A stretch of DNA of 64,000 nucleotides, from contig NZ_LR131273.1 in the NCBI RefSeq assembly GCF_900631615.1, forward strand, positions 992,001 through 1,056,000, in the 5' to 3' direction. The notes under the pieces are model-generated. The model did not search any database, was not told the DNA's origin, and saw only the letters and a program-made list of their open reading frames with translations. Below are positions 1-64,000 of the stretch, in pieces. The number at the start of each line of letters is the position of its first letter. Position 1 is the first letter of the stretch. Source of the stretch: Tsukamurella paurometabola. Its GTDB lineage: Bacteria; Actinomycetota; Actinomycetes; Mycobacteriales; Mycobacteriaceae. The position numbers and the translations under genes are program-made.

Positions 1-2682
1 CGGTCGGTCGGTCTCTAGCTCGCCGACGGCGGCGCGCAGGAGCGCCGTCTCCCGGGCGGGCGCGCCGATGCCCTCGATGCGGTAGCCACCGAAGCCCAGT
101 CCCCCGGCGCGGCGGTCCTCGTCGGCCAGCCGCCGCAACCCGCGGGCGGCGGAGCGCCCGCGCTCGGGGTCCGCGCCGCCGGTCACCACGGCCCAGAGAG
201 TGAGGGCGTCGTGCCGGTCGGCGGTCTGCCAGGCGTGCTCCGCGAGCGCCCGCCGGGCCCACCGCTCGGTGCGCGCGGGGTCCGCGGGATCGGCGAGCGC
301 GAAGGCCACGTCGAAGCCCATGCGGTGGGCGAGGCGCACCGTCTCCTCCGGGTCCCAGCGGTGGGGCGAGCCGTCGAGCCGGCCGCGGAAGGCGATGCCC
401 TCGTCGGTGATCCGGGTCTTCCGTTGCTCCGCGACGGCGGCGATACCGGTGTCGGCGAACGTGGGCGCCGGCCACGCCATGGCGCGCCCGATGCCGCCGG
501 CGCCCTCGATGACGTCGGTGCCCGGCTGCAGGTACATCTCGTGCAGGTCGACGGTCAGCGCCGCGGCGCCGAGGTTCGTCAGCTCGCGCGGGGTGAGCCC
601 GGCGATCGCGCCCCGGCCGGCGACCGGGATGTAGGCGGGGGTGGTGATCTCGCCGCGCGGCAGCACCAGCCGACCGGCCCGCGCCCCACCGGGTCCGGTG
701 GCCTCGACGGCGAACCGGACGGGGTCGGTGGTGCCGGCGGCGCGCAGGCGGGTGTTGCCGGCGATCGCCCGGTAGCCGGTGCGCAGCTCCGCGAGTTCGG
801 CGGCGAGCGAGGCGTTCTGCGCGCGCAGCTCGTCGATCTCGGAGCGGGAGGCCGCGGCCTGTTCCGGTGTGGGCGGCGGCGTGGGAACGGGGCCGGTGGG
901 CGGTTCGGTCACGATCTCCTCCGTCGGTGCTGTGCCCGCCACCGATTCCGCGGCGGCGCTGATCTCCGCGGTCTCGATGCTGTCAGGCGTCGCGGCATCG
1001 CCGGACTCCGGGGTGGTCGCCTCGATGGCGGGTGCGGTGCGCAGGGGCACGGACTTCCAGAACAGCACGAGCACCAGGCCGACGGCGGCCAGCACGGTGA
1101 CGGCGAGGAAGACGACGTCCATCGAGTCGGCGAACCCGGCCTTGAGCGGGTGGACCAGGGTGTCGGGCAGCTGCTGCAGCGCCGACGTGTCGGACATGAT
1201 GTCGCTGACGGCGCTGGAATCGCCGTGCACGAGCTTGGCGGCGAAGTCCTGCGCGGCCGGACCGTCGTGGCCCGCGGCGGCGCGCTGCACGGCCGCCGTG
1301 TACTCGGGATCCGCGGCGGCGTCCGTCATCCGCGAGCTCATCTTGTTCGGCATCTGGGAGAACAGCACGGAGAGGAACACCGCGACGCCGAGCGTGCCGC
1401 CGATCTGCCGGAAGAAGGTGGCGGCGGCGGTGGAGACGCCCATGTCGCGCGGCGGGAGGATGTTCTGCAACGCCAGGGTCAGGGGCTGCATCAGGTTGCC
1501 GAGGCCGAAGCCGATCACGGCGGCGCCGGCCATGACGTAGCCGATCTGCACGTCGGCGCTGATGTAGTGCATGCCGAACATGCCCGCCGTGAGCAGCACC
1601 GCGCCGATGATCGGGAAGATCCGGTAGCGCCCGGTGCGGGAGATCATCTGGCCGGCCAGGATCGAGCCGAGCATGAGCCCGGCGACCATGGGCAGCATGA
1701 GGAAGCCCGCCTTCGTGGGGCTGGCGCCGCGGACCACCTGGAAGTACTGGGGCAGCAGCGAGATGCCGCCGAACATGGCGGCGCCGACGACCATCGAGAT
1801 GAGCACGCCCTGCGCGAAGATGACGTTCTTGAAGATGCGCAGCGGGATGATCGCGTCCTCGCCCATGAGCTTCTCGATGCCGATGAACGCGAGGACGCCG
1901 GCCGCGCCGACGGCGTAGCAGGTGATGGCCCGCGTCGAGCCCCAGCCCCACTCCTGGCCCTGCTCGGCGACGATGAGCAGCGGCACCAGCCCGACGGACA
2001 GGGCGATGGCGCCGAACCAGTCGATGCGCACGCCCTCTCGGCGGGTGTGCGGCAGGCGCAGCACGCGGGAGACGACGGCCAGCGCCACGACGCCGATCGG
2101 CACGTTCACCAGGAAGACCCAGCGCCAGCCGGAGATGCCGAGGATGCTGTCGGCGCCGGAGAACAGTCCGCCGAGAACGGGGCCCAGCACCGAGCTGGTG
2201 CCGAAGACGGCGAGGAAGTAGCCCTGGTACTTGGCGCGCTCGCGCGGCGGGACGATGTCGCCGATGATGGTGAGCGCCAGCGACATCAGCCCGCCGGCGC
2301 CGAGGCCCTGCACGGCGCGGTAGGCGGCCAGCTCGTACATCGAGGTCGCGGTACTGCACAGCAGCGAGCCGATCACGAACACGGTGATGGCGAACATGAA
2401 GAACGGCTTGCGGCCGTAGATGTCGGACAGCTTGCCGTACAGCGGGGTGACGATCGTCGAGGTGATGAGGTACGCCGTGGTGACCCAGGCCTGCAGCTTG
2501 TAGCCGTTGAGGTCGTCGGCGATGGTGCGGATCGCGGTGGAGACGATGGTCTGGTCGAGCGCGGCGAGGAACATGCCGGTCATGAGGCCCGACAGGATGT
2601 AGAGGATCTGCTTGTGCGTCAGGCCGGCGCCCGCGGTCTCCACGACTCCGGCGTCGCCGCGGTCCGCCGTCGCGGCGGTCAC
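1..2682 (-). CDS. DHA2-type MFS drug exporter fused to a TGT-like domain (3' end outside window)
   Basis: The frame is continuous for 894 codons and runs off the window start. Residues 1-545 are a DHA2/EmrB-QacA exporter, with hydrophobic segments and typical motifs such as LDQTIV, GRKPFF and RAVQGLGAG. Residues 546-654 are an acidic, Pro-rich linker with a short coiled coil (about 615-634). From residue 655 the protein resembles tRNA-guanine transglycosylase: ARAG near the domain start, ITTPAYIPVAG, LQPGTDVIEGAGG, ITDEGIAFRGRLDGS, PEETVRLAHRMGFD, and GYRIEGIG aligning with GYAIGGL. Key TGT residues are changed: DSGGFQ is DTGIAA (D744 kept), the FDEC region is LADP, and FGIVQGG is WAVVTGG (Gln to Thr834). 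The nucleophile and zinc motif would lie outside the window. The GTG start overlaps the MarR stop (GTGA), so the pair is probably translationally coupled and MarR-controlled. Known families: DHA2 exporters and TGT. Inferred: the TGT part does not do canonical base exchange. I codon-checked the linker and TGT half and one line inside the MFS part. Confidence 0.88.
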   Translation of the reverse strand, partial: MTAATADRGDAGVVETAGAGLTHKQILYILSGLMTGMFLAALDQTIVSTAIRTIADDLNGYKLQAWVTTAYLITSTIVTPLYGKLSDIYGRKPFFMFAITVFVIGSLLCSTATSMYELAAYRAVQGLGAGGLMSLALTIIGDIVPPRERAKYQGYFLAVFGTSSVLGPVLGGLFSGADSILGISGWRWVFLVNVPIGVVALAVVSRVLRLPHTRREGVRIDWFGAIALSVGLVPLLIVAEQGQEWGWGSTRAITCYAVGAAGVLAFIGIEKLMGEDAIIPLRIFKNVIFAQGVLISMVVGAAMFGGISLLPQYFQVVRGASPTKAGFLMLPMVAGLMLGSILAGQMISRTGRYRIFPIIGAVLLTAGMFGMHYISADVQIGYVMAGAAVIGFGLGNLMQPLTLALQNILPPRDMGVSTAAATFFRQIGGTLGVAVFLSVLFSQMPNKMSSRMTDAAADPEYTAAVQRAAAGHDGPAAQDFAAKLVHGDSSAVSDIMSDTSALQQLPDTLVHPLKAGFADSMDVVFLAVTVLAAVGLVLVLFWKSVPLRTAPAIEATTPESGDAATPDSIETAEISAAAESVAGTAPTEEIVTEPPTGPVPTPPPTPEQAAASRSEIDELRAQNASLAAELAELRTGYRAIAGNTRLRAAGTTDPVRFAVEATGPGGARAGRLVLPRGEITTPAYIPVAGRGAIAGLTPRELTNLGAAALTVDLHEMYLQPGTDVIEGAGGIGRAMAWPAPTFADTGIAAVAEQRKTRITDEGIAFRGRLDGSPHRWDPEETVRLAHRMGFDVAFALADPADPARTERWARRALAEHAWQTADRHDALTLWAVVTGGADPERGRSAARGLRRLADEDRRAGGLGFGGYRIEGIGAPARETALLRAAVGELETDRP

Positions 2683-3155
2683 TCGCCTTCCCGCATCAGC
2701 TTGAGCGCCTGCTCGAACTGCACCAGCGCGCGCTTGCCCAGCGTGACGAACTGGTCGATCTCCTCATCGGTCCACTCCTCCATCAGGGGCCGCAGCTTCT
2801 CGTTGCGCTGCTCCCGGATGAAGTCGACCTTCGCCTTGCCCGCATCGGTGGCGGAGACGAGCGCGGCGCGCCGGTCGGACGGGTCCGCGGTCCGCTCGGC
2901 GTACCCGAGATTGGTCAGGGTCGTCACGTACCGGCTCGCGGTGGAGGGATCGGTGTGGATCTGGTCCGCGAGCACGGACGAGCGCATCGGGCCGTCCTTC
3001 ACCAGCGCGAACAGCGCGGTGTACGCCGCGAGCTCGACGCCGTCCGGGGCGACCGCGTGCCGGGTCATCACCGCGTGCCGTTCCTTGAGCCGGGTCAGTT
3101 CGGCGATCACGCCGACGATCCCCTCGATCCGGTCCGCTCGTTCCTCGTCCGTCAT
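2679..3155 (-). CDS. MarR-family transcriptional regulator
   Basis: This is a 158-residue winged-helix regulator, upstream in the same operon as the exporter-TGT fusion. The helix-turn-helix and wing lie around LADQIHTDPSTASRYVTTLTNLGYAERTADPSDRRAALVSAT, with the DxR wing motif (DPSDRRA) typical of MarR proteins. The C-terminal helices would form the dimer interface. I chose the ATG at 3155 because GGAGG lies 4 nt upstream. An ATG at 3206 in the same frame has no ribosome-binding site. Its TGA overlaps the GTG of the exporter gene. It probably represses the operon and is relieved by an exported ligand; the ligand cannot be read from sequence. Confidence 0.9.
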   Translation of the reverse strand: MTDEERADRIEGIVGVIAELTRLKERHAVMTRHAVAPDGVELAAYTALFALVKDGPMRSSVLADQIHTDPSTASRYVTTLTNLGYAERTADPSDRRAALVSATDAGKAKVDFIREQRNEKLRPLMEEWTDEEIDQFVTLGKRALVQFEQALKLMREGE

Positions 3156-3260
3156 CACGCCTCCGCAGGTCCTGTCCGATCCCGTCGCCGGGTTTCGAAC
3201 ACGCAAAACTACGTGCAGCCTACAACTATTAGGAGAACTAGTCGACTCGGGCGAACCGGC

Positions 3261-3743
3261 CTATGCCGCCGATGTCGTGACGATTCTGGCACCGGTGAGG
3301 GCCACGAGCGCGGCGAAGTCGGTGCGGAAGATCGTGTCGTGCGTACCCGCGGCCGCGTACAGGTCCGGGTACTCGGCGAGCGACTCGTCGATGACGGTGA
3401 CCACGGGCCGCGGATGGCCGACGGGCGAGACGCCGCCGATCACCTGGCCGGTCGCGGCGACCACGTCGTCCGGCGTGGCGCGGGTGATCGCGTCGTGGCC
3501 GAGCCGCCCCGCGAGCCCGGCGGTGTCCACCCGGTGCCGACCGCTGGACAGGACGAGCAGCGGCGCACCGTCGGCCAGGAAGACGAGGCTGTTGGCGATC
3601 GCGCCCACCTCGCAGCCCAGCGCGGCGGCGGCCTCCGCGGCGGTCCTGGCACCGTCGGGCACGTGCCGGACGGTGTCGGGGTGGCCCGCGGCGACCAGCG
3701 CCGCGCGGACGGCCTCGGTGCGGGCGGAGTACTGCTCGGTCAC
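3261..3743 (-). CDS. YbaK/EbsC-type aminoacyl-tRNA editing domain protein
   Basis: This 160-residue protein is a stand-alone member of the YbaK/ProX editing superfamily, which hydrolyses mischarged aminoacyl-tRNAs such as Cys-tRNA(Pro). Typical segments are TAAEAAAALGCEVGAIANSLVF, LLVLSSGRHRVD, ATPDDVVAATGQVIGGVSPVG with the conserved Lys/Gly-rich pocket region, and the FRTDFAAL ending. The GTG at 3743 gives the family's normal length; a longer in-frame start adds Arg-rich sequence with no homology. It is third in a minus-strand set after the class V aminotransferase and the small 3805-4188 gene. That places a cysteine-related editing enzyme beside a cysteine-desulfurase-like enzyme. Substrate is not determinable here. 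Confidence 0.85.
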   Translation of the reverse strand: MTEQYSARTEAVRAALVAAGHPDTVRHVPDGARTAAEAAAALGCEVGAIANSLVFLADGAPLLVLSSGRHRVDTAGLAGRLGHDAITRATPDDVVAATGQVIGGVSPVGHPRPVVTVIDESLAEYPDLYAAAGTHDTIFRTDFAALVALTGARIVTTSAA

Positions 3744-3804
3744 GGCGACCAGTATGCCCGGTTCGCCGCCGCGGGGGCGCGGCCGGACCCGGGCCGCTCC
3801 GCGA

Positions 3805-4188
3805 CTACGCCGCGAGCAGGGTGGCGATGAGGTCCTTGGTCCGCGCCCCGCCGACGGGCCGCAGCACGACCGCATCGGCGACCTCGGCGGCGTAGACGTC
3901 CTCGATCAGGGACTTCAGGCCCGACGGGGTGCCCACGTACGTGATGCCCCGCGCGCCGTCGCCCTGCGGCGCGTAGCTGGCGCGGGCGTCGGCCGCGCGC
4001 TCGTCGATCACCACGTCGACCTCGAGCGCGACGGCCCCCGGCTCCCGCCCGGCGCGCTCGGCCTCGGCACGCAGGTAGCCGCGCTCGCGCTGCGCGAGAC
4101 GGAGGTCGGCGGCGCGCACCCGGGTCAGGTGCACGGACTCGGGCTCACCGTCGACGGTGACCACGAGGGCGGGGCGGGAGACGGTCAT
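3805..4188 (-). CDS. Small protein resembling the C-terminal end of luciferase-like monooxygenases
   Basis: The gene encodes 127 residues. The second half (GITYVGTPSGLKSLIEDVYAAEVADAVVLRPVGG and a final helix) resembles the C-terminal segment of flavin-dependent luciferase-like monooxygenases, but the catalytic TIM-barrel body is absent. It may be a stand-alone accessory domain rather than an enzyme. The ATG at 4188 has a strong AGGAGGA ribosome-binding site 9 nt upstream. The gene starts 25 nt after the class V aminotransferase stop, so it is in the same SAM-riboswitch-controlled operon. I do not recognise a named family, and the function is unknown. Confidence 0.7.
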   Translation of the reverse strand: MTVSRPALVVTVDGEPESVHLTRVRAADLRLAQRERGYLRAEAERAGREPGAVALEVDVVIDERAADARASYAPQGDGARGITYVGTPSGLKSLIEDVYAAEVADAVVLRPVGGARTKDLIATLLAA

Positions 4189-4213
4189 GGCGTTGTTTCC
4201 TCCTGGGCGGTGA

Positions 4214-5518
4214 CTACTTCGCTCGTGCGGACAGGTCGTGGAGTGCGCGCACCAGGCGGCGCACGTCGTTCTCGCTCGTGCCGAGGCCGATGCTCGCGCG
4301 GACGGCACCGTCGTAGCACCCCAATCGGTGAACGACGGGATGCGCGCAGAACTTCCCGTCGCGCACGCCGATCCCGTACTCGGACGAGAGGAACTCGGCG
4401 ACCTCGCGGGGCGTGCGGCCGTCGACGGTGAACGCGACGATGCCCACCCGCTCGGTGGAGTCGGCCCAGATCTTCAGGGTCCGGACCCCGTCGATGCCCT
4501 CGAGCGAGCGGAGCAGCAGGTCGGTGAGGAAGCGCTCGTGGCGGGCGATCGCGTCGTCGCCGAGCCGGGTGATCGCCTCGCAGGCGGCGGCGATCGCGAC
4601 GGCGCCGAGGACGTTCGGCGAGCCCGCCTCGTGCCGGGCGGGGCCGGTGTGCCAGGCCACTTCCACGGACTTCGAGACGGGGGTGCCGATCACCTCGTAG
4701 CTGGCGCCGCCGCCGCAGCGGACGGGCTCGGCCTCGTCGAACCAGTCGGCGCGGCCGACGAGCACGCCGGACCCGAAGGGCGCGTACAGCTTGTGGCCGG
4801 AGAAGGCGAGGTAGTCGACGCCGCTCTCACGCAGGGAGATCCGACGGTGCGGGACCAGCTGGGCGCCGTCGACGGCGATGCGCGCGCCGTGGCGATGGGC
4901 GAGCGCGGCGAGCCGGCGGATCGGCAGCACCTCGCCCGTGACGTTGGAGGCGCCGGTCACGCTGACCAGGGCCGCGGGCCGGGCGCGCAGCTCCTTCTCG
5001 AGCACCTCGAGGGTGCCCTCGATCGACAGCGGCGCCGAGATCACGCGGGCCCCGATCCGCTTCCACGGCAGCAGGTTCGCGTGGTGCTCGCAGTCGAGGG
5101 CCACGACCTCGCCGGGGACGCAGCCGGCCAGGAGATTGATCGAGTCGGTGGTGTTGCCGGTGAAGATGACGTGATCGTCGGCGCGGGCGCCCACGAACTC
5201 GGCGACGACCTCGCGGGCTCGCTCGTAGCGAGAGGTGGAGCGCTGCGAGAGGTAGCCGGCGCCGCGGTGCACGCTCGCGTACTCGCCGAGGGCCTCCTGG
5301 ACCGCGGCCTGCACCTCGACCAGGGCCGGGGCGCTCGCGGCGTAGTCGAAGTTGGCGTAGCGGACGGTCGCGCCGTCCTTGAGCGGGGCGTACTCGTCGG
5401 CACCGGTGACGGCGGCGAGGGGCCCCAGCGACAGCGGCGCGCTGCGGACGGCGGCGGCCGGCGACGTGACGGTCGGGGTGAGGCAGACGGCGGTGCGCTC
5501 GGAGGTGGTGATACTCAT
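4214..5518 (-). CDS. Class V aminotransferase, cysteine desulfurase/selenocysteine lyase-like
   Basis: This 434-residue PLP enzyme is of the NifS/SufS fold. The PLP-binding lysine lies in FSGHKLYAPFGSG, the PLP-contacting Asp in AVDGAQLVPH, and the phosphate cup in FTGNTTDSINLL. A C-terminal RDGKFCAHP matches the position of the catalytic Cys loop of group II desulfurases (RxGxxCA). The N-terminal 40 residues are an extra low-complexity Ser/Thr/Ala extension. The ATG at 5518 follows an AAGGAC site inside a hairpin. A SAM-IV riboswitch lies between promoter and start, so expression should fall when S-adenosylmethionine is high. Together with the family this suggests a role in cysteine/methionine sulfur traffic; the exact substrate (Cys or Sec) is unknown. 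Confidence 0.85.
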   Translation of the reverse strand: MSITTSERTAVCLTPTVTSPAAAVRSAPLSLGPLAAVTGADEYAPLKDGATVRYANFDYAASAPALVEVQAAVQEALGEYASVHRGAGYLSQRSTSRYERAREVVAEFVGARADDHVIFTGNTTDSINLLAGCVPGEVVALDCEHHANLLPWKRIGARVISAPLSIEGTLEVLEKELRARPAALVSVTGASNVTGEVLPIRRLAALAHRHGARIAVDGAQLVPHRRISLRESGVDYLAFSGHKLYAPFGSGVLVGRADWFDEAEPVRCGGGASYEVIGTPVSKSVEVAWHTGPARHEAGSPNVLGAVAIAAACEAITRLGDDAIARHERFLTDLLLRSLEGIDGVRTLKIWADSTERVGIVAFTVDGRTPREVAEFLSSEYGIGVRDGKFCAHPVVHRLGCYDGAVRASIGLGTSENDVRRLVRALHDLSARAK

Positions 5519-5525
5519 GAGACGT

Positions 5526-5571
5526 GTCCTTCAACAGTTGAGGACGCGCGGCACCGCCGAGCAGTGCCGCG
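5526..5571 (-). promoter_or_regulatory. Expression-platform hairpins before the aminotransferase start
   Basis: Two hairpins follow the riboswitch core. One is CGCGGCAC/GTGCCGCG (5547-5571), an 8-bp perfect stem. The other is GTCCT/AGGAC (5526-5545), whose 3' arm contains the AAGGAC ribosome-binding site of the gene starting at 5518. The layout suits translational control by occluding the ribosome-binding site. Which hairpin forms with SAM bound is inferred. Confidence 0.55.
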
Positions 5572-5686
5572 AATCCGCGCTTGCCGCACCCTTCCGATGC
5601 GGCCAGGTCGTCACCCGGAGCACCCCACCGCGGAGGAGGGTTGCCGACCAGCGAGCCGGGGCTTGTCACTGGCACTCATGACCTGC
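5571..5686 (-). promoter_or_regulatory. SAM-IV riboswitch
   Basis: Read on the minus strand, the element begins GCAGGTCATGAGTGCCAG and has the SAM-IV core as I remember it from mycobacterial and Streptomyces examples. The core pieces are AAGCCCCGGCT, GGCAACCCTCC, CGCGGTGGGGTGC, CCGGGTGACGACCTGG (closing P1 with CAGGTC) and the downstream pseudoknot piece GCGGCAAGCGCGGAT. SAM-IV is an S-adenosylmethionine-binding aptamer found in Actinomycetales. It lies 53 nt before the cysteine-desulfurase-like gene. Identification is from memory of the consensus; a covariance search against RF00634 would settle it. Confidence 0.88.
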
Positions 5687-5690
5687 GTCG

Positions 5691-5720
5691 AGAATGCCCT
5701 GTGGGCGGTCCGGTCGTCAA
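5691..5720 (-). promoter_or_regulatory. Promoter of the SAM-IV riboswitch transcript
   Basis: On the minus strand TTGACG (5715-5720) and CATTCT (5691-5696) are separated by 18 nt, and transcription would start about where the riboswitch fold begins (near 5686). The -35 is a good housekeeping-sigma match; the -10 is weak. Confidence 0.45.
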
Positions 5721-5766
5721 GGTTCGAATCACGGCGACGCCAAATCATCCGGAGTAGATTCGCGGC

Positions 5767-6552
5767 ATGACCGAGTGGACGTACCTGATGGACATGGACG
5801 GGGTGCTCGTCCACGAGGAGCACCTCATTCCCGGCGCCGACGCCTTCATCGCGGAACTCACGGCGGCCGGCACGCCGTTCATGGTGTTGACCAACAACTC
5901 GACGCGCACGCCCCGCGACCTGCGCGCGCGACTGGTCGCCACCGGCCTCGACATCCCCGAGGCCCGGATCTGGACGTCGGCGCTCGCCACCGCGAAGTTC
6001 CTGCAGGACCAGCGACCGAACGGGACGGCGTACGTGGTGGGTGAGTCCGGCTTGACCACGGCCCTGCACGACGTGGGCTACGTGCTCACCGACAACGATC
6101 CCGACTACGTGGTACTGGGCGAGACCCGCACGTACTCGTTCGAGGCGATCACCACCGCCATCCGGCTGATCGAGCGCGGCTCGCGGTTCATCGCCACGAA
6201 CCCGGATCCGACGGGGCCGTCGCGCGACGGCCTGCTGCCCGCGACCGGCGCCGTGGCCGCCCTCATCCGCGAGGCCACGAACCGGTCGCCGTACTACGTG
6301 GGCAAGCCGAACTCCCTCATGATGCGGTCGGCCCTGCGCGCCCTCGGGGCGCACTCCGCGGACACGCTGATGATCGGCGACCGGATGGACACCGACATCG
6401 TCTGCGGCCTGGAGGCCGGCCTCCGCACCATCCTGGTGCTCACCGGCATCTCCACCCGCGAGTCCGTGACCGCCTACCCCTACCGCCCCACCCGCACGAT
6501 CGACTCCGTCGCCGATCTCGTCGGTCACACGGAGGACCCGTTCCCCGGCTGA
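5767..6552 (+). CDS. HAD-IIA (NagD-like) phosphatase
   Basis: This 261-residue protein belongs to the NagD/p-nitrophenylphosphatase subfamily of HAD hydrolases. The nucleophile motif is [10 protein letters not shown] (Asp10, Asp12), motif II is VLTNNST, and motif III/IV are GKPNSLM and [10 protein letters not shown]. The cap is of the C2 type, inserted between motifs II and III. It probably dephosphorylates a small cytosolic phosphate ester; the substrate is unknown. A TAGATT box (5755-5760) 6 nt before the ATG suggests a leaderless mRNA. It runs divergently from the riboswitch operon, and its last 28 nt overlap the end of the convergent MFS gene. Confidence 0.9.
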
Positions 6553-7895
6553 GGACTCCGCGCGACGAGCACGGCTCCGACGCCGATGGCCGCGACCAGG
6601 CCCGCCATGATCACGAACGCGGCGCCGTAGGCGGTCGCGGGCTCGGCAATACCCGCGGTCGCGGCCACGAGCACGGCCAACCCGATACCACCACCGATCT
6701 GCTTGGCGCAGTTCATGATTCCCGAGGCGATGCCCGCCATCGAATCGGGAACGCCGGCGACGGTCATCGCGGTCAACGGTAGATTCATGACGCCCGCCCC
6801 CACCGCGATGAGAACGGCGGGGAGGAGAACCGCTGCGACATAGGTCGATTCGGGCACCAGACGACTCTGCCAGGCGAAGCCCGCGGCGAGGAGGAGCGAG
6901 CCGACGGCCACCAATGCGGTTGCGTCGTATCGCTGGAGGAGGCGCGGCGCGCACCGCAGGCCCACGATCAACTGGATGACGGTGTGCGGCAGGAACGCGA
7001 GACCGGCGATCATGGGCGGATACCCCAGCACGACCTGCAGCTGGAGTGACAGGAAGAACCACATGGGAACCAGCGCCGCCGCGGCGAGCAGGATCCCGAC
7101 GTTGCCCCAGCGCACGACCCGCCCCTTCAGCACACCGGCCGGGACCATCGGCAGCGGACTGCGGCGGTCTCGACGGACGAAGGCGGCGAACAGGATCGCC
7201 GCCGTCACGAGCGCCGCGCCGCCGGCCGTCCAGCGCCGCTCGCCCATCGCGCCGAGCCCGAACGCGGCGGTCATGAGCGCCGTCGTCACCAGGACCGCGG
7301 CGCCCACGTCCAGGCGGCCGCGCCGTGCGCGCGATCGCGCCGTTCCGGCGGGCACCGGGGCACGCCGCGCCAGGGTCGAGGCGATCGCGCCGAGCGGAAC
7401 GTTCACCAGGAGCACCGACCGCCAGCCGAACGCCTCCGTGAGCACGCCGCCGCACAGGTTGCCGGCCGTGCCGCCCGCGATGCTCATCGCGGTCCACCAG
7501 GCCAGCGCCCGGGTGCGCGCCTCTCCCTCCTCGAAGGTGGTGGTGACCAGTGCCAGCGCGGCGGGCGCGACGAACGCCGCGGCCAGCCCCTGGAGCGCAC
7601 GCCCCGCGAGGAGGACCCCCGGGTCGGGGGCCGCCCCGGCCACGACGCTCGCCGCGGTGAACAGCGCCATGCCGCCACCGAACGTCGTGCGAACACCGAC
7701 CAGGTCCGCGAACCTGCCACCGATCAGGAGAAAGCCGGCGAACGGCAGGGCGTAGGCCGTGACCACCCACTGCTGCCCGACGGTGCCGAGCCCCAGGTCG
7801 GCCCGGACGGCGGGCAGCGCGATGTTCACGACCGAGACGTCGAGCGTGATCATCAGCTGCGCGAGACAGGCCGCGGCGAGCACGCGTCCAGACAT
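6525..7895 (-). CDS. MFS transporter, DHA2-type 14-TM exporter
   Basis: This is a 456-residue integral membrane exporter. Motifs include [18 protein letters not shown] in TM1, [13 protein letters not shown] (loop 2-3) and [19 protein letters not shown], all typical of the DHA2 branch of proton-coupled drug exporters. The ATG at 7895 follows AAAGGTGG; in-frame sequence upstream of it is not membrane-like. It is divergent from the TetR gene, with a repeated GTATCA/TGATAC operator between the two starts, so it is almost certainly the regulator's target. Substrate is unknown. Confidence 0.9.
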
Positions 7896-7917
7896 GACCC
7901 ACCTTTCTACGTCACCT

Positions 7918-7947
7918 GTATCAAAATGATGTGATACGACTGTATCA
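7918..7947. promoter_or_regulatory. Operator with three half-sites in the TetR-MFS intergenic region
   Basis: Three copies of the half-site occur: GTATCA (7918-7923), TGATAC (7932-7937) and GTATCA (7942-7947). The last two form the perfect palindrome TGATACgactGTATCA, and the first two form a second, wider inverted pair. The position between divergent exporter and TetR genes fits an autoregulated operator that can bind two dimers. Confidence 0.7.
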
Positions 7948-7961
7948 ACAAGGAGGTGGCG

Positions 7962-8567
7962 TTGCCGAGGTCCGTGGATCACGACGAACGACGAGCTGAG
8001 ATCGCCGACGCGCTGGCCCGCGTCGCTGCTCGCGACGGCCTGCATGCGGTGTCGATGCGCTCGGTCGCCGCGGAAGCGGGCGTCTCACTGCGGCTCGTGC
8101 AGTACTACTTCACGAGCAAGCAACAGCTCCTCGTGGGGGCGCTCCGGAGGCTCGAGGAGCAATCGAACGAGCGGTGGCGGGCCCGGCTCACGCGCATCGG
8201 AGCGGATCCCACGCCGTGGCAGGTGTTGACCGCGTTCATCGAGGAGGCGCTGCCGACCGACCCTCCCAGCCGGAACTTCTACCGGGTCTCCTCCGCGTTC
8301 AGCGGTCTCGCGTCGACCGATCCCGCTCTCGCAGCGGAACCGCTCGCCGGGGGCGTCGGCCGGCTCCGCGCGGCCGTCGCCGCCGCCTTCGACGACGCTT
8401 CCCGCGCAGGGGAACTCGCCGCCGGCGCGGATCCCGGCCTGGAGGCGGACACTCTCGTCGCCCTCTGCAACGGCTTGAGCACCTCGGTGATCATCGGGCA
8501 TCACACGCCTGAGCGCGCAGTCGAGATCGCCAGTTACCACCTCGACCGCCTGTTCCGGAAGCGCTGA
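7962..8567 (+). CDS. TetR-family repressor
   Basis: This 201-residue regulator has an N-terminal TetR helix-turn-helix (ALARVAARDGLHAVSMRSVAAEAGVSLRLVQYYFTSKQQLL, about residues 15-54) followed by a ligand-binding alpha-helical domain. I place the start at TTG 7962 because AGGAGG (7951-7956) sits 5 nt upstream; an in-frame GTG at 7956 overlaps that ribosome-binding site. Divergent from an MFS exporter, with the GTATCA operator in between. A further gene starts 2 nt after its stop, so the regulator and that gene are co-transcribed. The inducer is unknown. Confidence 0.9.
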   Translation: MPRSVDHDERRAEIADALARVAARDGLHAVSMRSVAAEAGVSLRLVQYYFTSKQQLLVGALRRLEEQSNERWRARLTRIGADPTPWQVLTAFIEEALPTDPPSRNFYRVSSAFSGLASTDPALAAEPLAGGVGRLRAAVAAAFDDASRAGELAAGADPGLEADTLVALCNGLSTSVIIGHHTPERAVEIASYHLDRLFRKR

Positions 8568-8569
8568 GC

Positions 8570-9157
8570 ATGGTTACCGCGATCCGGTACTACGCGACCG
8601 AGGAGGATCACGCGCGCATGCTGGATCGCCTCGGCGAGCCCGAGGACGTCACGCTGCATCCATGGCCGGTGGTCGCGACGCCGCCGCTCCGCCTGTCCAG
8701 GGCGGAGGCGCTGGCGGTGCCCCAGGTGCTGATTGCCAGCCGTTCACTCGGACCGCCTGTCGTGGCCCGCGAGGAGAGCGACGCCATGACTGGCGGAACC
8801 AGGTCAGCGCTGTTCAACCGCCTGAACTGGAGGCGCCTCACACCGAGCACAACGGAGGGCCTCGTAGACTCGAACACGTCGCCGGCCCTGTACTGGGAAC
8901 CCGCGACCTGCACCGCCGAGGGCCTCAGCACCGGATCGATCGGGTCTCAGGCGGATTCGATGCTGGCCGTCTCCTCGGACTACGAACGATGGGTCAATCG
9001 AACCATCGCCTGGGTGCGCCGGAACGGTACGCGAGTCTGGGGTTCGACCGCGACGCACCGGCGCACCGACCTGGACGTGAAGCTTCCGTTCGTGTCGTCG
9101 GTGTACGCACTGCCCGACGCCCTTCGCCTCCTCGAGGAAGGCGCGGCGGGTCGCTGA
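8570..9157 (+). CDS. Conserved hypothetical protein downstream of TetR
   Basis: A 195-residue soluble protein with no signal peptide, membrane segment or motif I recognise. It is rich in Arg and Trp in the middle (FNRLNWRRL, WVNRTIAWVRRNG) and ends RTDLDVKLPFVSSVYALPDA. Its ATG is 2 nt after the TetR stop, indicating co-transcription. A strong bidirectional hairpin terminator follows. Codon use is like its neighbours. No function can be assigned. Confidence 0.75.
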   Translation: MVTAIRYYATEEDHARMLDRLGEPEDVTLHPWPVVATPPLRLSRAEALAVPQVLIASRSLGPPVVAREESDAMTGGTRSALFNRLNWRRLTPSTTEGLVDSNTSPALYWEPATCTAEGLSTGSIGSQADSMLAVSSDYERWVNRTIAWVRRNGTRVWGSTATHRRTDLDVKLPFVSSVYALPDALRLLEEGAAGR

Positions 9158-9176
9158 GGATCTCTCACGGACTTGC

Positions 9177-9222
9177 GCAGGTTGTGGCTGCGAATCAACA
9201 GCGTGCCGCAGCCACAACCTGC
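9177..9222. terminator. Perfect 16-bp hairpin between convergent genes
   Basis: GCAGGTTGTGGCTGCG (9177-9192) and its exact reverse complement (9207-9222) enclose a 14-nt loop. It lies between the ends of the 8570-9157 gene and rtcB, so it probably terminates both. Confidence 0.8.
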
Positions 9223-9228
9223 ACATGT

Positions 9229-10395
9229 TCACTGCCCCTTGACGTTCACGATCTGCCGCAGCACGGCGCGGACCGTGACCAACTGCTCCGCATCTGCCAT
9301 CACGCGGTCGATGGGCTTGTAGGCCTGCGGGATCTCGTCGATGAAGTCGGGGCTGTCACGGAACTCGATGCCCGCCATGGCCTCCCGCAACTGCTCGTGC
9401 GTGAAGGTCTTCCGCGCCGCGGACCGGGAGTACTCCCTGCCCGCGCCGTGCGGCGAGCTGTTGAGCGACGGGGCGTAGCCCTTGCCCTCGACGATGTAGG
9501 ACGCGGTGCCCATGGAGCCCGGGATCAGGCCGAGCTTGCCCTCGGTCGCCTCGATCGCGCCCTTCCTGGACACCCACACTTCCTTGCCGAAGTGCCTCTC
9601 GCGCTTGGTGAAGTTGTGGTGGCAGTTGATCCGCTCCGCCTCGACGACAGGTGTTCCCACCCACTCGCCGAGCTGGCGGATCACCCGGTCCATCATCTCC
9701 TCACGGTTGAGCAGCGCGAAGTGCTGCGCCCACGTCAGCTCGGCGATGTACCGGCGGAACTCGGGCGTGCCCTCCACGAGGTACGCGAGGTCCGGATCCG
9801 GCAGCTGGATCCACCACTGCTTGCACAGGCGGGTCGCCACGGCGATGTGGTGCTGGGCGATCTTGTTGCCCACGCCGCGAGAGCCGGAGTGCAGGAACGC
9901 CCAGACGGTGTCGTCCTCATCGAGGCTGATCTCGATGAAGTGATTCCCGCCGCCGAGGGTACCGAGCTGCAGCGCCCAGTTCCCGGCGTACGTCGCGGGA
10001 TCGAAATCGGCGCGCTCGGCGAGCGCCGTCAGCTCCGCGATCCTCGGCTCCGCCGTGGCCACGACTTTCGTGTTGTAGCGGCCCGGCGAGAGCGGGATCG
10101 CCCGCTCGATGGCCTCGCGGACCGTCGCGCGGTCGTCCGGCAGATCGGCCAGCGTGAACTGGGTACGGACCGCGATCATGCCGCAGCCGATGTCGACGCC
10201 GACCGCCGCCGGGATCACTGCGCCGAGGCTCGGGATGACCGAACCGACGGTGGCGCCCTTGCCCAGGTGGGCGTCGGGCATCAACGCGATGTGCGGGTAG
10301 ATGAACGGCAGCTTGGCCGTGGTGATCGCCTGCTCGCGGGTCTTGTCGTCCAAGATGGACGCCCACGAGACCAACGACTTACTGATCTTCTCCAT
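9229..10395 (-). CDS. rtcB: RtcB-type RNA ligase
   Basis: This 388-residue protein is a GTP- and Mn-dependent ligase that joins RNA 2',3'-cyclic phosphate (3'-phosphate) ends to 5'-OH ends. Visible motifs are the metal-binding MPDAHLGKGATVGS, the Cys in GVDIGCGM, LGGGNHFIE, SGSRGVG, HHNFTKRE and SSPHGAGR, whose His is the guanylylation site. The length is that of the short bacterial RtcB forms. No archease gene is adjacent. The ATG at 10395 has a GAGAAAG ribosome-binding site. Its upstream region holds several hairpins. It probably acts in cytosolic RNA repair; its RNA targets here are unknown. Confidence 0.93.
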   Translation of the reverse strand: MEKISKSLVSWASILDDKTREQAITTAKLPFIYPHIALMPDAHLGKGATVGSVIPSLGAVIPAAVGVDIGCGMIAVRTQFTLADLPDDRATVREAIERAIPLSPGRYNTKVVATAEPRIAELTALAERADFDPATYAGNWALQLGTLGGGNHFIEISLDEDDTVWAFLHSGSRGVGNKIAQHHIAVATRLCKQWWIQLPDPDLAYLVEGTPEFRRYIAELTWAQHFALLNREEMMDRVIRQLGEWVGTPVVEAERINCHHNFTKRERHFGKEVWVSRKGAIEATEGKLGLIPGSMGTASYIVEGKGYAPSLNSSPHGAGREYSRSAARKTFTHEQLREAMAGIEFRDSPDFIDEIPQAYKPIDRVMADAEQLVTVRAVLRQIVNVKGQ

Positions 10396-10435
10396 GTCTT
10401 TCTCGTCTCGATGTGATGGTCACCGGTCCGAGAAG

Positions 10436-10454
10436 CCATGCGTGTGACGCATGG
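10436..10454. repeat. Palindrome CCATGCGT-N3-ACGCATGG (copy 1 of 3)
   Basis: Eight-bp perfect inverted repeat with a 3-nt centre, 41 bp upstream of the rtcB start. Two related palindromes occur at 24041-24065 and 24103-24123. It could be an operator or a REP-like element. Confidence 0.6.
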
Positions 10455-10457
10455 GTA

Positions 10458-10535
10458 CCGGGCCGGCGCTGGAACGACGGCCCGGGTTGCCGCAGGTTAT
10501 GCAGGCACGCCGAACCGACGGCAGTCGTACTGCCG
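10458..10535. other. Structured intergenic segment upstream of rtcB
   Basis: The 263-nt gap 10396-10658 has no credible gene. Besides the CCATGCGT palindrome it contains CCGGGCCG/CGGCCCGG (10458-10485, 12-nt loop) and CGGCAGT/ACTGCCG (10519-10535, 3-nt loop). The last may terminate the 10659-11327 gene. A small RNA on either strand is possible but unproven. Confidence 0.35.
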
Positions 10536-10658
10536 CAGCGATTCGGGGAGTTTCCGCATATCCATGTCCAGGAGGCTATTCGACTGCAACGAAGACTTCC
10601 AGATGTTTTCCGGGCCGCGCCTCCACCCTCGAAGCTCGCTCAACGACTGCCCCGACAT

Positions 10659-11327
10659 CTACGCCCCGCGGTTCGCACCATCGCAGTCCAGAACCGCATC
10701 GCCGAGGGAAGCGCCCGGAAAGCCCGGAGCCGGAAGCCAGTCGGAGAAGAGAGCCGCTGTGCGGTCGCGCTCACCGGTCGTCGGCAATATCAGGTCGGCG
10801 CCACCGTCGTACGGGTGATGCACCCAGGTCGCGTCCGCATCGGTGATCATGACGCCGCTGACCACCTCGTCGGCGACGAAGCGCAGCAGGCGCCGAACCT
10901 CATCGGCATCCCGCCGGACGATGGAGAGGTAGTGATGGGTCCAGATCCGGTACTCCTCGCCCTCGTCGTCCTCGGTGAAGGTGCGCCACAGGCGCGGCCG
11001 CGGGAGCAGACCGACGAGGTCGGCGGACCGTCGAACAGGCCGGGCTGTGGACGAGTACGACGACGTGACCACCCACAGGTCGTCCGCACCTGCCCGCAGG
11101 TCGTCGAGTTCGGCCAGATAGCGGGTGAGCACCACGTCGTACTCGGCCTCGGTGTCCGGATATTGTTTGCTCTCCGGCAGGCTGTGCAGCCTCACCCATC
11201 GCTCATGGCACGTCGCCCGAAGCCAGTACGCGTACGGCAGTTCAGAGCCGACGTTCCGAGTCCAAGCCGCGTCGAACGCGGTGACCTCCGAGGGTGTGGG
11301 GCGCCGGACGCCGCCGGAGTCACTCAT
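10659..11327 (-). CDS. DUF3885-like hypothetical protein
   Basis: A 222-residue soluble protein. The segment WVRLHSLPESKQYPDTEAEYDVVLTRYLAELDDL strongly resembles the DUF3885 signature (RFHSLPESKRY followed by a helix). DUF3885 has no known biochemical function. It overlaps the end of the upstream 11320-11703 gene by 8 nt, so the two are translationally coupled. Length and composition are ordinary for the region. Confidence 0.75.
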   Translation of the reverse strand: MSDSGGVRRPTPSEVTAFDAAWTRNVGSELPYAYWLRATCHERWVRLHSLPESKQYPDTEAEYDVVLTRYLAELDDLRAGADDLWVVTSSYSSTARPVRRSADLVGLLPRPRLWRTFTEDDEGEEYRIWTHHYLSIVRRDADEVRRLLRFVADEVVSGVMITDADATWVHHPYDGGADLILPTTGERDRTAALFSDWLPAPGFPGASLGDAVLDCDGANRGA

Positions 11328-11703
11328 CGGGCCCGCTCCATACGACGTCTTCGATCGCCGGCAGCTGGAGCGGGCCGCTGCCGTAGGAGTAGACCTCGAG
11401 GCTCGCGAGGAAGCCGTCGAGCAGGAACACGATCATCCCGCCCAACGGTATGTCGCCGTCGCCGGGGATGTCGGCACCCACCGGGAGCGGACTCGCCGCG
11501 GCGGCCGGTGCCAGCGCGCGGTCCGCCACGAGATCGGCCGTGCCGCAACCGCAGGGGCAGGACCGGTCCGAGTTCACGCGGAGAGTGGGAACCTGTGCGC
11601 GGAGTTCGCCGACGCCGGGGAAGGCGAAGTACAGGAAGCCGTCGAGGATGGCCCGCTCACGATCAGTGAGCGGGCGCAGGCTCGTCGGCTCAGGCACCTC
11701 CAT
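11320..11703 (-). CDS. Hypothetical protein with CPCGCG motif
   Basis: A 127-residue protein. The core PLTDRERAILDGFLYFAFPGVGELRAQVPTLRV is followed by DRSCPCGCGTADL, a Cys cluster that could bind metal or be structural, and then an acidic end (GGMIVFLLDGFLASLEVYSYG). I chose the ATG at 11703; the longer frame upstream is antisense-like and has no ribosome-binding site. It shares 8 nt with the DUF3885 gene, forming a two-gene unit. Function unknown. Confidence 0.7.
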   Translation of the reverse strand: MEVPEPTSLRPLTDRERAILDGFLYFAFPGVGELRAQVPTLRVNSDRSCPCGCGTADLVADRALAPAAAASPLPVGADIPGDGDIPLGGMIVFLLDGFLASLEVYSYGSGPLQLPAIEDVVWSGPDE

Positions 11704-11800
11704 GAGCAGCACCGTAGATCGGCCGCTGATCGCGGCGCCAGTGGTTTCACCGGCGAATACTCCGTTGATCTCGCGCGCGCTGCGACCTACCGTCGACCAT

Positions 11801-12226
11801 GTGCCGCTCATACACCGCGCCGTCGCGTCTCTGCAGCTCAGCGGCCTTGCTCTCGACCCGTCGGCCATCACCCGGACACTCGGCACCTCGCCGACGCTGT
11901 CCTACGCGCGGGGCGACCTCGTACCGGCCGGGCGCGGCACCCGGACCGCCCGGTTCGGTCTGTGGTCCCTCGCTGTCGAAGACACCGAGCCCGCCGACAT
12001 CGATACGCAGGTGACGCGGCTGCTGACCGGACTCCCCACCGATCTCGGCGTCTGGCGGGAGCTGTCCGATCAATACACGCTCCGCCTGTTCTGCGGATGG
12101 TTCCTGCAGGGCGGGAACGAGGGCGTAACCCTCTCCCCGACCACGCTCGCCTCGCTCGGCGCACGAGGCATCGCCCTCGACCTCGACATCTACAGTGCCC
12201 CGTATCGATTCGACGACTCCGTGTGA
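11801..12226 (+). CDS. DUF4279-like protein
   Basis: A 141-residue protein resembling DUF4279: ASLQLSGLALDPSAITRTLGTSPTLSYARGD near the N-terminus, then WSLAVEDTEPADIDTQVTRLLTGLP and a C-terminal LDLDIYSAPYRFDD. The family is often found with contact-dependent or immunity loci but its function is unknown. The start is GTG 11801: no ribosome-binding site is visible, and TACCGT (11788-11793) lies 7 nt upstream, so a leaderless transcript is likely. Divergent from the CPCGCG-protein gene. Confidence 0.7.
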   Translation: MPLIHRAVASLQLSGLALDPSAITRTLGTSPTLSYARGDLVPAGRGTRTARFGLWSLAVEDTEPADIDTQVTRLLTGLPTDLGVWRELSDQYTLRLFCGWFLQGGNEGVTLSPTTLASLGARGIALDLDIYSAPYRFDDSV

Positions 12227-12264
12227 GTCCCCAGCAGCGTCGATCGGCTCGCGCCGAGCACGTC

Positions 12265-12270
12265 TAGGGT
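12265..12270 (+). promoter_or_regulatory. Leaderless -10 box before cutC
   Basis: TAGGGT ends 6 nt before the ATG at 12277. No Shine-Dalgarno sequence is present, matching the TANNNT leaderless pattern of mycobacteria and relatives. Confidence 0.5.
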
Positions 12271-12276
12271 GGGCGA

Positions 12277-12948
12277 ATGGCATTGCTGGAGGTCATCGTT
12301 CTGGACGCGTGGGACGCGGTCGCTGCGCAGGAGGGCGGGGCGGATCGGGTGGAACTGGTCGCGGATATGGCGGCGGACGGTCTCAGCCCCTCCCCCGCCA
12401 CCGCCGCCGAGGTCCGCGCCGCCGTGGATCTACCTGTGCGCGTGATGCTCCGACTGAGAGCCGGTTTCGCACCGGGAGACCTCGACGCACTGGTCAGCAC
12501 CGCACAGCGACTCCGCGATGCCGGGGCGCAGGAGTTCGTGCTCGGCTTCCTCACGCCCGCCGGGACCGTCGACCTGCCGGCGGTCACGCGCATCGTCGAA
12601 GCGATCGAGGGCGCGCCGTGGACGTTCCACCGCGCGATCGATCACGCGGCGGACCGGAAGGCGTTGCGCGAGGCTGTCGCCGGCCTCCCGAGCCTGGACA
12701 CCTTCCTCACGGCGGGCGCGGCGACCGGTGTGGACGACGGCGTCGACACCCTCATCGCGGAAAGAGATGCGCCGCAGCGGCTCCTGGCGGGCGGCGGGCT
12801 CCGCCTCGATCATCTTCCGCGGCTCACGGCAGCGGGGATCGACGCGTTCCACGCCGGCAGTGGGGTGCGACACGGCGGCTGGGACACGCCGGTGGACGTC
12901 GAGGCCGTCCGCCGCTGGCGCGCGGCGATCGACGATCTGAACGCGTGA
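12277..12948 (+). CDS. cutC: CutC family copper homeostasis protein
   Basis: A 223-residue TIM-barrel protein of the CutC family. Typical segments are LEVIVLDAWDAVAAQEGGADRVELVADMAADGLSPS at the N-terminus, FVLGFLTPAGTVD, WTFHRAIDHAADR, and LLAGGGLRLDHL. CutC has been linked to copper tolerance, but its biochemical activity is not settled. It is probably leaderless (TAGGGT 6 nt before the ATG). A hairpin starting in its stop codon separates it from convergent metZ. Confidence 0.88.
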   Translation: MALLEVIVLDAWDAVAAQEGGADRVELVADMAADGLSPSPATAAEVRAAVDLPVRVMLRLRAGFAPGDLDALVSTAQRLRDAGAQEFVLGFLTPAGTVDLPAVTRIVEAIEGAPWTFHRAIDHAADRKALREAVAGLPSLDTFLTAGAATGVDDGVDTLIAERDAPQRLLAGGGLRLDHLPRLTAAGIDAFHAGSGVRHGGWDTPVDVEAVRRWRAAIDDLNA

Positions 12949-12993
12949 GTGCGGTCGAATTCCCACGGACAGTGCAGGAAACCGACCGCACTC
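12947..12993. terminator. Hairpin between cutC and metZ
   Basis: GAGTGCGGTCG (12947-12957) pairs perfectly with CGACCGCACTC (12983-12993), enclosing a 25-nt loop. It begins inside the cutC stop codon and ends 11 nt before the metZ stop, so it can serve both genes. Confidence 0.7.
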
Positions 12994-13004
12994 GCGGCGC
13001 CGGG

Positions 13005-14210
13005 TCAGCCGAGGGCGCGGTCCAGGTCGGCGATGAGGTCGTCGACGTTCTCCAGCCCGACGGACAGGCGCAGCATCGAATCGGTGAGCCCGATCTTCGC
13101 GCGACCCTCCGGCCCCGTCGCGCGGTGCGTCGTGGTGGCGGGGTGCGTGATGAGCGACTTGGCGTCGCCGAAGTTGTTGGAGATGTCGATGACCTGCAGC
13201 CGGTTGAGGAACTCGAAGGCGCGCGCCTTCCCCGCCGCCGTAGCCGAATCGGCCAGCTCCAGCGTGATGACCGTGCCCCCGGCCTTCATCTGGCGCTTCG
13301 CCAGTTCGTACTGCGGGTGGGAGGGCAGGAAGGGGAAGAGCACCTTCGAGACGCGGGGGTCGGCGTCGAGGAACTCGGCGACCTTCTGCGCGTTCGCGCT
13401 GACCCGTTCGGCCCGAAGGTCCAGCGTCTCGAGCGCCTTGAGCAGCACCCACGCGTTGAACGGCGCCATCGCCGGACCGGTGTGCCGCATCAGCTGCTTC
13501 ACGGGGCCGTCGATGTAGTCGAACCGGCCGAGGATCGCACCGCCCATGACGCGCCCTTGGCCGTCCATGGTCTTGGTGGAGGAGTGGACGATCACGTCGG
13601 CGCCCATGCCGAACGAATCCTGATAGCCGACGGGGGTGAAGCCCGCGTCGAGCACCACCTGCGCGCCAGCGGCGTGGGCGAGCGCAGCCACGGCGCGCAC
13701 GTCGACGAGGCCCTGCATCGGGTTGGCGGGGGTCTCGAAGAACACCGCCTGCGCGGGCTCACTCAGCGCCGACTCCCACTGCGCGAGGTCCTCGCCGTCG
13801 ACGAAGACGGTCTCGATGCCCCACCTCGGCAGGATCTCGTTGCACACCACGTAGCAGGAGCCGAACAGCGAGCGCGCCGCCACGAGCCGGTCGCCCGCCT
13901 TGAGCAGCGCGCCGAGCGCGGTGAAGACCGCCGACATGCCCGAAGCGGTCGCGAAGCAGGCCTCGGCGCCCTCCAGCAGGCGCAGGCGCTCCTGGAACAT
14001 CGCCACCGTCGGGTTGCCGTACCGCGAGTAGACGAACCGGTCGATGTCGCCGTTGAAGGCCGCCTCGGCCGCCTCGGCGTTCTGGTACGTGTAGCCCGAA
14101 TTCAGGAACAGCGCCTCGGAGGTCTCCTCGTAGTTCGTGCGCAGGACTCCGCCGCGCACGGCGTACGTCTCGGGCCGCAGGCCGTCGGGCAGGGGGCTGA
14201 ACTCCGTCAT
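13005..14210 (-). CDS. metZ: O-succinylhomoserine sulfhydrylase
   Basis: This 401-residue PLP enzyme of the Cys/Met-metabolism family makes homocysteine from O-succinylhomoserine and sulfide. The PLP lysine is in VIVHSSTKTMDGQGRVMGG. Other marks are SRYGNPTVAMFQERLRLLEGAE, TASGMSAVFTAL and the C-terminal LRLSVGLENVDDLIADLDRAL. The MTEFSPLP start (14210) is 10 nt after the rhodanese stop and fits family length. The rhodanese-metZ pair is conserved in M. tuberculosis (Rv0390-Rv0391), suggesting that the rhodanese handles sulfane sulfur for this step. Confidence 0.93.
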   Translation of the reverse strand: MTEFSPLPDGLRPETYAVRGGVLRTNYEETSEALFLNSGYTYQNAEAAEAAFNGDIDRFVYSRYGNPTVAMFQERLRLLEGAEACFATASGMSAVFTALGALLKAGDRLVAARSLFGSCYVVCNEILPRWGIETVFVDGEDLAQWESALSEPAQAVFFETPANPMQGLVDVRAVAALAHAAGAQVVLDAGFTPVGYQDSFGMGADVIVHSSTKTMDGQGRVMGGAILGRFDYIDGPVKQLMRHTGPAMAPFNAWVLLKALETLDLRAERVSANAQKVAEFLDADPRVSKVLFPFLPSHPQYELAKRQMKAGGTVITLELADSATAAGKARAFEFLNRLQVIDISNNFGDAKSLITHPATTTHRATGPEGRAKIGLTDSMLRLSVGLENVDDLIADLDRALG

Positions 14211-14220
14211 GGTGTCAAGC

Positions 14221-14649
14221 CTAGAACTGCCGCCAGGGCAGGCCGTCGGCGCGCCAGCCCGCAGCGCCCCGGTGACCGAGCGCGTCGAGGGGCCCCTCGA
14301 AGCCGTCGAGCACGTTGTAGGCGCGCCGCACGCCCGCGGCGGTGGCCGTCTCCGCGGCACCGATCGAGCGGTGCCCGGAACGGCAGAGGAAGACGACGGG
14401 CGCGTCGTCGGTGACGCCCTTCGCGCGGAGTTCCTCGACGAAGGTCGGGTTGAGCGCGCCGTCGGGGTAGCGCTGCCATTCGACGAGCACGGGATTGCGC
14501 CCGACCTGCGAGAGCTCGGGGATGCCCACGTAGTTCCACTCCGCCTCGGTGCGGCAATCCACGAGGACCGCCGCCGGGTCCTGTTCGAGCAGGTCCCAGG
14601 CCTCGCGGGGAGTCAGGTCTCCGGCGTAGCTCACGAGCACTTCTTCCAC
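14221..14649 (-). CDS. Rhodanese-like sulfurtransferase
   Basis: A 142-residue single rhodanese domain. The active-site loop is FLCRSGHRSIGAA, with a catalytic Cys; CH2A is VLVDCRTEAEW. Rhodaneses carry a persulfide on this Cys and pass sulfane sulfur to acceptors. It overlaps the 14631-15098 gene by 19 nt and is followed after 10 nt by metZ, so the three are co-transcribed. Homologous to Rv0390 by context and motif. Confidence 0.9.
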   Translation of the reverse strand: MEEVLVSYAGDLTPREAWDLLEQDPAAVLVDCRTEAEWNYVGIPELSQVGRNPVLVEWQRYPDGALNPTFVEELRAKGVTDDAPVVFLCRSGHRSIGAAETATAAGVRRAYNVLDGFEGPLDALGHRGAAGWRADGLPWRQF

Positions 14650-15098
14650 TTGCCGTCCTCGCGGACGAACGTCGCCTTCTCGGTGCGCTCACCCGCCTTC
14701 TCGTACCGCACCGTGAGGTCGGCGGACGCGGAGTCGCCGTTCACGGTGAGGTTCTTGACGTCCTTCTCGTCCAGCTTCGCCTCCCCCTCGCGCTCGACGG
14801 CCGCCTTGCGGGCGTCGGGGAAGCCGGCCTCCTTCGGGAAGTCGGCGGCGGCGCGGTCCTTGGCGCACGTGTTGGCGACCAGGTCGGCGTACCGCCCCTT
14901 GTTCAGGGCGCCGTAGTACTGGCCGATGGTGACCTGGACCTGCGCGGAGTCGCTGAGCCGCTCCTCGGACGGACGGATCACGTTCCAGAGGAGGATGCCC
15001 CCGATCAGGACCACCGCCACCACGAGGGCGATGACGAAGGGGGTCGCCGTGGTGCGGCGTTCGGGCGGCGGTCCGGCGGGGGCCTTGTCTGCGCTCAC
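14631..15098 (-). CDS. Membrane-anchored protein with NTF2-like (DUF4878-type) outer domain
   Basis: A 155-residue protein. Residues 1-18 are a charged, Pro-rich cytoplasmic tail; 20-42 (TPFVIALVVAVVLIGGILLWNVI) is a transmembrane helix; the rest is a predicted extracytoplasmic domain. That domain has the pattern IGQYYGALNKGRYADLVANTCAKD...LTVNGDSASADLTVRYE...REDGKWKKCS, similar to DUF4878/NTF2-like proteins with paired Cys. The outer domain of the 28457-30643 protein has the same design. First gene of the rhodanese-metZ set. Function unknown. Confidence 0.75.
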   Translation of the reverse strand: MSADKAPAGPPPERRTTATPFVIALVVAVVLIGGILLWNVIRPSEERLSDSAQVQVTIGQYYGALNKGRYADLVANTCAKDRAAADFPKEAGFPDARKAAVEREGEAKLDEKDVKNLTVNGDSASADLTVRYEKAGERTEKATFVREDGKWKKCS

Positions 15099-15120
15099 TG
15101 AAGTCTCTACCCTCTGCTAC

Positions 15121-15134
15121 TAGAACACGTTCCA
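15121..15134. promoter_or_regulatory. KstR-like palindrome between the membrane gene and fprA
   Basis: TAGAACACGTTCCA fits the published KstR consensus TNNAACNNGTTNNA at every fixed position. It lies in the divergent promoter region, 112 bp before fprA. With eight fixed bases about one match per 64 kb is expected by chance, so the site is a candidate only. Confidence 0.35.
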
Positions 15135-15245
15135 GTTCCCTGGAGCGGGGTGCGATGTGCCACCCGCACTAGGAACAGTTGATAAGTCCGCACTAACCTG
15201 GTGGGGAACTTCAACCGCGTATGCAGACAAGGTAGCCGACTTCAC

Positions 15246-16634
15246 ATGACCGAACAGAACCGCCCGTTGCGCGTCGCGATCGTGGGCGCGGGCCCCGCAG
15301 GTATCTACGCGGCGGACGCCCTCATGAAGTCCGACGAGGCGAAGGACCCCGGCGTCAGCATCGACCTCTTCGAGAAGATGCCGGCCCCGTTCGGCCTGAT
15401 CCGGTACGGCGTCGCGCCCGATCATCCGCGGATCAAGGGCATCATCACCGCGCTGCACAAGGTGCTCGACAAGCCGCAGGTCCGGCTGCTCGGCAACCTC
15501 GACTTCGGCAAGGACTTCACCCTGGAGGACGTGCGCCGCCACTACGACGCGGTGATCTTCTCCACCGGTGCCGTCGCGGACCGCAACCTGGAGATCCCGG
15601 GCATCGACCTCGACGGCAGCTACGGCGCCGCCGAGTTCGTGGCCTGGTACGACGGCCACCCGGACTTCTCGCGCGAGTGGCCGCTGACGGAGGAGAAGGT
15701 GGCGGTCCTCGGCGTCGGCAACGTGGGCCTCGACGTGGCCCGCGTGCTGGCCAAGACCGCCGATGAGCTGCTGCCCACCGAGATCCCGCCGAACGTCTAC
15801 GAGGGCCTCAAGCTGAACAAGGCCAAGGAGGTGCACGTCTTCGGCCGTCGCGGCCCGGCGCAGGTGAAGTTCACCCCGCTCGAGCTCAAGGAGCTCGACC
15901 ACTCGCAGACCATCGAGGTCGTGGTGAACCCCGAGGACATCGAGTACGACGAGGGCTCGGCCAAGGCCCGCCGCGAGTCGAAGATCACCGACCAGGTCGC
16001 GACGATCCTCGAGAACTACGCCATCCGCGAGCCCAACAACCGCCCGCACAAGCTGTTCATCCACCTCTTCGAGTCGCCCGTCGAGATCCTGGGCGAGAAC
16101 GGCAAGGTCGTCGGCCTGCGCACGGAGCGCACCGAGCTCGACGGCACCGGCAACGTGCGCGGCACCGGCAAGTTCACCGACTGGGAGGTCGGCGCCGTCT
16201 ACCGGGCCGTCGGCTACCTTTCCAACGACCTGCCGGAGATACCGTTCGACGACCAGGCCGGCGTCATCCCCAACGAGGCGGGCCGGGTCATCGACGCAGG
16301 TCAGCACATCCAGGGTGTGTACACCACGGGCTGGATCAAGCGCGGCCCCGTCGGCCTCATCGGCCACACGAAGGGCGACGCCAACGAGACCATCGCCTGC
16401 CTACTCGAGGACTTCCACGCCGGCAAGCTGAACGCCCCGTCGGACCCGTCCACCGAGGGCGTCACGAACTGGCTGGACGACCACCAGACCCCGTACACCA
16501 CGTGGGACGGCTGGTACCGCCTCGACGAGCACGAGCGCAGCCTGGGCGAGGCGGAGGGCCGCGAGCGGGTGAAGGTCGTCGAGCGCGACGACATGCTGGC
16601 CGCCTCGGAGCCGGACAAGGTCCAGCAGAACTAG
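15246..16634 (+). CDS. fprA: Ferredoxin/adrenodoxin-type NADPH reductase
   Basis: This 462-residue flavoprotein is FprA-like. The FAD dinucleotide-binding motif is AIVGAGPAGIYAADAL, the NADP-binding motif is VAVLGVGNVGLDVARVL, and PFGLIRYGVAPDHPRIKGI and the terminal GWIKRGPVGLIGHTKGDANET are typical of the adrenodoxin reductase family. It transfers electrons from NAD(P)H to ferredoxins that serve cytochromes P450, ring hydroxylases and others. The ATG at 15246 begins the Rossmann domain; in-frame sequence upstream is not conserved. A KstR-like site lies upstream and a strong terminator follows. A second reductase, fused to a ferredoxin, is at 46899. Confidence 0.92.
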   Translation: MTEQNRPLRVAIVGAGPAGIYAADALMKSDEAKDPGVSIDLFEKMPAPFGLIRYGVAPDHPRIKGIITALHKVLDKPQVRLLGNLDFGKDFTLEDVRRHYDAVIFSTGAVADRNLEIPGIDLDGSYGAAEFVAWYDGHPDFSREWPLTEEKVAVLGVGNVGLDVARVLAKTADELLPTEIPPNVYEGLKLNKAKEVHVFGRRGPAQVKFTPLELKELDHSQTIEVVVNPEDIEYDEGSAKARRESKITDQVATILENYAIREPNNRPHKLFIHLFESPVEILGENGKVVGLRTERTELDGTGNVRGTGKFTDWEVGAVYRAVGYLSNDLPEIPFDDQAGVIPNEAGRVIDAGQHIQGVYTTGWIKRGPVGLIGHTKGDANETIACLLEDFHAGKLNAPSDPSTEGVTNWLDDHQTPYTTWDGWYRLDEHERSLGEAEGRERVKVVERDDMLAASEPDKVQQN

Positions 16635-16655
16635 GCCTGAGCCTGACGAACGACG

Positions 16656-16693
16656 GTGCCGCCGTCCCGATTTTTCGGGGCGGCGGCACTTTT
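16656..16693 (+). terminator. Intrinsic terminator of fprA
   Basis: GTGCCGCCGTCCCGA (16656-16670) and TCGGGGCGGCGGCAC (16675-16689) form a 15-bp stem with one G-T pair and a TTTT loop. A short T run follows, a classical terminator. Confidence 0.85.
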
Positions 16694-16707
16694 CGCTCAC
16701 GATGATT

Positions 16708-16859
16708 CTAATTCGGCCGCGCGGCGACCACCGGACCGTCGGCCCGGTCGGTGGCGATCGCCACGACGTCGTCCGCCGCGGCCCCGGTGCGGGTCGCGGT
16801 CAGCGCTCCCTCGACGACGGCGCGATCGGGAATGGCTCGCTCAGCGCGGTGTGGCGGAT
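16708..16859 (-). pseudogene. Possible coding remnant downstream of the HxlR gene
   Basis: On the minus strand a 49-codon open stretch with the G/C bias of coding DNA ends in TAG at 16710-16708 but has no start; it is closed upstream by a stop. Residues near the end are of the form VVEGALTATRTGAAADDVV and VVAARPN. I recognise no family. It may be the eroded 3' end of a lost gene, or chance. The gap 16690-16899 shows nothing else. Confidence 0.2.
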
Positions 16860-16899
16860 TCACGTCGCCGAGCGAGGTCGATCCTCCGCGAGACGCAGG

Positions 16900-17208
16900 T
16901 CATTCGGCCGCCCAGGCCCAGACCGGCCGAAGCGCCCGGCCGAGGGCCTCGCCACGCCCGGTCAACTCGTACTGCTTGTCGGGGAGCTTGCGGGCGATGC
17001 CCTTCTCGACCAGTTGCGCCAGCCTCGTCGCGAGCACGCTGGAGCTGCAATTGCCCATGCGCCTGCGCAATTCGAGGAATCCGAGCGAACCGGGACCGAG
17101 CTCCCAGACGATGCGCAGCACCCAGCGCTGGCCGAGCAGGTCCATCGCCGCGACGACCTCGGGGTCCGGGTCCTCGCGCCGCTGGGGCACCACATCACGC
17201 ACTGACAC
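16900..17208 (-). CDS. HxlR-family transcriptional regulator
   Basis: A 102-residue winged-helix protein of the HxlR/YodB type: EVVAAMDLLGQRWVLRIVWELGPGSLGFLELRRRMGNCSSSVLATRLAQLVEKGIARK, then the wing ending YELTGRGEALGRAL. The usual N-terminal redox-sensing Cys is not at its normal place; one Cys lies in the recognition region (GNCSSS). Divergent from the SDR gene, with two CTTC/GAAG-type palindromes between them, so it probably controls that gene and itself. Confidence 0.88.
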   Translation of the reverse strand: MSVRDVVPQRREDPDPEVVAAMDLLGQRWVLRIVWELGPGSLGFLELRRRMGNCSSSVLATRLAQLVEKGIARKLPDKQYELTGRGEALGRALRPVWAWAAE

Positions 17209-17227
17209 GGAACAGAGCCTACTTGCG

Positions 17228-17272
17228 CTTCTGAATTCGAAGCGTCATGCTGGCGTCAGTTCTAAATCAGAA
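17228..17272. promoter_or_regulatory. Two operator-like palindromes between HxlR and SDR genes
   Basis: CTTC-N7-GAAG lies at 17228-17242 and TTCT-N5-AGAA at 17260-17272. Both have an AT-rich centre and share the TTCT/AGAA core. Position between divergent genes suggests HxlR binding. Confidence 0.5.
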
Positions 17273-17288
17273 GCACGGAGGTTCGGCG

Positions 17289-18002
17289 ATGGCGGTCGTA
17301 GTGGTGACCGGGGCGTCCCGCGGAGTGGGTGCCGAGACGGCGGTGGCGCTCGGCGCGCGTGGCCACGACGTGGTGGTGAACTACCGCGAGAAGGAGCGAC
17401 GCGCGGAGAAGGTGTGCACGCTGGTCCGCGAAGCCGGCGGACGCGCGGTCGCCGTGGGCGCCGACGTGACCGCGCCCGACGGACCGTCGAGCCTGCTCGA
17501 CGCGGCGATCGCCGAGTTCGGCGGCCTCGACGCCGCGATCCTCAACGCATCGGGCGGGCTGGAGCTGGGCGCCGAGGAGGACTACGCCATCCGCCTGAAC
17601 CGGGACGCGCAGGTCGCGGCCGCCCGCGCCGCCGCGGAGCGCCTGCGTCCGGGCGGACGCATCGTCTTCGTCACCAGCCACCAGGCCCATTTCTCCGAGA
17701 CCCGTCCCGTGCCCGACGGGTACGAGCCGATCGCCGTGAGCAAGCTCGCCGGGGAGCGGGCGCTGCGCGCGCTCGCCGCCGAGCTGGACCTGGACCTCCG
17801 CGTGGTCTCCGGCGACATGATCGAGGGCACGATCATCGTCCGGCTGCTGGAGCGCCGCGATCCCGCCGCCGTCGAGGAACGCCGCAGTCACGGCCCACTG
17901 CCGACGGTCAGCGAGTTCGCCGCAGCCATCGCCGGCGCCGTCGACGCCGACGACGCCGTGGCCCGCACCACCTACGTAGGCGGATCCGACTATTTAGGGT
18001 AG
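17289..18002 (+). CDS. Short-chain dehydrogenase/reductase-like protein
   Basis: A 237-residue Rossmann-fold protein. The NAD(P)-binding motif is VTGASRGVGAETAVAL, NxxG-like ILNASGG follows, and the catalytic Ser is in VFVTSHQAHF. The usual YxxxK is altered: the sequence is GYEPIAVSKLAGERAL, so the Lys is present but the residue four before it is Ile, with a Tyr seven before. Activity may be changed or Tyr placement unusual. The start ATG has GGAGG 6 nt upstream. Divergent from the HxlR regulator. The stop overlaps the iron box of the next gene. Substrate unknown. Confidence 0.82.
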   Translation: MAVVVVTGASRGVGAETAVALGARGHDVVVNYREKERRAEKVCTLVREAGGRAVAVGADVTAPDGPSSLLDAAIAEFGGLDAAILNASGGLELGAEEDYAIRLNRDAQVAAARAAAERLRPGGRIVFVTSHQAHFSETRPVPDGYEPIAVSKLAGERALRALAAELDLDLRVVSGDMIEGTIIVRLLERRDPAAVEERRSHGPLPTVSEFAAAIAGAVDADDAVARTTYVGGSDYLG

Positions 18003-18012
18003 CCTCAGCTTC
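17994..18012 (+). promoter_or_regulatory. DtxR/IdeR-type iron box before the siderophore-interacting protein
   Basis: TTAGGGTAGCCTCAGCTTC matches 13 of 19 positions of the IdeR consensus (TTAGGTTAGGCTAACCTAA), with the left half nearly complete. It abuts the ATG at 18013, so the transcript would be leaderless and bound repressor would cover the promoter. Iron-replete repression is inferred. Confidence 0.65.
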
Positions 18013-18735
18013 ATGGGTAGAGGAGTGACCGGCCTGATCCTCAAGGCGATGCGGGCGGACGACTACGTGTTCACGGTGCTCGGGACGGAATCCGTCAGCG
18101 ACCATTACCACCGCATCCGCTTCGACGGCGGCGACTTCCTGCACGACAATCCGTGGTTCCCGACCATGTGGGTGCGCCTGTGGGTCCCCAAGAGCGGCAC
18201 CGCCACCACCGACGCCGACGAGGGCGCCCTGGTGCAGCGCGGCTACACCATCATCGACCCGCGCGGCAGCGAGTTCAGCATCGAGTTCGCGATGCACGAC
18301 GGTCCCGCACCGCGCTGGGCCCTCGATGCCGAGCCCGGCGACCGCATCGCCGCCACCATGATGGGCGCCGACCTGACCCTCCCGGAGGAGCCGGCACCGT
18401 CGGAATACGTGCTCGTGGGCGACGCCGCGTCGATCCCCGCCATCAACAGCATCCTCGGCACCGCGCAGGCACCGTGCCGCGTGTACCTGGAGTATCAGCA
18501 CGACGCCGAGCGGGAGCTGCCGGTCCACAGCGAGGCCGTCACCTGGGTGCCGCGCGAGAACCGCGGCGCCACACTGGTCTCCACCGTCACCCGGGCCGGA
18601 ATCCCCTCCGAGGCCTTCCTCTTCGTCGCCGCCGAGACCAAGGCGACGCGCGAGATCACCAGGGCCGCCAAGCGCGACTTCGGCCTGCCCAAGGACCGCA
18701 TCAAGTCCCAGGCCTACTGGCTGCAGCGCGGATAA
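18013..18735 (+). CDS. Siderophore-interacting FAD-binding reductase
   Basis: A 240-residue member of the SIP/ViuB family, which uses FAD and NAD(P)H to reduce ferric siderophores in the cytosol and release iron. The FAD-binding half includes RGYTIIDPRGSEFSIEFAMHDGPAPRWA and GDRIAATMMGADL; the nucleotide-binding half includes YVLVGDAASIPAINSIL and the C-terminal DRIKSQAYWLQRG typical of the family. The start is at the iron box, with no ribosome-binding site, as in leaderless genes. No siderophore biosynthesis or uptake genes are next to it. Confidence 0.9.
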   Translation: MGRGVTGLILKAMRADDYVFTVLGTESVSDHYHRIRFDGGDFLHDNPWFPTMWVRLWVPKSGTATTDADEGALVQRGYTIIDPRGSEFSIEFAMHDGPAPRWALDAEPGDRIAATMMGADLTLPEEPAPSEYVLVGDAASIPAINSILGTAQAPCRVYLEYQHDAERELPVHSEAVTWVPRENRGATLVSTVTRAGIPSEAFLFVAAETKATREITRAAKRDFGLPKDRIKSQAYWLQRG

Positions 18736-18763
18736 CCCGCTGGCATCGCGCCGCTCGGGCGCC

Positions 18764-18769
18764 TAGTGT
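18764..18769 (+). promoter_or_regulatory. Leaderless -10 box of the erm leader ORF
   Basis: TAGTGT ends 7 nt before the GTG start of the leader ORF at 18777, so the transcript probably begins at or next to that codon. Confidence 0.5.
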
Positions 18770-18776
18770 GCACCCC

Positions 18777-18839
18777 GTGAGTTCTTCGGCAGCAGCCGCA
18801 GCAGTAGCAGCGGCAGTGGTGGATCGCGGCCGCCCGTAG
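18777..18839 (+). CDS. Putative erm leader peptide, 20 codons
   Basis: GTG to TAG encodes 20 residues: three Ser, an Ala/Val-rich core of eleven residues, then Asp-Arg-Gly-Arg-Pro. The Arg-Gly-Arg fits the +X+ motif at which macrolide-bound ribosomes are known to stall (as Arg-Leu-Arg in ErmDL). The ORF starts at a TAGTGT leaderless promoter and ends 106 nt before erm. It is inferred to be a ribosome-stalling regulator; the peptide need have no other role. Confidence 0.55.
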   Translation: MSSSAAAAAVAAAVVDRGRP

Positions 18840-18945
18840 CGGCGGCGGAGCCTCCCCCACCTCCTCGGCTTCACCGCCCCGGCTTCCTTCCGCTGGGCGG
18901 CGATTCGTGCTGCCCGGGTGAACCTCGACCCGGAGAACTCCCTTC
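18840..18945 (+). promoter_or_regulatory. Candidate attenuator between leader ORF and erm
   Basis: The spacer can form several hairpins. GCCGC/GCGGC spans the leader stop codon. GGCGGCGGAGCC pairs with GGCTTCACCGCC further on. CCGGGT (18914-18919) pairs with ACCCGG (18928-18933), holding part of the GGAG (18932-18935) that precedes the erm ATG by 10 nt. A ribosome stalled at the Arg codons would melt the first hairpin. The alternative pairing scheme is inferred. Confidence 0.45.
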
Positions 18946-19710
18946 ATGCCCACCCACCACGGGGGCCGTCACGAGCACGGCCAGAACTTCCTCACCGACG
19001 GTGCCGTCATCGGCCGCGTCATCGACCTCGCCCGCCGCACCGACGGCCCCATCGTCGAGATCGGTCCCGGCGCGGGCGCGTTGACCGAACCCCTGCTGCG
19101 GCTGGGGCGTCCGCTCACCGCCGTCGAGATCGACCGGCGTCACGCCGACCGGCTGCGCCGCACGACGCCGGGCGCGACCATCGTGCACGGCGACTTCCTG
19201 CACCACCGGCTGCCCGCCGAACCCCATGCGGTGGTGGGCAATCTGCCTTTCCACCTCACCACCGCCGTGCTCCGCAAACTACTGCACGCGCCCCACTGGA
19301 CCGCCGCCGTCCTCATCGTCCAATGGGAGGTCGCCCGGCGGCGAGCCGGAGTCGGCGGCGCGACGATGATGACCGCGCAGTGGTCGCCCTGGTACGAGTT
19401 CGGCCTCGGCGGGCGGATCCCCGCCTCCGCCTTCACCCCACGGCCGTCCGTCGACGCCGGGCTGCTCACGATCACCCGCCGCGGCACCCCGCTGGTGCCG
19501 CCGGGACGGCGCCGCGAGTACGCGGCCTTCGTGCACGCCGTGTTCACCGGCCGAGGCCACGGGCTGCCCGAGATCCTCGCGGGCGTCGCGCCGCGGCACC
19601 GTCGGGCGGAGGCACGGCGGTGGGCGGCCCGGCGCGGCCACCGCGGCACGCCGCTCCCCCGCGACCTCCGCGCGGAGGACTGGGTGGAGGCCTTCGAGCG
19701 GTTCGCCTAG
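18946..19710 (+). CDS. erm: Erm-type 23S rRNA (adenine-N6) methyltransferase
   Basis: A 254-residue Rossmann methyltransferase of the Erm/KsgA family. [10 protein letters not shown] near the N-terminus is an Erm signature. [15 protein letters not shown] binds SAM, and [11 protein letters not shown] is the NxPF/Y catalytic motif IV, followed by [11 protein letters not shown] and a basic C-terminus. Erm enzymes methylate A2058 of 23S rRNA and give macrolide-lincosamide-streptogramin B resistance. Similar intrinsic genes occur in mycobacteria and relatives. It lies behind a leader ORF and attenuator-like RNA, suggesting inducible expression. Its last 4 nt overlap the end of convergent purT. Confidence 0.93.
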
Positions 19711-21485
19711 TCCTGCGGGCGCTGCGGGGGCAGGTTGATCGAGGTGGCCGGGTTGTGGTCGTACTCCTCCGTCTCCGGTGCGGCCGGAGGCTTCGGGCGG
19801 GTCGCGTGCTCGCCGGTCGCAGGCCGCGGAGCGGGCTGGATCGGGCGGGGCTGCGCGGGCCGCCGCGCCGCGACGGGATGCATGCTCGTCGGCGCGACCG
19901 GATCACCGGGCGCAGGCTGGGGCGGGGTCGACGGTGCACCGCCCTGCGGCGGGGGCGGGACCACGCGCGAGGAGGACTGCTGCGGCGGCACCACCGGGGC
20001 GGCCGCTGTCGGCGGAGCCGGCGGCACCGGCGGCTGCTGCGCGGGCGGCCCCTGCGGGGGCTGACCCGACGGGCCCTGCGGCGGGCCGGACGGCGGCGCC
20101 TGCTGGACGGGGATCTGCTGGGCCGGGGGCTGGTGCACGGGGCGCTGCACCGGCATCGCGCGGGTGGAGAGGTCCTCGGGCTGCTGCGGCCGCTGGATGG
20201 GCACGGCGGTGGTCTCCGGCGCACCCTGCTGCACGGGGTCGTCGCTGTCGACGACGACCACCCGGCTCGCTGCCTCCGTGGCATTGGCCCGCGCCACCTC
20301 GACGGTGTCGGCGGTCGCCACCGCGACGCCGAGCCGCCGCTTGGCGTAGCCCTCGGGCTTGCCGAACAGGCGCAGGTCGCTCTCGGGCACGTCGAGAGCG
20401 CGCGAGACGCTGTCGAAGGCGACGGAGCTGCTGTCCTTCGTCCCGTAGATCACCGCCGACGCGGCCGGCGACATGAGCGAGGTGTCCACGGGCAGGCCGA
20501 GGATCGCGCGGGCGTGCAGCTCGAACTCGGAGAGCCGCTGCGAGCCCAGCGTCACCAGTCCGGTGTCGTGCGGGCGCGGCGAGACCTCGGAGAAGTAGAC
20601 GTCATCGCCCTTGACGAAGAGCTCCACGCCGAAGACACCGCGGCCGCCGGTGCCACCGTCGCCGAGGGCCGTGGTGATACGGCCCGCGACGGACGTCGCC
20701 GCATCGTAGGCCGCCTGGCTCATCGCCTGCGGCTGCCAGGACTCGACGTAGTCGCCGTCCGATTGGCGGTGCCCGATGGGCTCGCAGAACCGGGTGACCA
20801 CCTTGCCGCGCTCGGCGTCGTAGACGCGCACCGTGAGCAGCGTGATCTCGTAGTCGAAGTCGACGAAGCCCTCGACGATCACCCGCTCGTTGCGGACGCG
20901 ACCGCCCTCCACCGCGTACTCCCACGCACCGTCGAGCTCCTCGACCGAGCGGACCACCGACTGGCCCTTGCCCGAGCTCGACATGACCGGCTTGATCACG
21001 CACGGGAAGCCGACCTCGCGGGAGGCGGCGCGCACCTCGTCGAGCGACGACGCGAAGGCGTAGGGCGAGCACGGGAGCCCGAGCTCCTCCGAGGCGAGCT
21101 TGCGGATGCCCTCGCGGTCCATCGTGAGGGCGACGGCCCGCGCAGTCGGGATGACCTCGGCAAGCCCCTCCTCGTCGACGGCCACGAGGGCGTCGGTGGC
21201 GAGGGCCTCGATCTCGGGGACGACGAAGTCGGGCTTCTCCTCCTCGATGACGCGGCGGACCTCGGCGGCGTCGGTCATGTCGATGACGTGGCTGCGGTGC
21301 GCGACCTGCATCGCGGGCGCGTTCGCGTACCGGTCGACGGCGATCGTCTCCACGCCGAGGCGCTGGAACGCGATCACCACCTCCTTGCCCAGCTCGCCCG
21401 AACCCAGCATCAACGCCTTCGTGGCACCGGGGGTGAGCGCCGTGCCGATCCGGGGGTTGCCGCCGGTCTCGCTGAGGTTCGTCAT
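19707..21485 (-). CDS. purT: Formate-dependent phosphoribosylglycinamide formyltransferase with long Pro/Gln-rich tail
   Basis: This 592-residue protein has residues 1-415 matching PurT, an ATP-grasp enzyme that makes formyl-GAR from GAR, formate and ATP in purine synthesis. Marks are [72 protein letters not shown] and [16 protein letters not shown]. The usual protein ends near there. Here a 177-residue low-complexity tail rich in Pro, Gln and Ala follows (repeats of VQRP, PPQGP, QQ), ending [19 protein letters not shown]. No frameshift is needed. I take ATG 21485; an ATG 9 nt upstream is equally possible. Divergent from the sugar transporter. Confidence 0.9.
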
Positions 21486-21614
21486 GGGGTCCATTCTGGC
21501 AAACCACGGCGCCCCGCGGTGCGGCTGCCGACCCGCGGATTCCCGTTTACTTCCGATCGTTCTGCGGTGGTGAGCGTTTCGGTTGTAATCACTCGGGGCA
21601 CCGCACGGGACGCC

Positions 21615-21620
21615 TACGTT
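21615..21620 (+). promoter_or_regulatory. Leaderless -10 box of the sugar transporter operon
   Basis: TACGTT ends 6 nt before ATG 21627. The upstream TTGTAA is too far to be a standard -35. No ribosome-binding site at usable spacing. Confidence 0.4.
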
Positions 21621-21626
21621 CGGAGC

Positions 21627-23033
21627 ATGAAGGCACTCGTGATCAGGAGCGCCGTGGTCGCGGCGACCGGCGGACTCATCTTCGGTTTCGACACGGCGGT
21701 GATCTCCGGCGCCGAGAAGCAGATCCAGGAGCAGTTCCACCTGTCCGACGCCGCACTCGGCTTCACGGTGACGACCGCGCTCATCGGCACCATCGTGGGC
21801 GCGATCGTCTCCGGCCGGCTCGCGGACCGGTTCGGCCGCAAGAAGGTGCTGTACGCGATCGGCGTGCTCTACGTCGTGAGCGCCGTGGGCTGCGCCGTCG
21901 CGCCCACGTCCTCGGTCGAGATCCTGCAGGTCTTCCGCTTCCTCGGCGGCCTCGGCATCGGCGCGTCGAGCGTGTGCGCCCCGATCTACACCGCCGAGAT
22001 CGCGCCGCCGAAGTTCCGCGGTCGCCTCGTCGGCCTCGTCCAGTTCAACATCGTGCTGGGCATCCTGGTGGCGTACGCCTCGAACGCGATCATCCGCACC
22101 GTCATGGGCGACGACCCGCACGCCTGGCGGTGGATGCTCGGGGTGATGGTCGTGCCGGCGGTGCTGTTCCTCGTGATGCTCCCGACGGTGCCCGAGACCC
22201 CGCGCTGGCTCGCCGGGCACGGCGACCTCGCGGCGGCGCGCGCCACGTCCGAGCGGCTGTGTTCCACGACGGCGGAGGCCGACGCGCAGATGGCCGAGAT
22301 CGAGGAGACGCTCGCCGCCGAGCGGGGCACCGAGAAGACGAAGTTCTACACCCGCGGCCACCGCAAGGTGATCCTGCTGGCGATCGCCATCGCCTTCTTC
22401 AACCAGATGTCCGGCATCAACGCGATCCTCTACTACGCACCGCGGGTCATGCAGGACGCCGGCGCCAGCACCAACGCGGCGTACCTGATGTCCGTGGCGG
22501 TCGGCGTGATGAACCTCGTCGCCACCATGGCCGCGCTGTCGGTGATCGACCGGCTCGGGCGTCGGCGACTCATGCTGATCGGCTCGGTGGGCTACCTGGT
22601 CTCCCTCGGCTTCATGGCCGCCGTGATGTTCTACTACGAGAGCGACGGCCGGTCCTTCGACAGCACCTCGTCGATCCTCGTGCTGCTGGGCCTCATGGTG
22701 TTCATCGCCGCGCACGCGTTCGGGCAGGGCGCGGTGATCTGGGTGTTCCTGTCGGAGATCTTCCCCAACAGCATTCGTGGCCGGGGCCAGGCGCTCGGTA
22801 GCCTCACCCACTGGGTGTGGGCCGCCATCACGAGCTTCGCGTTCCCGCCCATCATCGGTGCCTTCGGCGGCGGCGTCGCGTTCTCCATCTTCTTCGGGTT
22901 CATGGTGCTCCAACTGCTCTGGGTGATAAAGGTGATGCCGGAGACCAAGGGCATTCCGCTCGAGGAGATGGCCGAGCGGCTGGGCCTCGACGCGGACGAC
23001 GCCGTCGAGAAGCCCGCCACGAAGGGGAACTGA
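21627..23033 (+). CDS. Sugar porter (MFS, SP family)
   Basis: A 468-residue 12-TM sugar:H+ symporter. Signatures are [14 protein letters not shown] in TM1, [13 protein letters not shown] in loop 2-3, [12 protein letters not shown] in loop 6-7, [15 protein letters not shown] in TM7, and [11 protein letters not shown] at the C-terminus. The NQxSGIN motif is common in xylose, arabinose and fructose/glucose importers. One nt separates it from the PfkB kinase gene, so the two form an operon for uptake and phosphorylation of one sugar, probably fructose. Confidence 0.92.
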
Positions 23034-23034
23034 C

Positions 23035-23985
23035 ATGACCGATCGGACGCTGTGCCTGGGCGAGGCACTCGTCGACGTCGTACTGCGCGACGGTGCCGAA
23101 CCGTCCGAGCACGTGGGCGGCAGCCTGTTCAACGTCGCGTGCGGACTCGCCTCGCTGGGCGACCCCACGTCGATCCTGTCGTGGTGGGGGCGGGACGTAC
23201 GCGGCCACCGGATCGCCGAGACCGCCGCCCGGGCGGGCGTGGAGGTCGTTCCCGGGGCCGACGGTGCCGCCAACACGCCGCTCGCGTACGCGCACGTCGA
23301 CGCCGAGGGACGCGCGACGTACGAGTTCGACCTCACGTGGGAGGTGCCGCCGATCGAATCCCTGGAACGCTACGGCCACCTGCACACCGGCAGCTTCGCG
23401 GCGACGCTCGCCCCGGGGGCGGACGGCGTCGCCGACGTGGTGCGCCGCATCCGGGACCACGCCACCGTCTCCTACGACCCCAACATCCGGCCCGCGCTGA
23501 TGGGCACGCCCGCCGACGTGCTGCCGCGGGTGACGGAGATGATCGCGCAGGCCGACGTCGTGAAGGCCAGCGACGAGGACATCGCCTGGCTGCACCCCGA
23601 CGAGCCCGTCGAGGACGTGATGCGCCGCTGGATCGCGTCCGGCCCGGCGATGGTGGTCCTCACCCGCGGCCCCTGGGGCGCGTACGCGCTGCTCGCCGGC
23701 AATCGCGACATGCTGCACGTGGACCAGCTGACCGTCGAGGTCGGCGACACCGTGGGCGCCGGCGACTCCTTCATGGCGGGTCTGGTGTCCGGACTGCTCG
23801 ACGCCGGATACCTGGGCTCGCGGTACGCCGCCCGACGGCTGCGGGCCGCGCAGTGGAGCGACGTGCAGCCCGCGCTGCACCGCGCCGTCATCACCTCCGC
23901 TCTCACCGTGAGCCGCGCCGGCGCCTACGCCCCGTCGATGGCCGAGGTGGACGCCGTGCGCGCCCAGGACCCGACGCTGCGCTGA
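23035..23985 (+). CDS. PfkB-family sugar kinase, probable fructokinase
   Basis: A 316-residue ribokinase-fold enzyme. The N-terminal [11 protein letters not shown] and [15 protein letters not shown] bind the sugar, [11 protein letters not shown] is typical of fructokinases, and [16 protein letters not shown] is the PfkB signature 2 with the catalytic Asp (GAGDSF). It phosphorylates a hexose with ATP in the cytosol. Its ATG follows the transporter stop by 1 nt. Ribokinase or 2-keto-3-deoxygluconate kinase activity cannot be excluded, but the NIRP motif favours fructose. Confidence 0.88.
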
Positions 23986-24040
23986 CGGCTGCCTCGGCGA
24001 GTCTCGGCACCGGCAACGCAAGGGTGGTGTGCTCTCACGG

Positions 24041-24123
24041 GAGCCATGCGCGACACGCATGACTCGATGCGCTGAAAATGCAGTTGAACTGCGGTTTTGT
24101 GTGCCATGCGCGGCGCGCATGGC
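24041..24123. repeat. Paired palindromes CCATGCG...CGCATGG flanking an AT-ended hairpin
   Basis: Two copies of the same palindrome family lie 60 bp apart: 24041-24065 (GAGCCATGCG, 5-nt centre, CGCATGACTC) and 24103-24123 (GCCATGCGC, GGC, GCGCATGGC, 9 bp perfect). Between them, 24075-24098 reads AAAATGCAGTT-G-AACTGCGGTTTT, a likely bidirectional terminator for the fructokinase operon. The remaining gap 23986-24264 shows no gene. Confidence 0.6.
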
Positions 24124-24264
24124 TTCTCCGCGCGACATCGAACCCCACTCAGCCCGACGAAGGCAGGCCTGATTCGGAGGGACCTGACAGCGGATTCCCA
24201 GCCGGGCGTCGCATCATCGGTTCCAGCGCGGTCGCGGTGACCGCACCGACCGAAGCGAGAACCC

Positions 24265-24633
24265 ATGACCGAACCCACCGATCCGCAGCCGACGCCCACC
24301 GCGCCGATCCCGCCCGCGCCCGCGGCCGCCCCCGCAGCCGCAGCGCCCGCCCCGGCCCCGCAGGAGCCCGCGCCGTCGACGACCGGGCCGTCGCGGAAGC
24401 TGCTCATCGCGGCGATCGTGTTCGGGCTCATCGGGATCAGCGGCGTCAGCTTCACCGCCGGCTACTGGGTCAACGAGGCCACGGGCAAGCACAGGGGCCA
24501 TTCGATGCAGCAGCGCGGACCGGGCGGCGACGCTCAGCGCCACGGACCCGGGCGCGGCGAGGGACCGCGGATGTACCGCGTGACCCCGACCGCCGCTCCG
24601 TCGGCGACGCCGAACCCCGCCCCGACGCCCTAG
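24265..24633 (+). CDS. Small Pro/Ala-rich single-pass membrane protein
   Basis: A 122-residue protein. Residues 1-44 are a Pro/Ala-rich cytoplasmic tail, 45-67 (LLIAAIVFGLIGISGVSFTAGYW) a transmembrane helix, and the rest an extracytoplasmic segment rich in His, Gln, Gly and Arg ending in a Pro/Thr/Ala run. No enzymatic motif. The His-rich outer part could bind metal, but this is speculation. The ATG has a GCGAGAA ribosome-binding site. Confidence 0.65.
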   Translation: MTEPTDPQPTPTAPIPPAPAAAPAAAAPAPAPQEPAPSTTGPSRKLLIAAIVFGLIGISGVSFTAGYWVNEATGKHRGHSMQQRGPGGDAQRHGPGRGEGPRMYRVTPTAAPSATPNPAPTP

Positions 24634-24642
24634 GGCGCGTCC

Positions 24643-24707
24643 GAAACCGAGCCTGAGCGAGGCCACGATGGAAATACTTCGCCGCGGCCTCGAATCGGCT
24701 CGGTTTC
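24643..24707. repeat. Hairpin repeat with conserved loop, copy A
   Basis: GAAACCGAGCC (24643-24653) pairs perfectly with GGCTCGGTTTC (24697-24707); inside, CGAGGCC pairs with GGCCTCG. The loop contains CACGATGGAAAT and TTCG. A second copy with the same loop is at 45360-45424. Both lie between convergent genes and so may act as bidirectional terminators. Confidence 0.7.
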
Positions 24708-24715
24708 AGAACACC

Positions 24716-26743
<2,028 letters not shown>

Positions 26744-27925
26744 TCACTCGGCCGGCTTCGGCGCCGCGTCCTTCTTCTTCGGCACGTCGCGCATCTGGGC
26801 GACCGCCGACGTACGGGAGAGCCCGGCGACCTGCAGGAGGTCGACGATCGTCGAGCGCAGCTGCCCGTAGATCATCACCTCGTTGAGCGACTCGCTCTCC
26901 TCGAGATGCAGCGCGTTGGCCCGCCGCGCGGAGGAACGCAGGACGCGCGCCGCCTCCGCCTGGTCGGGTTGCGTCCCCGGCTCGGCCAGCACCACGTCGC
27001 GCAGGATCTTGAAGGCGTCGGCGAGCCGGCCGATCTCGGTGACCAGCGCGGGGTCGATCTTCTCCCCCGCCTGGTTGGACCCGAGAGCCCGCCGCGCCAT
27101 GACCCGCACGTTGCGTACGGCGTTGTCGAGCGGATCGGCGATGGCCTGCAGCTTGTCCATCCGCTGCCGCGAGCTCCAGAACATCGGCGCGACCTTGGTG
27201 ATCTCGATGCCGCCGGCGAGGTCGCTGGAGAGCTGATCCAGGTCGGGCTGGGTGGCGCGAGCCGTCTCCAGAGCCCACTCGAGCGAGGAGATGTCGCGGT
27301 CCGTCAGTCCGGCGGCGACCGAGGCGGTGACGCGCCGCATGGTGTCGAGCACCTTCGCGGCGTCCTTCCGCGGACGCCGCGCGGGGTTGTTCGGGATGAG
27401 TGCGACGATCACCACGCCGACCAGGCCACCGATGAGGGCGTCGAGCATGCGGGTCCATCCGCCCGTCGAACCGGGCGGCAGCAGCGTCGCGACCAGCACC
27501 GCCGACGACGCCGCCTGCATCGGCACGAGCGGGCCCCGGTCGGCGAGCACGGCGACGGCCATCGCGATCGCGACGACGAGCGCCAGCTGCCACGGCCCGG
27601 TGCCGATCACGGAGATCAGCAGGTCGCCGACGCCGATCCCGACGGTGACACCGCCGACCAGTTCCAGGGAGCGCCGCAGCCGCTGGTTGAGCGAGAGTCC
27701 CAGCGAGATGATCGCGGCGATCGGCGCGAAGAACGGCGAGACGTGGCCGATCACGTCGTTGGCGATGAACCACGCGATGCCCGCGGCGACCGCGCACTGG
27801 AGGATCGGCAGCTTCGCGTTCCAGAGCCGCTTGGTGCGGCTCTGGATCACCTGCGGCAGCGCGTTGTGCCGCCGGACCAGTCGGCTACGCGCCGAGTCCG
27901 AGCGCGCCGGCGGCTTCGGGGTCAC
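26744..27925 (-). CDS. FUSC-family (aromatic acid exporter-like) membrane protein
   Basis: A 393-residue protein with about six transmembrane helices in residues 38-180 (LQCAVAAGIAWFIANDV, PFFAPIAAIISLGLSL, LELVGGVTVGIGVGDLLI, LALVVAIAMAVAVL, MQAASSAVLVATLLP, ALIGGLVGVVIVALIP) and a cytoplasmic helical half (200-370). PFFAPIAAIISLG matches the FUSC/YccS pattern. Related proteins export aromatic acids or are of unknown role. The GTG start lies 41 nt inside the end of the DUF3151 gene, so the two are coupled. The C-terminus is Lys-rich. Confidence 0.8.
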   Translation of the reverse strand: MTPKPPARSDSARSRLVRRHNALPQVIQSRTKRLWNAKLPILQCAVAAGIAWFIANDVIGHVSPFFAPIAAIISLGLSLNQRLRRSLELVGGVTVGIGVGDLLISVIGTGPWQLALVVAIAMAVAVLADRGPLVPMQAASSAVLVATLLPPGSTGGWTRMLDALIGGLVGVVIVALIPNNPARRPRKDAAKVLDTMRRVTASVAAGLTDRDISSLEWALETARATQPDLDQLSSDLAGGIEITKVAPMFWSSRQRMDKLQAIADPLDNAVRNVRVMARRALGSNQAGEKIDPALVTEIGRLADAFKILRDVVLAEPGTQPDQAEAARVLRSSARRANALHLEESESLNEVMIYGQLRSTIVDLLQVAGLSRTSAVAQMRDVPKKKDAAPKPAE

Positions 27926-28304
27926 AGTCGTTCAACAGGTCCAGGCAGCGCAGGTACTCGTCTTCCTCGCCGATCGACTGCGCGGCGCGGGCCAGCGCGG
28001 CCACCGCCCGCAGGAAGCCGCGGTTGTTCTCGTGGCTGTACGGCACGGGACCGAAGCCGCGCCAGCCCTGGCGACGCAGCTGGTCGAGGCCGCGGTGGTA
28101 GCCGGTGCGGGCGTACGCGTAGGCGGTGACGGCCTGGCCGGCTTCGAGCGCCTGCTCCGCGAGCACGGCCCACGCCAGCGAGGAGGTGGGCGCGTCCGCT
28201 GCGACCTCGGCCGCCGGGCGACCCTGGTTCAGCTGGAGTTCCGGCTCTTCGTCGATGTCGAGCAGGACCGGGGGCGGGCCGAGGAGATCTCCGAAGGACG
28301 TCAT
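27885..28304 (-). CDS. DUF3151 protein (Rv0360c-like)
   Basis: A 139-residue helical protein conserved in actinobacteria. Segments are SLAWAVLAEQALEAGQAVTAYAYARTGYHRGLDQLRRQGWRGFGPVPYSHENNRGFLRAVAALARAAQSIGEEDEYLRCLDLLNDCDP. The pattern resembles tetratricopeptide-like helices. ATG 28304 begins the conserved MTSFGDLLGPPP. Located between purA and fba as in M. tuberculosis. Function unknown. Confidence 0.85.
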   Translation of the reverse strand: MTSFGDLLGPPPVLLDIDEEPELQLNQGRPAAEVAADAPTSSLAWAVLAEQALEAGQAVTAYAYARTGYHRGLDQLRRQGWRGFGPVPYSHENNRGFLRAVAALARAAQSIGEEDEYLRCLDLLNDCDPEAAGALGLGA

Positions 28305-28456
28305 TGCTCCAGTGTTCCATGCGGCGCCCGGGGAGGGGAGGACGACGTACGCGGCGGGACAACGCGCCGGTCCCCGCGGGTGCACGCCCGCTAGGGTGTC
28401 AGGTGTTCCGCGTGCGGCGCGCCGCTGCGGAGGAGGACCGGATATCGAACGAGGGG

Positions 28457-30643
28457 ATGGCGGAACCGATGGCGCGGGATGAGAACCGGGGACCCCTGTC
28501 GCGACTTCGTGACCTGCGCGGACGCCTGGCCTCCTGGCCCGCCGCCCCGCTCCACGATCACCAGGCGGATACCGCCGGCACGCTCGGCAGCGCGCCCGCC
28601 GACGCCGTGTCGCCCTCGCACTCCGACTCGCTCGCCAAGCTCGTCGAGGACACGGCGCCCGCGCCGTCGCCCGCCGAGGCCGAGACCAGGGCCATCCCCG
28701 TCGACGGTGCCGCCGCGAACGATGCGGGGAGCGCGGAGGAGGCCGAGGCCGCGACCGGGGCGCCGTCCGAGGCGGAGACGCGGGTGCTGCCCGCTGCCGG
28801 CCGTGCACTGGTCGACGAGGCCGCGTCCGGCGAGGCGGAGGGCGACGGCGCCTCGACCGAAGGTGAGAACGCGGGTTCCGCCTCCGACCGCGAGGACGAC
28901 GCGAGCGGCGACGGCGACGGCGAGGGTGCCGCGGAGGCCGACGCCGGGGGTGCCGCGGAGGCCGACGCCGAGGGTGCCGCCGAGGGTGCCACCGAGGCCG
29001 AGGGCGGCGAGGCGGAGTCGAAGGCTGCGGCGTCGCCCCTGCGGACCGTCGGCCCGGTCGTCACCACGTCGCCCGCCGCCGACGAGACCGAGACCACCGT
29101 GCTGCCCGTCGTTCCGCGACCCAGCACCGCCGAGACCGCGGCCTTCCCCGCGCAGAGCACCGCCGCCGAGACCGAGGCCACGGACGACGAGGACACCGCG
29201 GAGACCGCGGTCGATGAGGAGTCCGCCGACGAGGACACCCCGGAGGAGACGGTCGAGGACGCGGCGGCGACGCCCGACGAGGAGTCCGCCGAGGCGAGCG
29301 ATGAGGACGCCGACGCGGACGCCGACGCCGCTGCGCAGCCGGAGGCGGACGAGGCCGGCGAACCCGAGAGCACCGACGCGGGCGAGAGCGCGGGCGACGA
29401 CGACGCGGAGGACACCGACGGGCCGTCGGTCGCGACTGCCGCCACCGGCGTCGCCGGCGCGGCAGCCGTTGCCGCGGGTGCCGCGGCGCTCACCGACGAC
29501 GACCAGGACGCCGACGACCGGGACGCCGAAGACGAGGCCGCGCCCGAACCCGAGGCCGAGCCCGGGACCCAGGCGGACGCCGACGACGTCGCGATCACCG
29601 AGACCGCCGACGAGGACGACGCGGAGCCTGCCGTCTCCGAGGCCGACCCGGCGACGGACGAGACGGCACCGTCGCCACTGCGCACCGTCGGGCCGGTGGA
29701 GACCACGTCGCCGGAGACGCCCACGGACGACGAGGAGTCCGGCGACGCCGAGGCCGAGCCCGCCACCACCGCCGAGGGCGACGACGAGACCACCGGCGAC
29801 GAGACCACCGGCGACGAGGCCGCGGGTGACGAGACCGCGGGTGACGAGACCACCGGCGACGAGCCCGCCGCGGACGAGGACGCCGACGAGGACGAGCCCG
29901 CTACCGACGACGCGACTGAGACCGCCACCTCGGAGGCGGCGACGACGGCGATCCCTGCTGCCCCGCGGCCCGACCAGGCGACCATCGACACCGAGCAGAA
30001 CGAGCTGCCGGACGCGACACCCGAGACCGAGGCCATCCCGCTGGCGCCGCTGGCGGCCACCCCGGCCGCGGGCGCCGCACCGTCGGCGGCGCAGCCCGGC
30101 CCCCACCTCGGGAAACCCGCTGCGCCCGAGACGCAGCGGCAGTCGCCCGAGTACTACGCGCCGGCGGGCGGACAGGGCGCCCCGCCGAAGGAGCCGAAGG
30201 GCAGGCGGACCCTGTGGATCGTGGCGGCCGCGGTGGTGGCGGTCGTGGTGATCGTCGCGGCGATCGCGCTGCTCGTGCCCAAGTCGGGCTCGGGCTCGTC
30301 GGGCGACCCGCGGCAGCAGGCGGCGAACGCGACGACCTCGTTCATCGATGCGGTGGGCCGCGGCGATCTCCCCGCGCTGCGGGAGCAGACCTGCGGCAAC
30401 GCCAAGGCCTACTACGACGGCCTCGACGACGGCCAGTGGCAGCGGGTCTACGGCAACGCCAAGGCCGACGGACTGCTCCCCGAACTCGACGGTCTGCAGG
30501 CCGTCGAGGTGCGCGGCGACAAGGCCGAGGTGCAGGTCGAGGTGCACTACGCCAACAAGCCCAGCGCGAAGGTGCGCAACACCCTCACGCTGGAGAAGGA
30601 CGCGGACACCTGGAAGGTGTGCACCCGGGTCGGGGCGCAATGA
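28457..30643 (+). CDS. Very acidic single-pass membrane protein with outer DUF4878-like domain (Rv0361-like position)
   Basis: A 728-residue protein. About residues 40-560 are low-complexity Glu/Asp/Ala/Thr, with internal repeats: SPLRTVGPV followed by TTSP occurs twice (29036 and 29675 regions), and a Gly-Asp-Glu-Thr-Thr unit is tandemly repeated near 29785-29865. A transmembrane helix (WIVAAAVVAVVVIVAAIALLV, about 585-607) precedes a 110-residue outer domain with two Cys (EQTCGNAKAYYDG, TWKVCTRVG). So the acidic region is cytoplasmic. ATG 28457 is chosen; GTG 28403, in frame and 5 nt after TAGGGT, is a leaderless alternative adding 18 residues. The M. tuberculosis protein in this position is much shorter. 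Function unknown. Confidence 0.78.
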   Translation: MAEPMARDENRGPLSRLRDLRGRLASWPAAPLHDHQADTAGTLGSAPADAVSPSHSDSLAKLVEDTAPAPSPAEAETRAIPVDGAAANDAGSAEEAEAATGAPSEAETRVLPAAGRALVDEAASGEAEGDGASTEGENAGSASDREDDASGDGDGEGAAEADAGGAAEADAEGAAEGATEAEGGEAESKAAASPLRTVGPVVTTSPAADETETTVLPVVPRPSTAETAAFPAQSTAAETEATDDEDTAETAVDEESADEDTPEETVEDAAATPDEESAEASDEDADADADAAAQPEADEAGEPESTDAGESAGDDDAEDTDGPSVATAATGVAGAAAVAAGAAALTDDDQDADDRDAEDEAAPEPEAEPGTQADADDVAITETADEDDAEPAVSEADPATDETAPSPLRTVGPVETTSPETPTDDEESGDAEAEPATTAEGDDETTGDETTGDEAAGDETAGDETTGDEPAADEDADEDEPATDDATETATSEAATTAIPAAPRPDQATIDTEQNELPDATPETEAIPLAPLAATPAAGAAPSAAQPGPHLGKPAAPETQRQSPEYYAPAGGQGAPPKEPKGRRTLWIVAAAVVAVVVIVAAIALLVPKSGSGSSGDPRQQAANATTSFIDAVGRGDLPALREQTCGNAKAYYDGLDDGQWQRVYGNAKADGLLPELDGLQAVEVRGDKAEVQVEVHYANKPSAKVRNTLTLEKDADTWKVCTRVGAQ

Positions 30644-31143
30644 GCACCCCGTCGGAGGACCCCACCCTCCGCAATCCGCGGCCCGCAGCGAAGCCGGCTC
30701 CGGAGCCGAAGCCCGCGCCGCGGACGGCACCGTCGGAACCGAAGCTCGCGTACTCCGAGGTGCCGGACCGGCCCACCCCCCGCACCGACCGGATCGCGCG
30801 CGGCGCGGGCCGCGTGACGCCGCCCCGGCGCACCGCCACCCCGCCGATGGCGGCGCCGCACCGGATGGCCGCGCGGCCGCACCCGCCGCACGGTGCGGCG
30901 CAGCATCGTCCGCCCGCGCAGCAGGCCCGCGCGCAGCGGGCGAGCCAGGCGCGCCCCGCCCAGGCCCGGCCGGCCGGGCGGGCGCAGGCCGCACCGTCGA
31001 CGCCGCCGGCCCCGCCTGCCGCACCCACCCCGAATCGTGCCCCGGAACGCGCACGGCCGCGGCTCACCGGCCCGGAATGGGCGGCGGCCGCGGCCATGAT
31101 CGTGCTCGTGCTGGCCGTCCTCCTGGGACTGGCCCTGGCCTGA
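30640..31143 (+). CDS. Pro/Ala/Arg-rich C-terminally anchored protein
   Basis: A 167-residue protein whose ATG overlaps the upstream TGA (ATGA). Residues 1-140 are disordered and basic (Pro, Ala, Arg, Gln), with pI opposite to the acidic upstream protein. A C-terminal helix (WAAAAAMIVLVLAVLLGLALA) anchors it with a cytoplasmic tail. Coupled expression of a polyacidic and a polybasic membrane protein suggests that they interact, which is inference only. It ends 1 nt from the convergent fba stop. Confidence 0.7.
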   Translation: MSTPSEDPTLRNPRPAAKPAPEPKPAPRTAPSEPKLAYSEVPDRPTPRTDRIARGAGRVTPPRRTATPPMAAPHRMAARPHPPHGAAQHRPPAQQARAQRASQARPAQARPAGRAQAAPSTPPAPPAAPTPNRAPERARPRLTGPEWAAAAAMIVLVLAVLLGLALA

Positions 31144-31144
31144 G

Positions 31145-32176
31145 TTAGCCCTTCGCGCTGATGGACTTGCCGGCGGAGTGCAGATCGTTGCAGGCCTCGA
31201 CGACGCGCTCGGCCATGGAGGTCTCGGCCTTCTTCAGGTACGAGCGGGGGTCGTAGGTCTTCTTGTTGCCGACCTCGCCGTCGATCTTGAGCACCCCGTC
31301 GTAGTTGGCGAACATGTGCCCGGCCACCGGGCGGGTGAACGCGTACTGGGTGTCGGTATCGACGTTCATCTTCACCACCCCGTAGCTCAACGACTCCTCG
31401 ATCTCACTCTTGAGCGAACCCGAACCGCCGTGGAAGACGAAGGAGAACGGCTTACTCCCGGCCGGCAGCCCCTGCTTCTCCGCCGCGACCGCCTGCCCAT
31501 CGCGCAACACCGCCGGACGCAGCTTCACATTCCCCGGCTTGTACACACCGTGAACGTTGCCGAACGTCGCCGCGAGCAGATACCCGTCCGTACCCAACGC
31601 GTCGACGGTCTTCGCGAAATCCTCATCGGAGGTGAACAACTTGTCGTTGATCTCGTTCTCGACACCGTCCTCCTCACCACCGACCACACCGATCTCGATC
31701 TCCAAGATGATCTTCGCCGCCTTCGCCCGAGCGAGCAGATCCCGCGCGATCTCCAGGTTCTCCTCCAACGGCACCGCCGACCCGTCCCACATGTGCGACT
31801 GGAACAACGGATTCCGGCCGGCATCGACCCGCTCCTGCGAAACCGCCAACAGCGGCCGCACATACGAATCGAGCTTGTCCTTCGGGCAATGATCGGTGTG
31901 CAGCGCGACCGTCACGTCGTACCGCGCCGCAACCACATGCGCGAACTCCGCCAACGCGACCGCACCCGTGACCATGTCCTTGACCCCCAAACCGGAACCG
32001 AACTCGGCACCCCCGGTGGAGAACTGAATGATCCCGTCACTACCCGCATCGGCGAAACCCTTGATCGCCGCATTGATCGTCTCGCTCGACGTGCAATTGA
32101 TCGCCGGATAGGCGTAGCCGCCCTCACGGGCGCGGTCCAGCATCTCCCGGTAGGCCTCGGGGGTCGCGATGGGCAT
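31145..32176 (-). CDS. fba: Class II fructose-1,6-bisphosphate aldolase
   Basis: This 343-residue zinc enzyme cleaves fructose-1,6-bisphosphate in glycolysis and catalyses the reverse in gluconeogenesis. Zinc-binding His residues lie in ALHTDHCPKDKLD, GNVHGVYKPGNVKLR and FSFVFHGGSGS; MNVDTDTQYAF contacts the phosphate. Codons are strongly biased to C-ending forms over much of the gene, as in highly expressed genes. Same position relative to DedA as Rv0363c-Rv0364. Start ATG with GAGGACAG upstream. Confidence 0.96.
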   Translation of the reverse strand: MPIATPEAYREMLDRAREGGYAYPAINCTSSETINAAIKGFADAGSDGIIQFSTGGAEFGSGLGVKDMVTGAVALAEFAHVVAARYDVTVALHTDHCPKDKLDSYVRPLLAVSQERVDAGRNPLFQSHMWDGSAVPLEENLEIARDLLARAKAAKIILEIEIGVVGGEEDGVENEINDKLFTSDEDFAKTVDALGTDGYLLAATFGNVHGVYKPGNVKLRPAVLRDGQAVAAEKQGLPAGSKPFSFVFHGGSGSLKSEIEESLSYGVVKMNVDTDTQYAFTRPVAGHMFANYDGVLKIDGEVGNKKTYDPRSYLKKAETSMAERVVEACNDLHSAGKSISAKG

Positions 32177-32223
32177 GTCTGTCCTCCTGAGCGGTTCGAC
32201 GTTTCAGTGAAAGACTATCGCCC

Positions 32224-34095
32224 ATGGAGCTCGCTGTTGGGCTGGTCGCCCTCGTCGCCACGGTTCTGGTGGTCAGTGCATTCTGTGACCGTCTCGGTCT
32301 CGCGGCACCGCTGGTGCTGACGGTGGTCGGTATCGCCGTCTCGTTCATCCCCGCGGTGCCCGACGTGCCGCTCCACCCCGACGTGGTGCTCCTGGGTCTG
32401 CTGCCACCGCTGCTGTACGCGGCGGCGTCGAAGGCCTCGCTGGTCGACTTCAAGGAGAACATCCGGCCGATCGGGATGCTCTCGGTCGGGCTGGTGCTGT
32501 TCACGGCCGCGGCGGTCGGCGTCGTCACCTCGTACCTGCTCGACATCCCGTTCGCCGCCGGGCTCGCGCTGGGCGCCATCGTCGGGCCGCCCGACGCGGT
32601 GGCGGCGACGGCGGTGGGCCGGCGCATCGGCCTGCCGCGGCGGGTGACGACGCTGCTCGAGGGCGAGTCCCTGTTCAACGACGCCACGTCGATCGTGCTG
32701 CTCCGCACCGCCATCGCGGCGGTCGCGGGCACCATCGGCTTCTGGGAGGTGGTGGGCTCGTTCGCGCTCAGCGCGGTCGGCGGCGTGGTGGTCGGCGTGG
32801 GCGCCGCCCTGCTGATCCGGTTCGCGCTCCGCCGCCTGACCGATCCGGTGCTCACCACCGGCATCAGCCTCATCAGCCCGTGGATCGCGTACCTGCCCGC
32901 CGAGCACATCCACGCGTCGGGCGTGGTGGCGACCGTCGTCGCGGGGCTCATCGTCGCGTACAAGGCGCCCACCGATCAGACGGCGATCGGCCGGATGTCG
33001 GCGCGGATCAACTGGAGCACCATCCAGTTCCTGTTGGAGAACGCCGTCTTCCTGCTCATCGGCCTGCAGATGCGGACGATCTTCGAGGGCGCGGACAACT
33101 CGCCGATCGGCTGGCCGCTCATCATCACGACGTGCATCGCGGTGATGATCACGGTGATCCTCGCGCGCATGGTGTGGTGCGCGCCGTCGGCCCTCATCGC
33201 GATCAAGGTGGACGACGCCAGCGAGCGCCTCTCGGCCGGCGAGACGACGGTGCTGTCGTGGGCGGGGATGCGCGGCGTGGTCACCCTGGCGGCGGCGTTC
33301 ATCCTGCCGCTCGACTTCCCCGACCGGGAGGTCCTCGTCTTCGCCGCGATGGTCGTGGTGGCCGGCAGCCTCCTGATCCAGGGCTCGACGCTGCCCGCGC
33401 TCGCCAAACTGCTCAAGGTGCAGGGGCCGAACGCCCGCACCGATGCTCTGCAACAGGCCGTGGTGATGCGCTCCGCGCTCAACGCCGGCCTCGCGCGGCT
33501 GGACGAGATCGCCGCGAGCCCGGAGAACACCGTGCCGGCCACCGTGCTCGACGGGGTGCGGGAGCACACGATCAACCGCGAGCGCGCCTTCTGGGAGCGG
33601 CTCGGCCCGGACGCCGCGAACACGCCCGCCGCGCAGCTGCGCGCGGTCCGGCTGCAGATGCTCGCCGCCGAGCGCGAGGAGGTGCTGCGGATGCGCGACG
33701 CCGGGCAGGGCGACCACGAGGTGCTGGAGCAGGTGCTGTCGAACTTCGACGTCGAGGAGGCGATGCTGGAGGTCTCGGCGGTGCGCAGCGAGCGGATCGC
33801 GGTGGCGGAGCTGCTGACGCCGCCGTGGGCGCAGGACGAATGTGACCATCTTCGCGTTTCGGACGAATTCGCCGACCCGGTGCCGCTGAGCGAGACCTGC
33901 CTCGAGTGCGTCGAGTCGGGGCAGAACCCCGTCGCCCTGCGACTGTGCCTGACCTGCGGACACGTCGGCTGCTGCGACTCCTCGGAGGGCAAGCACGCGA
34001 CCGTCCACCACGAACTCACCAATCACCCGGTGATCCGCAGCTTCCAGCCCGGGGAGTCGTGGCGCTGGTGCTACATCGACGAACTCCTGCGATAG
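32224..34095 (+). CDS. CPA1 Na+/H+ antiporter with C-terminal UBP-type zinc finger
   Basis: A 623-residue protein. Residues 1-395 are a NhaP/NHE-type antiporter with about 12 TM helices; key motifs are GAIVGPPDAVAATAVGRRIG, LLEGESLFNDATSIVL (the ND motif of electroneutral exchangers) and AGMRGVVTLAAAF. Residues 400-540 form a cytoplasmic helical region. Residues about 558-623 are a ZnF-UBP domain: CLECVESG, CLTCGHVGCCDSSEGKHATVHHELTNHPVIRSF, and the final WRWCYIDELLR. This finger binds free ubiquitin C-termini in eukaryotes; here its ligand is unknown. It begins 47 nt from divergent fba and is followed by two DedA genes. Confidence 0.92.
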   Translation: MELAVGLVALVATVLVVSAFCDRLGLAAPLVLTVVGIAVSFIPAVPDVPLHPDVVLLGLLPPLLYAAASKASLVDFKENIRPIGMLSVGLVLFTAAAVGVVTSYLLDIPFAAGLALGAIVGPPDAVAATAVGRRIGLPRRVTTLLEGESLFNDATSIVLLRTAIAAVAGTIGFWEVVGSFALSAVGGVVVGVGAALLIRFALRRLTDPVLTTGISLISPWIAYLPAEHIHASGVVATVVAGLIVAYKAPTDQTAIGRMSARINWSTIQFLLENAVFLLIGLQMRTIFEGADNSPIGWPLIITTCIAVMITVILARMVWCAPSALIAIKVDDASERLSAGETTVLSWAGMRGVVTLAAAFILPLDFPDREVLVFAAMVVVAGSLLIQGSTLPALAKLLKVQGPNARTDALQQAVVMRSALNAGLARLDEIAASPENTVPATVLDGVREHTINRERAFWERLGPDAANTPAAQLRAVRLQMLAAEREEVLRMRDAGQGDHEVLEQVLSNFDVEEAMLEVSAVRSERIAVAELLTPPWAQDECDHLRVSDEFADPVPLSETCLECVESGQNPVALRLCLTCGHVGCCDSSEGKHATVHHELTNHPVIRSFQPGESWRWCYIDELLR

Positions 34096-34101
34096 CACCG
34101 G

Positions 34102-34107
34102 TATCCT
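34102..34107 (+). promoter_or_regulatory. Leaderless -10 box before the first DedA gene
   Basis: TATCCT ends 6 nt before GTG 34114; no ribosome-binding site is present. Confidence 0.5.
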
Positions 34108-34113
34108 GGTCCG

Positions 34114-34836
34114 GTGCATCTCAACGACCTGACTCTGGCCGCCTCGACCACCATGCAGGCGTTCGCCCTCAAGGACATCACCGATCCGGTGGCGGTCCTC
34201 AACGCCTTCGGCGGCATCGCCCTGGTGGGCCTGCTGCTGGTGGTGTTCATCGAATCCGGTGTGCTGTTCCCGGTGCTGCCGGGTGACTCGCTGCTGTTCG
34301 TCGCCGGCCTGCTGACCGCCGCCGGCACCGGCACCGCGGTCGGCGAGGCCACCTACACGGGCTCGGCGATGTCGCTGCCGGTGCTGCTGGTCGCGACGCC
34401 GATCGCGGCGATCCTCGGCTCCCAGGTGGGCTACTTCATCGGCCGCTTCGGCGGGGAGAAGTTCTTCAAGCCCGACGCGCGTTTCCTCAAGACCAAGTAC
34501 CTCGACGAGTCGCACGAGTTCTTCGAGAAGTACGGCCCCGCCACGCTGATCCTGGCCCGCTTCGTGCCCTTCGTGCGCACCTTCGCGCCGATCGCCGCCG
34601 GCGCCGCGAAGATGCACTACGCCAAGTTCGTCATCTGGAACGCGATCGGCGCCGTGATCTGGGCCGACGGCATCCTGCTGCTGGGCGTCTGGCTCGGCAA
34701 GATCGACTGGGTCCGCGAGAACATCGACAAGATCTTCCTCGGCATCGTGCTGGTCTCGGTGCTGCCGATCGTGTGGGGCGTCGTCAAGAAGTACCTCGCG
34801 GGGCGGCGCGCCGCTGCCGCCGACACCGGCGCCTAG
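34114..34836 (+). CDS. DedA family membrane protein (Rv0364-like)
   Basis: A 240-residue polytopic protein of the DedA/SNARE-associated family. Signature parts are FIESGVLFPVLPGDSLLFVAGLL, GSQVGYFIGRFGGEKFF, FFEKYGPATLILARFVPFVRTFAPIAAGAAKM and a final Arg-rich tail. DedA proteins of this type act in membrane lipid homeostasis; some flip undecaprenyl phosphate or phosphatidylethanolamine. GTG 34114 is probably leaderless. Nine nt before a second DedA gene. Confidence 0.9.
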   Translation: MHLNDLTLAASTTMQAFALKDITDPVAVLNAFGGIALVGLLLVVFIESGVLFPVLPGDSLLFVAGLLTAAGTGTAVGEATYTGSAMSLPVLLVATPIAAILGSQVGYFIGRFGGEKFFKPDARFLKTKYLDESHEFFEKYGPATLILARFVPFVRTFAPIAAGAAKMHYAKFVIWNAIGAVIWADGILLLGVWLGKIDWVRENIDKIFLGIVLVSVLPIVWGVVKKYLAGRRAAAADTGA

Positions 34837-34845
34837 GCCCCGCCC

Positions 34846-35481
34846 GTGCTCGAATTCGTCCAGACCGCCGGACCGGTGATGATCTGGCTCGTCGTGGCCG
34901 GATTCGTGTTCTGCGAATGCGCTTTCATCATCGGGCTGTTCCTGCCCGGCGACTCCCTGCTGCTCACGGCCGGTCTCGCGATGGCCACCACCGGGCATTC
35001 CGCACTGTCGGTGTGGGGGCTCGCGCTCGCCGCCTTCCTCGCGGCGATCGCCGGCAACCACGTGGGCTACGGCATCGGCGTCAAGATGGGCGACCACGTG
35101 CTCGCCAAGCAGGACGGCCGCTACTTGAACGCGCACAACCTGCACCGGGTCAAGGAGCTGATGGACAAGCACGGCTTCCTCTCCGTGCTCATCGCCCGCT
35201 GGATCCCGTGGGTGCGCACGCTGTGCCCGCTGGTCGCCGGCGCGGTCGGCATGGACAAGCGGAAGTTCACCATCGCCTCGGTGCTGGGGTCGCTGATCTG
35301 GGCGCCGTTCCTCCTGCTCGTGGGGTACTACGCCTCGTCGGCGCTGGAGGACTACAAGTGGGTGCTCGACTGGGCGCTGCGCGGCATGATCGTGATGCTC
35401 GTCGTGGGCACGATCGTCGGGATCGTCGGCTACCGCCGGGAGATGTCCAAGCCCAACGTCACCGTCGACCTCGATGACTGA
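34846..35481 (+). CDS. DedA family membrane protein, second copy
   Basis: A 211-residue DedA paralogue: FCECAFIIGLFLPGDSLLLTAGLAM, GNHVGYGIGVKMGDHVL, HGFLSVLIARWIPWVRTLCPLVAGAVGM. It differs much from the gene before it, so it is an old duplication or a distinct subfamily rather than a recent copy. GTG 34846 is the only start that includes the first helix. Probably co-transcribed with the first DedA and followed after 24 nt by the ABC-F gene. Confidence 0.87.
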   Translation: MLEFVQTAGPVMIWLVVAGFVFCECAFIIGLFLPGDSLLLTAGLAMATTGHSALSVWGLALAAFLAAIAGNHVGYGIGVKMGDHVLAKQDGRYLNAHNLHRVKELMDKHGFLSVLIARWIPWVRTLCPLVAGAVGMDKRKFTIASVLGSLIWAPFLLLVGYYASSALEDYKWVLDWALRGMIVMLVVGTIVGIVGYRREMSKPNVTVDLDD

Positions 35482-35505
35482 CGGCGCGGCGCCGGGGCGG
35501 CGGAC

Positions 35506-37152
35506 ATGACCGTCCTGCAGGCCCGCGACCTGTCCGTCGCGTACGCCGACCGCACGCTGTTCTCCGGCCTCGACCTGGTGGTCGCGCCGGGCGACGTGGT
35601 GGGGCTGGTCGGCGCCAACGGGGCCGGGAAGTCGACGCTGCTCAAGCTGCTCGCCGGGGTGGGCGCCGAGGGCGGTCCCGACGTGACCGGCACCGTCGAC
35701 CTCTCCCCCGCCGACGCGAGCGTGGGGTACCTGGCACAGGAGCACGAGCGCCGGGCAGGCGAGACCGTCGCCGAGTTCGTCGCGCGGCGGACCGGCGTCG
35801 CGGCGGCGCAGGAGGCGATGGACGCGGCCGCGGCCGCCCTCGCGACCGACCCCGACACCGATCACTACACGCCCGCGTTGGACCGGTGGCTCGCCCTCGG
35901 CGGTGCCGACCTGGAGCAGCGGCTCGCGGCGATCCTGTCCGACGTGGGGCTGGGCAGCCCGGACGCGGCGATGACGGGACTCTCGGGCGGGCAGGCCGCC
36001 CGCGCCGGTCTCGCCGCGGTCCTCGCCTCACGGTACGACGTGCTGCTCCTCGACGAGCCCACCAACGACCTGGACCTCGCCGGCCTGGAGTTGCTGGAGC
36101 GCTTCGTCGCCGAGGCGCAGACGGCGATCGTCGTGGTCTCGCACGACCGGGAGTTCCTGGCCCGGACGGTGACCACCGTCGTGGAGCTCGATCTCGCCCA
36201 GCAGCAGATCGGCGTCTACGGCGGCGGCTACGAGGCCTACCTCACCGAGCGGGAGGTGGCGCGGCGGCACGCGCGCGAGGAGTACGAGGAGTACGCCGGC
36301 AAGCTCTCGGACCTGCAGGACCGGGCGCAGATGCAGCGGAACTGGATGGAGCACGGCGTGCGGAACGCGCGCCGGAAGATGAAGGCCGGCTCCGATCCCG
36401 ACAAGGCCGGCCGCAAGGCGCGGCTCGAGTCCACGGAGAAGCAGGCGTCGAAGGCGCGGCAGACCGAGCGCGCCATCGAGCGGCTCGAGGTGGTCGCCGA
36501 GCCCCGCAAGGAGTGGGAGTTGCGGATGTCCATCGCCGCCGCGCCCCGGAGCGGGACGGTCGTGGTCACGGCGTCGGGCGCCGCGGTCAGCTACCCCTCG
36601 CGGACCGTCGGGCCCGTGACGGTGAGCGTCGAGTACGGCGACCGCATCCTGCTCACCGGGCCCAACGGGGCCGGCAAGTCGACTCTGCTGGGGCTCCTAC
36701 TGGGGCGGCTCACTCCCGACGCCGGGACGGTCACGCTCGGTTCCGGGGTCGAGGTGGGCGAGGTCGACCAGGCCCGCGGGCGCTTCCTGTCCGACGGTCC
36801 GCTGCTGGACGCCTTCTGCGCGGAGGTTCCGGACACGCCGCCCGCGGACGTGCGGACGCTGCTCGCGAAGTTCGGGCTGCGCGGGGACCACGTGCTCCGG
36901 CCGGCGTCGTCGCTCTCGCCGGGCGAGCGGACCCGCGCCGCCCTCGCTCTGTTGCAGGCCCGAGGCGTGAACCTGCTGGTCCTCGACGAGCCGACCAACC
37001 ACCTGGACCTGCCCGCGATCGAGCAGCTCGAGCAGGCCGTCGATTCCTTCGACGGCACCGTCATCCTGGTCACGCACGACCGCCGGATGCTCGGCACCGT
37101 CCGCGCGACGCGCCGCTGGCGCATGGCCGACGGTGCCCTGACCGAGGATTGA
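35506..37152 (+). CDS. ABC-F family ATPase
   Basis: A 548-residue soluble protein with two ABC domains and no membrane part. Walker A motifs are GANGAGKST and GPNGAGKST, signatures LSGGQAARAGL and LSPGERTRAAL, and Walker B ends LLLDEPTNDLD and LVLDEPTNHLD. The linker between domains (about residues 240-330) is long, charged and Arg/Lys-rich, as in the P-site tRNA-interaction motif. ABC-F proteins bind the ribosomal E site; many remove antibiotics such as macrolides, others aid translation. Whether this one gives resistance cannot be told from sequence. It ends 1 nt from the convergent VOC gene. Confidence 0.92.
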   Translation: MTVLQARDLSVAYADRTLFSGLDLVVAPGDVVGLVGANGAGKSTLLKLLAGVGAEGGPDVTGTVDLSPADASVGYLAQEHERRAGETVAEFVARRTGVAAAQEAMDAAAAALATDPDTDHYTPALDRWLALGGADLEQRLAAILSDVGLGSPDAAMTGLSGGQAARAGLAAVLASRYDVLLLDEPTNDLDLAGLELLERFVAEAQTAIVVVSHDREFLARTVTTVVELDLAQQQIGVYGGGYEAYLTEREVARRHAREEYEEYAGKLSDLQDRAQMQRNWMEHGVRNARRKMKAGSDPDKAGRKARLESTEKQASKARQTERAIERLEVVAEPRKEWELRMSIAAAPRSGTVVVTASGAAVSYPSRTVGPVTVSVEYGDRILLTGPNGAGKSTLLGLLLGRLTPDAGTVTLGSGVEVGEVDQARGRFLSDGPLLDAFCAEVPDTPPADVRTLLAKFGLRGDHVLRPASSLSPGERTRAALALLQARGVNLLVLDEPTNHLDLPAIEQLEQAVDSFDGTVILVTHDRRMLGTVRATRRWRMADGALTED

Positions 37153-37153
37153 G

Positions 37154-37525
37154 TCACGCGGCGTCGTGCATCGTGACCGCGTAGCCGTCCGGGTCGAGGA
37201 ACGTGAACGCGGTGCCGAAGGGGCCGGGCGCGGGCGGACGGACGATGTGCACGCCGGCCTCGGCGAGACGGTCGTGCAGCGCGGGCGCGTCCTCGCAGCC
37301 CATCCACAACGCCATGCCGACGCCCGGGCCGGGTGCGGCGGCGTCGAGATCGACGCCGGGCAAAGGCTCGCGGACCGCGAACGGGATCGGGCCGGCGAAC
37401 ACCACCGCGCCCGGAGGCGACTGGGGCGCGCGCCGCAGGCCGACCGCGGTCTCGTAGAACTGTGCCGACCGCTCGACGTCGCGGACCTGGAGGGCGAGGA
37501 AGTCGGGTCCCGGAAGTGTGGTCAT
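37154..37525 (-). CDS. VOC-superfamily protein (glyoxalase/bleomycin resistance-like)
   Basis: A 123-residue protein with the beta-alpha-beta-beta-beta repeat of the vicinal oxygen chelate fold: FLALQVRDVERSAQFYETAVGLRR and FGTAFTFLDPDGYAVTMHD. Members bind metal or small toxic molecules. It is divergent from a MarR gene, with two TGTCAG-N4-CTGACA operators between them, so it is probably induced by a ligand of that regulator. AGAGGAG ribosome-binding site before ATG 37525. Confidence 0.85.
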   Translation of the reverse strand: MTTLPGPDFLALQVRDVERSAQFYETAVGLRRAPQSPPGAVVFAGPIPFAVREPLPGVDLDAAAPGPGVGMALWMGCEDAPALHDRLAEAGVHIVRPPAPGPFGTAFTFLDPDGYAVTMHDAA

Positions 37526-37552
37526 GATGCATGCTCCTCTGCGAGATCTGAG

Positions 37553-37595
37553 TGTCAGAATCCTGACATCGCGACTGTATGTCAGAATGCTGACA
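37553..37595. promoter_or_regulatory. Two identical-arm palindromes between VOC and MarR genes
   Basis: TGTCAG-AATC-CTGACA lies at 37553-37568 and TGTCAG-AATG-CTGACA at 37580-37595, 27 bp apart centre to centre. The second runs into the ATG of the MarR gene at 37595. Arms are perfect. Very likely MarR operators controlling both divergent genes. Confidence 0.75.
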
Positions 37596-38032
37596 TGACG
37601 CAAGAGGAGTCCCTGGACGACCGGATCTGCTACCGCATCAAGGTCGCGCAGGCAGCGGTGCACAACCGTATGGAGGAGGTCCTGCGACCGTTCGACCTCA
37701 GCGTCTCGCAGTACGCGGCGCTCGAGCTGATCGGCCGCTTCCCCCAGGCGACGAACGCGCAGCTCGCCCGCGCCGCCTTCGTCACCCGGCAGTCGATGAA
37801 CACCATGCTCCAGGGCCTCCAGCGCCGCGGCCTCGTCGACCGCGCGGACCGCCCCACAGCCGGTCGGGAGCTCCCCACCGTCCTGACGCCCGACGGTGCC
37901 ACCCTCCTCCGCCGGGCGTCTCGCGCGGTCGCGGACATGGAGAGCGCCGTCGCGCGGTCCTTCACCGACGACGAGCGCCGCGCGCTCATGGACGCCCTGG
38001 ACCGGACGGTGACGACGCTCCGTCAAGGGTGA
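37595..38032 (+). CDS. MarR-family transcriptional regulator
   Basis: A 145-residue MarR protein: LSVSQYAALELIGRFPQATNAQLARAAFVTRQSMNTMLQGLQRRGLVDRADRPTAGRELPTVLTPDGATLL, with the winged helix at about 35-100. The start ATG is overlapped by one of two operator palindromes, which suggests direct autorepression. The divergent VOC gene is the likely partner target. No ribosome-binding site is visible, consistent with leaderless translation. Confidence 0.9.
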   Translation: MTQEESLDDRICYRIKVAQAAVHNRMEEVLRPFDLSVSQYAALELIGRFPQATNAQLARAAFVTRQSMNTMLQGLQRRGLVDRADRPTAGRELPTVLTPDGATLLRRASRAVADMESAVARSFTDDERRALMDALDRTVTTLRQG

Positions 38033-38123
38033 GTGATTCGACACCGAACCCGGTTCGGTAGCACTAGCGGGTCGCCGCACGCACCACTGTCGAGCATCCT
38101 ATGTGACCTCTTGCACATCTGTA

Positions 38124-38135
38124 TAAGTCGACTTA
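38124..38135. promoter_or_regulatory. Palindrome TAAGTCGACTTA upstream of the MpaB-like gene
   Basis: A perfect 12-bp palindrome, 30 bp before the ATG at 38166, with CTGTA and CAG flanks that nearly extend it. It overlaps a TATAAG -10-like box with TTGCAC upstream. TetR-like binding is possible; no TetR gene is adjacent. Confidence 0.45.
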
Positions 38136-38165
38136 CAGTGAGGGCACCCCCACCGAGGAGACGTC

Positions 38166-39092
38166 ATGCAGTCACGCCCAGCACGCCCACCGCGCCCGCG
38201 GCGCTGGAAGATCGACCGGAACCGCGGCCTGGACCCCGAGACCGACTTCGTCGAGATCTCGCGGAACCTGGGGACGTACGACTTCCCGTGGGACATCACG
38301 CAGGCGTTGAGCTTCGCCCTGTTCCGCACGTACGCCGTGCCCAGCATCGGACGCCTCCTCGCGGACACGGGCGAATTCACCGAGCGGGTGCAGAAGCGCT
38401 ACGACGACACGGCACTCCTGCTCGAGGTGCCGCTGCTCAAGGGCTTCGCCAGCGCCGACGGCAGGGCCGCCATCCGGCGGATCAACCAGATGCACAAGAT
38501 GTACGACATCTCCGACGACGACATGCGATACGTGCTGTGCACGTTCGTCGTGGTGCCGGTGCGCTGGATCGCCGACTACGGCTGGCGCGACCTCACGGAG
38601 TCGGAGAAGCTCGCGACGGTCCGCTACTACCAGACCCTCGGCAAGCACATGGCGATCCCCGACATCCCCGCCACGTACGACGAGTTCGCCGACTTCATGG
38701 ACCGCTACGAGGCCGAGCACTTCGCCTTCGACGAGGGCGCCCGCCGCGTCGCCGACTCGACGCTGGAGCTGCTCAAGAGCTTCTACCTCGCGCCCGTGCG
38801 CCCGGCGATCGGCGTCTTCAGCCGTGCTCTCATGGACCCGCCGCTGCTGCGCGCCTTCCACTACGACGACCCGGGCCCCGTCGTGCGGCGCCTCTCCGTC
38901 GGCGCGATGAAGCTGCGCGCCCGGCTCCTGGCCGTCCTCCCCTCCCGGCGCACCCCCGCGCTGGTGCAGGACAACCACCGGATCCGCAGCTACCCGAACG
39001 GCTTCCGCACGGAATCGCTGGGCACGTTCGCGCCGGGCTGCCCGGTCCACCGGAGCGACCGGGCCGACGCCGCGCACCTCGACGCGCACTGA
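38166..39092 (+). CDS. MpaB-like oxygenase family protein (DUF2236)
   Basis: A 308-residue protein resembling the MpaB/rubber oxygenase-like DUF2236 family: FALFRTYAVPSIGRLLADTGEF, INQMHKMYDISDDDMRYVLCTFVVVPVRWIADYGWRDLTESEK, HMAIPDIPATYDEFADFMDRYE. The conserved His and Arg residues of the family (for example in NQMHKMY) are candidates for haem or metal contact. MpaB itself was linked to mycophenolic acid oxidation in fungi; bacterial members are mostly uncharacterised. GAGGAG ribosome-binding site. A palindromic operator lies upstream. Confidence 0.8.
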   Translation: MQSRPARPPRPRRWKIDRNRGLDPETDFVEISRNLGTYDFPWDITQALSFALFRTYAVPSIGRLLADTGEFTERVQKRYDDTALLLEVPLLKGFASADGRAAIRRINQMHKMYDISDDDMRYVLCTFVVVPVRWIADYGWRDLTESEKLATVRYYQTLGKHMAIPDIPATYDEFADFMDRYEAEHFAFDEGARRVADSTLELLKSFYLAPVRPAIGVFSRALMDPPLLRAFHYDDPGPVVRRLSVGAMKLRARLLAVLPSRRTPALVQDNHRIRSYPNGFRTESLGTFAPGCPVHRSDRADAAHLDAH

Positions 39093-39098
39093 CGCCGG

Positions 39099-39947
39099 TC
39101 AGGCCTCCGCGTCGCGCACGTGCCGGCGGAGCTCCGGGATCACCGTGTCCCACGTCGCGGGCGGCGGGATCTCATGGCCGGGGCCGTGCAGCGTGAGCAG
39201 CCGCGCGCCCGGGATCATCCGCGCCAGCGCCGCGCCGTGCGGGAGCGGGAACAACGGGTCGTCGGCGCTGTGGAGCACCAGCGTCGGTGCGGCGATCGCC
39301 GCGGGGTCGACGGGCGGCGCCGGCTCCGCGAGGAAATGGTTGTTCAGCGACGCCTCCATGTTCGGCGTGCGGCGCACCTCGCGGGTCGCGATCGCCCGCG
39401 TCCGCTCCTCATCGAGGCCGCCGGGCCCCGCGTACGGCCGCTCGACGTCCACGCGGTAGTCGATCACGGCGGTCTCGTCGGACCAGTCGATCTCCGGCGG
39501 CGGCTCGGCGAACGTCGCCGCCACGGCGGGCGTCGGCCCGGGCAGCGCGTCGTGCTCACCGCCCGCCGGGCTGGACTCGATCAGTGTCAGCGACCGCACC
39601 CGCTCCGGCGAGCGGACCGCCACCGTCTGCCCGATCCCCGCGCCCATGGACATCCCGACGATATGTGCGGCACCGATGTCGAGGGCGTCGAGGATCCGCA
39701 CCGGATCGGCCGCGAGCTCGGCGCCGGTGTACGTGGGCGCGCCCGGCGGCGAGGCGCTGGACTCCCCGGTGTCGCGGTGGTCGTAGCGGATCACCCGCAG
39801 GTCGTCGCCTGCGAGACGGGCGCAGAACTCCGGCGTCCACCAGTCCATGGACTGCCCGCCGCCGGCGACGAGCAGCACCGCCGGACCGTCGGCCCGCCCC
39901 GTCTCGGCGACCGCCAGGGCGGCTCCGTCGACCTCGATGACCCGCAT
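39099..39947 (-). CDS. Alpha/beta hydrolase
   Basis: A 282-residue hydrolase. The nucleophile elbow is VGMSMGAGIG (Ser), the oxyanion region VLLVAGGGQSMDWW, and the acid and His are in HSADDPLFPL and HGPGHEIPPP. DHRDTGES near residue 60 is typical of carboxylesterase/3-oxoadipate enol-lactonase relatives. GAGGAGG lies before ATG 39947. It follows the GH76 gene by 28 nt on the same strand. Substrate unknown. Confidence 0.88.
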   Translation of the reverse strand: MRVIEVDGAALAVAETGRADGPAVLLVAGGGQSMDWWTPEFCARLAGDDLRVIRYDHRDTGESSASPPGAPTYTGAELAADPVRILDALDIGAAHIVGMSMGAGIGQTVAVRSPERVRSLTLIESSPAGGEHDALPGPTPAVAATFAEPPPEIDWSDETAVIDYRVDVERPYAGPGGLDEERTRAIATREVRRTPNMEASLNNHFLAEPAPPVDPAAIAAPTLVLHSADDPLFPLPHGAALARMIPGARLLTLHGPGHEIPPPATWDTVIPELRRHVRDAEA

Positions 39948-39975
39948 GGCGACCTCCTCGGTCCCGGTGGCCGGC

Positions 39976-41091
39976 TCAGCTCCGGGCGAGCGCGGCAGCG
40001 GCCTCCATCGCCATCCAACCACCGATCTGCACCGACAGGTCGCGCTCGGGCGTCTCGCTGGAGCGCACGGTGCCGCCCGTGAAGTAGGCGGGCGCGTCGG
40101 TCGTCCCGGGGATCCGGGCGTCGCGCGTCCAATCCGCGGAGAACAGCACGCGACCGTCGAGCTCGCGCGTGCCGTGCCACGCCGCCTCGGCGGACGCGAA
40201 GACGATCTCCGAGGCCGCGGCGCGCGCGTCCTCGGCGCCGGGGCCCCGCAGGGAGCGCGCGGCGAGCGCCAGGTACCGGATGAGGATGCCGTTGAACAGG
40301 CCGCCGTCGCCCCCGTCCCCGCCGGTGATGATGCCGCCCTCGGTCATGTGCTCCGCGACCGCCGCGATGAGGCCCGCGGCGCGGAGCGCGTGCGTCGGCG
40401 CCAGGTCCGAGGAGAGCTCCGCGTCCAGGCCGATCGTCACGCCCTGGTTGTAGGAGTACTTCTCCGGGTAGATCTTGCCGGCCTCGGGGCTGTCGTAGTC
40501 GCCGTCGACCCCGTCGTTGATGAGCCCCGTCTCCAGGTCGAGCAGCCGCCGGTACAGCCAGTCCGAGGTCTCCTCGGCGCGCTCGAAGCGGCCCATCCGG
40601 GCGAGGAAGATGCCGGCCGGGCCGTTCGCGGGCGCGTTGAGGAACAGCCCCTTCGTGCGCCACGTGATGCCGCCGCCCGCGTCGGGCACCCAGGCGTCGT
40701 ACAGGGTGTCCCGCAGGACGCGCAGCCGCCGGGCGGAGTTCAGGCCCGCGTGCCGCTGCGCCCGCTCGAGCGCGAGGCCCATCCAGGCCATGTCGTCGTT
40801 GTACGAGTTGGTGACGCGGAACAGGTTCCGCACCCGGTGCCCGCGGGCGATGCGCAGCACCAGTTTCCGGGTCGACGGTGCGCCGTCCCGGACGTAGGCG
40901 TCCACCGCCACGTCGAGCAGGTGGGCCTGCCACCAGTAGTTCCAGCTGAAGAACAGGGACTCGCGCCGGGTGGCCGGGTAGGCGGGGGTGCCGAGCAGGG
41001 TGCCGGGGATGCCCCAGACGGGTTTCAGGTGCCGCTCCACGACCGCGGCCTGCGCCGCGGCCGCGCGCTGATTCCACTCGACCGAACTCAT
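39976..41091 (-). CDS. Glycoside hydrolase family 76-like protein (Rv0365c-like)
   Basis: A 371-residue (alpha/alpha)6-barrel protein. The double aspartate of GH76 is present in NSYNDDMAWMGLALERA, and TWRTKGLFLNAPANGPAGIF and KYSYNQGVTIGL are also typical. GH76 enzymes are endo-alpha-1,6-mannanases. No signal peptide is visible, so it seems cytoplasmic or exported by another route. In mycolata the substrate could be lipomannan-type polymers, which is inference. Rv0365c in M. tuberculosis has the same family and neighbourhood. Confidence 0.85.
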   Translation of the reverse strand: MSSVEWNQRAAAAQAAVVERHLKPVWGIPGTLLGTPAYPATRRESLFFSWNYWWQAHLLDVAVDAYVRDGAPSTRKLVLRIARGHRVRNLFRVTNSYNDDMAWMGLALERAQRHAGLNSARRLRVLRDTLYDAWVPDAGGGITWRTKGLFLNAPANGPAGIFLARMGRFERAEETSDWLYRRLLDLETGLINDGVDGDYDSPEAGKIYPEKYSYNQGVTIGLDAELSSDLAPTHALRAAGLIAAVAEHMTEGGIITGGDGGDGGLFNGILIRYLALAARSLRGPGAEDARAAASEIVFASAEAAWHGTRELDGRVLFSADWTRDARIPGTTDAPAYFTGGTVRSSETPERDLSVQIGGWMAMEAAAALARS

Positions 41092-41148
41092 GGTGACATC
41101 ACATCACGGGTCACCGACGAGTGCACGTCCCCGCAGGTCAGCGAGCGG

Positions 41149-41856
41149 TCACCACGCCACGTCGAGATCGGCGTGCTCGCGGATCCAGGCGTGCATGGCG
41201 ATGCCGGCCGCCACTCCCACGTTGATCGAACGGGTCGAGCCGAACTGGGCGATCGACACCGTCGTGCCCGCGACGTGCCGCGCTCCCCCGGACACGCCCG
41301 GCCCCTCCTGCCCGAACAGCAGCAGGCACCGTCGGGGCAGCGTGGCCCGTTCCAGCGGCACCGAGCCCGGCAGGTTGTCGACGGCGACGATCGGCAGGTC
41401 GCGCTCGGCGCACCACGCCGCCAGCGCGTCCGTGTCCTCGTGGTGGTGCAGGTGCTGGTAGCGGTCGGTGACCATGGCGCCGCGCCGGTTCCAGCGGCGC
41501 CGCCCCACGATGTGCACGGCCCGCGCGCCGAAGGCGTTCGCCGTGCGCACGACGGTCCCGATGTTGGCGTCGTGCCCCAGGTTCTCGATGGCCACCTCGA
41601 AGGGATGGCGGCGGGCGTCGAGGTCGGCGACGATCGCCTCGCGGGTCCAGTAGCGGTACGCGTCGACGACGTTGCGGCGGTCGCCCTCGGCGAGGAGGTC
41701 GGGGTCGTAGCGGGGATCGGTCGGCGCCGGGACGCCTGGATGCTCCGACGCCCACGGCCCCAGCCCGACGGTGTGCGGCCCGGGCAGGCCCGTCACCCAC
41801 TCGGTCGGCCCGAGCTGCTCGTCCGGGCCGTCCTCGGCGTCGGACGAGGGGGTCAC
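41149..41856 (-). CDS. SpoU/TrmH-family RNA methyltransferase (Rv0380c-like)
   Basis: A 235-residue SPOUT methyltransferase. The trefoil-knot motifs are ENLGHDANIGTVVRTANAFGA, LLLFGQEGPGVSG and FGSTRSINVGVAAGIAMHAW. It would 2'-O-methylate a tRNA or rRNA ribose using SAM. ATG 41856 overlaps the pyrE stop (ATGA), the last gene of a tightly overlapping operon. Confidence 0.9.
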   Translation of the reverse strand: MTPSSDAEDGPDEQLGPTEWVTGLPGPHTVGLGPWASEHPGVPAPTDPRYDPDLLAEGDRRNVVDAYRYWTREAIVADLDARRHPFEVAIENLGHDANIGTVVRTANAFGARAVHIVGRRRWNRRGAMVTDRYQHLHHHEDTDALAAWCAERDLPIVAVDNLPGSVPLERATLPRRCLLLFGQEGPGVSGGARHVAGTTVSIAQFGSTRSINVGVAAGIAMHAWIREHADLDVAW

Positions 41857-42437
41857 AGCCCCAGGTCGGCGAGGCCGAGCACCGAGCGGTACTCGAGGCC
41901 CTCGGCGGCGATGACGTCGGCCGCGCCGGTCGCGCGGTCCACGACGGTCGCGACGCCGACCACCTCGGCGCCGATGTCGCGCAGCGCGCGGACCGCGGTG
42001 AGCGGCGAGTTGCCGGTGGTCGTGGTGTCCTCGACGACGAGGACGCGCTTGCCGACCACGTCGGGGCCCTCCACCTGGCGCTGCATGCCGTGGGCCTTCG
42101 CGGCCTTGCGGACGACGAACGCGTCGATCGGCCGGCCGGGTGCGTGCATGACGGCCGTGGCCACCGGGTCGGCGCCCAGGGTGAGGCCGCCGACGGCGGC
42201 GAAGTCCCAGTCGGCCGTGAGCTCGCGCAGCAGCGCGCCGATCAGCGGCGACGCCTCGTGGTGCAGGGTGGCGCGGCGCAGGTCCACGTAGTAGTCCGCC
42301 TCGCGGCCGCTGGACAGCGTGACCCTGCCGTGCACGACGGCCAGCTCGCGCACGAGCTCGGCGAGCCGGGCCTTCGCGGCCGGGTCGAGGGGTGCGGCGT
42401 CACGCGGACCGCTCACTGCGTTCCCGGTGCCGGTCAC
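41853..42437 (-). CDS. pyrE: Orotate phosphoribosyltransferase
   Basis: This 194-residue enzyme makes OMP from orotate and PRPP in pyrimidine synthesis. The PRPP-binding motif is RVLVVEDTTTTGNSPLTAV, and the flexible loop KAAKAHGMQRQVEG carries the catalytic Lys. The GTG start overlaps the previous stop (GTGA), and its own stop overlaps the RNA methyltransferase ATG, so the genes are translationally coupled. Equivalent to Rv0382c. Confidence 0.93.
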   Translation of the reverse strand: MTGTGNAVSGPRDAAPLDPAAKARLAELVRELAVVHGRVTLSSGREADYYVDLRRATLHHEASPLIGALLRELTADWDFAAVGGLTLGADPVATAVMHAPGRPIDAFVVRKAAKAHGMQRQVEGPDVVGKRVLVVEDTTTTGNSPLTAVRALRDIGAEVVGVATVVDRATGAADVIAAEGLEYRSVLGLADLGL

Positions 42438-43129
42438 CGTCCGGACTCCTTGCCGGAGCGGACGGGCACGGGCTGGCCCGGGTCGCGCGGCCCGCCGGAG
42501 GTCACCACGCGGGCGTGGCCCTCGGGCGGGAGGACGCGCAGCAGGTCGCCGAAGCGGCGCACGGCCTCGAGCGACTCGTCCAGGTCCTCGGGGTCGTCGG
42601 TGACGGCCATGGACGCCAGCGTCCACTCGCCCTCGTTCCACAGCGACTCGATGTAGTCGGGCACCTGCTCCGCGAAGGTGATCATGCGGCGGTCGGCGAC
42701 GCGGCGCGCGACCTCGGCGTTGTTCGTGTACAGCACGCGCGGCCCCAGTGCGCCCAGCGGCTCCATGCCGGGCTCGGCGGGGGCCGGCCGGCCCTCGGGG
42801 CGCAGGTCCAGCAGCGCGCCCGACGAGGCGCCGCGGCTCACCGCCACGACCGTGGCGGCCTCCTGCAGGTCGAAGACGTACGCCGCGGCGCCGAAGTAGC
42901 TGCCGTAGGCCACGTCGACGATCGCGGGGTCACCCGGGACGGCCATGCCGCCGCGGTGGAACTCGTCGTGCAGCGCCGGGTCGGCCGCGGAGTACACGAA
43001 CTCCCGCTCGGCGGCCCAGTCGGCGCGTTCGGAGTTCATGGCGGGCGTGTGGTTGCGCTCATACCAGATGAGCGCGGCGGCGAGCGCCGCGCAGACCACC
43101 GCGAGGATCAGGAACACTACGTACGACAT
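42434..43129 (-). CDS. Membrane-anchored conserved protein (Rv0383c-like)
   Basis: A 231-residue protein with an N-terminal transmembrane or signal-anchor helix (residues 2-23, YVVFLILAVVCAALAAALIWY) and an outer soluble domain: FVYSAADPALHDEFHRGG, AYGSYFGAAAYVFDLQEAATVVAVSRG, RRMITFAEQVPDYIESLWNEGEWTLASMAVT. ATG 43129 is preferred over GTG 43135 because it follows a GGTGG. First of the three genes joined by overlaps with pyrE. Function unknown. Confidence 0.8.
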   Translation of the reverse strand: MSYVVFLILAVVCAALAAALIWYERNHTPAMNSERADWAAEREFVYSAADPALHDEFHRGGMAVPGDPAIVDVAYGSYFGAAAYVFDLQEAATVVAVSRGASSGALLDLRPEGRPAPAEPGMEPLGALGPRVLYTNNAEVARRVADRRMITFAEQVPDYIESLWNEGEWTLASMAVTDDPEDLDESLEAVRRFGDLLRVLPPEGHARVVTSGGPRDPGQPVPVRSGKESGR

Positions 43130-43161
43130 CGCCACCTACAGTAGCGCGTCGACCGGGGAGT

Positions 43162-43641
43162 TCACCCGACCGACGGGGTTCCGGCGACCGAGATCTGACC
43201 GGCGTAGATCGCGAGCGCGGACTTGCCGTCGGCACTCACCTGGATCATGACCACGTCGCCGACCTCGAGATCGGACAGTGTGCTGCCGTGCGTGGTGGTC
43301 ACCTGGGTGGTCGGGTCGGTGCGCAGGACGACCGTGCGACCGTCGGGCGCCGAGCGCACCGTGATCGCGGCGGCGCCGACCGAGGTCACCGCGCCGATCA
43401 CCTCGCGGCCGGGCGTGATCGCGACGCTGCGCTGGTCGCTCACGGAGACCCCGGCGGACTGGGCGGCCGGGAGGACGCGGCGCGCATTGCCCAGGTCGGA
43501 CGACATGTGCAGCGCGTACGCGATGCCCGCGCCGACGACGCCGATTCCCAGGAGACAGAGCAGGACGGCGGGCCAGGGACCGCGGGTGCGAGCGTCACCG
43601 CCCACGGCGACCACCTCCTCGCGTCCGTTCCCTGCCTTCAT
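43162..43641 (-). CDS. Single-pass membrane protein with DUF5666-like outer domain
   Basis: A 159-residue protein: short cytoplasmic N-terminus, one helix (WPAVLLCLLGIGVVGAGIAYAL, about 22-43), then an outer domain with the OB-like pattern VIGAVTSVGAAAITVRSAPDGRTVVLRTDPTTQVTTTHGSTLSDLEVGDVVMIQVSADG. Probably co-transcribed with the Rv0383c-like gene 32 nt downstream. Function unknown. Confidence 0.72.
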   Translation of the reverse strand: MKAGNGREEVVAVGGDARTRGPWPAVLLCLLGIGVVGAGIAYALHMSSDLGNARRVLPAAQSAGVSVSDQRSVAITPGREVIGAVTSVGAAAITVRSAPDGRTVVLRTDPTTQVTTTHGSTLSDLEVGDVVMIQVSADGKSALAIYAGQISVAGTPSVG

Positions 43642-43746
43642 CGTGCGCCTCGACGAGGGCGCCCTGCGCGAAACTATGCGTCGTGTCTGAGACGGGCCTG
43701 TGAATGTGACGGGCGAATGCCTATGCACCCCGCTAGCGTTGTCGGC

Positions 43747-44109
43747 GTGGGACGACTGTGGCCGCCGCGCGACCTCACCGATGGTGAGGCGCCGGACGCG
43801 CGGTTCACATTGGCGAATGAGCGGACGTTTCTCGCGTGGATCCGGACCTCGCTGGGGCTCGTCGCCGCCGCGGTCGGACTGGAGGCCTTCGCGCCGCACG
43901 TCGTGCCCTCGCCCGTACGGACGCCGCTCGTGGTGGCGCTGCTCCTCGTCGCCGCCGCGCTCGCCGGCTACGCCTTCCGCCGGTGGCTGTCCGTCGAGGG
44001 CGCGCTGCGCACGGGCCGCGAGCTGCGCGGCACGCCCGCGACCCTCGCGCTGGCGGCGCTCATCGGCCTCGCCGGGATCGTCCTGGCCGTCTCCCTGCTC
44101 GTGACGTGA
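43747..44109 (+). CDS. DUF202 (YidH-like) membrane protein
   Basis: A 120-residue protein with three predicted helices. RFTLANERTFLAWIRTSLGLVAAAVGLEA is the DUF202 signature. GTG 43747 lies 7 nt after TAGCGT (43734-43739), a leaderless arrangement. It is followed after 10 nt by a second DUF202 gene. Such pairs are common; function unknown. Confidence 0.85.
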   Translation: MGRLWPPRDLTDGEAPDARFTLANERTFLAWIRTSLGLVAAAVGLEAFAPHVVPSPVRTPLVVALLLVAAALAGYAFRRWLSVEGALRTGRELRGTPATLALAALIGLAGIVLAVSLLVT

Positions 44110-44119
44110 GGCCCGCGAG

Positions 44120-44374
44120 GTGAGCGCACCGTCGACCCAGGCGGCCGAACGGACGCTGCTGGCGCGGGTGCGCACCGCGGTCGCGCTGGTGCTGACCAGC
44201 GCGATCGTGGCGCGGGCGGCCCTCGACGTGCGGCCCGCGGCGGCGCTGGTGTGCCTGGCCGTGGCCGTCGCCGCCGTCGTGACCGTGCGGACACGGCCGC
44301 CGCTGTCCGCCCTCGTCCTCACCGTCGCGGTGGTCGCGCTGGCGGCGGTAGGCGTCCTCACCGCCGTGCGCTGA
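44120..44374 (+). CDS. DUF202 membrane protein, second gene
   Basis: An 84-residue protein with three predicted helices and the shortened DUF202 start AAERTLLARVRTAVALVLTSAIVARAAL. Co-transcribed with the preceding DUF202 gene; a hetero-oligomer of the two is a natural guess. Function unknown. Confidence 0.78.
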   Translation: MSAPSTQAAERTLLARVRTAVALVLTSAIVARAALDVRPAAALVCLAVAVAAVVTVRTRPPLSALVLTVAVVALAAVGVLTAVR

Positions 44375-44418
44375 CGGTTCGCGCAAATCCGTCGACATCG
44401 CGCCGCGAATCGGACACC

Positions 44419-45357
44419 ATGGCCCGCGTGAACGACATGACCGGCACCGAACGCACCGCCCGCACCGCCGCCGCCGTCGACGCCGCTATCGGAGCGGCCC
44501 GCGAGCTCGGCCTCGCCGTCACGGACACGACGGTGCTGCACGACCTGTTCTCCGTGGTGGTGCGGCTGGAGCCGGCGCCCGTCGTGGTCCGCATCCCGAC
44601 GGTGCTCCCGGCGTCCGAGACACCGGAGACCGTCGCGCGACGGCAGGCCGACGAGCTGGCCGTCACGGCCTGGCTCGCCGCGCAGGGCGTGCCGGTGTTG
44701 CGCCCGGCGCCGCTGGTCCCCGCGGCGCCGGTGCAGCGCGACGGGCTGTCGATGACCTTCTGGGAGTACGTCGAGGAGGATCGCGCCGCCGAGCCGGACT
44801 ACGCCGCGAACGCGGAGAGCACGGCCCGGCTGCACGCGGCGCTGCGCAACTACCCGGGCGAGCTGGGCTTCCTCGCGACGGCCGACCCGGACGGCGTCGC
44901 GGCCCACCTGGATCTGCTCGACGGCCGCCCCGACCTGCTCCCCGCCGCCGACGTCGCCCGCGCCCGCGCCGAGTGGGCCGCGCTCGAGCCGGCCGTCCGC
45001 TCCCGCGCCGAGTTCGAAAGCCGCTTCCCCGGCGCGGACCTGCAGCCGATCCACGGGGACTGCCCGCCGGCCAACATGTTCGCCGCGGTCGACGGCCTGC
45101 GGTACGCGGACTTCGAGCTGGTCACGCTGGGCCCCGTCGAGTGGGACCTCGCCGCGCTGGGTCCCGACCTGGAGGCCGCCTACGATCGCGGCGCGGCCGC
45201 CGCCGGCATCCGCGGGCTGTGCCCGGACGTGCTGGAGTTCGTCAACGCCGTCGGCGTCCTGCGCGCGATCACCACGCTCGCGCTGGTCCCGCAGCTGCCG
45301 GAACTCGCGCAGTACCTCCAGCCCGTCGTGGAGCAGTGGCGCGACGCATCACGCTGA
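44419..45357 (+). CDS. APH-fold phosphotransferase
   Basis: A 312-residue protein of the aminoglycoside/choline phosphotransferase superfamily. The Brenner motif is PIHGDCPPANMF with the catalytic Asp; the DFE-like metal motif is DFELVTLGPVEWDLAAL. The N-lobe is VVVRIPTVLP with AVTAWLAAQGVPVLRPAPL. Targets in this fold range from antibiotics to sugars and choline; none can be assigned here. ATG 44419 starts in a C-rich leader without clear ribosome-binding site. The repeat hairpin (copy B) follows its stop by 2 nt. Confidence 0.8.
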   Translation: MARVNDMTGTERTARTAAAVDAAIGAARELGLAVTDTTVLHDLFSVVVRLEPAPVVVRIPTVLPASETPETVARRQADELAVTAWLAAQGVPVLRPAPLVPAAPVQRDGLSMTFWEYVEEDRAAEPDYAANAESTARLHAALRNYPGELGFLATADPDGVAAHLDLLDGRPDLLPAADVARARAEWAALEPAVRSRAEFESRFPGADLQPIHGDCPPANMFAAVDGLRYADFELVTLGPVEWDLAALGPDLEAAYDRGAAAAGIRGLCPDVLEFVNAVGVLRAITTLALVPQLPELAQYLQPVVEQWRDASR

Positions 45358-45359
45358 CA

Positions 45360-45424
45360 GAAACCGCGCCTGAGCTCGGTCACGATGGAAATGGTTCGTC
45401 GTGGGTGAGCTCAGCGCGGTTTTC
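45360..45424. repeat. Hairpin repeat with conserved loop, copy B
   Basis: GAAACCGCGCCTGAGCTC (from 45360) pairs with GAGCTCAGCGCGGTTTTC (ending 45424) with one bulge. The loop carries CACGATGGAAAT and TTCG as in copy A at 24643-24707. It lies between convergent genes. Confidence 0.7.
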
Positions 45425-45428
45425 GGAA

Positions 45429-45809
45429 TCACTCCGCGTCGCGGACCCGGATACCGACGGTGCCGCCGGCACCGCGCCGCAGCTTGGACCCGGTGACCGT
45501 GAGCCAACCGATCACCCCGTACTTCTTCGCGATCTTCCCGGCGGCGTCGACACCGTCGACGATCTCGCCCGTCCCCGCGACCTCGGGGCCGGTGGTCTTC
45601 CTGCCGCGGGCGTCGCACGCCTGGACCAGCACGGACGGGTTCCGCCGCAACCGCTTCACCTTCCAGGAGTCGGCGACGGTCCAGACGAGGAGGTCGGACC
45701 CGTCGCGCACTGCCCACAGCGGGGTCGCGACCGGGGTGCCGTCCTTGCGGAAGGTGGTCAGCAGGACGTACTTGGCCTCCGCGACGGAGCCGACGGTTCC
45801 TTCACTCAT
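45429..45809 (-). CDS. PPOX-class (Rv1155-like) flavin/F420-dependent protein
   Basis: A 126-residue split-barrel protein: AKYVLLTTFRKDGTPVATPLWAVRDGSDLLVWTVADSWKVKRLRRNPSVLVQACDARG. This family binds FMN or F420 and includes F420-dependent reductases and biliverdin reductases of actinobacteria. Length and KxKRLRRNP pattern favour the F420-binding branch. Its ATG overlaps the stop of the epoxide-hydrolase-like gene (ATGA). Confidence 0.85.
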   Translation of the reverse strand: MSEGTVGSVAEAKYVLLTTFRKDGTPVATPLWAVRDGSDLLVWTVADSWKVKRLRRNPSVLVQACDARGRKTTGPEVAGTGEIVDGVDAAGKIAKKYGVIGWLTVTGSKLRRGAGGTVGIRVRDAE

Positions 45810-46834
45810 AGGCCCAGCGTAACCGGGTAGGACGCCGGAACACTGCGTGCGATCCAGCCCGCGATCGCGGCGCTGACCTCGGCCGGCTTCTCCTCCCCCA
45901 TCCAGTGCCCGGAGTCGACGATCACCTCGGTGAGGTCGGAGCACGCGGCGCGCATCGGGTCGGCCAGGCGCGTCCCGACGGTGTCGAGGATCGCGTCGTA
46001 GCGGCCGTGCAGGAACAGGGCGGGCTTGTCGATGCGGCCCTCGTTCAGCTCGGTCTTCGCGTACTCCATGTCGGCGGGGGTGTTGACGTACCAGGAATCG
46101 GGGCCGGCCATGCCGTTCCGCTCGAAGGCCGCGACGTACACGGCGTGGTCCTCGGGCGTGAGCACCGCCGGATCGAGGGGCAGCTGCGGGACGGGACCGC
46201 CGCCGAACCAGCCGCCGTCGCGGGTGATGACCGCGGTGGGCGCGGGACCCTCGAGGTGGCGCGGGTCGCCGCTGCGGAACAGCGCGGCGATCAGGGCGGG
46301 GATGTCGCTCTCGAACTGGGCCGTCGCCTCGTCGAAGGACTTCAGGTAATGCACCTGGTAGTCCCACTGGCCGTACGGGTACTCGTCGGCGGGGTACTTC
46401 TCGCGGTCGATGAGGTCGAACGGCGTGGGCCCGCTCGACGGGAAGTGCGGCACGTTCAGGGCGGCCACCGCGTCGACGACCTCGGGGTGGTGGGTGGCGA
46501 TGTTCCACACCACCGGGCCGCCCCAGTCGTGCCCGATCCAGACGGCCGAATCGCGGCCGAGGCCGGCGAGCAGCTCCAGCATGTCGGCGACCGCCTCCTC
46601 GCGGCGGTAGGCGCTCTTCTCGGAGTGCACCGTCGATTGGCCGTAGCCGCGCATGTCGGGCGCGACGCACCGGAATCCGAGGGCGCCGAGGGCCCGCAGC
46701 TGGTGCCGCCAGGAGTACCCGAGCTCGGGCCAGCCGTGCACGAAGACCAGTAGCGGACCGTCGACCGGCCCCGAGGCGAGGTAGGCGGTGGTGTGGCGCT
46801 CGGTGCGGACGATGTGCGGCGAGAGGGTCGTCAT
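45806..46834 (-). CDS. Alpha/beta hydrolase, soluble epoxide hydrolase-like
   Basis: A 342-residue hydrolase. The oxyanion HGWPELGYSWRHQ and nucleophile WIGHDWGGPVVW (Asp) are those of epoxide hydrolases and haloalkane dehalogenases; the cap holds Tyr residues (YQVHYLKSF, DSWYVN), and DSGHWMGEEKPAE supplies the His. It probably opens epoxides to diols through an ester intermediate. ATG 46834 gives the family start. Coupled to the PPOX gene. Divergent from fprB. Confidence 0.88.
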   Translation of the reverse strand: MTTLSPHIVRTERHTTAYLASGPVDGPLLVFVHGWPELGYSWRHQLRALGALGFRCVAPDMRGYGQSTVHSEKSAYRREEAVADMLELLAGLGRDSAVWIGHDWGGPVVWNIATHHPEVVDAVAALNVPHFPSSGPTPFDLIDREKYPADEYPYGQWDYQVHYLKSFDEATAQFESDIPALIAALFRSGDPRHLEGPAPTAVITRDGGWFGGGPVPQLPLDPAVLTPEDHAVYVAAFERNGMAGPDSWYVNTPADMEYAKTELNEGRIDKPALFLHGRYDAILDTVGTRLADPMRAACSDLTEVIVDSGHWMGEEKPAEVSAAIAGWIARSVPASYPVTLGL

Positions 46835-46898
46835 GACCCCAGCCTGACACGCGGCGCGATCCCTTGCCCGGGCGCGGCGCACGGCTCAGTATCGAAGC

Positions 46899-48374
46899 AT
46901 GCCCCACGTGATCGTCCAGAACTGCTGCAACGACGCGTCGTGCGTCCCGGAGTGCCCCGTCGACTGCATCCACCCCACGCCCGACGAGCCCGACTACGCC
47001 ACCGCGGAGATGCTCTACATCGACCCGGACGTGTGCATCGACTGCGGCGCCTGCATCGACGCCTGTCCGGTCTCGGCGATCACCACGGACTACGAGTTGA
47101 CCGCCGAGATGGCCCCGTTCGAGACGATGAACGCGGACTACTACGAGGCGGTGGGCTCGGCGGCGGACCGCGACCACCCGTTCACGGACCCGCGGATCGG
47201 GCGCAAGCGACCGTCGTCCGACGCGGAGACCCTGCGCGTGGCGGTCGTGGGCGCGGGCGCGGCGGGGCACTACGTGGTGAGCGAGCTGCAGCACCGGATC
47301 GACGTCCGCGCGACGATCGACGTCTACGAACGCCTGCCGGAGACGGGCGGGCTGGTGCGGTTCGGGGTGGCGCCCGATCACGCCGACACCAAGAAGGTGC
47401 AGGAGCAGTTCGCGAAGTCGCGCAAGCAGTCGGGCGTGACGACCCACCTGGGCGTGCGGGTCGGCGAGGACGTCACGCACGAGGACCTGGCGCGGTCGCA
47501 TCACGCGGTGGTGTACGCGGTGGGCTCGCTGCACGGTCGCGAGCTGGGGCTGCCGGGCGCGGACCTCCCCGGTGTCACGGCGGCCGCCGACTTCGTGGCC
47601 TGGTACAACGGCCACCCCGACTTCGCCGGGCGCACCGTGGACCTGTCGCACGAGCGGGTCGTGGTGCTGGGCAACGGCAACGTCGCGCTCGACGTCGCGC
47701 GGATCCTCACCGCCGACCCGGAGACCTTCACCGGCACGGACATGACGGACGAGGCCCTGGCCGCGCTGCGGGACTCCCGGGTCCGGGAGGTCGTGATCCT
47801 CGCCCGACGGGGTCCGGAGCACGCCGCGTTCACCGCGCCGGAGCTGGTGGGACTGGCCCGCACGGTGCCCGTGGTGGTCGAGCCCGGGGACCTGTCGGCC
47901 TCCGGCAGCGCCGGCGAGCCCACCGACGAGCAGGCCCGGTTCTACCGCGCGCAGAAGCTCGCGCTGCTGCAGTCGCTCCCGGCGGACGCCGGCCCGGACG
48001 GCCGACGGGTGGTCCTGCGCTTCGGCACGCCGCCCACCGCGATCACCGCGTCCGACGGTGCCCTGACCGTCGCCTTCGACGACCACGGCGCACCGTCGGA
48101 GCTCGCGTGCGGCGCGGTGCTGCCGTCGATCGGGCTGCGCGGCACCTCCGTACCGGGGGTTCCCTACGACGAGGGCACCGGCACCATCCCGAACGCCGAC
48201 GGCCGCGTCCTCGGGCCCGACGGTGCCGCCCTCCCCGGCGTGTACGTGGCCGGGTGGTGCAAGCGCGGGCCGACGGGCGTGATCGGCACGAACCGCTACG
48301 ACGCCCGCGGTACCGTCGACGCCCTGATCGCCGACTTCCACGCCGGGCTGCTCTCGGCGCCGTCGGCGAGCTGA
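46899..48374 (+). CDS. fprB: Ferredoxin-ferredoxin/NADP reductase fusion
   Basis: A 491-residue protein. Residues 1-70 are a 7Fe/8Fe-type ferredoxin (CCNDASCVPECPVDCIHP, then CIDCGACIDACPV). Residues 110-491 are an adrenodoxin-type reductase with AVVGAGAAGHYVV (FAD), VVVLGNGNVALDVARIL (NADP) and GWCKRGPTGVIGTNRYDA. This matches FprB (Rv0886) of M. tuberculosis. It carries electrons from NADPH through its own iron-sulfur clusters to redox enzymes. Divergent from the hydrolase; its end overlaps a cupin remnant. Confidence 0.93.
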   Translation: MPHVIVQNCCNDASCVPECPVDCIHPTPDEPDYATAEMLYIDPDVCIDCGACIDACPVSAITTDYELTAEMAPFETMNADYYEAVGSAADRDHPFTDPRIGRKRPSSDAETLRVAVVGAGAAGHYVVSELQHRIDVRATIDVYERLPETGGLVRFGVAPDHADTKKVQEQFAKSRKQSGVTTHLGVRVGEDVTHEDLARSHHAVVYAVGSLHGRELGLPGADLPGVTAAADFVAWYNGHPDFAGRTVDLSHERVVVLGNGNVALDVARILTADPETFTGTDMTDEALAALRDSRVREVVILARRGPEHAAFTAPELVGLARTVPVVVEPGDLSASGSAGEPTDEQARFYRAQKLALLQSLPADAGPDGRRVVLRFGTPPTAITASDGALTVAFDDHGAPSELACGAVLPSIGLRGTSVPGVPYDEGTGTIPNADGRVLGPDGAALPGVYVAGWCKRGPTGVIGTNRYDARGTVDALIADFHAGLLSAPSAS

Positions 48375-48376
48375 TC

Positions 48377-48580
48377 CGACCGCGACCGCTTCTCCAGACC
48401 TCGACGCCCGCCGTGGTGGCGGGCGAGGTCGACATGCACTACCGCGATGCGCACGGCGAGGAGCACGTGCGCAGGCTCTCGCCCGGGATCGTGTGCGTCG
48501 CCGAGGTGGGCGACGAGCACAAGGCGGTCCCCGTCGGCGAAGCGAGCATCCTCGTCGTCGAGAAGGCCGGTTCCGTCTGA
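48377..48580 (+). pseudogene. Remnant of a cupin-domain gene
   Basis: After the fprB stop, in another frame, about 67 codons read as the second half of a small cupin barrel: VVAGEVDMHYRDAHGEEHVRRLSPGIVCVAEVGDEHKAVPVGEASILVVEKAGSV. The first half, with the HxH metal motif, is missing and no convincing start exists, although ATG 48434 would give 48 residues. Probably a 5'-truncated gene whose front was lost next to fprB. A terminator follows. Confidence 0.55.
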
Positions 48581-48597
48581 TCTCAGTGCCGATACGC

Positions 48598-48631
48598 GTG
48601 TGGCCGGGTCCCGCGAGGGACCCGGCCACAC
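48598..48631. terminator. Hairpin between the cupin remnant and clpB
   Basis: A perfect 15-bp stem (arms 48598-48612 and 48617-48631) with GCGA loop, 7 nt beyond the clpB stop. Acts for clpB and probably fprB. Confidence 0.85.
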
Positions 48632-48638
48632 GGGCGTG

Positions 48639-51191
48639 TCAGCCGATGATCAGCCGGTCGCCGTCGTCGCTGACCGTGACCTTCACCGTGTCGCCGTTGC
48701 GGACGTCGCCCGCGAGCAGCGCCTTGGCGAGCTGGTCGCCGATGGCCTGCTGCACCAGGCGGCGCAGCGGCCGGGCGCCGTAGAGCGGGTCGAAACCGCG
48801 CTCCGCGAGCCAGCCCTTGGCCTCGTCGGAGACGTCGAGCTCCAGCCGGCGCTGGGACAGCCGCTTGCGCAGCTGGTCCAGCTGGATGTCGACGATGCCG
48901 GTCAGTTGCTCAGAGCTCAGCGAGTCGAAGATCAGCACGTCGTCGAGCCGGTTGATGAACTCCGGCTTGAACTTCGCTCGCACCGCGGCCATCACCTGCT
49001 CGGGCGTGCCGCCCGCGCCGAGGTTCGACGTGAGGATCAGGATCGTGTTGCGGAAGTCCACCGTGCGGCCCTGGCCGTCGGTGAGCCGGCCCTCGTCGAG
49101 CACCTGCAGCAGCACGTCGAAGACGTCCGGGTGCGCCTTCTCGACCTCGTCGAACAGGACCACCGTGTAGGGGCGGCGCCGCACGGCCTCGGTGAGCTGG
49201 CCGCCGGCCTCGTAACCGACGTACCCGGGAGGCGCGCCGACGAGCCGTGCGACGGAGTGCTTCTCGCCGTACTCGGACATGTCGATGCGCACCATGGCGC
49301 GCTCGTCGTCGAAGAGGAACTCCGCGAGCCCCTTCGCCAGCTCCGTCTTCCCCACACCGGTGGGGCCGAGGAACAGGAACGAGCCGGTGGGCCGGTTCGG
49401 GTCCGCGACGCCGGCGCGGGTGCGGCGCACCGCATCCGAGACCGCGGTGACCGCGGCCTCCTGGCCGATCACGCGCTTGCCGATCTCCGACTCCATGCGC
49501 AGCAGCTTCGCCGTCTCACCCTCGAGCATGCGGCCGGCGGGGACGCCGGTCCAGGCGGAGACCACGTCGGCCACGTCGTCGGGGCCGACCTCCTCCTTGA
49601 GCATGACCTCGCCGTCGGAGGCGGCACCCGAGGAGGCGACGGCCTCGTCGAGCTGCTTCTCCAGCGCGGGGATCTGGCCGTAGCGCAGCTCCGCGGCACG
49701 GCCGAGGTCGCCGTCACGCTCGGCGCGCTCCGACTCGCCCTTCAGCGTCTCGAGCTGCTCCTTGAGCGTGCGCACCGAATCGATGGCGCCCTTCTCGTTC
49801 TGCCAGCGGGAGGTGAGCTGGGCCAGCTTCTCCTTGTGGTCGGCGAGCTCGCCGCGCAGCTTCTCCAGGCGGTCCTTCGACGCGGCGTCGGACTCCTTGG
49901 ACAGCGCCATCTCCTCGATCTCGAGGCGACGGACCAGCCGCTCCTCGGCGTCGATCTCCTCGGGCCGCGAGTCGATCTCCATCCGCAGGCGCGAGGCGGC
50001 CTCGTCGACGAGGTCGATCGCCTTGTCGGGCAGGAACCGGCTCGTGATGTAGCGGTCGGAGAGGGACGCGGCGGCGACGAGCGCGGAGTCGGTGATGCGC
50101 ACGCCGTGGTGCACCTCGTACCGCTCCTTGAGGCCGCGCAGGATGCCGACGGTGTCCTCGACCGACGGCTCGCCGACCAGCACCTGCTGGAAGCGGCGCT
50201 CGAGCGCGGCGTCCTTCTCGATGTACTGGCGGTACTCGTCGAGCGTGGTGGCGCCGACGAGCCGCAGCTCGCCGCGGGCCAGCATCGGCTTGATCATGTT
50301 GCCCGCGTCCATGGCGGAGTCGCCGGTGGCGCCGGCGCCCACAATGGTGTGCAGCTCGTCGATGAACGTGATGATCTGGCCGGAGCTGGCCTTGATCTCG
50401 TCGAGGACGGCCTTGAGCCGCTCCTCGAACTCACCGCGGTACTTGGCGCCCGCGACCATCGAGCCGAGGTCGAGCGAGATCACCGTCTTCCCGCGCAGCG
50501 ACTCCGGCACGTCACCCGTGACCACGCGCTGGGCCAGGCCCTCGACGATGGCGGTCTTGCCGACACCGGGCTCACCGATGAGGACGGGGTTGTTCTTGGT
50601 GCGGCGGGACAGCACCTGCACGACGCGACGGATCTCGTTGTCGCGCCCGATGACCGGGTCGAGCTTGCCCTCGCGGGCGCGGGCGGTGAGGTCGGTCGAG
50701 TACTTCTCGAGCGCCTGGTACTGCCCCTCGGGGTTCTCGGAGGTGACCTTCGCGCTGCCGCGGACGGCCGTGAAGGCCTCACGGATCTCCTGCGGGGTGG
50801 CGCCGGCGGAGGTCAGGATCTGCGCGGCCTCACCGCCCGCCTCCGCGAGCCCGTAGAGCACGTGCTCGGTGGAGACGTACTGGTCGCCCATCTCGGTGGC
50901 GAGCTTCTGCGCGGCGCTGATCGACGCGATCGACTCGCGGCTGAGCTGCGGTGTGGTGGTGGAGCCGCTCGCCTTCGGCTTGCGGTCCACGAGGTCCTGC
51001 GCGCGGTTGCGCACGGTGACGGGATCCACGCCCACCGCCTTGAGCAGCGGCGCGGCGATCCCGTCGGTCTGGTCGAGCAGCGCCACCAGCAGGTGCGCCG
51101 GAGAGATCTCCGGGTTCCCCGCGGCCGACGCCGCCTGCAGGGCCGAGGTCAGCGCGGCCTGCGTCTTGGTGGTGGGCTGGAACGAATCCAA
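48639..51191 (-). CDS. clpB: ClpB disaggregase
   Basis: This 850-residue AAA+ chaperone works with DnaK to dissolve protein aggregates. The N-terminal Clp repeats ([28 protein letters not shown]) are followed by NBD1 ([15 protein letters not shown]), a coiled-coil middle domain at about 400-530 and NBD2 ([17 protein letters not shown]). The start is TTG 51191, with AGGAGG 7 nt upstream, reading MDSFQP as in mycobacterial ClpB; further in-frame sequence is not conserved. Two HspR-type operators lie upstream. Confidence 0.96.
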
Positions 51192-51231
51192 CGTACTTCC
51201 TCCTGGGTCGTCTCGAACACGTCTCGTGCAC

Positions 51232-51304
51232 CCTGAGCGTTCTCCACTCAAGTATGCCTTCTGTGTTCCTCAACGCGCAGAAGCTTGAGTCTGTTCCGCT
51301 CAAC
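51232..51304. promoter_or_regulatory. Two HAIR (HspR) operators upstream of clpB
   Basis: Consensus CTTGAGT-N7-ACTCAAG. Site 1 (51232-51252) is CCTGAGC-N7-ACTCAAG with one perfect arm; site 2 (51284-51304) is CTTGAGT-N7-GCTCAAC with one perfect arm. They lie 41 and 93 bp before the TTG. Heat-inducible repression by HspR is inferred from known regulons. Confidence 0.8.
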
Positions 51305-51353
51305 TCGGAGATCGTGGGTGACCCACCTCACAGCGCGATCGAGACTACGGGGC

Positions 51354-51384
51354 GGCGCCGGCCCCTGGCGAAGGGGCCGGCGCC
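51354..51384. terminator. Hairpin downstream of the first SGNH hydrolase
   Basis: GGCGCCGGCCCCT (51354-51366) and AGGGGCCGGCGCC (51372-51384) form a perfect 13-bp stem with GGCGA loop, separating the hydrolase from the clpB promoter. Confidence 0.85.
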
Positions 51385-51430
51385 CCTCGGTCACGCCCGG
51401 AGGTACGACGGTGCGCGCAGTGCGCGACGG

Positions 51431-52072
51431 TCACGCCAGCGCGGCAACGCGCTCCGCGAGCTTCTGATGCGTGGCGGCATCGGGATGACCGTCGCTACTG
51501 GTCCCGTAGACCCAACCCTCACTGAGCGGGGAGATCACGGACACCGACGGATCGACGGCGCGCGCGGCGTTCACGATGGCGGCCTCGGTGGCGCGGGCGT
51601 CGGAGCCGCTACCGCGGACCGTCGGGAACACGGTGATCAGCGCGACCTTGGCGTTCGGCGCCTGCGCGCGAACCGTCGAGATCACCTGCCGCACCTGGCC
51701 GTCGATCGCGGACGTCGAGGCGCCGACGTCGTTCGAGCCGGCCTGCACCACGACCAGCGCCGGATCCCGCTCCTGAAGCTTCGCGGCGCGGGTGAGCCCG
51801 GCGATCGCCCCGTCGTTGTAGCCCGCACCGCTGCGCGCACTGAGGTACACCGACCGGCCCGCGATGGCGCTGATCATGCGCGGATAGGCGACGACTCCGG
51901 CGACCTCGTAGCCCGTCGAGATCGACGCGCCGATCACGACGACGGGCCGGGAGTCGGCGGTACGGACGGCGGAGCCCGGCTCAGCGGCGACGGTGCCGGC
52001 GGACGCGCCGACCACCGATGCCATCACCGCGGCTCCGATTCCGACCATTGCACCGAAACGCGACACGCTCAT
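51431..52072 (-). CDS. Secreted SGNH/GDSL-type hydrolase
   Basis: A 213-residue protein. Residues 1-40 are a signal peptide (SRFGAMVGIGAAVMASVVGASAGTVAA) with an AXA cleavage site. The mature part shows SGNH blocks: VVVIGASISTG (block I Ser), GYNDGAI, VVVQAGSNDVG (block III) and SDGHPDAATHQKLAERV (block V His). Esterase or acyl-hydrolase activity outside the membrane is likely. It is paralogous to the next gene (same GAGYxDG, GxNDVG, SPLxEGW patterns), so a tandem duplication. Confidence 0.85.
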   Translation of the reverse strand: MSVSRFGAMVGIGAAVMASVVGASAGTVAAEPGSAVRTADSRPVVVIGASISTGYEVAGVVAYPRMISAIAGRSVYLSARSGAGYNDGAIAGLTRAAKLQERDPALVVVQAGSNDVGASTSAIDGQVRQVISTVRAQAPNAKVALITVFPTVRGSGSDARATEAAIVNAARAVDPSVSVISPLSEGWVYGTSSDGHPDAATHQKLAERVAALA

Positions 52073-52157
52073 GCCGACATCTTGACACAACAGTCGCCAC
52101 ATGCATAACTTCCGCGACTTTTTTCACAAGCGCATCAGCCGCATCAGGCCGGCGTGG

Positions 52158-53132
52158 TCAGACCAGGCCGGCGACGCGCTCCGCGATGCGCAGGTGGGCG
52201 CCCGCGCCGGGATGCCCGTCATCGGCGGCGCCGTAGGTCCAGCCCTCGTTGAGCGGGGAGATCACGGCGACACCCGGGTCCACGGACCGCGCGGCGCTGA
52301 TGATCGCGGCGTCCGTGCTGCGGGCCGCGGCCCCGCGGTGGATCGACGGGAAGACGGTGACCACGGCGATCCGCGCGCCCGGCGCCTGCTGCCGCACGGT
52401 CGCCACGACCTGCCGCACCTGGCCCGCGATCAGGGCCGGCGGCGCGCCGACGTCGTTGGTGCCGGCCTGCAGCACGACCAGGTCGGGGTTCTGCGCCGGC
52501 AGGTTCGCGGCGCGGGTGAGGCGGGCCATGGAGCCGTCGGCGTACCCGGCGCCCACGCGGGAGCTGACCCGGACCGGGCGCCCCGACAGCGCGGCGACCC
52601 GGCTCGGGTAGGCCTGCGTCGCTGCGACGGCCTTGCCCGAGGAGACGGAGGCACCGATCACCACGACAGGGCGACGGTCGGAGGTGCCACCGCGGATCTC
52701 TCCGGAGACCGGCCTGGCCACGGCGGACGCGGCCCGCGTCGTCGCCGGCCGCACGGCGGCCTTCCCGGCCTGCGGCACGGCGGCCTTCCCGGCCTGCGGC
52801 ACGGCGGCCTTCCCGGCCTGCGGCACGGCGGCCTTCCCGGTGTGCGGCACGGCGGACGCCGGGGCACCGCCGGGCTGCGCGACCGCGCGCTGCGCCGCGA
52901 CGGGCTTCCCCGCCGGCTTCCGCACGGGCGTCCCGGCGGGCTGCACGACGGCGGACTTGGGCACGACGACCGGCTTCACCCGCTGGACCGCCGTGGTCGC
53001 GGGGCCTTCGGCGGCCGGGCCGGTGTCGGCGGAGGCGGCGCCCGCGGCGATCGGCGCGAGGGCGATGCCCGCTCCGACGGCGATGCCGTATCCGATGCGG
53101 CGCGCGCGGCGGCTGACTCGCAAAGCGACCAT
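52158..53132 (-). CDS. Secreted SGNH hydrolase with repeat linker
   Basis: A 324-residue paralogue of the preceding hydrolase. A signal peptide (residues 1-35, RIGYGIAVGAGIALAPIAAGAASA) is followed by a Pro/Ala/Lys-rich linker (36-165) with tandem KAAVPQAG octapeptides, then the SGNH domain: VVVIGASVSSG, GYADGSM, VVLQAGTNDVG, DDGHPGAGAHLRIAERV. The linker could span the peptidoglycan or attach to it. The two genes lie 85 nt apart on the same strand, with the longer one upstream. Confidence 0.85.
   Translation of the reverse strand: MVALRVSRRARRIGYGIAVGAGIALAPIAAGAASADTGPAAEGPATTAVQRVKPVVVPKSAVVQPAGTPVRKPAGKPVAAQRAVAQPGGAPASAVPHTGKAAVPQAGKAAVPQAGKAAVPQAGKAAVRPATTRAASAVARPVSGEIRGGTSDRRPVVVIGASVSSGKAVAATQAYPSRVAALSGRPVRVSSRVGAGYADGSMARLTRAANLPAQNPDLVVLQAGTNDVGAPPALIAGQVRQVVATVRQQAPGARIAVVTVFPSIHRGAAARSTDAAIISAARSVDPGVAVISPLNEGWTYGAADDGHPGAGAHLRIAERVAGLV
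52755..52850. repeat. Four tandem 24-bp repeats in the SGNH linker
   Basis: Units of GGCGGCCTTCCCGGCCTGCG plus GCAC at 52755-52778, 52779-52802, 52803-52826 and 52827-52850; the last carries changes (GGTGTGCGGCAC). They encode KAAVPQAG-type octapeptides in frame. Repeat number may vary between strains. Confidence 0.9.
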
Positions 53133-53271
53133 GCGATGGAACCCTCTCTTCGAGCTCGTCGATCCCCTCGGCACGGCGTCCGCGCCCGGGAGAAAGATAC
53201 TCGACGGAACGAATCCGCGCCGCACCGGGCGCGCCGTGCGCGCAGCGGTGTGACGGATGCAAAGCCGCAGG

Positions 53272-53277
53272 TAGGAT
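53272..53277 (+). promoter_or_regulatory. -10 box of the flavohaemoglobin-like gene
   Basis: TAGGAT, 43 nt before GTG 53321, giving a short leader of about 37 nt. Confidence 0.4.
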
Positions 53278-53320
53278 GGGGCCGTTCGGGACGGCTTCGG
53301 AGGACGGGAGCGGGGCAGCA

Positions 53321-54469
53321 GTGGGTTCGCATGCACGGCACGGTCTGGCGCAGATCGCGGCCGACCTGAAGCCGGTGGCGGACGATTTCACGAAGGGCCT
53401 GTTCGCCCGGCTGTTCGCGATGGACCCGTCGCTGCGCGACCTCTTCCCGGCGAACATGACCGGGCACCGCGCGACGTTCATGCGCGTGCTCGATCACGTC
53501 TTCACATCGATCCCGAAGACGGAGGGGCACGACGAGCTCATCGAGTTCCTGGCCCAGCTGGGCCGTGACCACCGCAAGTACGGGCTCACCGAGGCCCACT
53601 ACGCGACGATGTCGGCGGCCCTCATCGCCGAGGTGCACGCCGTCTACAAGCCGCACGGCGGCCTCGATGAGGAGGACGCCGCGGTCCTCGAACAGGGCGT
53701 GCACCTGCTCACCGGGGTGATGCGCGGCGGCGCGCACTCCGATCCGACGCCCGCCCGCAGGACGGCCCGCGTGGTGGACGTGCTGCGGCCGCACCCAGGG
53801 CTGGCGGTGGTGCGCCTCGTCGCCGACGAGCCGCTGCTGTTCCGGCCCGGCCAGTACGTCGAGACCCAGATCCCGCAGGTGCCGCGCGTGTGGCGGCCGC
53901 TGTCGCTGGCGATGCCGCCGAACACGCAGGGCCAGCTGGAGTTCCACATCCGCTCGGTGCCCGGCGGCTACCTCTCCAGCACGGTCTTCGGGGAGAGCCG
54001 GCCGGGCGACGTGTGGCAGTTCGGGCAGGTCCACGGGCTCCTGCGGCCCGACGGTGACCGCCCCGTCACCATGATCGCCGGGGGCACGGGCCTCGCCCCG
54101 ATGAAGTCGATGCTGCTGGCGATGGCCATGAACGCCGACAACCCCGACGTGCACCTCCTCGTGGGAGCGCGCTCGCCGGGGCTGTTGTACGACGCGGACG
54201 CCCTGGTCCGCCTCGCGGCCACGAATCCGTGGCTCAAGGTGACGCAGGTGACGGACGCGCGGCGGGATCCGTGGTGGCTCAAGCATCCCGCGACCGCCTA
54301 CCGCGCGCTGCCGCTGCGGCACGGCTCGCTGGTGGATGCGATGGACGGCCTGGACCTCGCCGGTCACCGCGTGCTCATCGCCGGCCCCAAGGGGCTCCTG
54401 CGGGCCGCGAGCGAGAAGGCCGTGGTGCGCGGCGCCGCGCCCGAGGACGTGGTGCACGACCCGCTGTAG
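53321..54469 (+). CDS. Flavohaemoglobin-like protein (Rv0385-like)
   Basis: A 382-residue two-domain protein. Residues 1-135 form a globin (DDFTKGLFARLFAMDPSLRDLFPANM, proximal His in GRDHRKYGLTEAHY). Residues 145-382 are a ferredoxin-NADP reductase module: FRPGQYVETQIP, WRPLSLAMPPN (FAD), GGTGLAPMKSML (NAD). The FAD motif is RPLS rather than RxYS, as in mycobacterial type II flavohaemoglobins, which are reported to use D-lactate rather than detoxify NO efficiently; extension of that here is inference. It is next to the clpB region as in M. tuberculosis. GTG 53321 start. Confidence 0.85.
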   Translation: MGSHARHGLAQIAADLKPVADDFTKGLFARLFAMDPSLRDLFPANMTGHRATFMRVLDHVFTSIPKTEGHDELIEFLAQLGRDHRKYGLTEAHYATMSAALIAEVHAVYKPHGGLDEEDAAVLEQGVHLLTGVMRGGAHSDPTPARRTARVVDVLRPHPGLAVVRLVADEPLLFRPGQYVETQIPQVPRVWRPLSLAMPPNTQGQLEFHIRSVPGGYLSSTVFGESRPGDVWQFGQVHGLLRPDGDRPVTMIAGGTGLAPMKSMLLAMAMNADNPDVHLLVGARSPGLLYDADALVRLAATNPWLKVTQVTDARRDPWWLKHPATAYRALPLRHGSLVDAMDGLDLAGHRVLIAGPKGLLRAASEKAVVRGAAPEDVVHDPL

Positions 54470-54553
54470 CTCCGCTCCCAGCTGGGAGCCGGACTCCCCG
54501 TCATGAGCAGGGGTCCCGTCGTGAGCCGGGCTCCCCGTTGCTGCAGTCGGTGG

Positions 54554-54583
54554 GACGCCCGCTCCCAGTTGGGAGCGGGCGTC
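54554..54583. terminator. Hairpin between the flavohaemoglobin gene and hspR
   Basis: GACGCCCGCTCCCA (54554-54567) pairs perfectly with TGGGAGCGGGCGTC (54570-54583) around 2 nt. A related 16-bp palindrome (GCTCCCAGCTGGGAGC, 54474-54489) lies just after the upstream stop. Confidence 0.85.
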
Positions 54584-54589
54584 CACGGG

Positions 54590-54988
54590 TCAGCTCTTGC
54601 GGCGGCTCCTGGGCTGCCAGACCACCATCGCCGAGCTCTTCGGCACGTGCACGAGTTCGCCGCCGGAACGGCGCGCGGACTCGAGCTGAGCGGTCAGCTC
54701 CTCCACGCGCCGCTGCAGCGCGTCGACCTGGTTGGTCAGGTCGATGATCCGTTTGATGCCGGCGAGGTTCACGCCCTCGTCCTGGGACAGGCGCTGCACC
54801 TCGCGGAGCAGGTCGACGTCGCGCGAGGAGTAGCGCCGGCCCCCGCCCGCCGACCGCTCGGGCGTCACGAGCCCGAGCCGGTCGTACGTGCGGAGGGTCT
54901 GCGCGTGCATCCCCGCGAGCTGCGCAGCGACCGAGATCATGAACACGTGCGCGTCCGGATCGTCGGGGAACTGCTGGTCGACGCTCAT
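54590..54988 (-). CDS. hspR: Heat-shock repressor HspR
   Basis: A 132-residue MerR-type regulator: VFMISVAAQLAGMHAQTLRTYDRLGLVTPERSAGGGRRYSSRDVDLLREVQRLSQDEGVNLAGIKRII, with a coiled coil after it (NQVDALQRRVEELTAQLESA). HspR represses heat-shock genes by binding HAIR sites, with DnaK as co-repressor in Streptomyces. It is the last gene of the dnaK operon, starting 2 nt after dnaJ. HAIR sites at dnaK, clpB and lon in this window define its likely local regulon. Confidence 0.95.
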   Translation of the reverse strand: MSVDQQFPDDPDAHVFMISVAAQLAGMHAQTLRTYDRLGLVTPERSAGGGRRYSSRDVDLLREVQRLSQDEGVNLAGIKRIIDLTNQVDALQRRVEELTAQLESARRSGGELVHVPKSSAMVVWQPRSRRKS

Positions 54989-54990
54989 GA

Positions 54991-56223
54991 TCACGCCCCC
55001 GCCGTGCTTCCGGCACCGGCCCATCCGCCCCGCGGGTCGAAGCCCGCGGCGCGCTCGGCCTCCGCGTAGTCGCGCAGCGCCTGCTGTGCCCGCTCGTCCA
55101 GCGAGGGGGGCACCGCGACCTGCACCTTGACGAGCAGGTCGCCGTGGCCGCCCGCCCGCTTCGGCACACCGCGCCCGCGCACCCGCAGGGTGCGGCCGTC
55201 GGTCGTGCCCGCGGGGATCTTCACGCCCACCGGCTGTCCCAGCGTGGGGACGGTGACGGTGGCGCCCAGCGCCAGCTCCGCGAAGCTCACGGGCAGGGTG
55301 ACCAGGAGGTCGTCACCGTTGCGGGTGAAGACGTCGTCGGCGCTGACGTGGACCGTGACGAACAGGTCGCCCGACGGTGCCCCGCGCATCCCGGCCTGCC
55401 CCTGGCCGGCCAGGCGGATGCGCTGGCCGTCCTTGACGCCGGGCGGGATCTTGACGTTCACCGTGCGGGTGCGCACGGTGACCCCGGTGCCGTTGCAGTC
55501 CGTGCAGGGATCGTCGATCACCGAGCCGGTACCGCGGCAGTCCGGGCAGGGCTCGGAGAAGCTGAACGCTCCCTGGTTGCGGCTCACGAGACCGGAGCCG
55601 TTGCAGGACTGGCACACCCGCGGGCTGGTGCCCGGCTTGGCGCCGGAACCGTGGCAGGTGGTGCAGGGCGACGGCGAGGTCAGCGTGATCGGCGTGGTCA
55701 CGCCGAGCGTGGCGTCCCGGAAGCCCAGCGTCAGCTCGGATTCCAGGTCGCTGCCGCGGCGCGGCCGCGTGGGCTGCGGCCCGGGGCCCTGCCCCGCGCC
55801 GCCGCGGTTGAACAGGCCCTCGAAGATGTCCCCGAATCCGCCCCCGCCGTTGCCGGAGGCGGCACCGTCGAAGATGTCCGAGAACGAGAACCCGCCGGAT
55901 CCGCCGCCCGTGTTGCCGAAGCCACCGGAGCCGAATCCGCCACCGCCGCCGTAGCCGCCGGCACCGCCGGAGCCGAACCGGCCGCTGCCGAACAGGCGCC
56001 GCGTCTCGTCGTACTCCTTGCGCTTGGCCGGATCGGAGAGCACGGCGTGCGCCTCGGAGACCCGCTTGAACCGCTCCTCGGCCTGCGTGTTGCCCGGATT
56101 CGCGTCCGGGTGCAGCTCGCGGGCCAGTTTGCGGTAGGCCTTCTTGATCTCGTCGGCACTCGCGCTGGAGCTGACGCCCAGCTCCTTGTAGAAGTCCTGT
56201 TCAACCCATTCCCTCTGTGCCAC
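54991..56223 (-). CDS. dnaJ: DnaJ co-chaperone
   Basis: A 410-residue type I J-protein. The J domain (residues 8-75) has the HPD motif in [10 protein letters not shown] Gly/Phe-rich region (80-150) is followed by four zinc-binding repeats ([32 protein letters not shown]) and the substrate-binding C-terminus. It stimulates the ATPase of DnaK and delivers substrates. The GTG start follows GGAGGTG by 8 nt. It is 15 nt after grpE and 2 nt before hspR. Confidence 0.96.
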
Positions 56224-56238
56224 TGGGCATCACCTCCT

Positions 56239-56807
56239 TTATTGCTCGTCCTGGCTCGGGGCCTCCGCCGGACGGTCGACCACTGCGACCATCGCGTTAC
56301 GGATCACCTTGCCATCGATCTGATATCCCTGGCGCAGAACCGCTCCCACCACGGGATCGGCACCGTCGCCCTCGTGCTGCACGGCCTCGTGGATGGCGGG
56401 GTCGAACTCGTCGCCTACCTCGCCGAAGGCCTCGAGGCCCAGGGCCTTGAGCACGCCGTCGAGCTTGTCGGACACCGACTTCAGCGGGCCGGACTCGAGA
56501 TCGCCGTGGCTGCGGGCGCGGTCCAGGTCGTCCAGGACCACCAGCAGCTCACCGACTACGAAGGCCTTGCCCGCGGCGCGGGCGTCCACCACGTCACGCG
56601 CGGTGCGCTTGCGGTAGTTGGCGTACTCGGCGGTCACACGCTGCAGGTCGGCGGTGAGCTCCGCCTCCTTGTCCGGCGCGGCCTCCTCGACGACCTCGGC
56701 GTCCGCCGTCTCGCCCGGTTCGGCCGGGGCCGCGGCGGATTCCTCCGCCGCGACCTCCGACTCCGGGGTCACCTCATCCGGCTGCGCCGGATTCTCGGGA
56801 CTCGTCA

Positions 56808-56808
<1 letters not shown>
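56239..56808 (-). CDS. grpE: GrpE nucleotide exchange factor
   Basis: A 189-residue protein. An acidic N-terminal tail is followed by a long coiled coil ([20 protein letters not shown]) and the beta-domain ([42 protein letters not shown]). It exchanges ADP for ATP on DnaK. Its ATG overlaps the dnaK stop by one base (TAATG). Confidence 0.96.
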
Positions 56809-58649
<1,841 letters not shown>

Positions 58650-58732
58650 ATTGATTTGCCTCCTGATAGTTCTGCTACAGATCCAGACTTCAGCGCCCCC
58701 GGCTCAAGGGGCGAACATCTCAGTTCTACCCC

Positions 58733-58830
58733 ATTGAGCGGAGCACGCTCAAGTAGTACGTCCTGTCCAACGGGCGGGCCGACGGAATTGTTCCCGAATT
58801 CGCGAAAAAGTTGAGCGGAGGTCGCTCAAG
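58733..58830. promoter_or_regulatory. HAIR operators upstream of the dnaK operon
   Basis: Site 1 (58733-58753) is ATTGAGC-N7-GCTCAAG and site 2 (58810-58830) is GTTGAGC-N7-GCTCAAG; both keep the 7-nt spacer and pair symmetrically. Site 1 is 84 bp before dnaK. Site 2 may also affect the divergent 58982 gene. Confidence 0.85.
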
Positions 58831-58981
58831 GCATGTTCTCCCTGGTCACGCTGCCCGACGGTGCCGCCCTGGGCACGCCCGGGCACACCCGCCCCGCCGC
58901 CGCGGACCGCGGGGAATCCCAGGGGTCGACTGGGTAGTTCCACGGATCCGCCGCCACTCGCGACGGGGTGGACTGGAGGGC
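58831..58981 (+). other. Leader region before the small membrane gene
   Basis: The gap between dnaK and the 58982 gene is 332 nt. Beyond the HAIR sites it holds one short ORF, ATG 58833 to TAG 58937 (34 codons, starting MFSLVTLPDGAALG), with no homology I know and its start touching the second HAIR site. Whether it is translated is unclear. Confidence 0.3.
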
Positions 58982-59299
58982 ATGACGAACACGGTCTGCA
59001 CCGAACACCGCGACGCGCTCCGAACCCGCGTCGCCCGCGCCGCCCTCTTCGCCAGCGGCGGGGCGTACGGATGCTTCCTCCTGATCGTCACAGCCGCGCT
59101 GGGCAGCAACGACATCGACGACCTCGACGCGCTACTAGGGCCAGCGGTGATACTCGCTCTCGCAACTCCCGTGCTCGCCGCCATCGGCAGCTTCTGGGGC
59201 CTCGGCCCCTGCCGGATCGCCTGCACCACCGTGCTCGCCATCACCGGCCCGGTCGTCGGGATGATCGTCATCGCCGTCCTCGCGGCCGCGTCGACCTGA
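58982..59299 (+). CDS. Small membrane protein, possibly HspR-influenced
   Basis: A 105-residue protein with three predicted helices (ALFASGGAYGCFLLIVTAAL, AVILALATPVLAAIGSFWGL, ACTTVLAITGPVVGMIVIAVLAAA). GGAGG precedes the ATG by 3-4 nt. Divergent from dnaK, downstream of a HAIR element. Family not recognised. Confidence 0.7.
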   Translation: MTNTVCTEHRDALRTRVARAALFASGGAYGCFLLIVTAALGSNDIDDLDALLGPAVILALATPVLAAIGSFWGLGPCRIACTTVLAITGPVVGMIVIAVLAAAST

Positions 59300-59325
59300 G
59301 CCGCCGGCTCCCCACGAAACGCCGA

Positions 59326-59355
59326 GCGGGCGGGCCGCCGCAGCGACCCGCCCGC
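59326..59355. terminator. Hairpin between the small membrane gene and lon
   Basis: GCGGGCGGG (59326-59334) and CCCGCCCGC (59347-59355) form a perfect 9-bp stem with 12-nt loop between convergent genes. Confidence 0.75.
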
Positions 59356-59368
59356 ACCGTCGAACCCG

Positions 59369-61708
<2,340 letters not shown>

Positions 61709-61720
61709 GGGACCTCCAAA

Positions 61721-61741
61721 GTTCAGTCTGCCCCGCTCAAC
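61721..61741. promoter_or_regulatory. HAIR-like operator before lon
   Basis: GTTCAGT-N7-GCTCAAC matches the HAIR consensus at 5 of 7 positions in each arm with the correct spacer. Weaker than the dnaK and clpB sites. Confidence 0.6.
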
Positions 61742-61780
61742 GTCGATGCCCGGCCGGGTTGTTCCGGCCGGGCATCGACG
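61741..61780. terminator. Long hairpin downstream of the metal ATPase
   Basis: A perfect 17-bp stem (61741-61757 and 61764-61780) with GTTGTT loop. It terminates the ATPase mRNA just before the lon promoter. Confidence 0.88.
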
Positions 61781-61817
61781 TTCGCCCTCAGCGGATCTCA
61801 CGCCACCGCGGGCACGA

Positions 61818-61920
61818 TCACGCTGCTGCGGGCTCGCGTTCCGGGCGTACCTCGTGCTCCGCTGCGCGCCCCCCCGGTCACGCTGCCGCGGGCTCGCGTT
61901 CCGGGCGCACCTCGTGCTCC
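61818..61920. repeat. 60-bp-period duplication of the ATPase 3' end
   Basis: Bases 61818-61860 repeat 61878-61920 with two mismatches, exactly 60 bp apart. The second copy encodes the last 13 codons and stop of the ATPase; the first repeats them, including TGA, downstream. A short tandem duplication by slippage or unequal exchange. Confidence 0.85.
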
Positions 61921-63902
61921 ACCCCGTCATGCTCCCGCCCCACCTCGAAGCGCAGCAGTCGCAGCGCGTTGGCGACGACGATGAGGGTCGAGCCCTCGTG
62001 GATGAAGACCACCGGCCCCATCGGCATGCCGAGGAAGGTGACGATCACCAGGAAGACGACGACGCCGAGCGCGGCGATGAGGTTCTGCCGGATGATGCGA
62101 CTGGTCTGCCGGCTCAACCGCACGGCGAAGGGCAGGCGGCCGAGGTCGTCACTCATCAGCGCGACGTCGGCGGTCTCCAGCGCGACCGCGGAGCCGGCGG
62201 CACCCATCGCGATGCCCACGTCGGCCTGCGCCATGGCGGGCGCGTCGTTGACCCCGTCCCCGACCATCGCGCACCGTCGGGCTTCGGTGCCCGCGCCGGC
62301 CCCGGAGAGGTCCCGGACCTGCGTGACCTTGTCCTCGGGCAGCAGCCCGCCGAGCGCCCGGTCGACGCCCACGTCGCGGCCCACGGCCTCGGCCACCTGC
62401 TGGTGGTCGCCGGAGATCATCACGATGTCGGTCATCCCGGACTCGCGCAGCCGGTCGAGCACCTGCCCGGCCTCCCGGCGGGGCGTGTCCATCACGCCGA
62501 TCACGCCGAGGAAGCGGCCGCCGCGGCGCACGATCATCAGGGTGCGGCCGCTGGACTGGAGCCGCTCGACGTCGGCGGCGACGGCACCGTCGAGCGCGAT
62601 GCCGGCGTCGCTGAAGAGCCGCTCGTTGCCGATCTCGACGGTCTCCCCGTCGACGACGGCGCGGACGCCGCGCCCCGTGACGGATTGCAGGTCGGAGGCG
62701 GTCAGCACCGTCGACGTCCGCGCGGCGACCGCCTCGGCGACGGCCGCCGCGAGGGGGTGATCCGAGAGTTTCTCGACGGCCAGGGTGGTCGCGAGCAACT
62801 CGTCGAGCTCGACGCCGGGCGCGGCGACGGTGTCGGTGACCCGCGGCTCACCCCAGGTGAGCGTGCCGGTCTTGTCGAAGGCGATGGACGTGACGCGGCC
62901 CAGCGTCTCGAGCGGGGCGCCGCCCTTGACGAGGACGCCGGCGCGGGCGGCGCGGGCCACGCCGGCGAGCACGGCCGACGGGGTGGCGAGCGCCAGCGCG
63001 CACGGGCTCGCGGCGACGAGGACGGCCATCGCGAGGTAGAAGGCGTCGTCGAACGGATTGCCCAGCGCGAAGTACCCGACGAGGAAGACGCCGATGACGA
63101 AGGCGATCACGGCCGGCACGTAGATGCGCTGGAACCTGTCGAGGAAGCGCTGCGTGGGCGACTTGGCCTGGTCGGTGGAGGCGACGAGCTCGACGACCTT
63201 GCTCAGCGTCGAGTCCTTCGCCAGCGCGGTGACCCGCACGACCAGGGCGCCGGAGCCGTTGACGGTGCCCGCGAAGACCTTGTTCTCGTCGGCGACACGA
63301 CCGGCCCGAGCGGGGTCGAGCGGCTCCTTCTCGACGGGCATGGACTCGCCGGTGACGGCGCTCTGATCGATCGCGGACCGGCCGTCGACGACCACGCCGT
63401 CGGAGCTGACGCGGGCGTTGGGGCGGATCAGCACGAGATCGCCGACGGCCACGTCCTCGACCTGTCGGTCGACGAACTCGCCCGCCGTGGTCGACGGTCC
63501 GCCGACGTGCACCAGCGCGGTGCGGGGCGCGAGGCCGGCGAGCGCCTCGATCGACTTGGACGCCCGGGCCAGCGCGAACTCCTCGAGCGCGTGGCCGAGG
63601 CTGAACAGGAAGAGCAGCACCGCGCCCTCGGCGAACCGGCCGATGGAGGCGGCGCCGATCGCCGCGACCAGCATGAGGAAGTCGACCTCGAACTTCCCGG
63701 CCAGGGTGGACTTGATGGCGGAGCGGATGGTGAAGAAGCCGCCGAAGAAGTAGGTGGCGAGGAAGAAGGCGGTGCCGACGTCGGGCAGCTTCAGTGCGTA
63801 CTCGGCGATCATGCCCGCGGTGTACGTGACGCCCGAGGCGATGGCGAAGCCGATCTCCCACCGCGCCGAGTGGCCGGATTCGTGGTCGTGTTCTGCGCTC
63901 AT
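61878..63902 (-). CDS. P1B-4-type heavy-metal ATPase
   Basis: A 674-residue metal exporter without N-terminal HMA domain. The TM4 motif is AASPCALALATPSA and the last helices hold FIHEGSTLIVVANALRLL; SPC with HEGST/HEGGT defines the P1B-4 group (Co2+, also Ni2+, Fe2+ or Zn2+), such as CtpD/CtpJ. The phosphorylation motif is FDKTGTLTWGEP, the actuator TGES, the hinge GDGVNDAP, and SDHPLAAAVAE has the HP pair. A short His-rich N-terminus (EHDHESGH) may bind metal. An ArsR-type palindrome precedes it. Confidence 0.93.
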   Translation of the reverse strand: MSAEHDHESGHSARWEIGFAIASGVTYTAGMIAEYALKLPDVGTAFFLATYFFGGFFTIRSAIKSTLAGKFEVDFLMLVAAIGAASIGRFAEGAVLLFLFSLGHALEEFALARASKSIEALAGLAPRTALVHVGGPSTTAGEFVDRQVEDVAVGDLVLIRPNARVSSDGVVVDGRSAIDQSAVTGESMPVEKEPLDPARAGRVADENKVFAGTVNGSGALVVRVTALAKDSTLSKVVELVASTDQAKSPTQRFLDRFQRIYVPAVIAFVIGVFLVGYFALGNPFDDAFYLAMAVLVAASPCALALATPSAVLAGVARAARAGVLVKGGAPLETLGRVTSIAFDKTGTLTWGEPRVTDTVAAPGVELDELLATTLAVEKLSDHPLAAAVAEAVAARTSTVLTASDLQSVTGRGVRAVVDGETVEIGNERLFSDAGIALDGAVAADVERLQSSGRTLMIVRRGGRFLGVIGVMDTPRREAGQVLDRLRESGMTDIVMISGDHQQVAEAVGRDVGVDRALGGLLPEDKVTQVRDLSGAGAGTEARRCAMVGDGVNDAPAMAQADVGIAMGAAGSAVALETADVALMSDDLGRLPFAVRLSRQTSRIIRQNLIAALGVVVFLVIVTFLGMPMGPVVFIHEGSTLIVVANALRLLRFEVGREHDGVEHEVRPEREPAAA

Positions 63903-63921
63903 GAGCCCGAGCGTATGTCAC

Positions 63922-63941
63922 ATATGCATACATTGCAATAT
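63922..63941. promoter_or_regulatory. ArsR/SmtB-type operator before the metal ATPase
   Basis: ATATGCA-N5-TGCAATAT in a very AT-rich 35-bp island, unlike its surroundings. This resembles the ATAT...ATAT operators of NmtR/KmtR-type sensors. No ArsR gene is within the window. Confidence 0.6.
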
Positions 63942-63971
63942 ATTTCTCGGAGTCCTTCCTAGACTCGTCCC

Positions 63972-64000
63972 GTGCACATCGGAATCATCGGGGCGGGGCT
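63972..64000 (+). CDS. Start of a Rossmann-fold protein (cut by window end)
   Basis: GTG 63972 opens a frame reading VHIGIIGAG, a beta-strand plus Gly-rich loop typical of NAD(P)/FAD-binding proteins. TAGACT (63960-63965) ends 6 nt upstream, fitting a leaderless start. Too short to name. Confidence 0.6.

Follow-up and report, generated by a model that had tools for sequence, protein, structure and literature searches.

A drug exporter of Tsukamurella fused in frame to a degenerate tRNA-guanine transglycosylase domain that may act as an assembly module

The locus at one end of the 64,000-nucleotide stretch of the Tsukamurella paurometabola genome analysed here (the window) raises the question of why a drug exporter should run, in a single reading frame, into the fold of an RNA-modifying enzyme. 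The minus-strand frame is unbroken from position 2682 to position 1 of the window, where the gene is truncated, and continues outside the window to its stop. The 1053-codon frame holds no internal stop, and the complete fusion protein, of 1026 residues, consists of a DHA2 exporter followed by a linker, a zipper-like segment of 22 residues and a tRNA-guanine transglycosylase (TGT) fold over its full length. The features that lie within the window are as follows.

1060..2598, minus strand: DHA2 MFS exporter domain, residues 29-541 (TIGR00711, Pfam MFS_1, orthologues in other genera)
838..1059, minus strand: Pro/Ala-rich linker, residues 542-615 (sequence)
772..837, minus strand: zipper-like segment IDELRAQNASLAAELAELRTGY, residues 616-637 (motif common to Tsukamurella TGT tails)
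1..687, minus strand: degenerate TGT domain, visible residues 666-894, extending outside the window to residue 1026 (Pfam PF01702)
451..453, minus strand: Asp744, equivalent of the catalytic Asp102 of Zymomonas TGT (alignment with solved TGTs)
2679..3206, minus strand: MarR-type regulator gene directly upstream of the fusion gene (open reading frame; homologues beside tail-less exporters of other genera)

The fusion is confirmed as genuine. The exporter part matches Pfam MFS_1 at residues 33-432 with 172.4 bits (cut-off 33.4) and the DHA2 family exporter model TIGR00711 at residues 29-541 with 263.4 bits against a subfamily cut-off of 230.2. The tail matches Pfam TGT (PF01702) at residues 666-1023, spanning profile positions 2-355 of 357, with 222.7 bits (cut-off 26.3), and has the TGT fold by TIGR00449 (183.7 bits against 47.6). 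An assembly slip or frameshift was rejected since the same one-frame architecture recurs in 14 of 16 Tsukamurella species genomes; of the other two, strain PLM1 has kept the tail but lacks the exporter, and in G011, which was excluded from the count, contigs end inside the genes concerned. A chance open frame in GC-rich DNA is ruled out by the Pfam scores together with the dN/dS ratios, which for the TGT part were 0.105-0.200 in 12 chosen pairs that left out PLM1 and the divergent orthologue of genome G010. The tail of the DHA2 exporter is thus clearly under purifying selection. In most of these pairs the linker was the least constrained of the four parts, its boundaries here being residues 561-628 and hence overlapping the start of the zipper.

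What has been retained is not an ordinary TGT. Fourteen mutually related MFS-type tails were aligned, including the exporter-less PLM1 tail and keeping three loci apart (L032 from G010, L039 and L049); four of the 15 MMPL1 tails and four of the 20 stand-alone TGTs served as reference. D744 and, beyond base 1 of the window, D918, the equivalents of Asp102 and of the nucleophile Asp280, are Asp in all 14; in the G010 orthologue, which was counted separately, Asp102 is replaced by Glu. Of the base-binding positions compared, only G104 (kept in 14) and G230 (kept in 13) survive, and the others differ in every one of the 14 rows: S103 is Thr, D156 is Ala, Q203 is Thr or Ala and G229 is Glu or Asp, while G105-F106-Q107 is unaligned, with IAA at this place in the pairwise alignment. 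MFS-type tails therefore lack the base-binding residues of an active Q-type TGT (DSGGF/YQ, D156, Q203, G229-G230). The window tail also falls short of the functional equivalog model TIGR00430 (190.1 bits against 306.75), which the MMPL1 tail of the same genome passes with 378.2 bits. The zinc motif CxCxxC was not found in the window protein, where the zinc-site His is kept. Since all 15 MMPL1 tails, whose pocket is intact, and 10 of the 20 stand-alone relatives likewise lack the motif, its loss was rejected as part of the decay and is probably older. The sequence-only reading had proposed the in-frame fusion, the TGT homology, D744 as the equivalent of a catalytic Asp and the loss of DSGGFQ, FDEC and the Gln of VQG, and on all of these it was borne out.

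That reading was incomplete, in that the window protein is one of three transporter-TGT proteins in its genome. It had pointed to a separate canonical tgt as something to look for; an intact-pocket tgt does exist, but it is not free-standing, since the sole intact-pocket TGT of the genome is fused to an MMPL transporter (MMPL1). A second MMPL (MMPL2) bears the third TGT, whose pocket is lost. Elsewhere in the genus a tail of the MFS type is found on an LfrA-like MFS protein in one genome (G006) and a further tail on an EmrB-like MFS protein in another, and TGT-type tails thus occur on five different transporters. Glu replaces the nucleophile Asp in 7 of the 8 MMPL2 tails, the D102 loop is missing from all 8, and comparison supports the view that only the MMPL1 copy of the zipper-TGT tail kept its base pocket. 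The constraint on the MMPL2 tails is weaker than that on the DHA2-exporter tail, with dN/dS of 0.21-0.56 (21 pairs, all those of seven of the eight tails) against 0.07-0.20 for the MMPL2 body (15 pairs, all those of six bodies).

The architecture was previously known. A 2024 paper (PMC11130926) names Tpau_0550 (MFS) and Tpau_4044 (MMPL) of T. paurometabola as "fused with bTGT" and treats both as hints to queuosine-precursor transporters; in the passages concerned these are the only two fusions named besides QPTR. They share architecture and genus with the window protein, and Tpau_0550 is most probably its orthologue; in genome G004 we infer the same two loci in the MFS-TGT gene at 579.5 kb and the MMPL-TGT gene at 4174 kb. 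Decay of the tail goes unmentioned in those passages, and the main text nowhere uses the terms "catalytic", "degenerate", "active site", "coiled" or "zinc". The earlier statement that no characterised protein of this kind was known must therefore be restricted, since the architecture is in print, although we found no characterisation there.

Comparison with other genera suggests how the tails arose. Of 44 genomes from other genera, 31 have an orthologue of the exporter domain, covering 21 of the 30 genera; in the 28 loci inspected there the tail is missing, and in 22 of these 28 a homologue of the MarR gene lies beside the tail-less exporter. The exporter part has most likely kept its old substrate. 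Some relatives have a stand-alone tgt closely preceded by an MMPL gene; in 5 of 20 loci from other genera the distance between the end of an MMPL frame and the opening of the tgt frame is at most 133 bp. Since the relatives have this arrangement and tail-less exporter orthologues, it is probable that tgt fused with the neighbouring MMPL gene and that the tail was later copied onto other transporters, losing its pocket. In the TGT tree (45 rows) MFS-type and MMPL2 tails join at a deep but weakly supported node (84/45), and the unrooted MMPL tree (20 rows) would fit MMPL2 either as a distinct paralogue onto which a tail was added or as a divergent duplicate of MMPL1-TGT in its entirety.

All 40 Tsukamurella TGT tails examined, on every transporter type, carry the zipper motif, with Asn at an identical position in its core. 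A search motif derived from these tails themselves found it in no other gene among 2715 frames of 76 loci, and in a sample of 249 genomes of the order the only matches were in 3 Tsukamurella, with none at E 1e-6 in the other 246. It is not present in the four stand-alone TGTs aligned. The common zipper may partly reflect inheritance.

We propose, with a probability of roughly 0.4, that the tail is an assembly module. Comparison supports a history in which tgt was fused to the neighbouring MMPL gene, a zipper-like segment was acquired on the N-terminal side of the TGT domain, and the zipper-TGT tail arrived on the DHA2 exporter, the second MMPL, the LfrA-like MFS and the EmrB-like MFS. The pocket-less tails would pair with the catalytic MMPL1-TGT by way of their zipper and of the dimer face of the TGT fold, much as in eukaryotes the non-catalytic QTRT2 partners QTRT1. 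This would keep the exporter in a single membrane complex with TGT, or allow a pseudo-subunit to aid tRNA modification at the membrane, or both. Consistent with this are the universal zipper, the purifying selection, the Asp to Glu change in MMPL2, the membrane fusion of the intact-pocket TGT as well, and PLM1, which has lost the exporter part and retained the tail as an intact 452-residue frame, so that the tail may have a function independent of the exporter. The PLM1 genome counts as weaker evidence, being 83% complete and carrying an MMPL-TGT gene with a broken frame. Furthermore, dimer hot-spot residues are kept where the base pocket is lost. Of the 25-residue stretches of MFS-type tails, residues 971-995 come closest to catalytic TGT (0.71 identity to its consensus) and are the best conserved (0.98 among these tails). 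They contain the equivalents of Tyr330 and His333 of the published TGT dimer hot spot, and all 14 rows have this Tyr, this His and an aromatic residue at 326. Residues 841-865 are nearly as similar (0.70), however, so that the dimer face does not stand out by conservation. Residues 691-715, the loop-helix half of the dimer face, are the stretch least like catalytic TGT (0.24), and the window protein has Ala in place of Phe92. Pro occupies residue 326 in 5 of the 8 MMPL2 tails, and the 971-995 stretch of this group is only 0.40 like catalytic TGT; these points and the relaxed constraint on MMPL2 tails count against the assembly module. A pure scaffold would not need the two retained Asp. More tentatively, the zipper and pseudo-TGT together could form a portable tag that couples exporters to the membrane-bound catalytic TGT via TGT-type heterodimers.

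An unlikely alternative, though ranked just ahead of the others, is that the tail senses a ligand in cis, the altered pocket with its two Asp binding some other small molecule and gating transport. The two Asp in all 14 rows and the uniformity of the pocket changes (D156 to Ala in 14, with Q203 and G229 each replaced within narrow limits) would suit such a sensor, but the persistence of the PLM1 tail without an exporter, the occurrence of tails on five different transporters and the missing D102 loop in all MMPL2 tails do not. The binding module of the sequence-only reading thus survives, although it would more probably dock a protein than a small ligand; its interpretation as a whole is partly supported.

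Slightly less likely still is that queuine or preQ1 enters the cell through the MFS and MMPL parts and is passed on to the TGT tail, as PMC11130926 reads the fusions; for MMPL1-TGT such import may yet hold. In its favour, that paper argues from fusion and gene clustering and reports that a Bartonella MFS protein enabled preQ0/preQ1 uptake in E. coli, and the close spacing of MMPL and tgt frames in other genera fits with it. QueA was not found in any of the 16 Tsukamurella genomes, which excludes de novo queuosine synthesis via QueA, and GluQRS lies near the MMPL1-TGT gene; the genus should therefore salvage queuine. Against it, the base pocket is lost in both MFS-type and MMPL2 tails, a QPTR-family protein (PF02592; substrate predicted by family) is already present in 16 of 16 genomes, and a Corynebacterium MMPL failed to complement preQ1 uptake in E. 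coli, possibly owing to expression problems (PMC11130926). The MFS fusion is weaker evidence for a queuosine-precursor transporter since its TGT copy is pocket-less and the exporter orthologues of related genera are tail-less, and the indirect evidence counts against such uptake by the MFS part. Export or sensing of a 7-deazapurine, as the sequence-only reading had suggested, is disfavoured because the pocket is lost, the orthologues are tail-less and mostly MarR-adjacent, and the QPTR-family protein is found in all 16 genomes.

It is improbable that the MFS-type tail is a neo-functionalised enzyme for a different base or other ribosyl substrate: both catalytic Asp and purifying selection would agree with this, but most purine-recognition positions, among them the aromatic residue 106 and Gln107, are gone, G010 has Glu for D102, and the retained Asp may be structural. 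Equally improbable is a dispensable relic drifting since an accidental fusion, for although the tail is decayed as an enzyme, is relaxed in MMPL2 and evolves faster than the exporter part (65-92% against 86-96% identity to the window protein in 12 orthologues; 49% against 73% in G010), the frame is open in 14 of 16 genomes, dN/dS is low, residues 971-995 are strongly conserved and the MFS-type tail has spread to the LfrA-like MFS.

Within one genus, then, the fold of an RNA-modifying enzyme has been re-used as a tail on up to five kinds of transporter, and catalytic and decayed TGT copies coexist. If the tails pair as the assembly module predicts, they would be a bacterial example of pseudo-enzyme subunits among TGTs and would physically connect tRNA queuosine with membrane transport. 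If they also act as a portable tag, they would be an independently arisen bacterial, membrane-bound counterpart of QTRT1/QTRT2 that links tRNA wobble modification to the export machinery of the cell. Compared with DHA2/EmrB drug exporters, to which its exporter domain belongs by TIGR00711, the window protein differs in its C-terminal zipper-TGT tail. That tail is closest to bacterial TGT (168.5 bits, against at most 43.5 for QTRT2 chains), and shares with the Zymomonas mobilis type the full-length fold, the catalytic Asp pair and the hot-spot Tyr and His, but it has lost the base pocket and the zinc Cys and is linked to an exporter by the zipper. Like Tsukamurella, eukaryotes hold a catalytic and a decayed TGT, QTRT1 and QTRT2, within one cell, and the Asp to Glu change at the nucleophile of QTRT2 (PMC6165067) is the same as that in 7 of 8 MMPL2 tails. 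Unlike the proteins of Tsukamurella, whose pairing is predicted, QTRT1 and QTRT2 have no transporter part in the account given there (PMC6165067).

The window, bases 992001-1056000 of its contig, opens inside the fusion gene, which, when taken whole from the genome, encodes 1026 amino acids on the minus strand in the following parts:

Window protein, minus strand: DHA2 exporter part (TIGR00711, 263.4 bits against a cut-off of 230.2)
Window protein, from exporter to zipper, minus strand: Pro/Ala-rich linker, from the sequence
Residues 616-637, minus strand: zipper-like segment of 22 residues, from the sequence
Residues 666-1023, minus strand: complete TGT domain (Pfam, 222.7 bits against 26.3)

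The in-frame joining of an exporter to a TGT domain, proposed in the sequence-only reading, is borne out by this TGT score and by the 16 Tsukamurella genomes compared, in 14 of which DHA2-MFS-TGT is a single frame; the exceptions are G009 (strain PLM1), which has the tail without the exporter, and G011, where there is a contig end. In PLM1 the exporter part is absent between the MarR gene and the zipper-TGT tail (L038 / L084), the tail is an intact 452-aa frame, and nothing in the genome matches the exporter at more than 40% identity. A separate canonical tgt, which the same reading had suggested looking for, was not found in the source genome, as its three TGT homologues (PF01702) are all transporter-fused, namely MMPL1-TGT (a translation of 1384 aa that scores 378.2 bits with TIGR00430, cut-off 306.75), the window MFS-TGT and MMPL2-TGT (1158 aa). 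MMPL1-TGT is likewise a single frame in 14 of 16 genomes, with a frame break in G009 and a contig end in G011; at the PLM1 locus (L035), in a low-completeness assembly, the break puts the TGT in another frame than MMPL1. The MMPL2-type tail occurs in eight of 16 genomes, six times fused with a whole MMPL2, once in a frame that opens inside MMPL2 (G015) and once at a contig edge (G008). Additional tailed transporters are an LfrA-like MFS in G006 and an EmrB-like MFS in G010, and G011 has an MFS with the zipper where a contig ends. A second MFS-like gene of the window (6525-8045, minus strand, 506 aa; MFS-like from a weak match) has no TGT tail, and therefore the tail is not given to every such transporter. 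When named genomes were scanned for two short peptide patterns, ten Tsukamurella records proved to have the tail, at 70-93% identity. Outside the genus there were two distant matches, at 34% in Rehaibacterium and at 27% in a Chlamydiae MAG, both of which retain DSGGFQ and the zinc Cys.

Comparison with other genera supports a history in which a tgt gene would have fused to an adjacent MMPL gene and the zipper-TGT part would later have been placed on further transporters. Twenty other genera were compared at one locus each. At five of these loci an MMPL frame and a stand-alone tgt frame share a strand and the MMPL stop is no more than 133 bp from where tgt opens; two of the five have nothing but the stop codon separating the frames. 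In two further loci the MMPL lies 1.9-2.7 kb upstream of tgt, and in the remaining 13 no MMPL was found within the 12 kb. Of these seven tgt-linked MMPLs, six match MMPL1 with a higher score than MMPL2 and one matches both equally, and a quick unrooted MMPL tree splits MMPL1 plus six of them from MMPL2 plus the seventh (SH-aLRT 94). This split fits, without proving, a view in which the gene beside tgt would be MMPL1 and MMPL2 would be a different paralogue. MMPL2 matches outside the genus are distant (42-51%, frames of 749-1007 aa). Exporter orthologues with 55-69% identity occur in 21 of the 30 other genera, being present in 31 of the 44 genomes from outside Tsukamurella. The 28 loci inspected have at most 84 residues beyond the exporter match and so carry no tail, and a MarR gene adjoins the exporter in 22 of them. 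The zipper is absent from the stand-alone TGTs aligned (n=4). In an unrooted TGT tree the MMPL2 tails group together (100/100), the G010 tails are placed apart from all others, and the tail of the G006 LfrA-like MFS is nested in the MFS-type tails, with L040 as its neighbour (100/96); this tail was therefore transferred to a second MFS. Movement of the zipper-TGT part onto the two MFS can be regarded as firm, and its movement onto MMPL2 as probable.

With residues numbered as in Zymomonas TGT, we compared 14 MFS-type tails, of which 13 are fused and one is the exporter-less tail of PLM1. The Asp102 and Asp280 equivalents (D744 and D918 of the window protein) are Asp in all 14, in agreement with the earlier proposal that D744 is a kept catalytic Asp and that guanine-binding residues are lost: GFQ of DSGGFQ (pairwise, DTGIAAV against DSGGYQV; gaps in the multiple alignment), D156 (Ala in all) and Q203 (Thr in 12, Ala in two) are changed throughout. 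Ser103 is Thr in all 14 and G229 is Glu (12) or Asp (two), while G104 is retained in 14 and G230 in 13. The G010 version is intermediate, with D156 retained and Glu for D102. Of the two MFS tails in this genome (L032, L049), which may show an intermediate step, one is less decayed, at 56% identity to catalytic TGT, and the other, on a different MFS, is very divergent. In the MMPL2 tails the D102 loop is missing in 8/8 (L007, L050-L056) and Asp280 is Glu in 7/8.

The pocket motifs are present in all 15 MMPL1 tails. The zinc motif CxCxxC is found in none of these pocket-intact tails (e.g. L006:2231-6385) and is missing in 10 of 20 stand-alone relatives in the family, these 10 also having an intact base pocket (L058, L059, L060, L062, L063, L064, L066, L067, L070, L071), making them a candidate zinc-free TGT lineage. 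The catalytic tail at L006:5060-6382 has FDEL against FDEC in Zymomonas, GGALEK against GGLAVGE, and a long insert following DSGGFQVMSLG. In base specificity it may be unlike both the preQ1 enzymes and the eukaryotic queuine enzymes.

In 12 chosen pairs, the exporter part gave pairwise dN/dS values of 0.048-0.180, and the MFS-type TGT part gave 0.105-0.200. The window's tail, though decayed as an enzyme, is therefore maintained by selection. The MMPL2 transporter gave 0.066-0.197 over 15 pairs, and its tail 0.211-0.564 over 21 pairs. The MMPL2 tail, unlike the MFS tail, is therefore under looser constraint, an argument against one strictly shared role for all tails.

The zipper pattern, written from these same sequences as hydrophobic core positions with Asn at one of them, is present in 40 of 40 tails and in no other gene among 2715 frames of 76 loci, 15 further frames being copies of the same genes. 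When the 16 genomes were searched with a zipper profile, 41 matches were strong, comprising all 40 tails plus a zipper at the G011 contig end whose TGT part is cut off, and two were weak and taken for chance (E 0.018 and 0.047); in an order-level sample of 249 genomes, the three Tsukamurella match. Asn at a core position favours parallel dimers. Bacterial TGT is described as functional in homodimeric form only (PMC5395182); the published dimer hot spot comprises Phe92, Trp326', Tyr330', His333' and a loop-helix motif. In all 14 MFS-type tails Tyr330 and His333 are retained, and residue 326 is Phe. Among 25-residue stretches of these tails, residues 971-995 are highest in conservation (0.98) and in likeness to catalytic TGT (0.71; residues 841-865 are almost equal at 0.70), and the loop-helix stretch 691-715 is lowest in likeness (0.24); in place of Phe92 the window protein has Ala. 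This pattern fits, but does not prove, that the MFS-type tail could be a one-sided partner for catalytic TGT.

None of the 16 genus genomes, of which one is only 83% complete, has QueA; all have a protein of the QPTR family (PF02592), and GluQRS (TIGR03838, 294.5 against 276.7) is encoded near the MMPL1-TGT gene. Queuine salvage, with modification of tRNA-Asp, is therefore expected in this organism. By established topology, DHA2 and MMPL transporters have cytoplasmic C termini, so the tails would be able to meet one another and tRNA. We infer that the tails may pair, and consider the likeliest purpose, at roughly two chances in five, to be that the tail is a docking module. Ranked below docking are a tail that senses a ligand, import of a precursor through the fusions, a new enzyme activity and a relic. 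Precursor import is the interest of PMC11130926, which seeks queuosine-precursor transporters through such links and describes transporter-bTGT fusions as unique to Tsukamurella, with Tpau_0550 (MFS) and Tpau_4044 (MMPL); a Corynebacterium MMPL failed to complement there. That paper alone was found for Tsukamurella with queuosine or queuine tRNA-ribosyltransferase, and no other on these fusions was found, by title, for TGT with transporter and fused, or for queuine with MMPL (best 15 of 137). Docking by a decayed tail would resemble the eukaryotic QTRT1/QTRT2 heterodimer, of which the human QTRT2 subunit is described as non-catalytic with an Asp-to-Glu change (PMC6165067).
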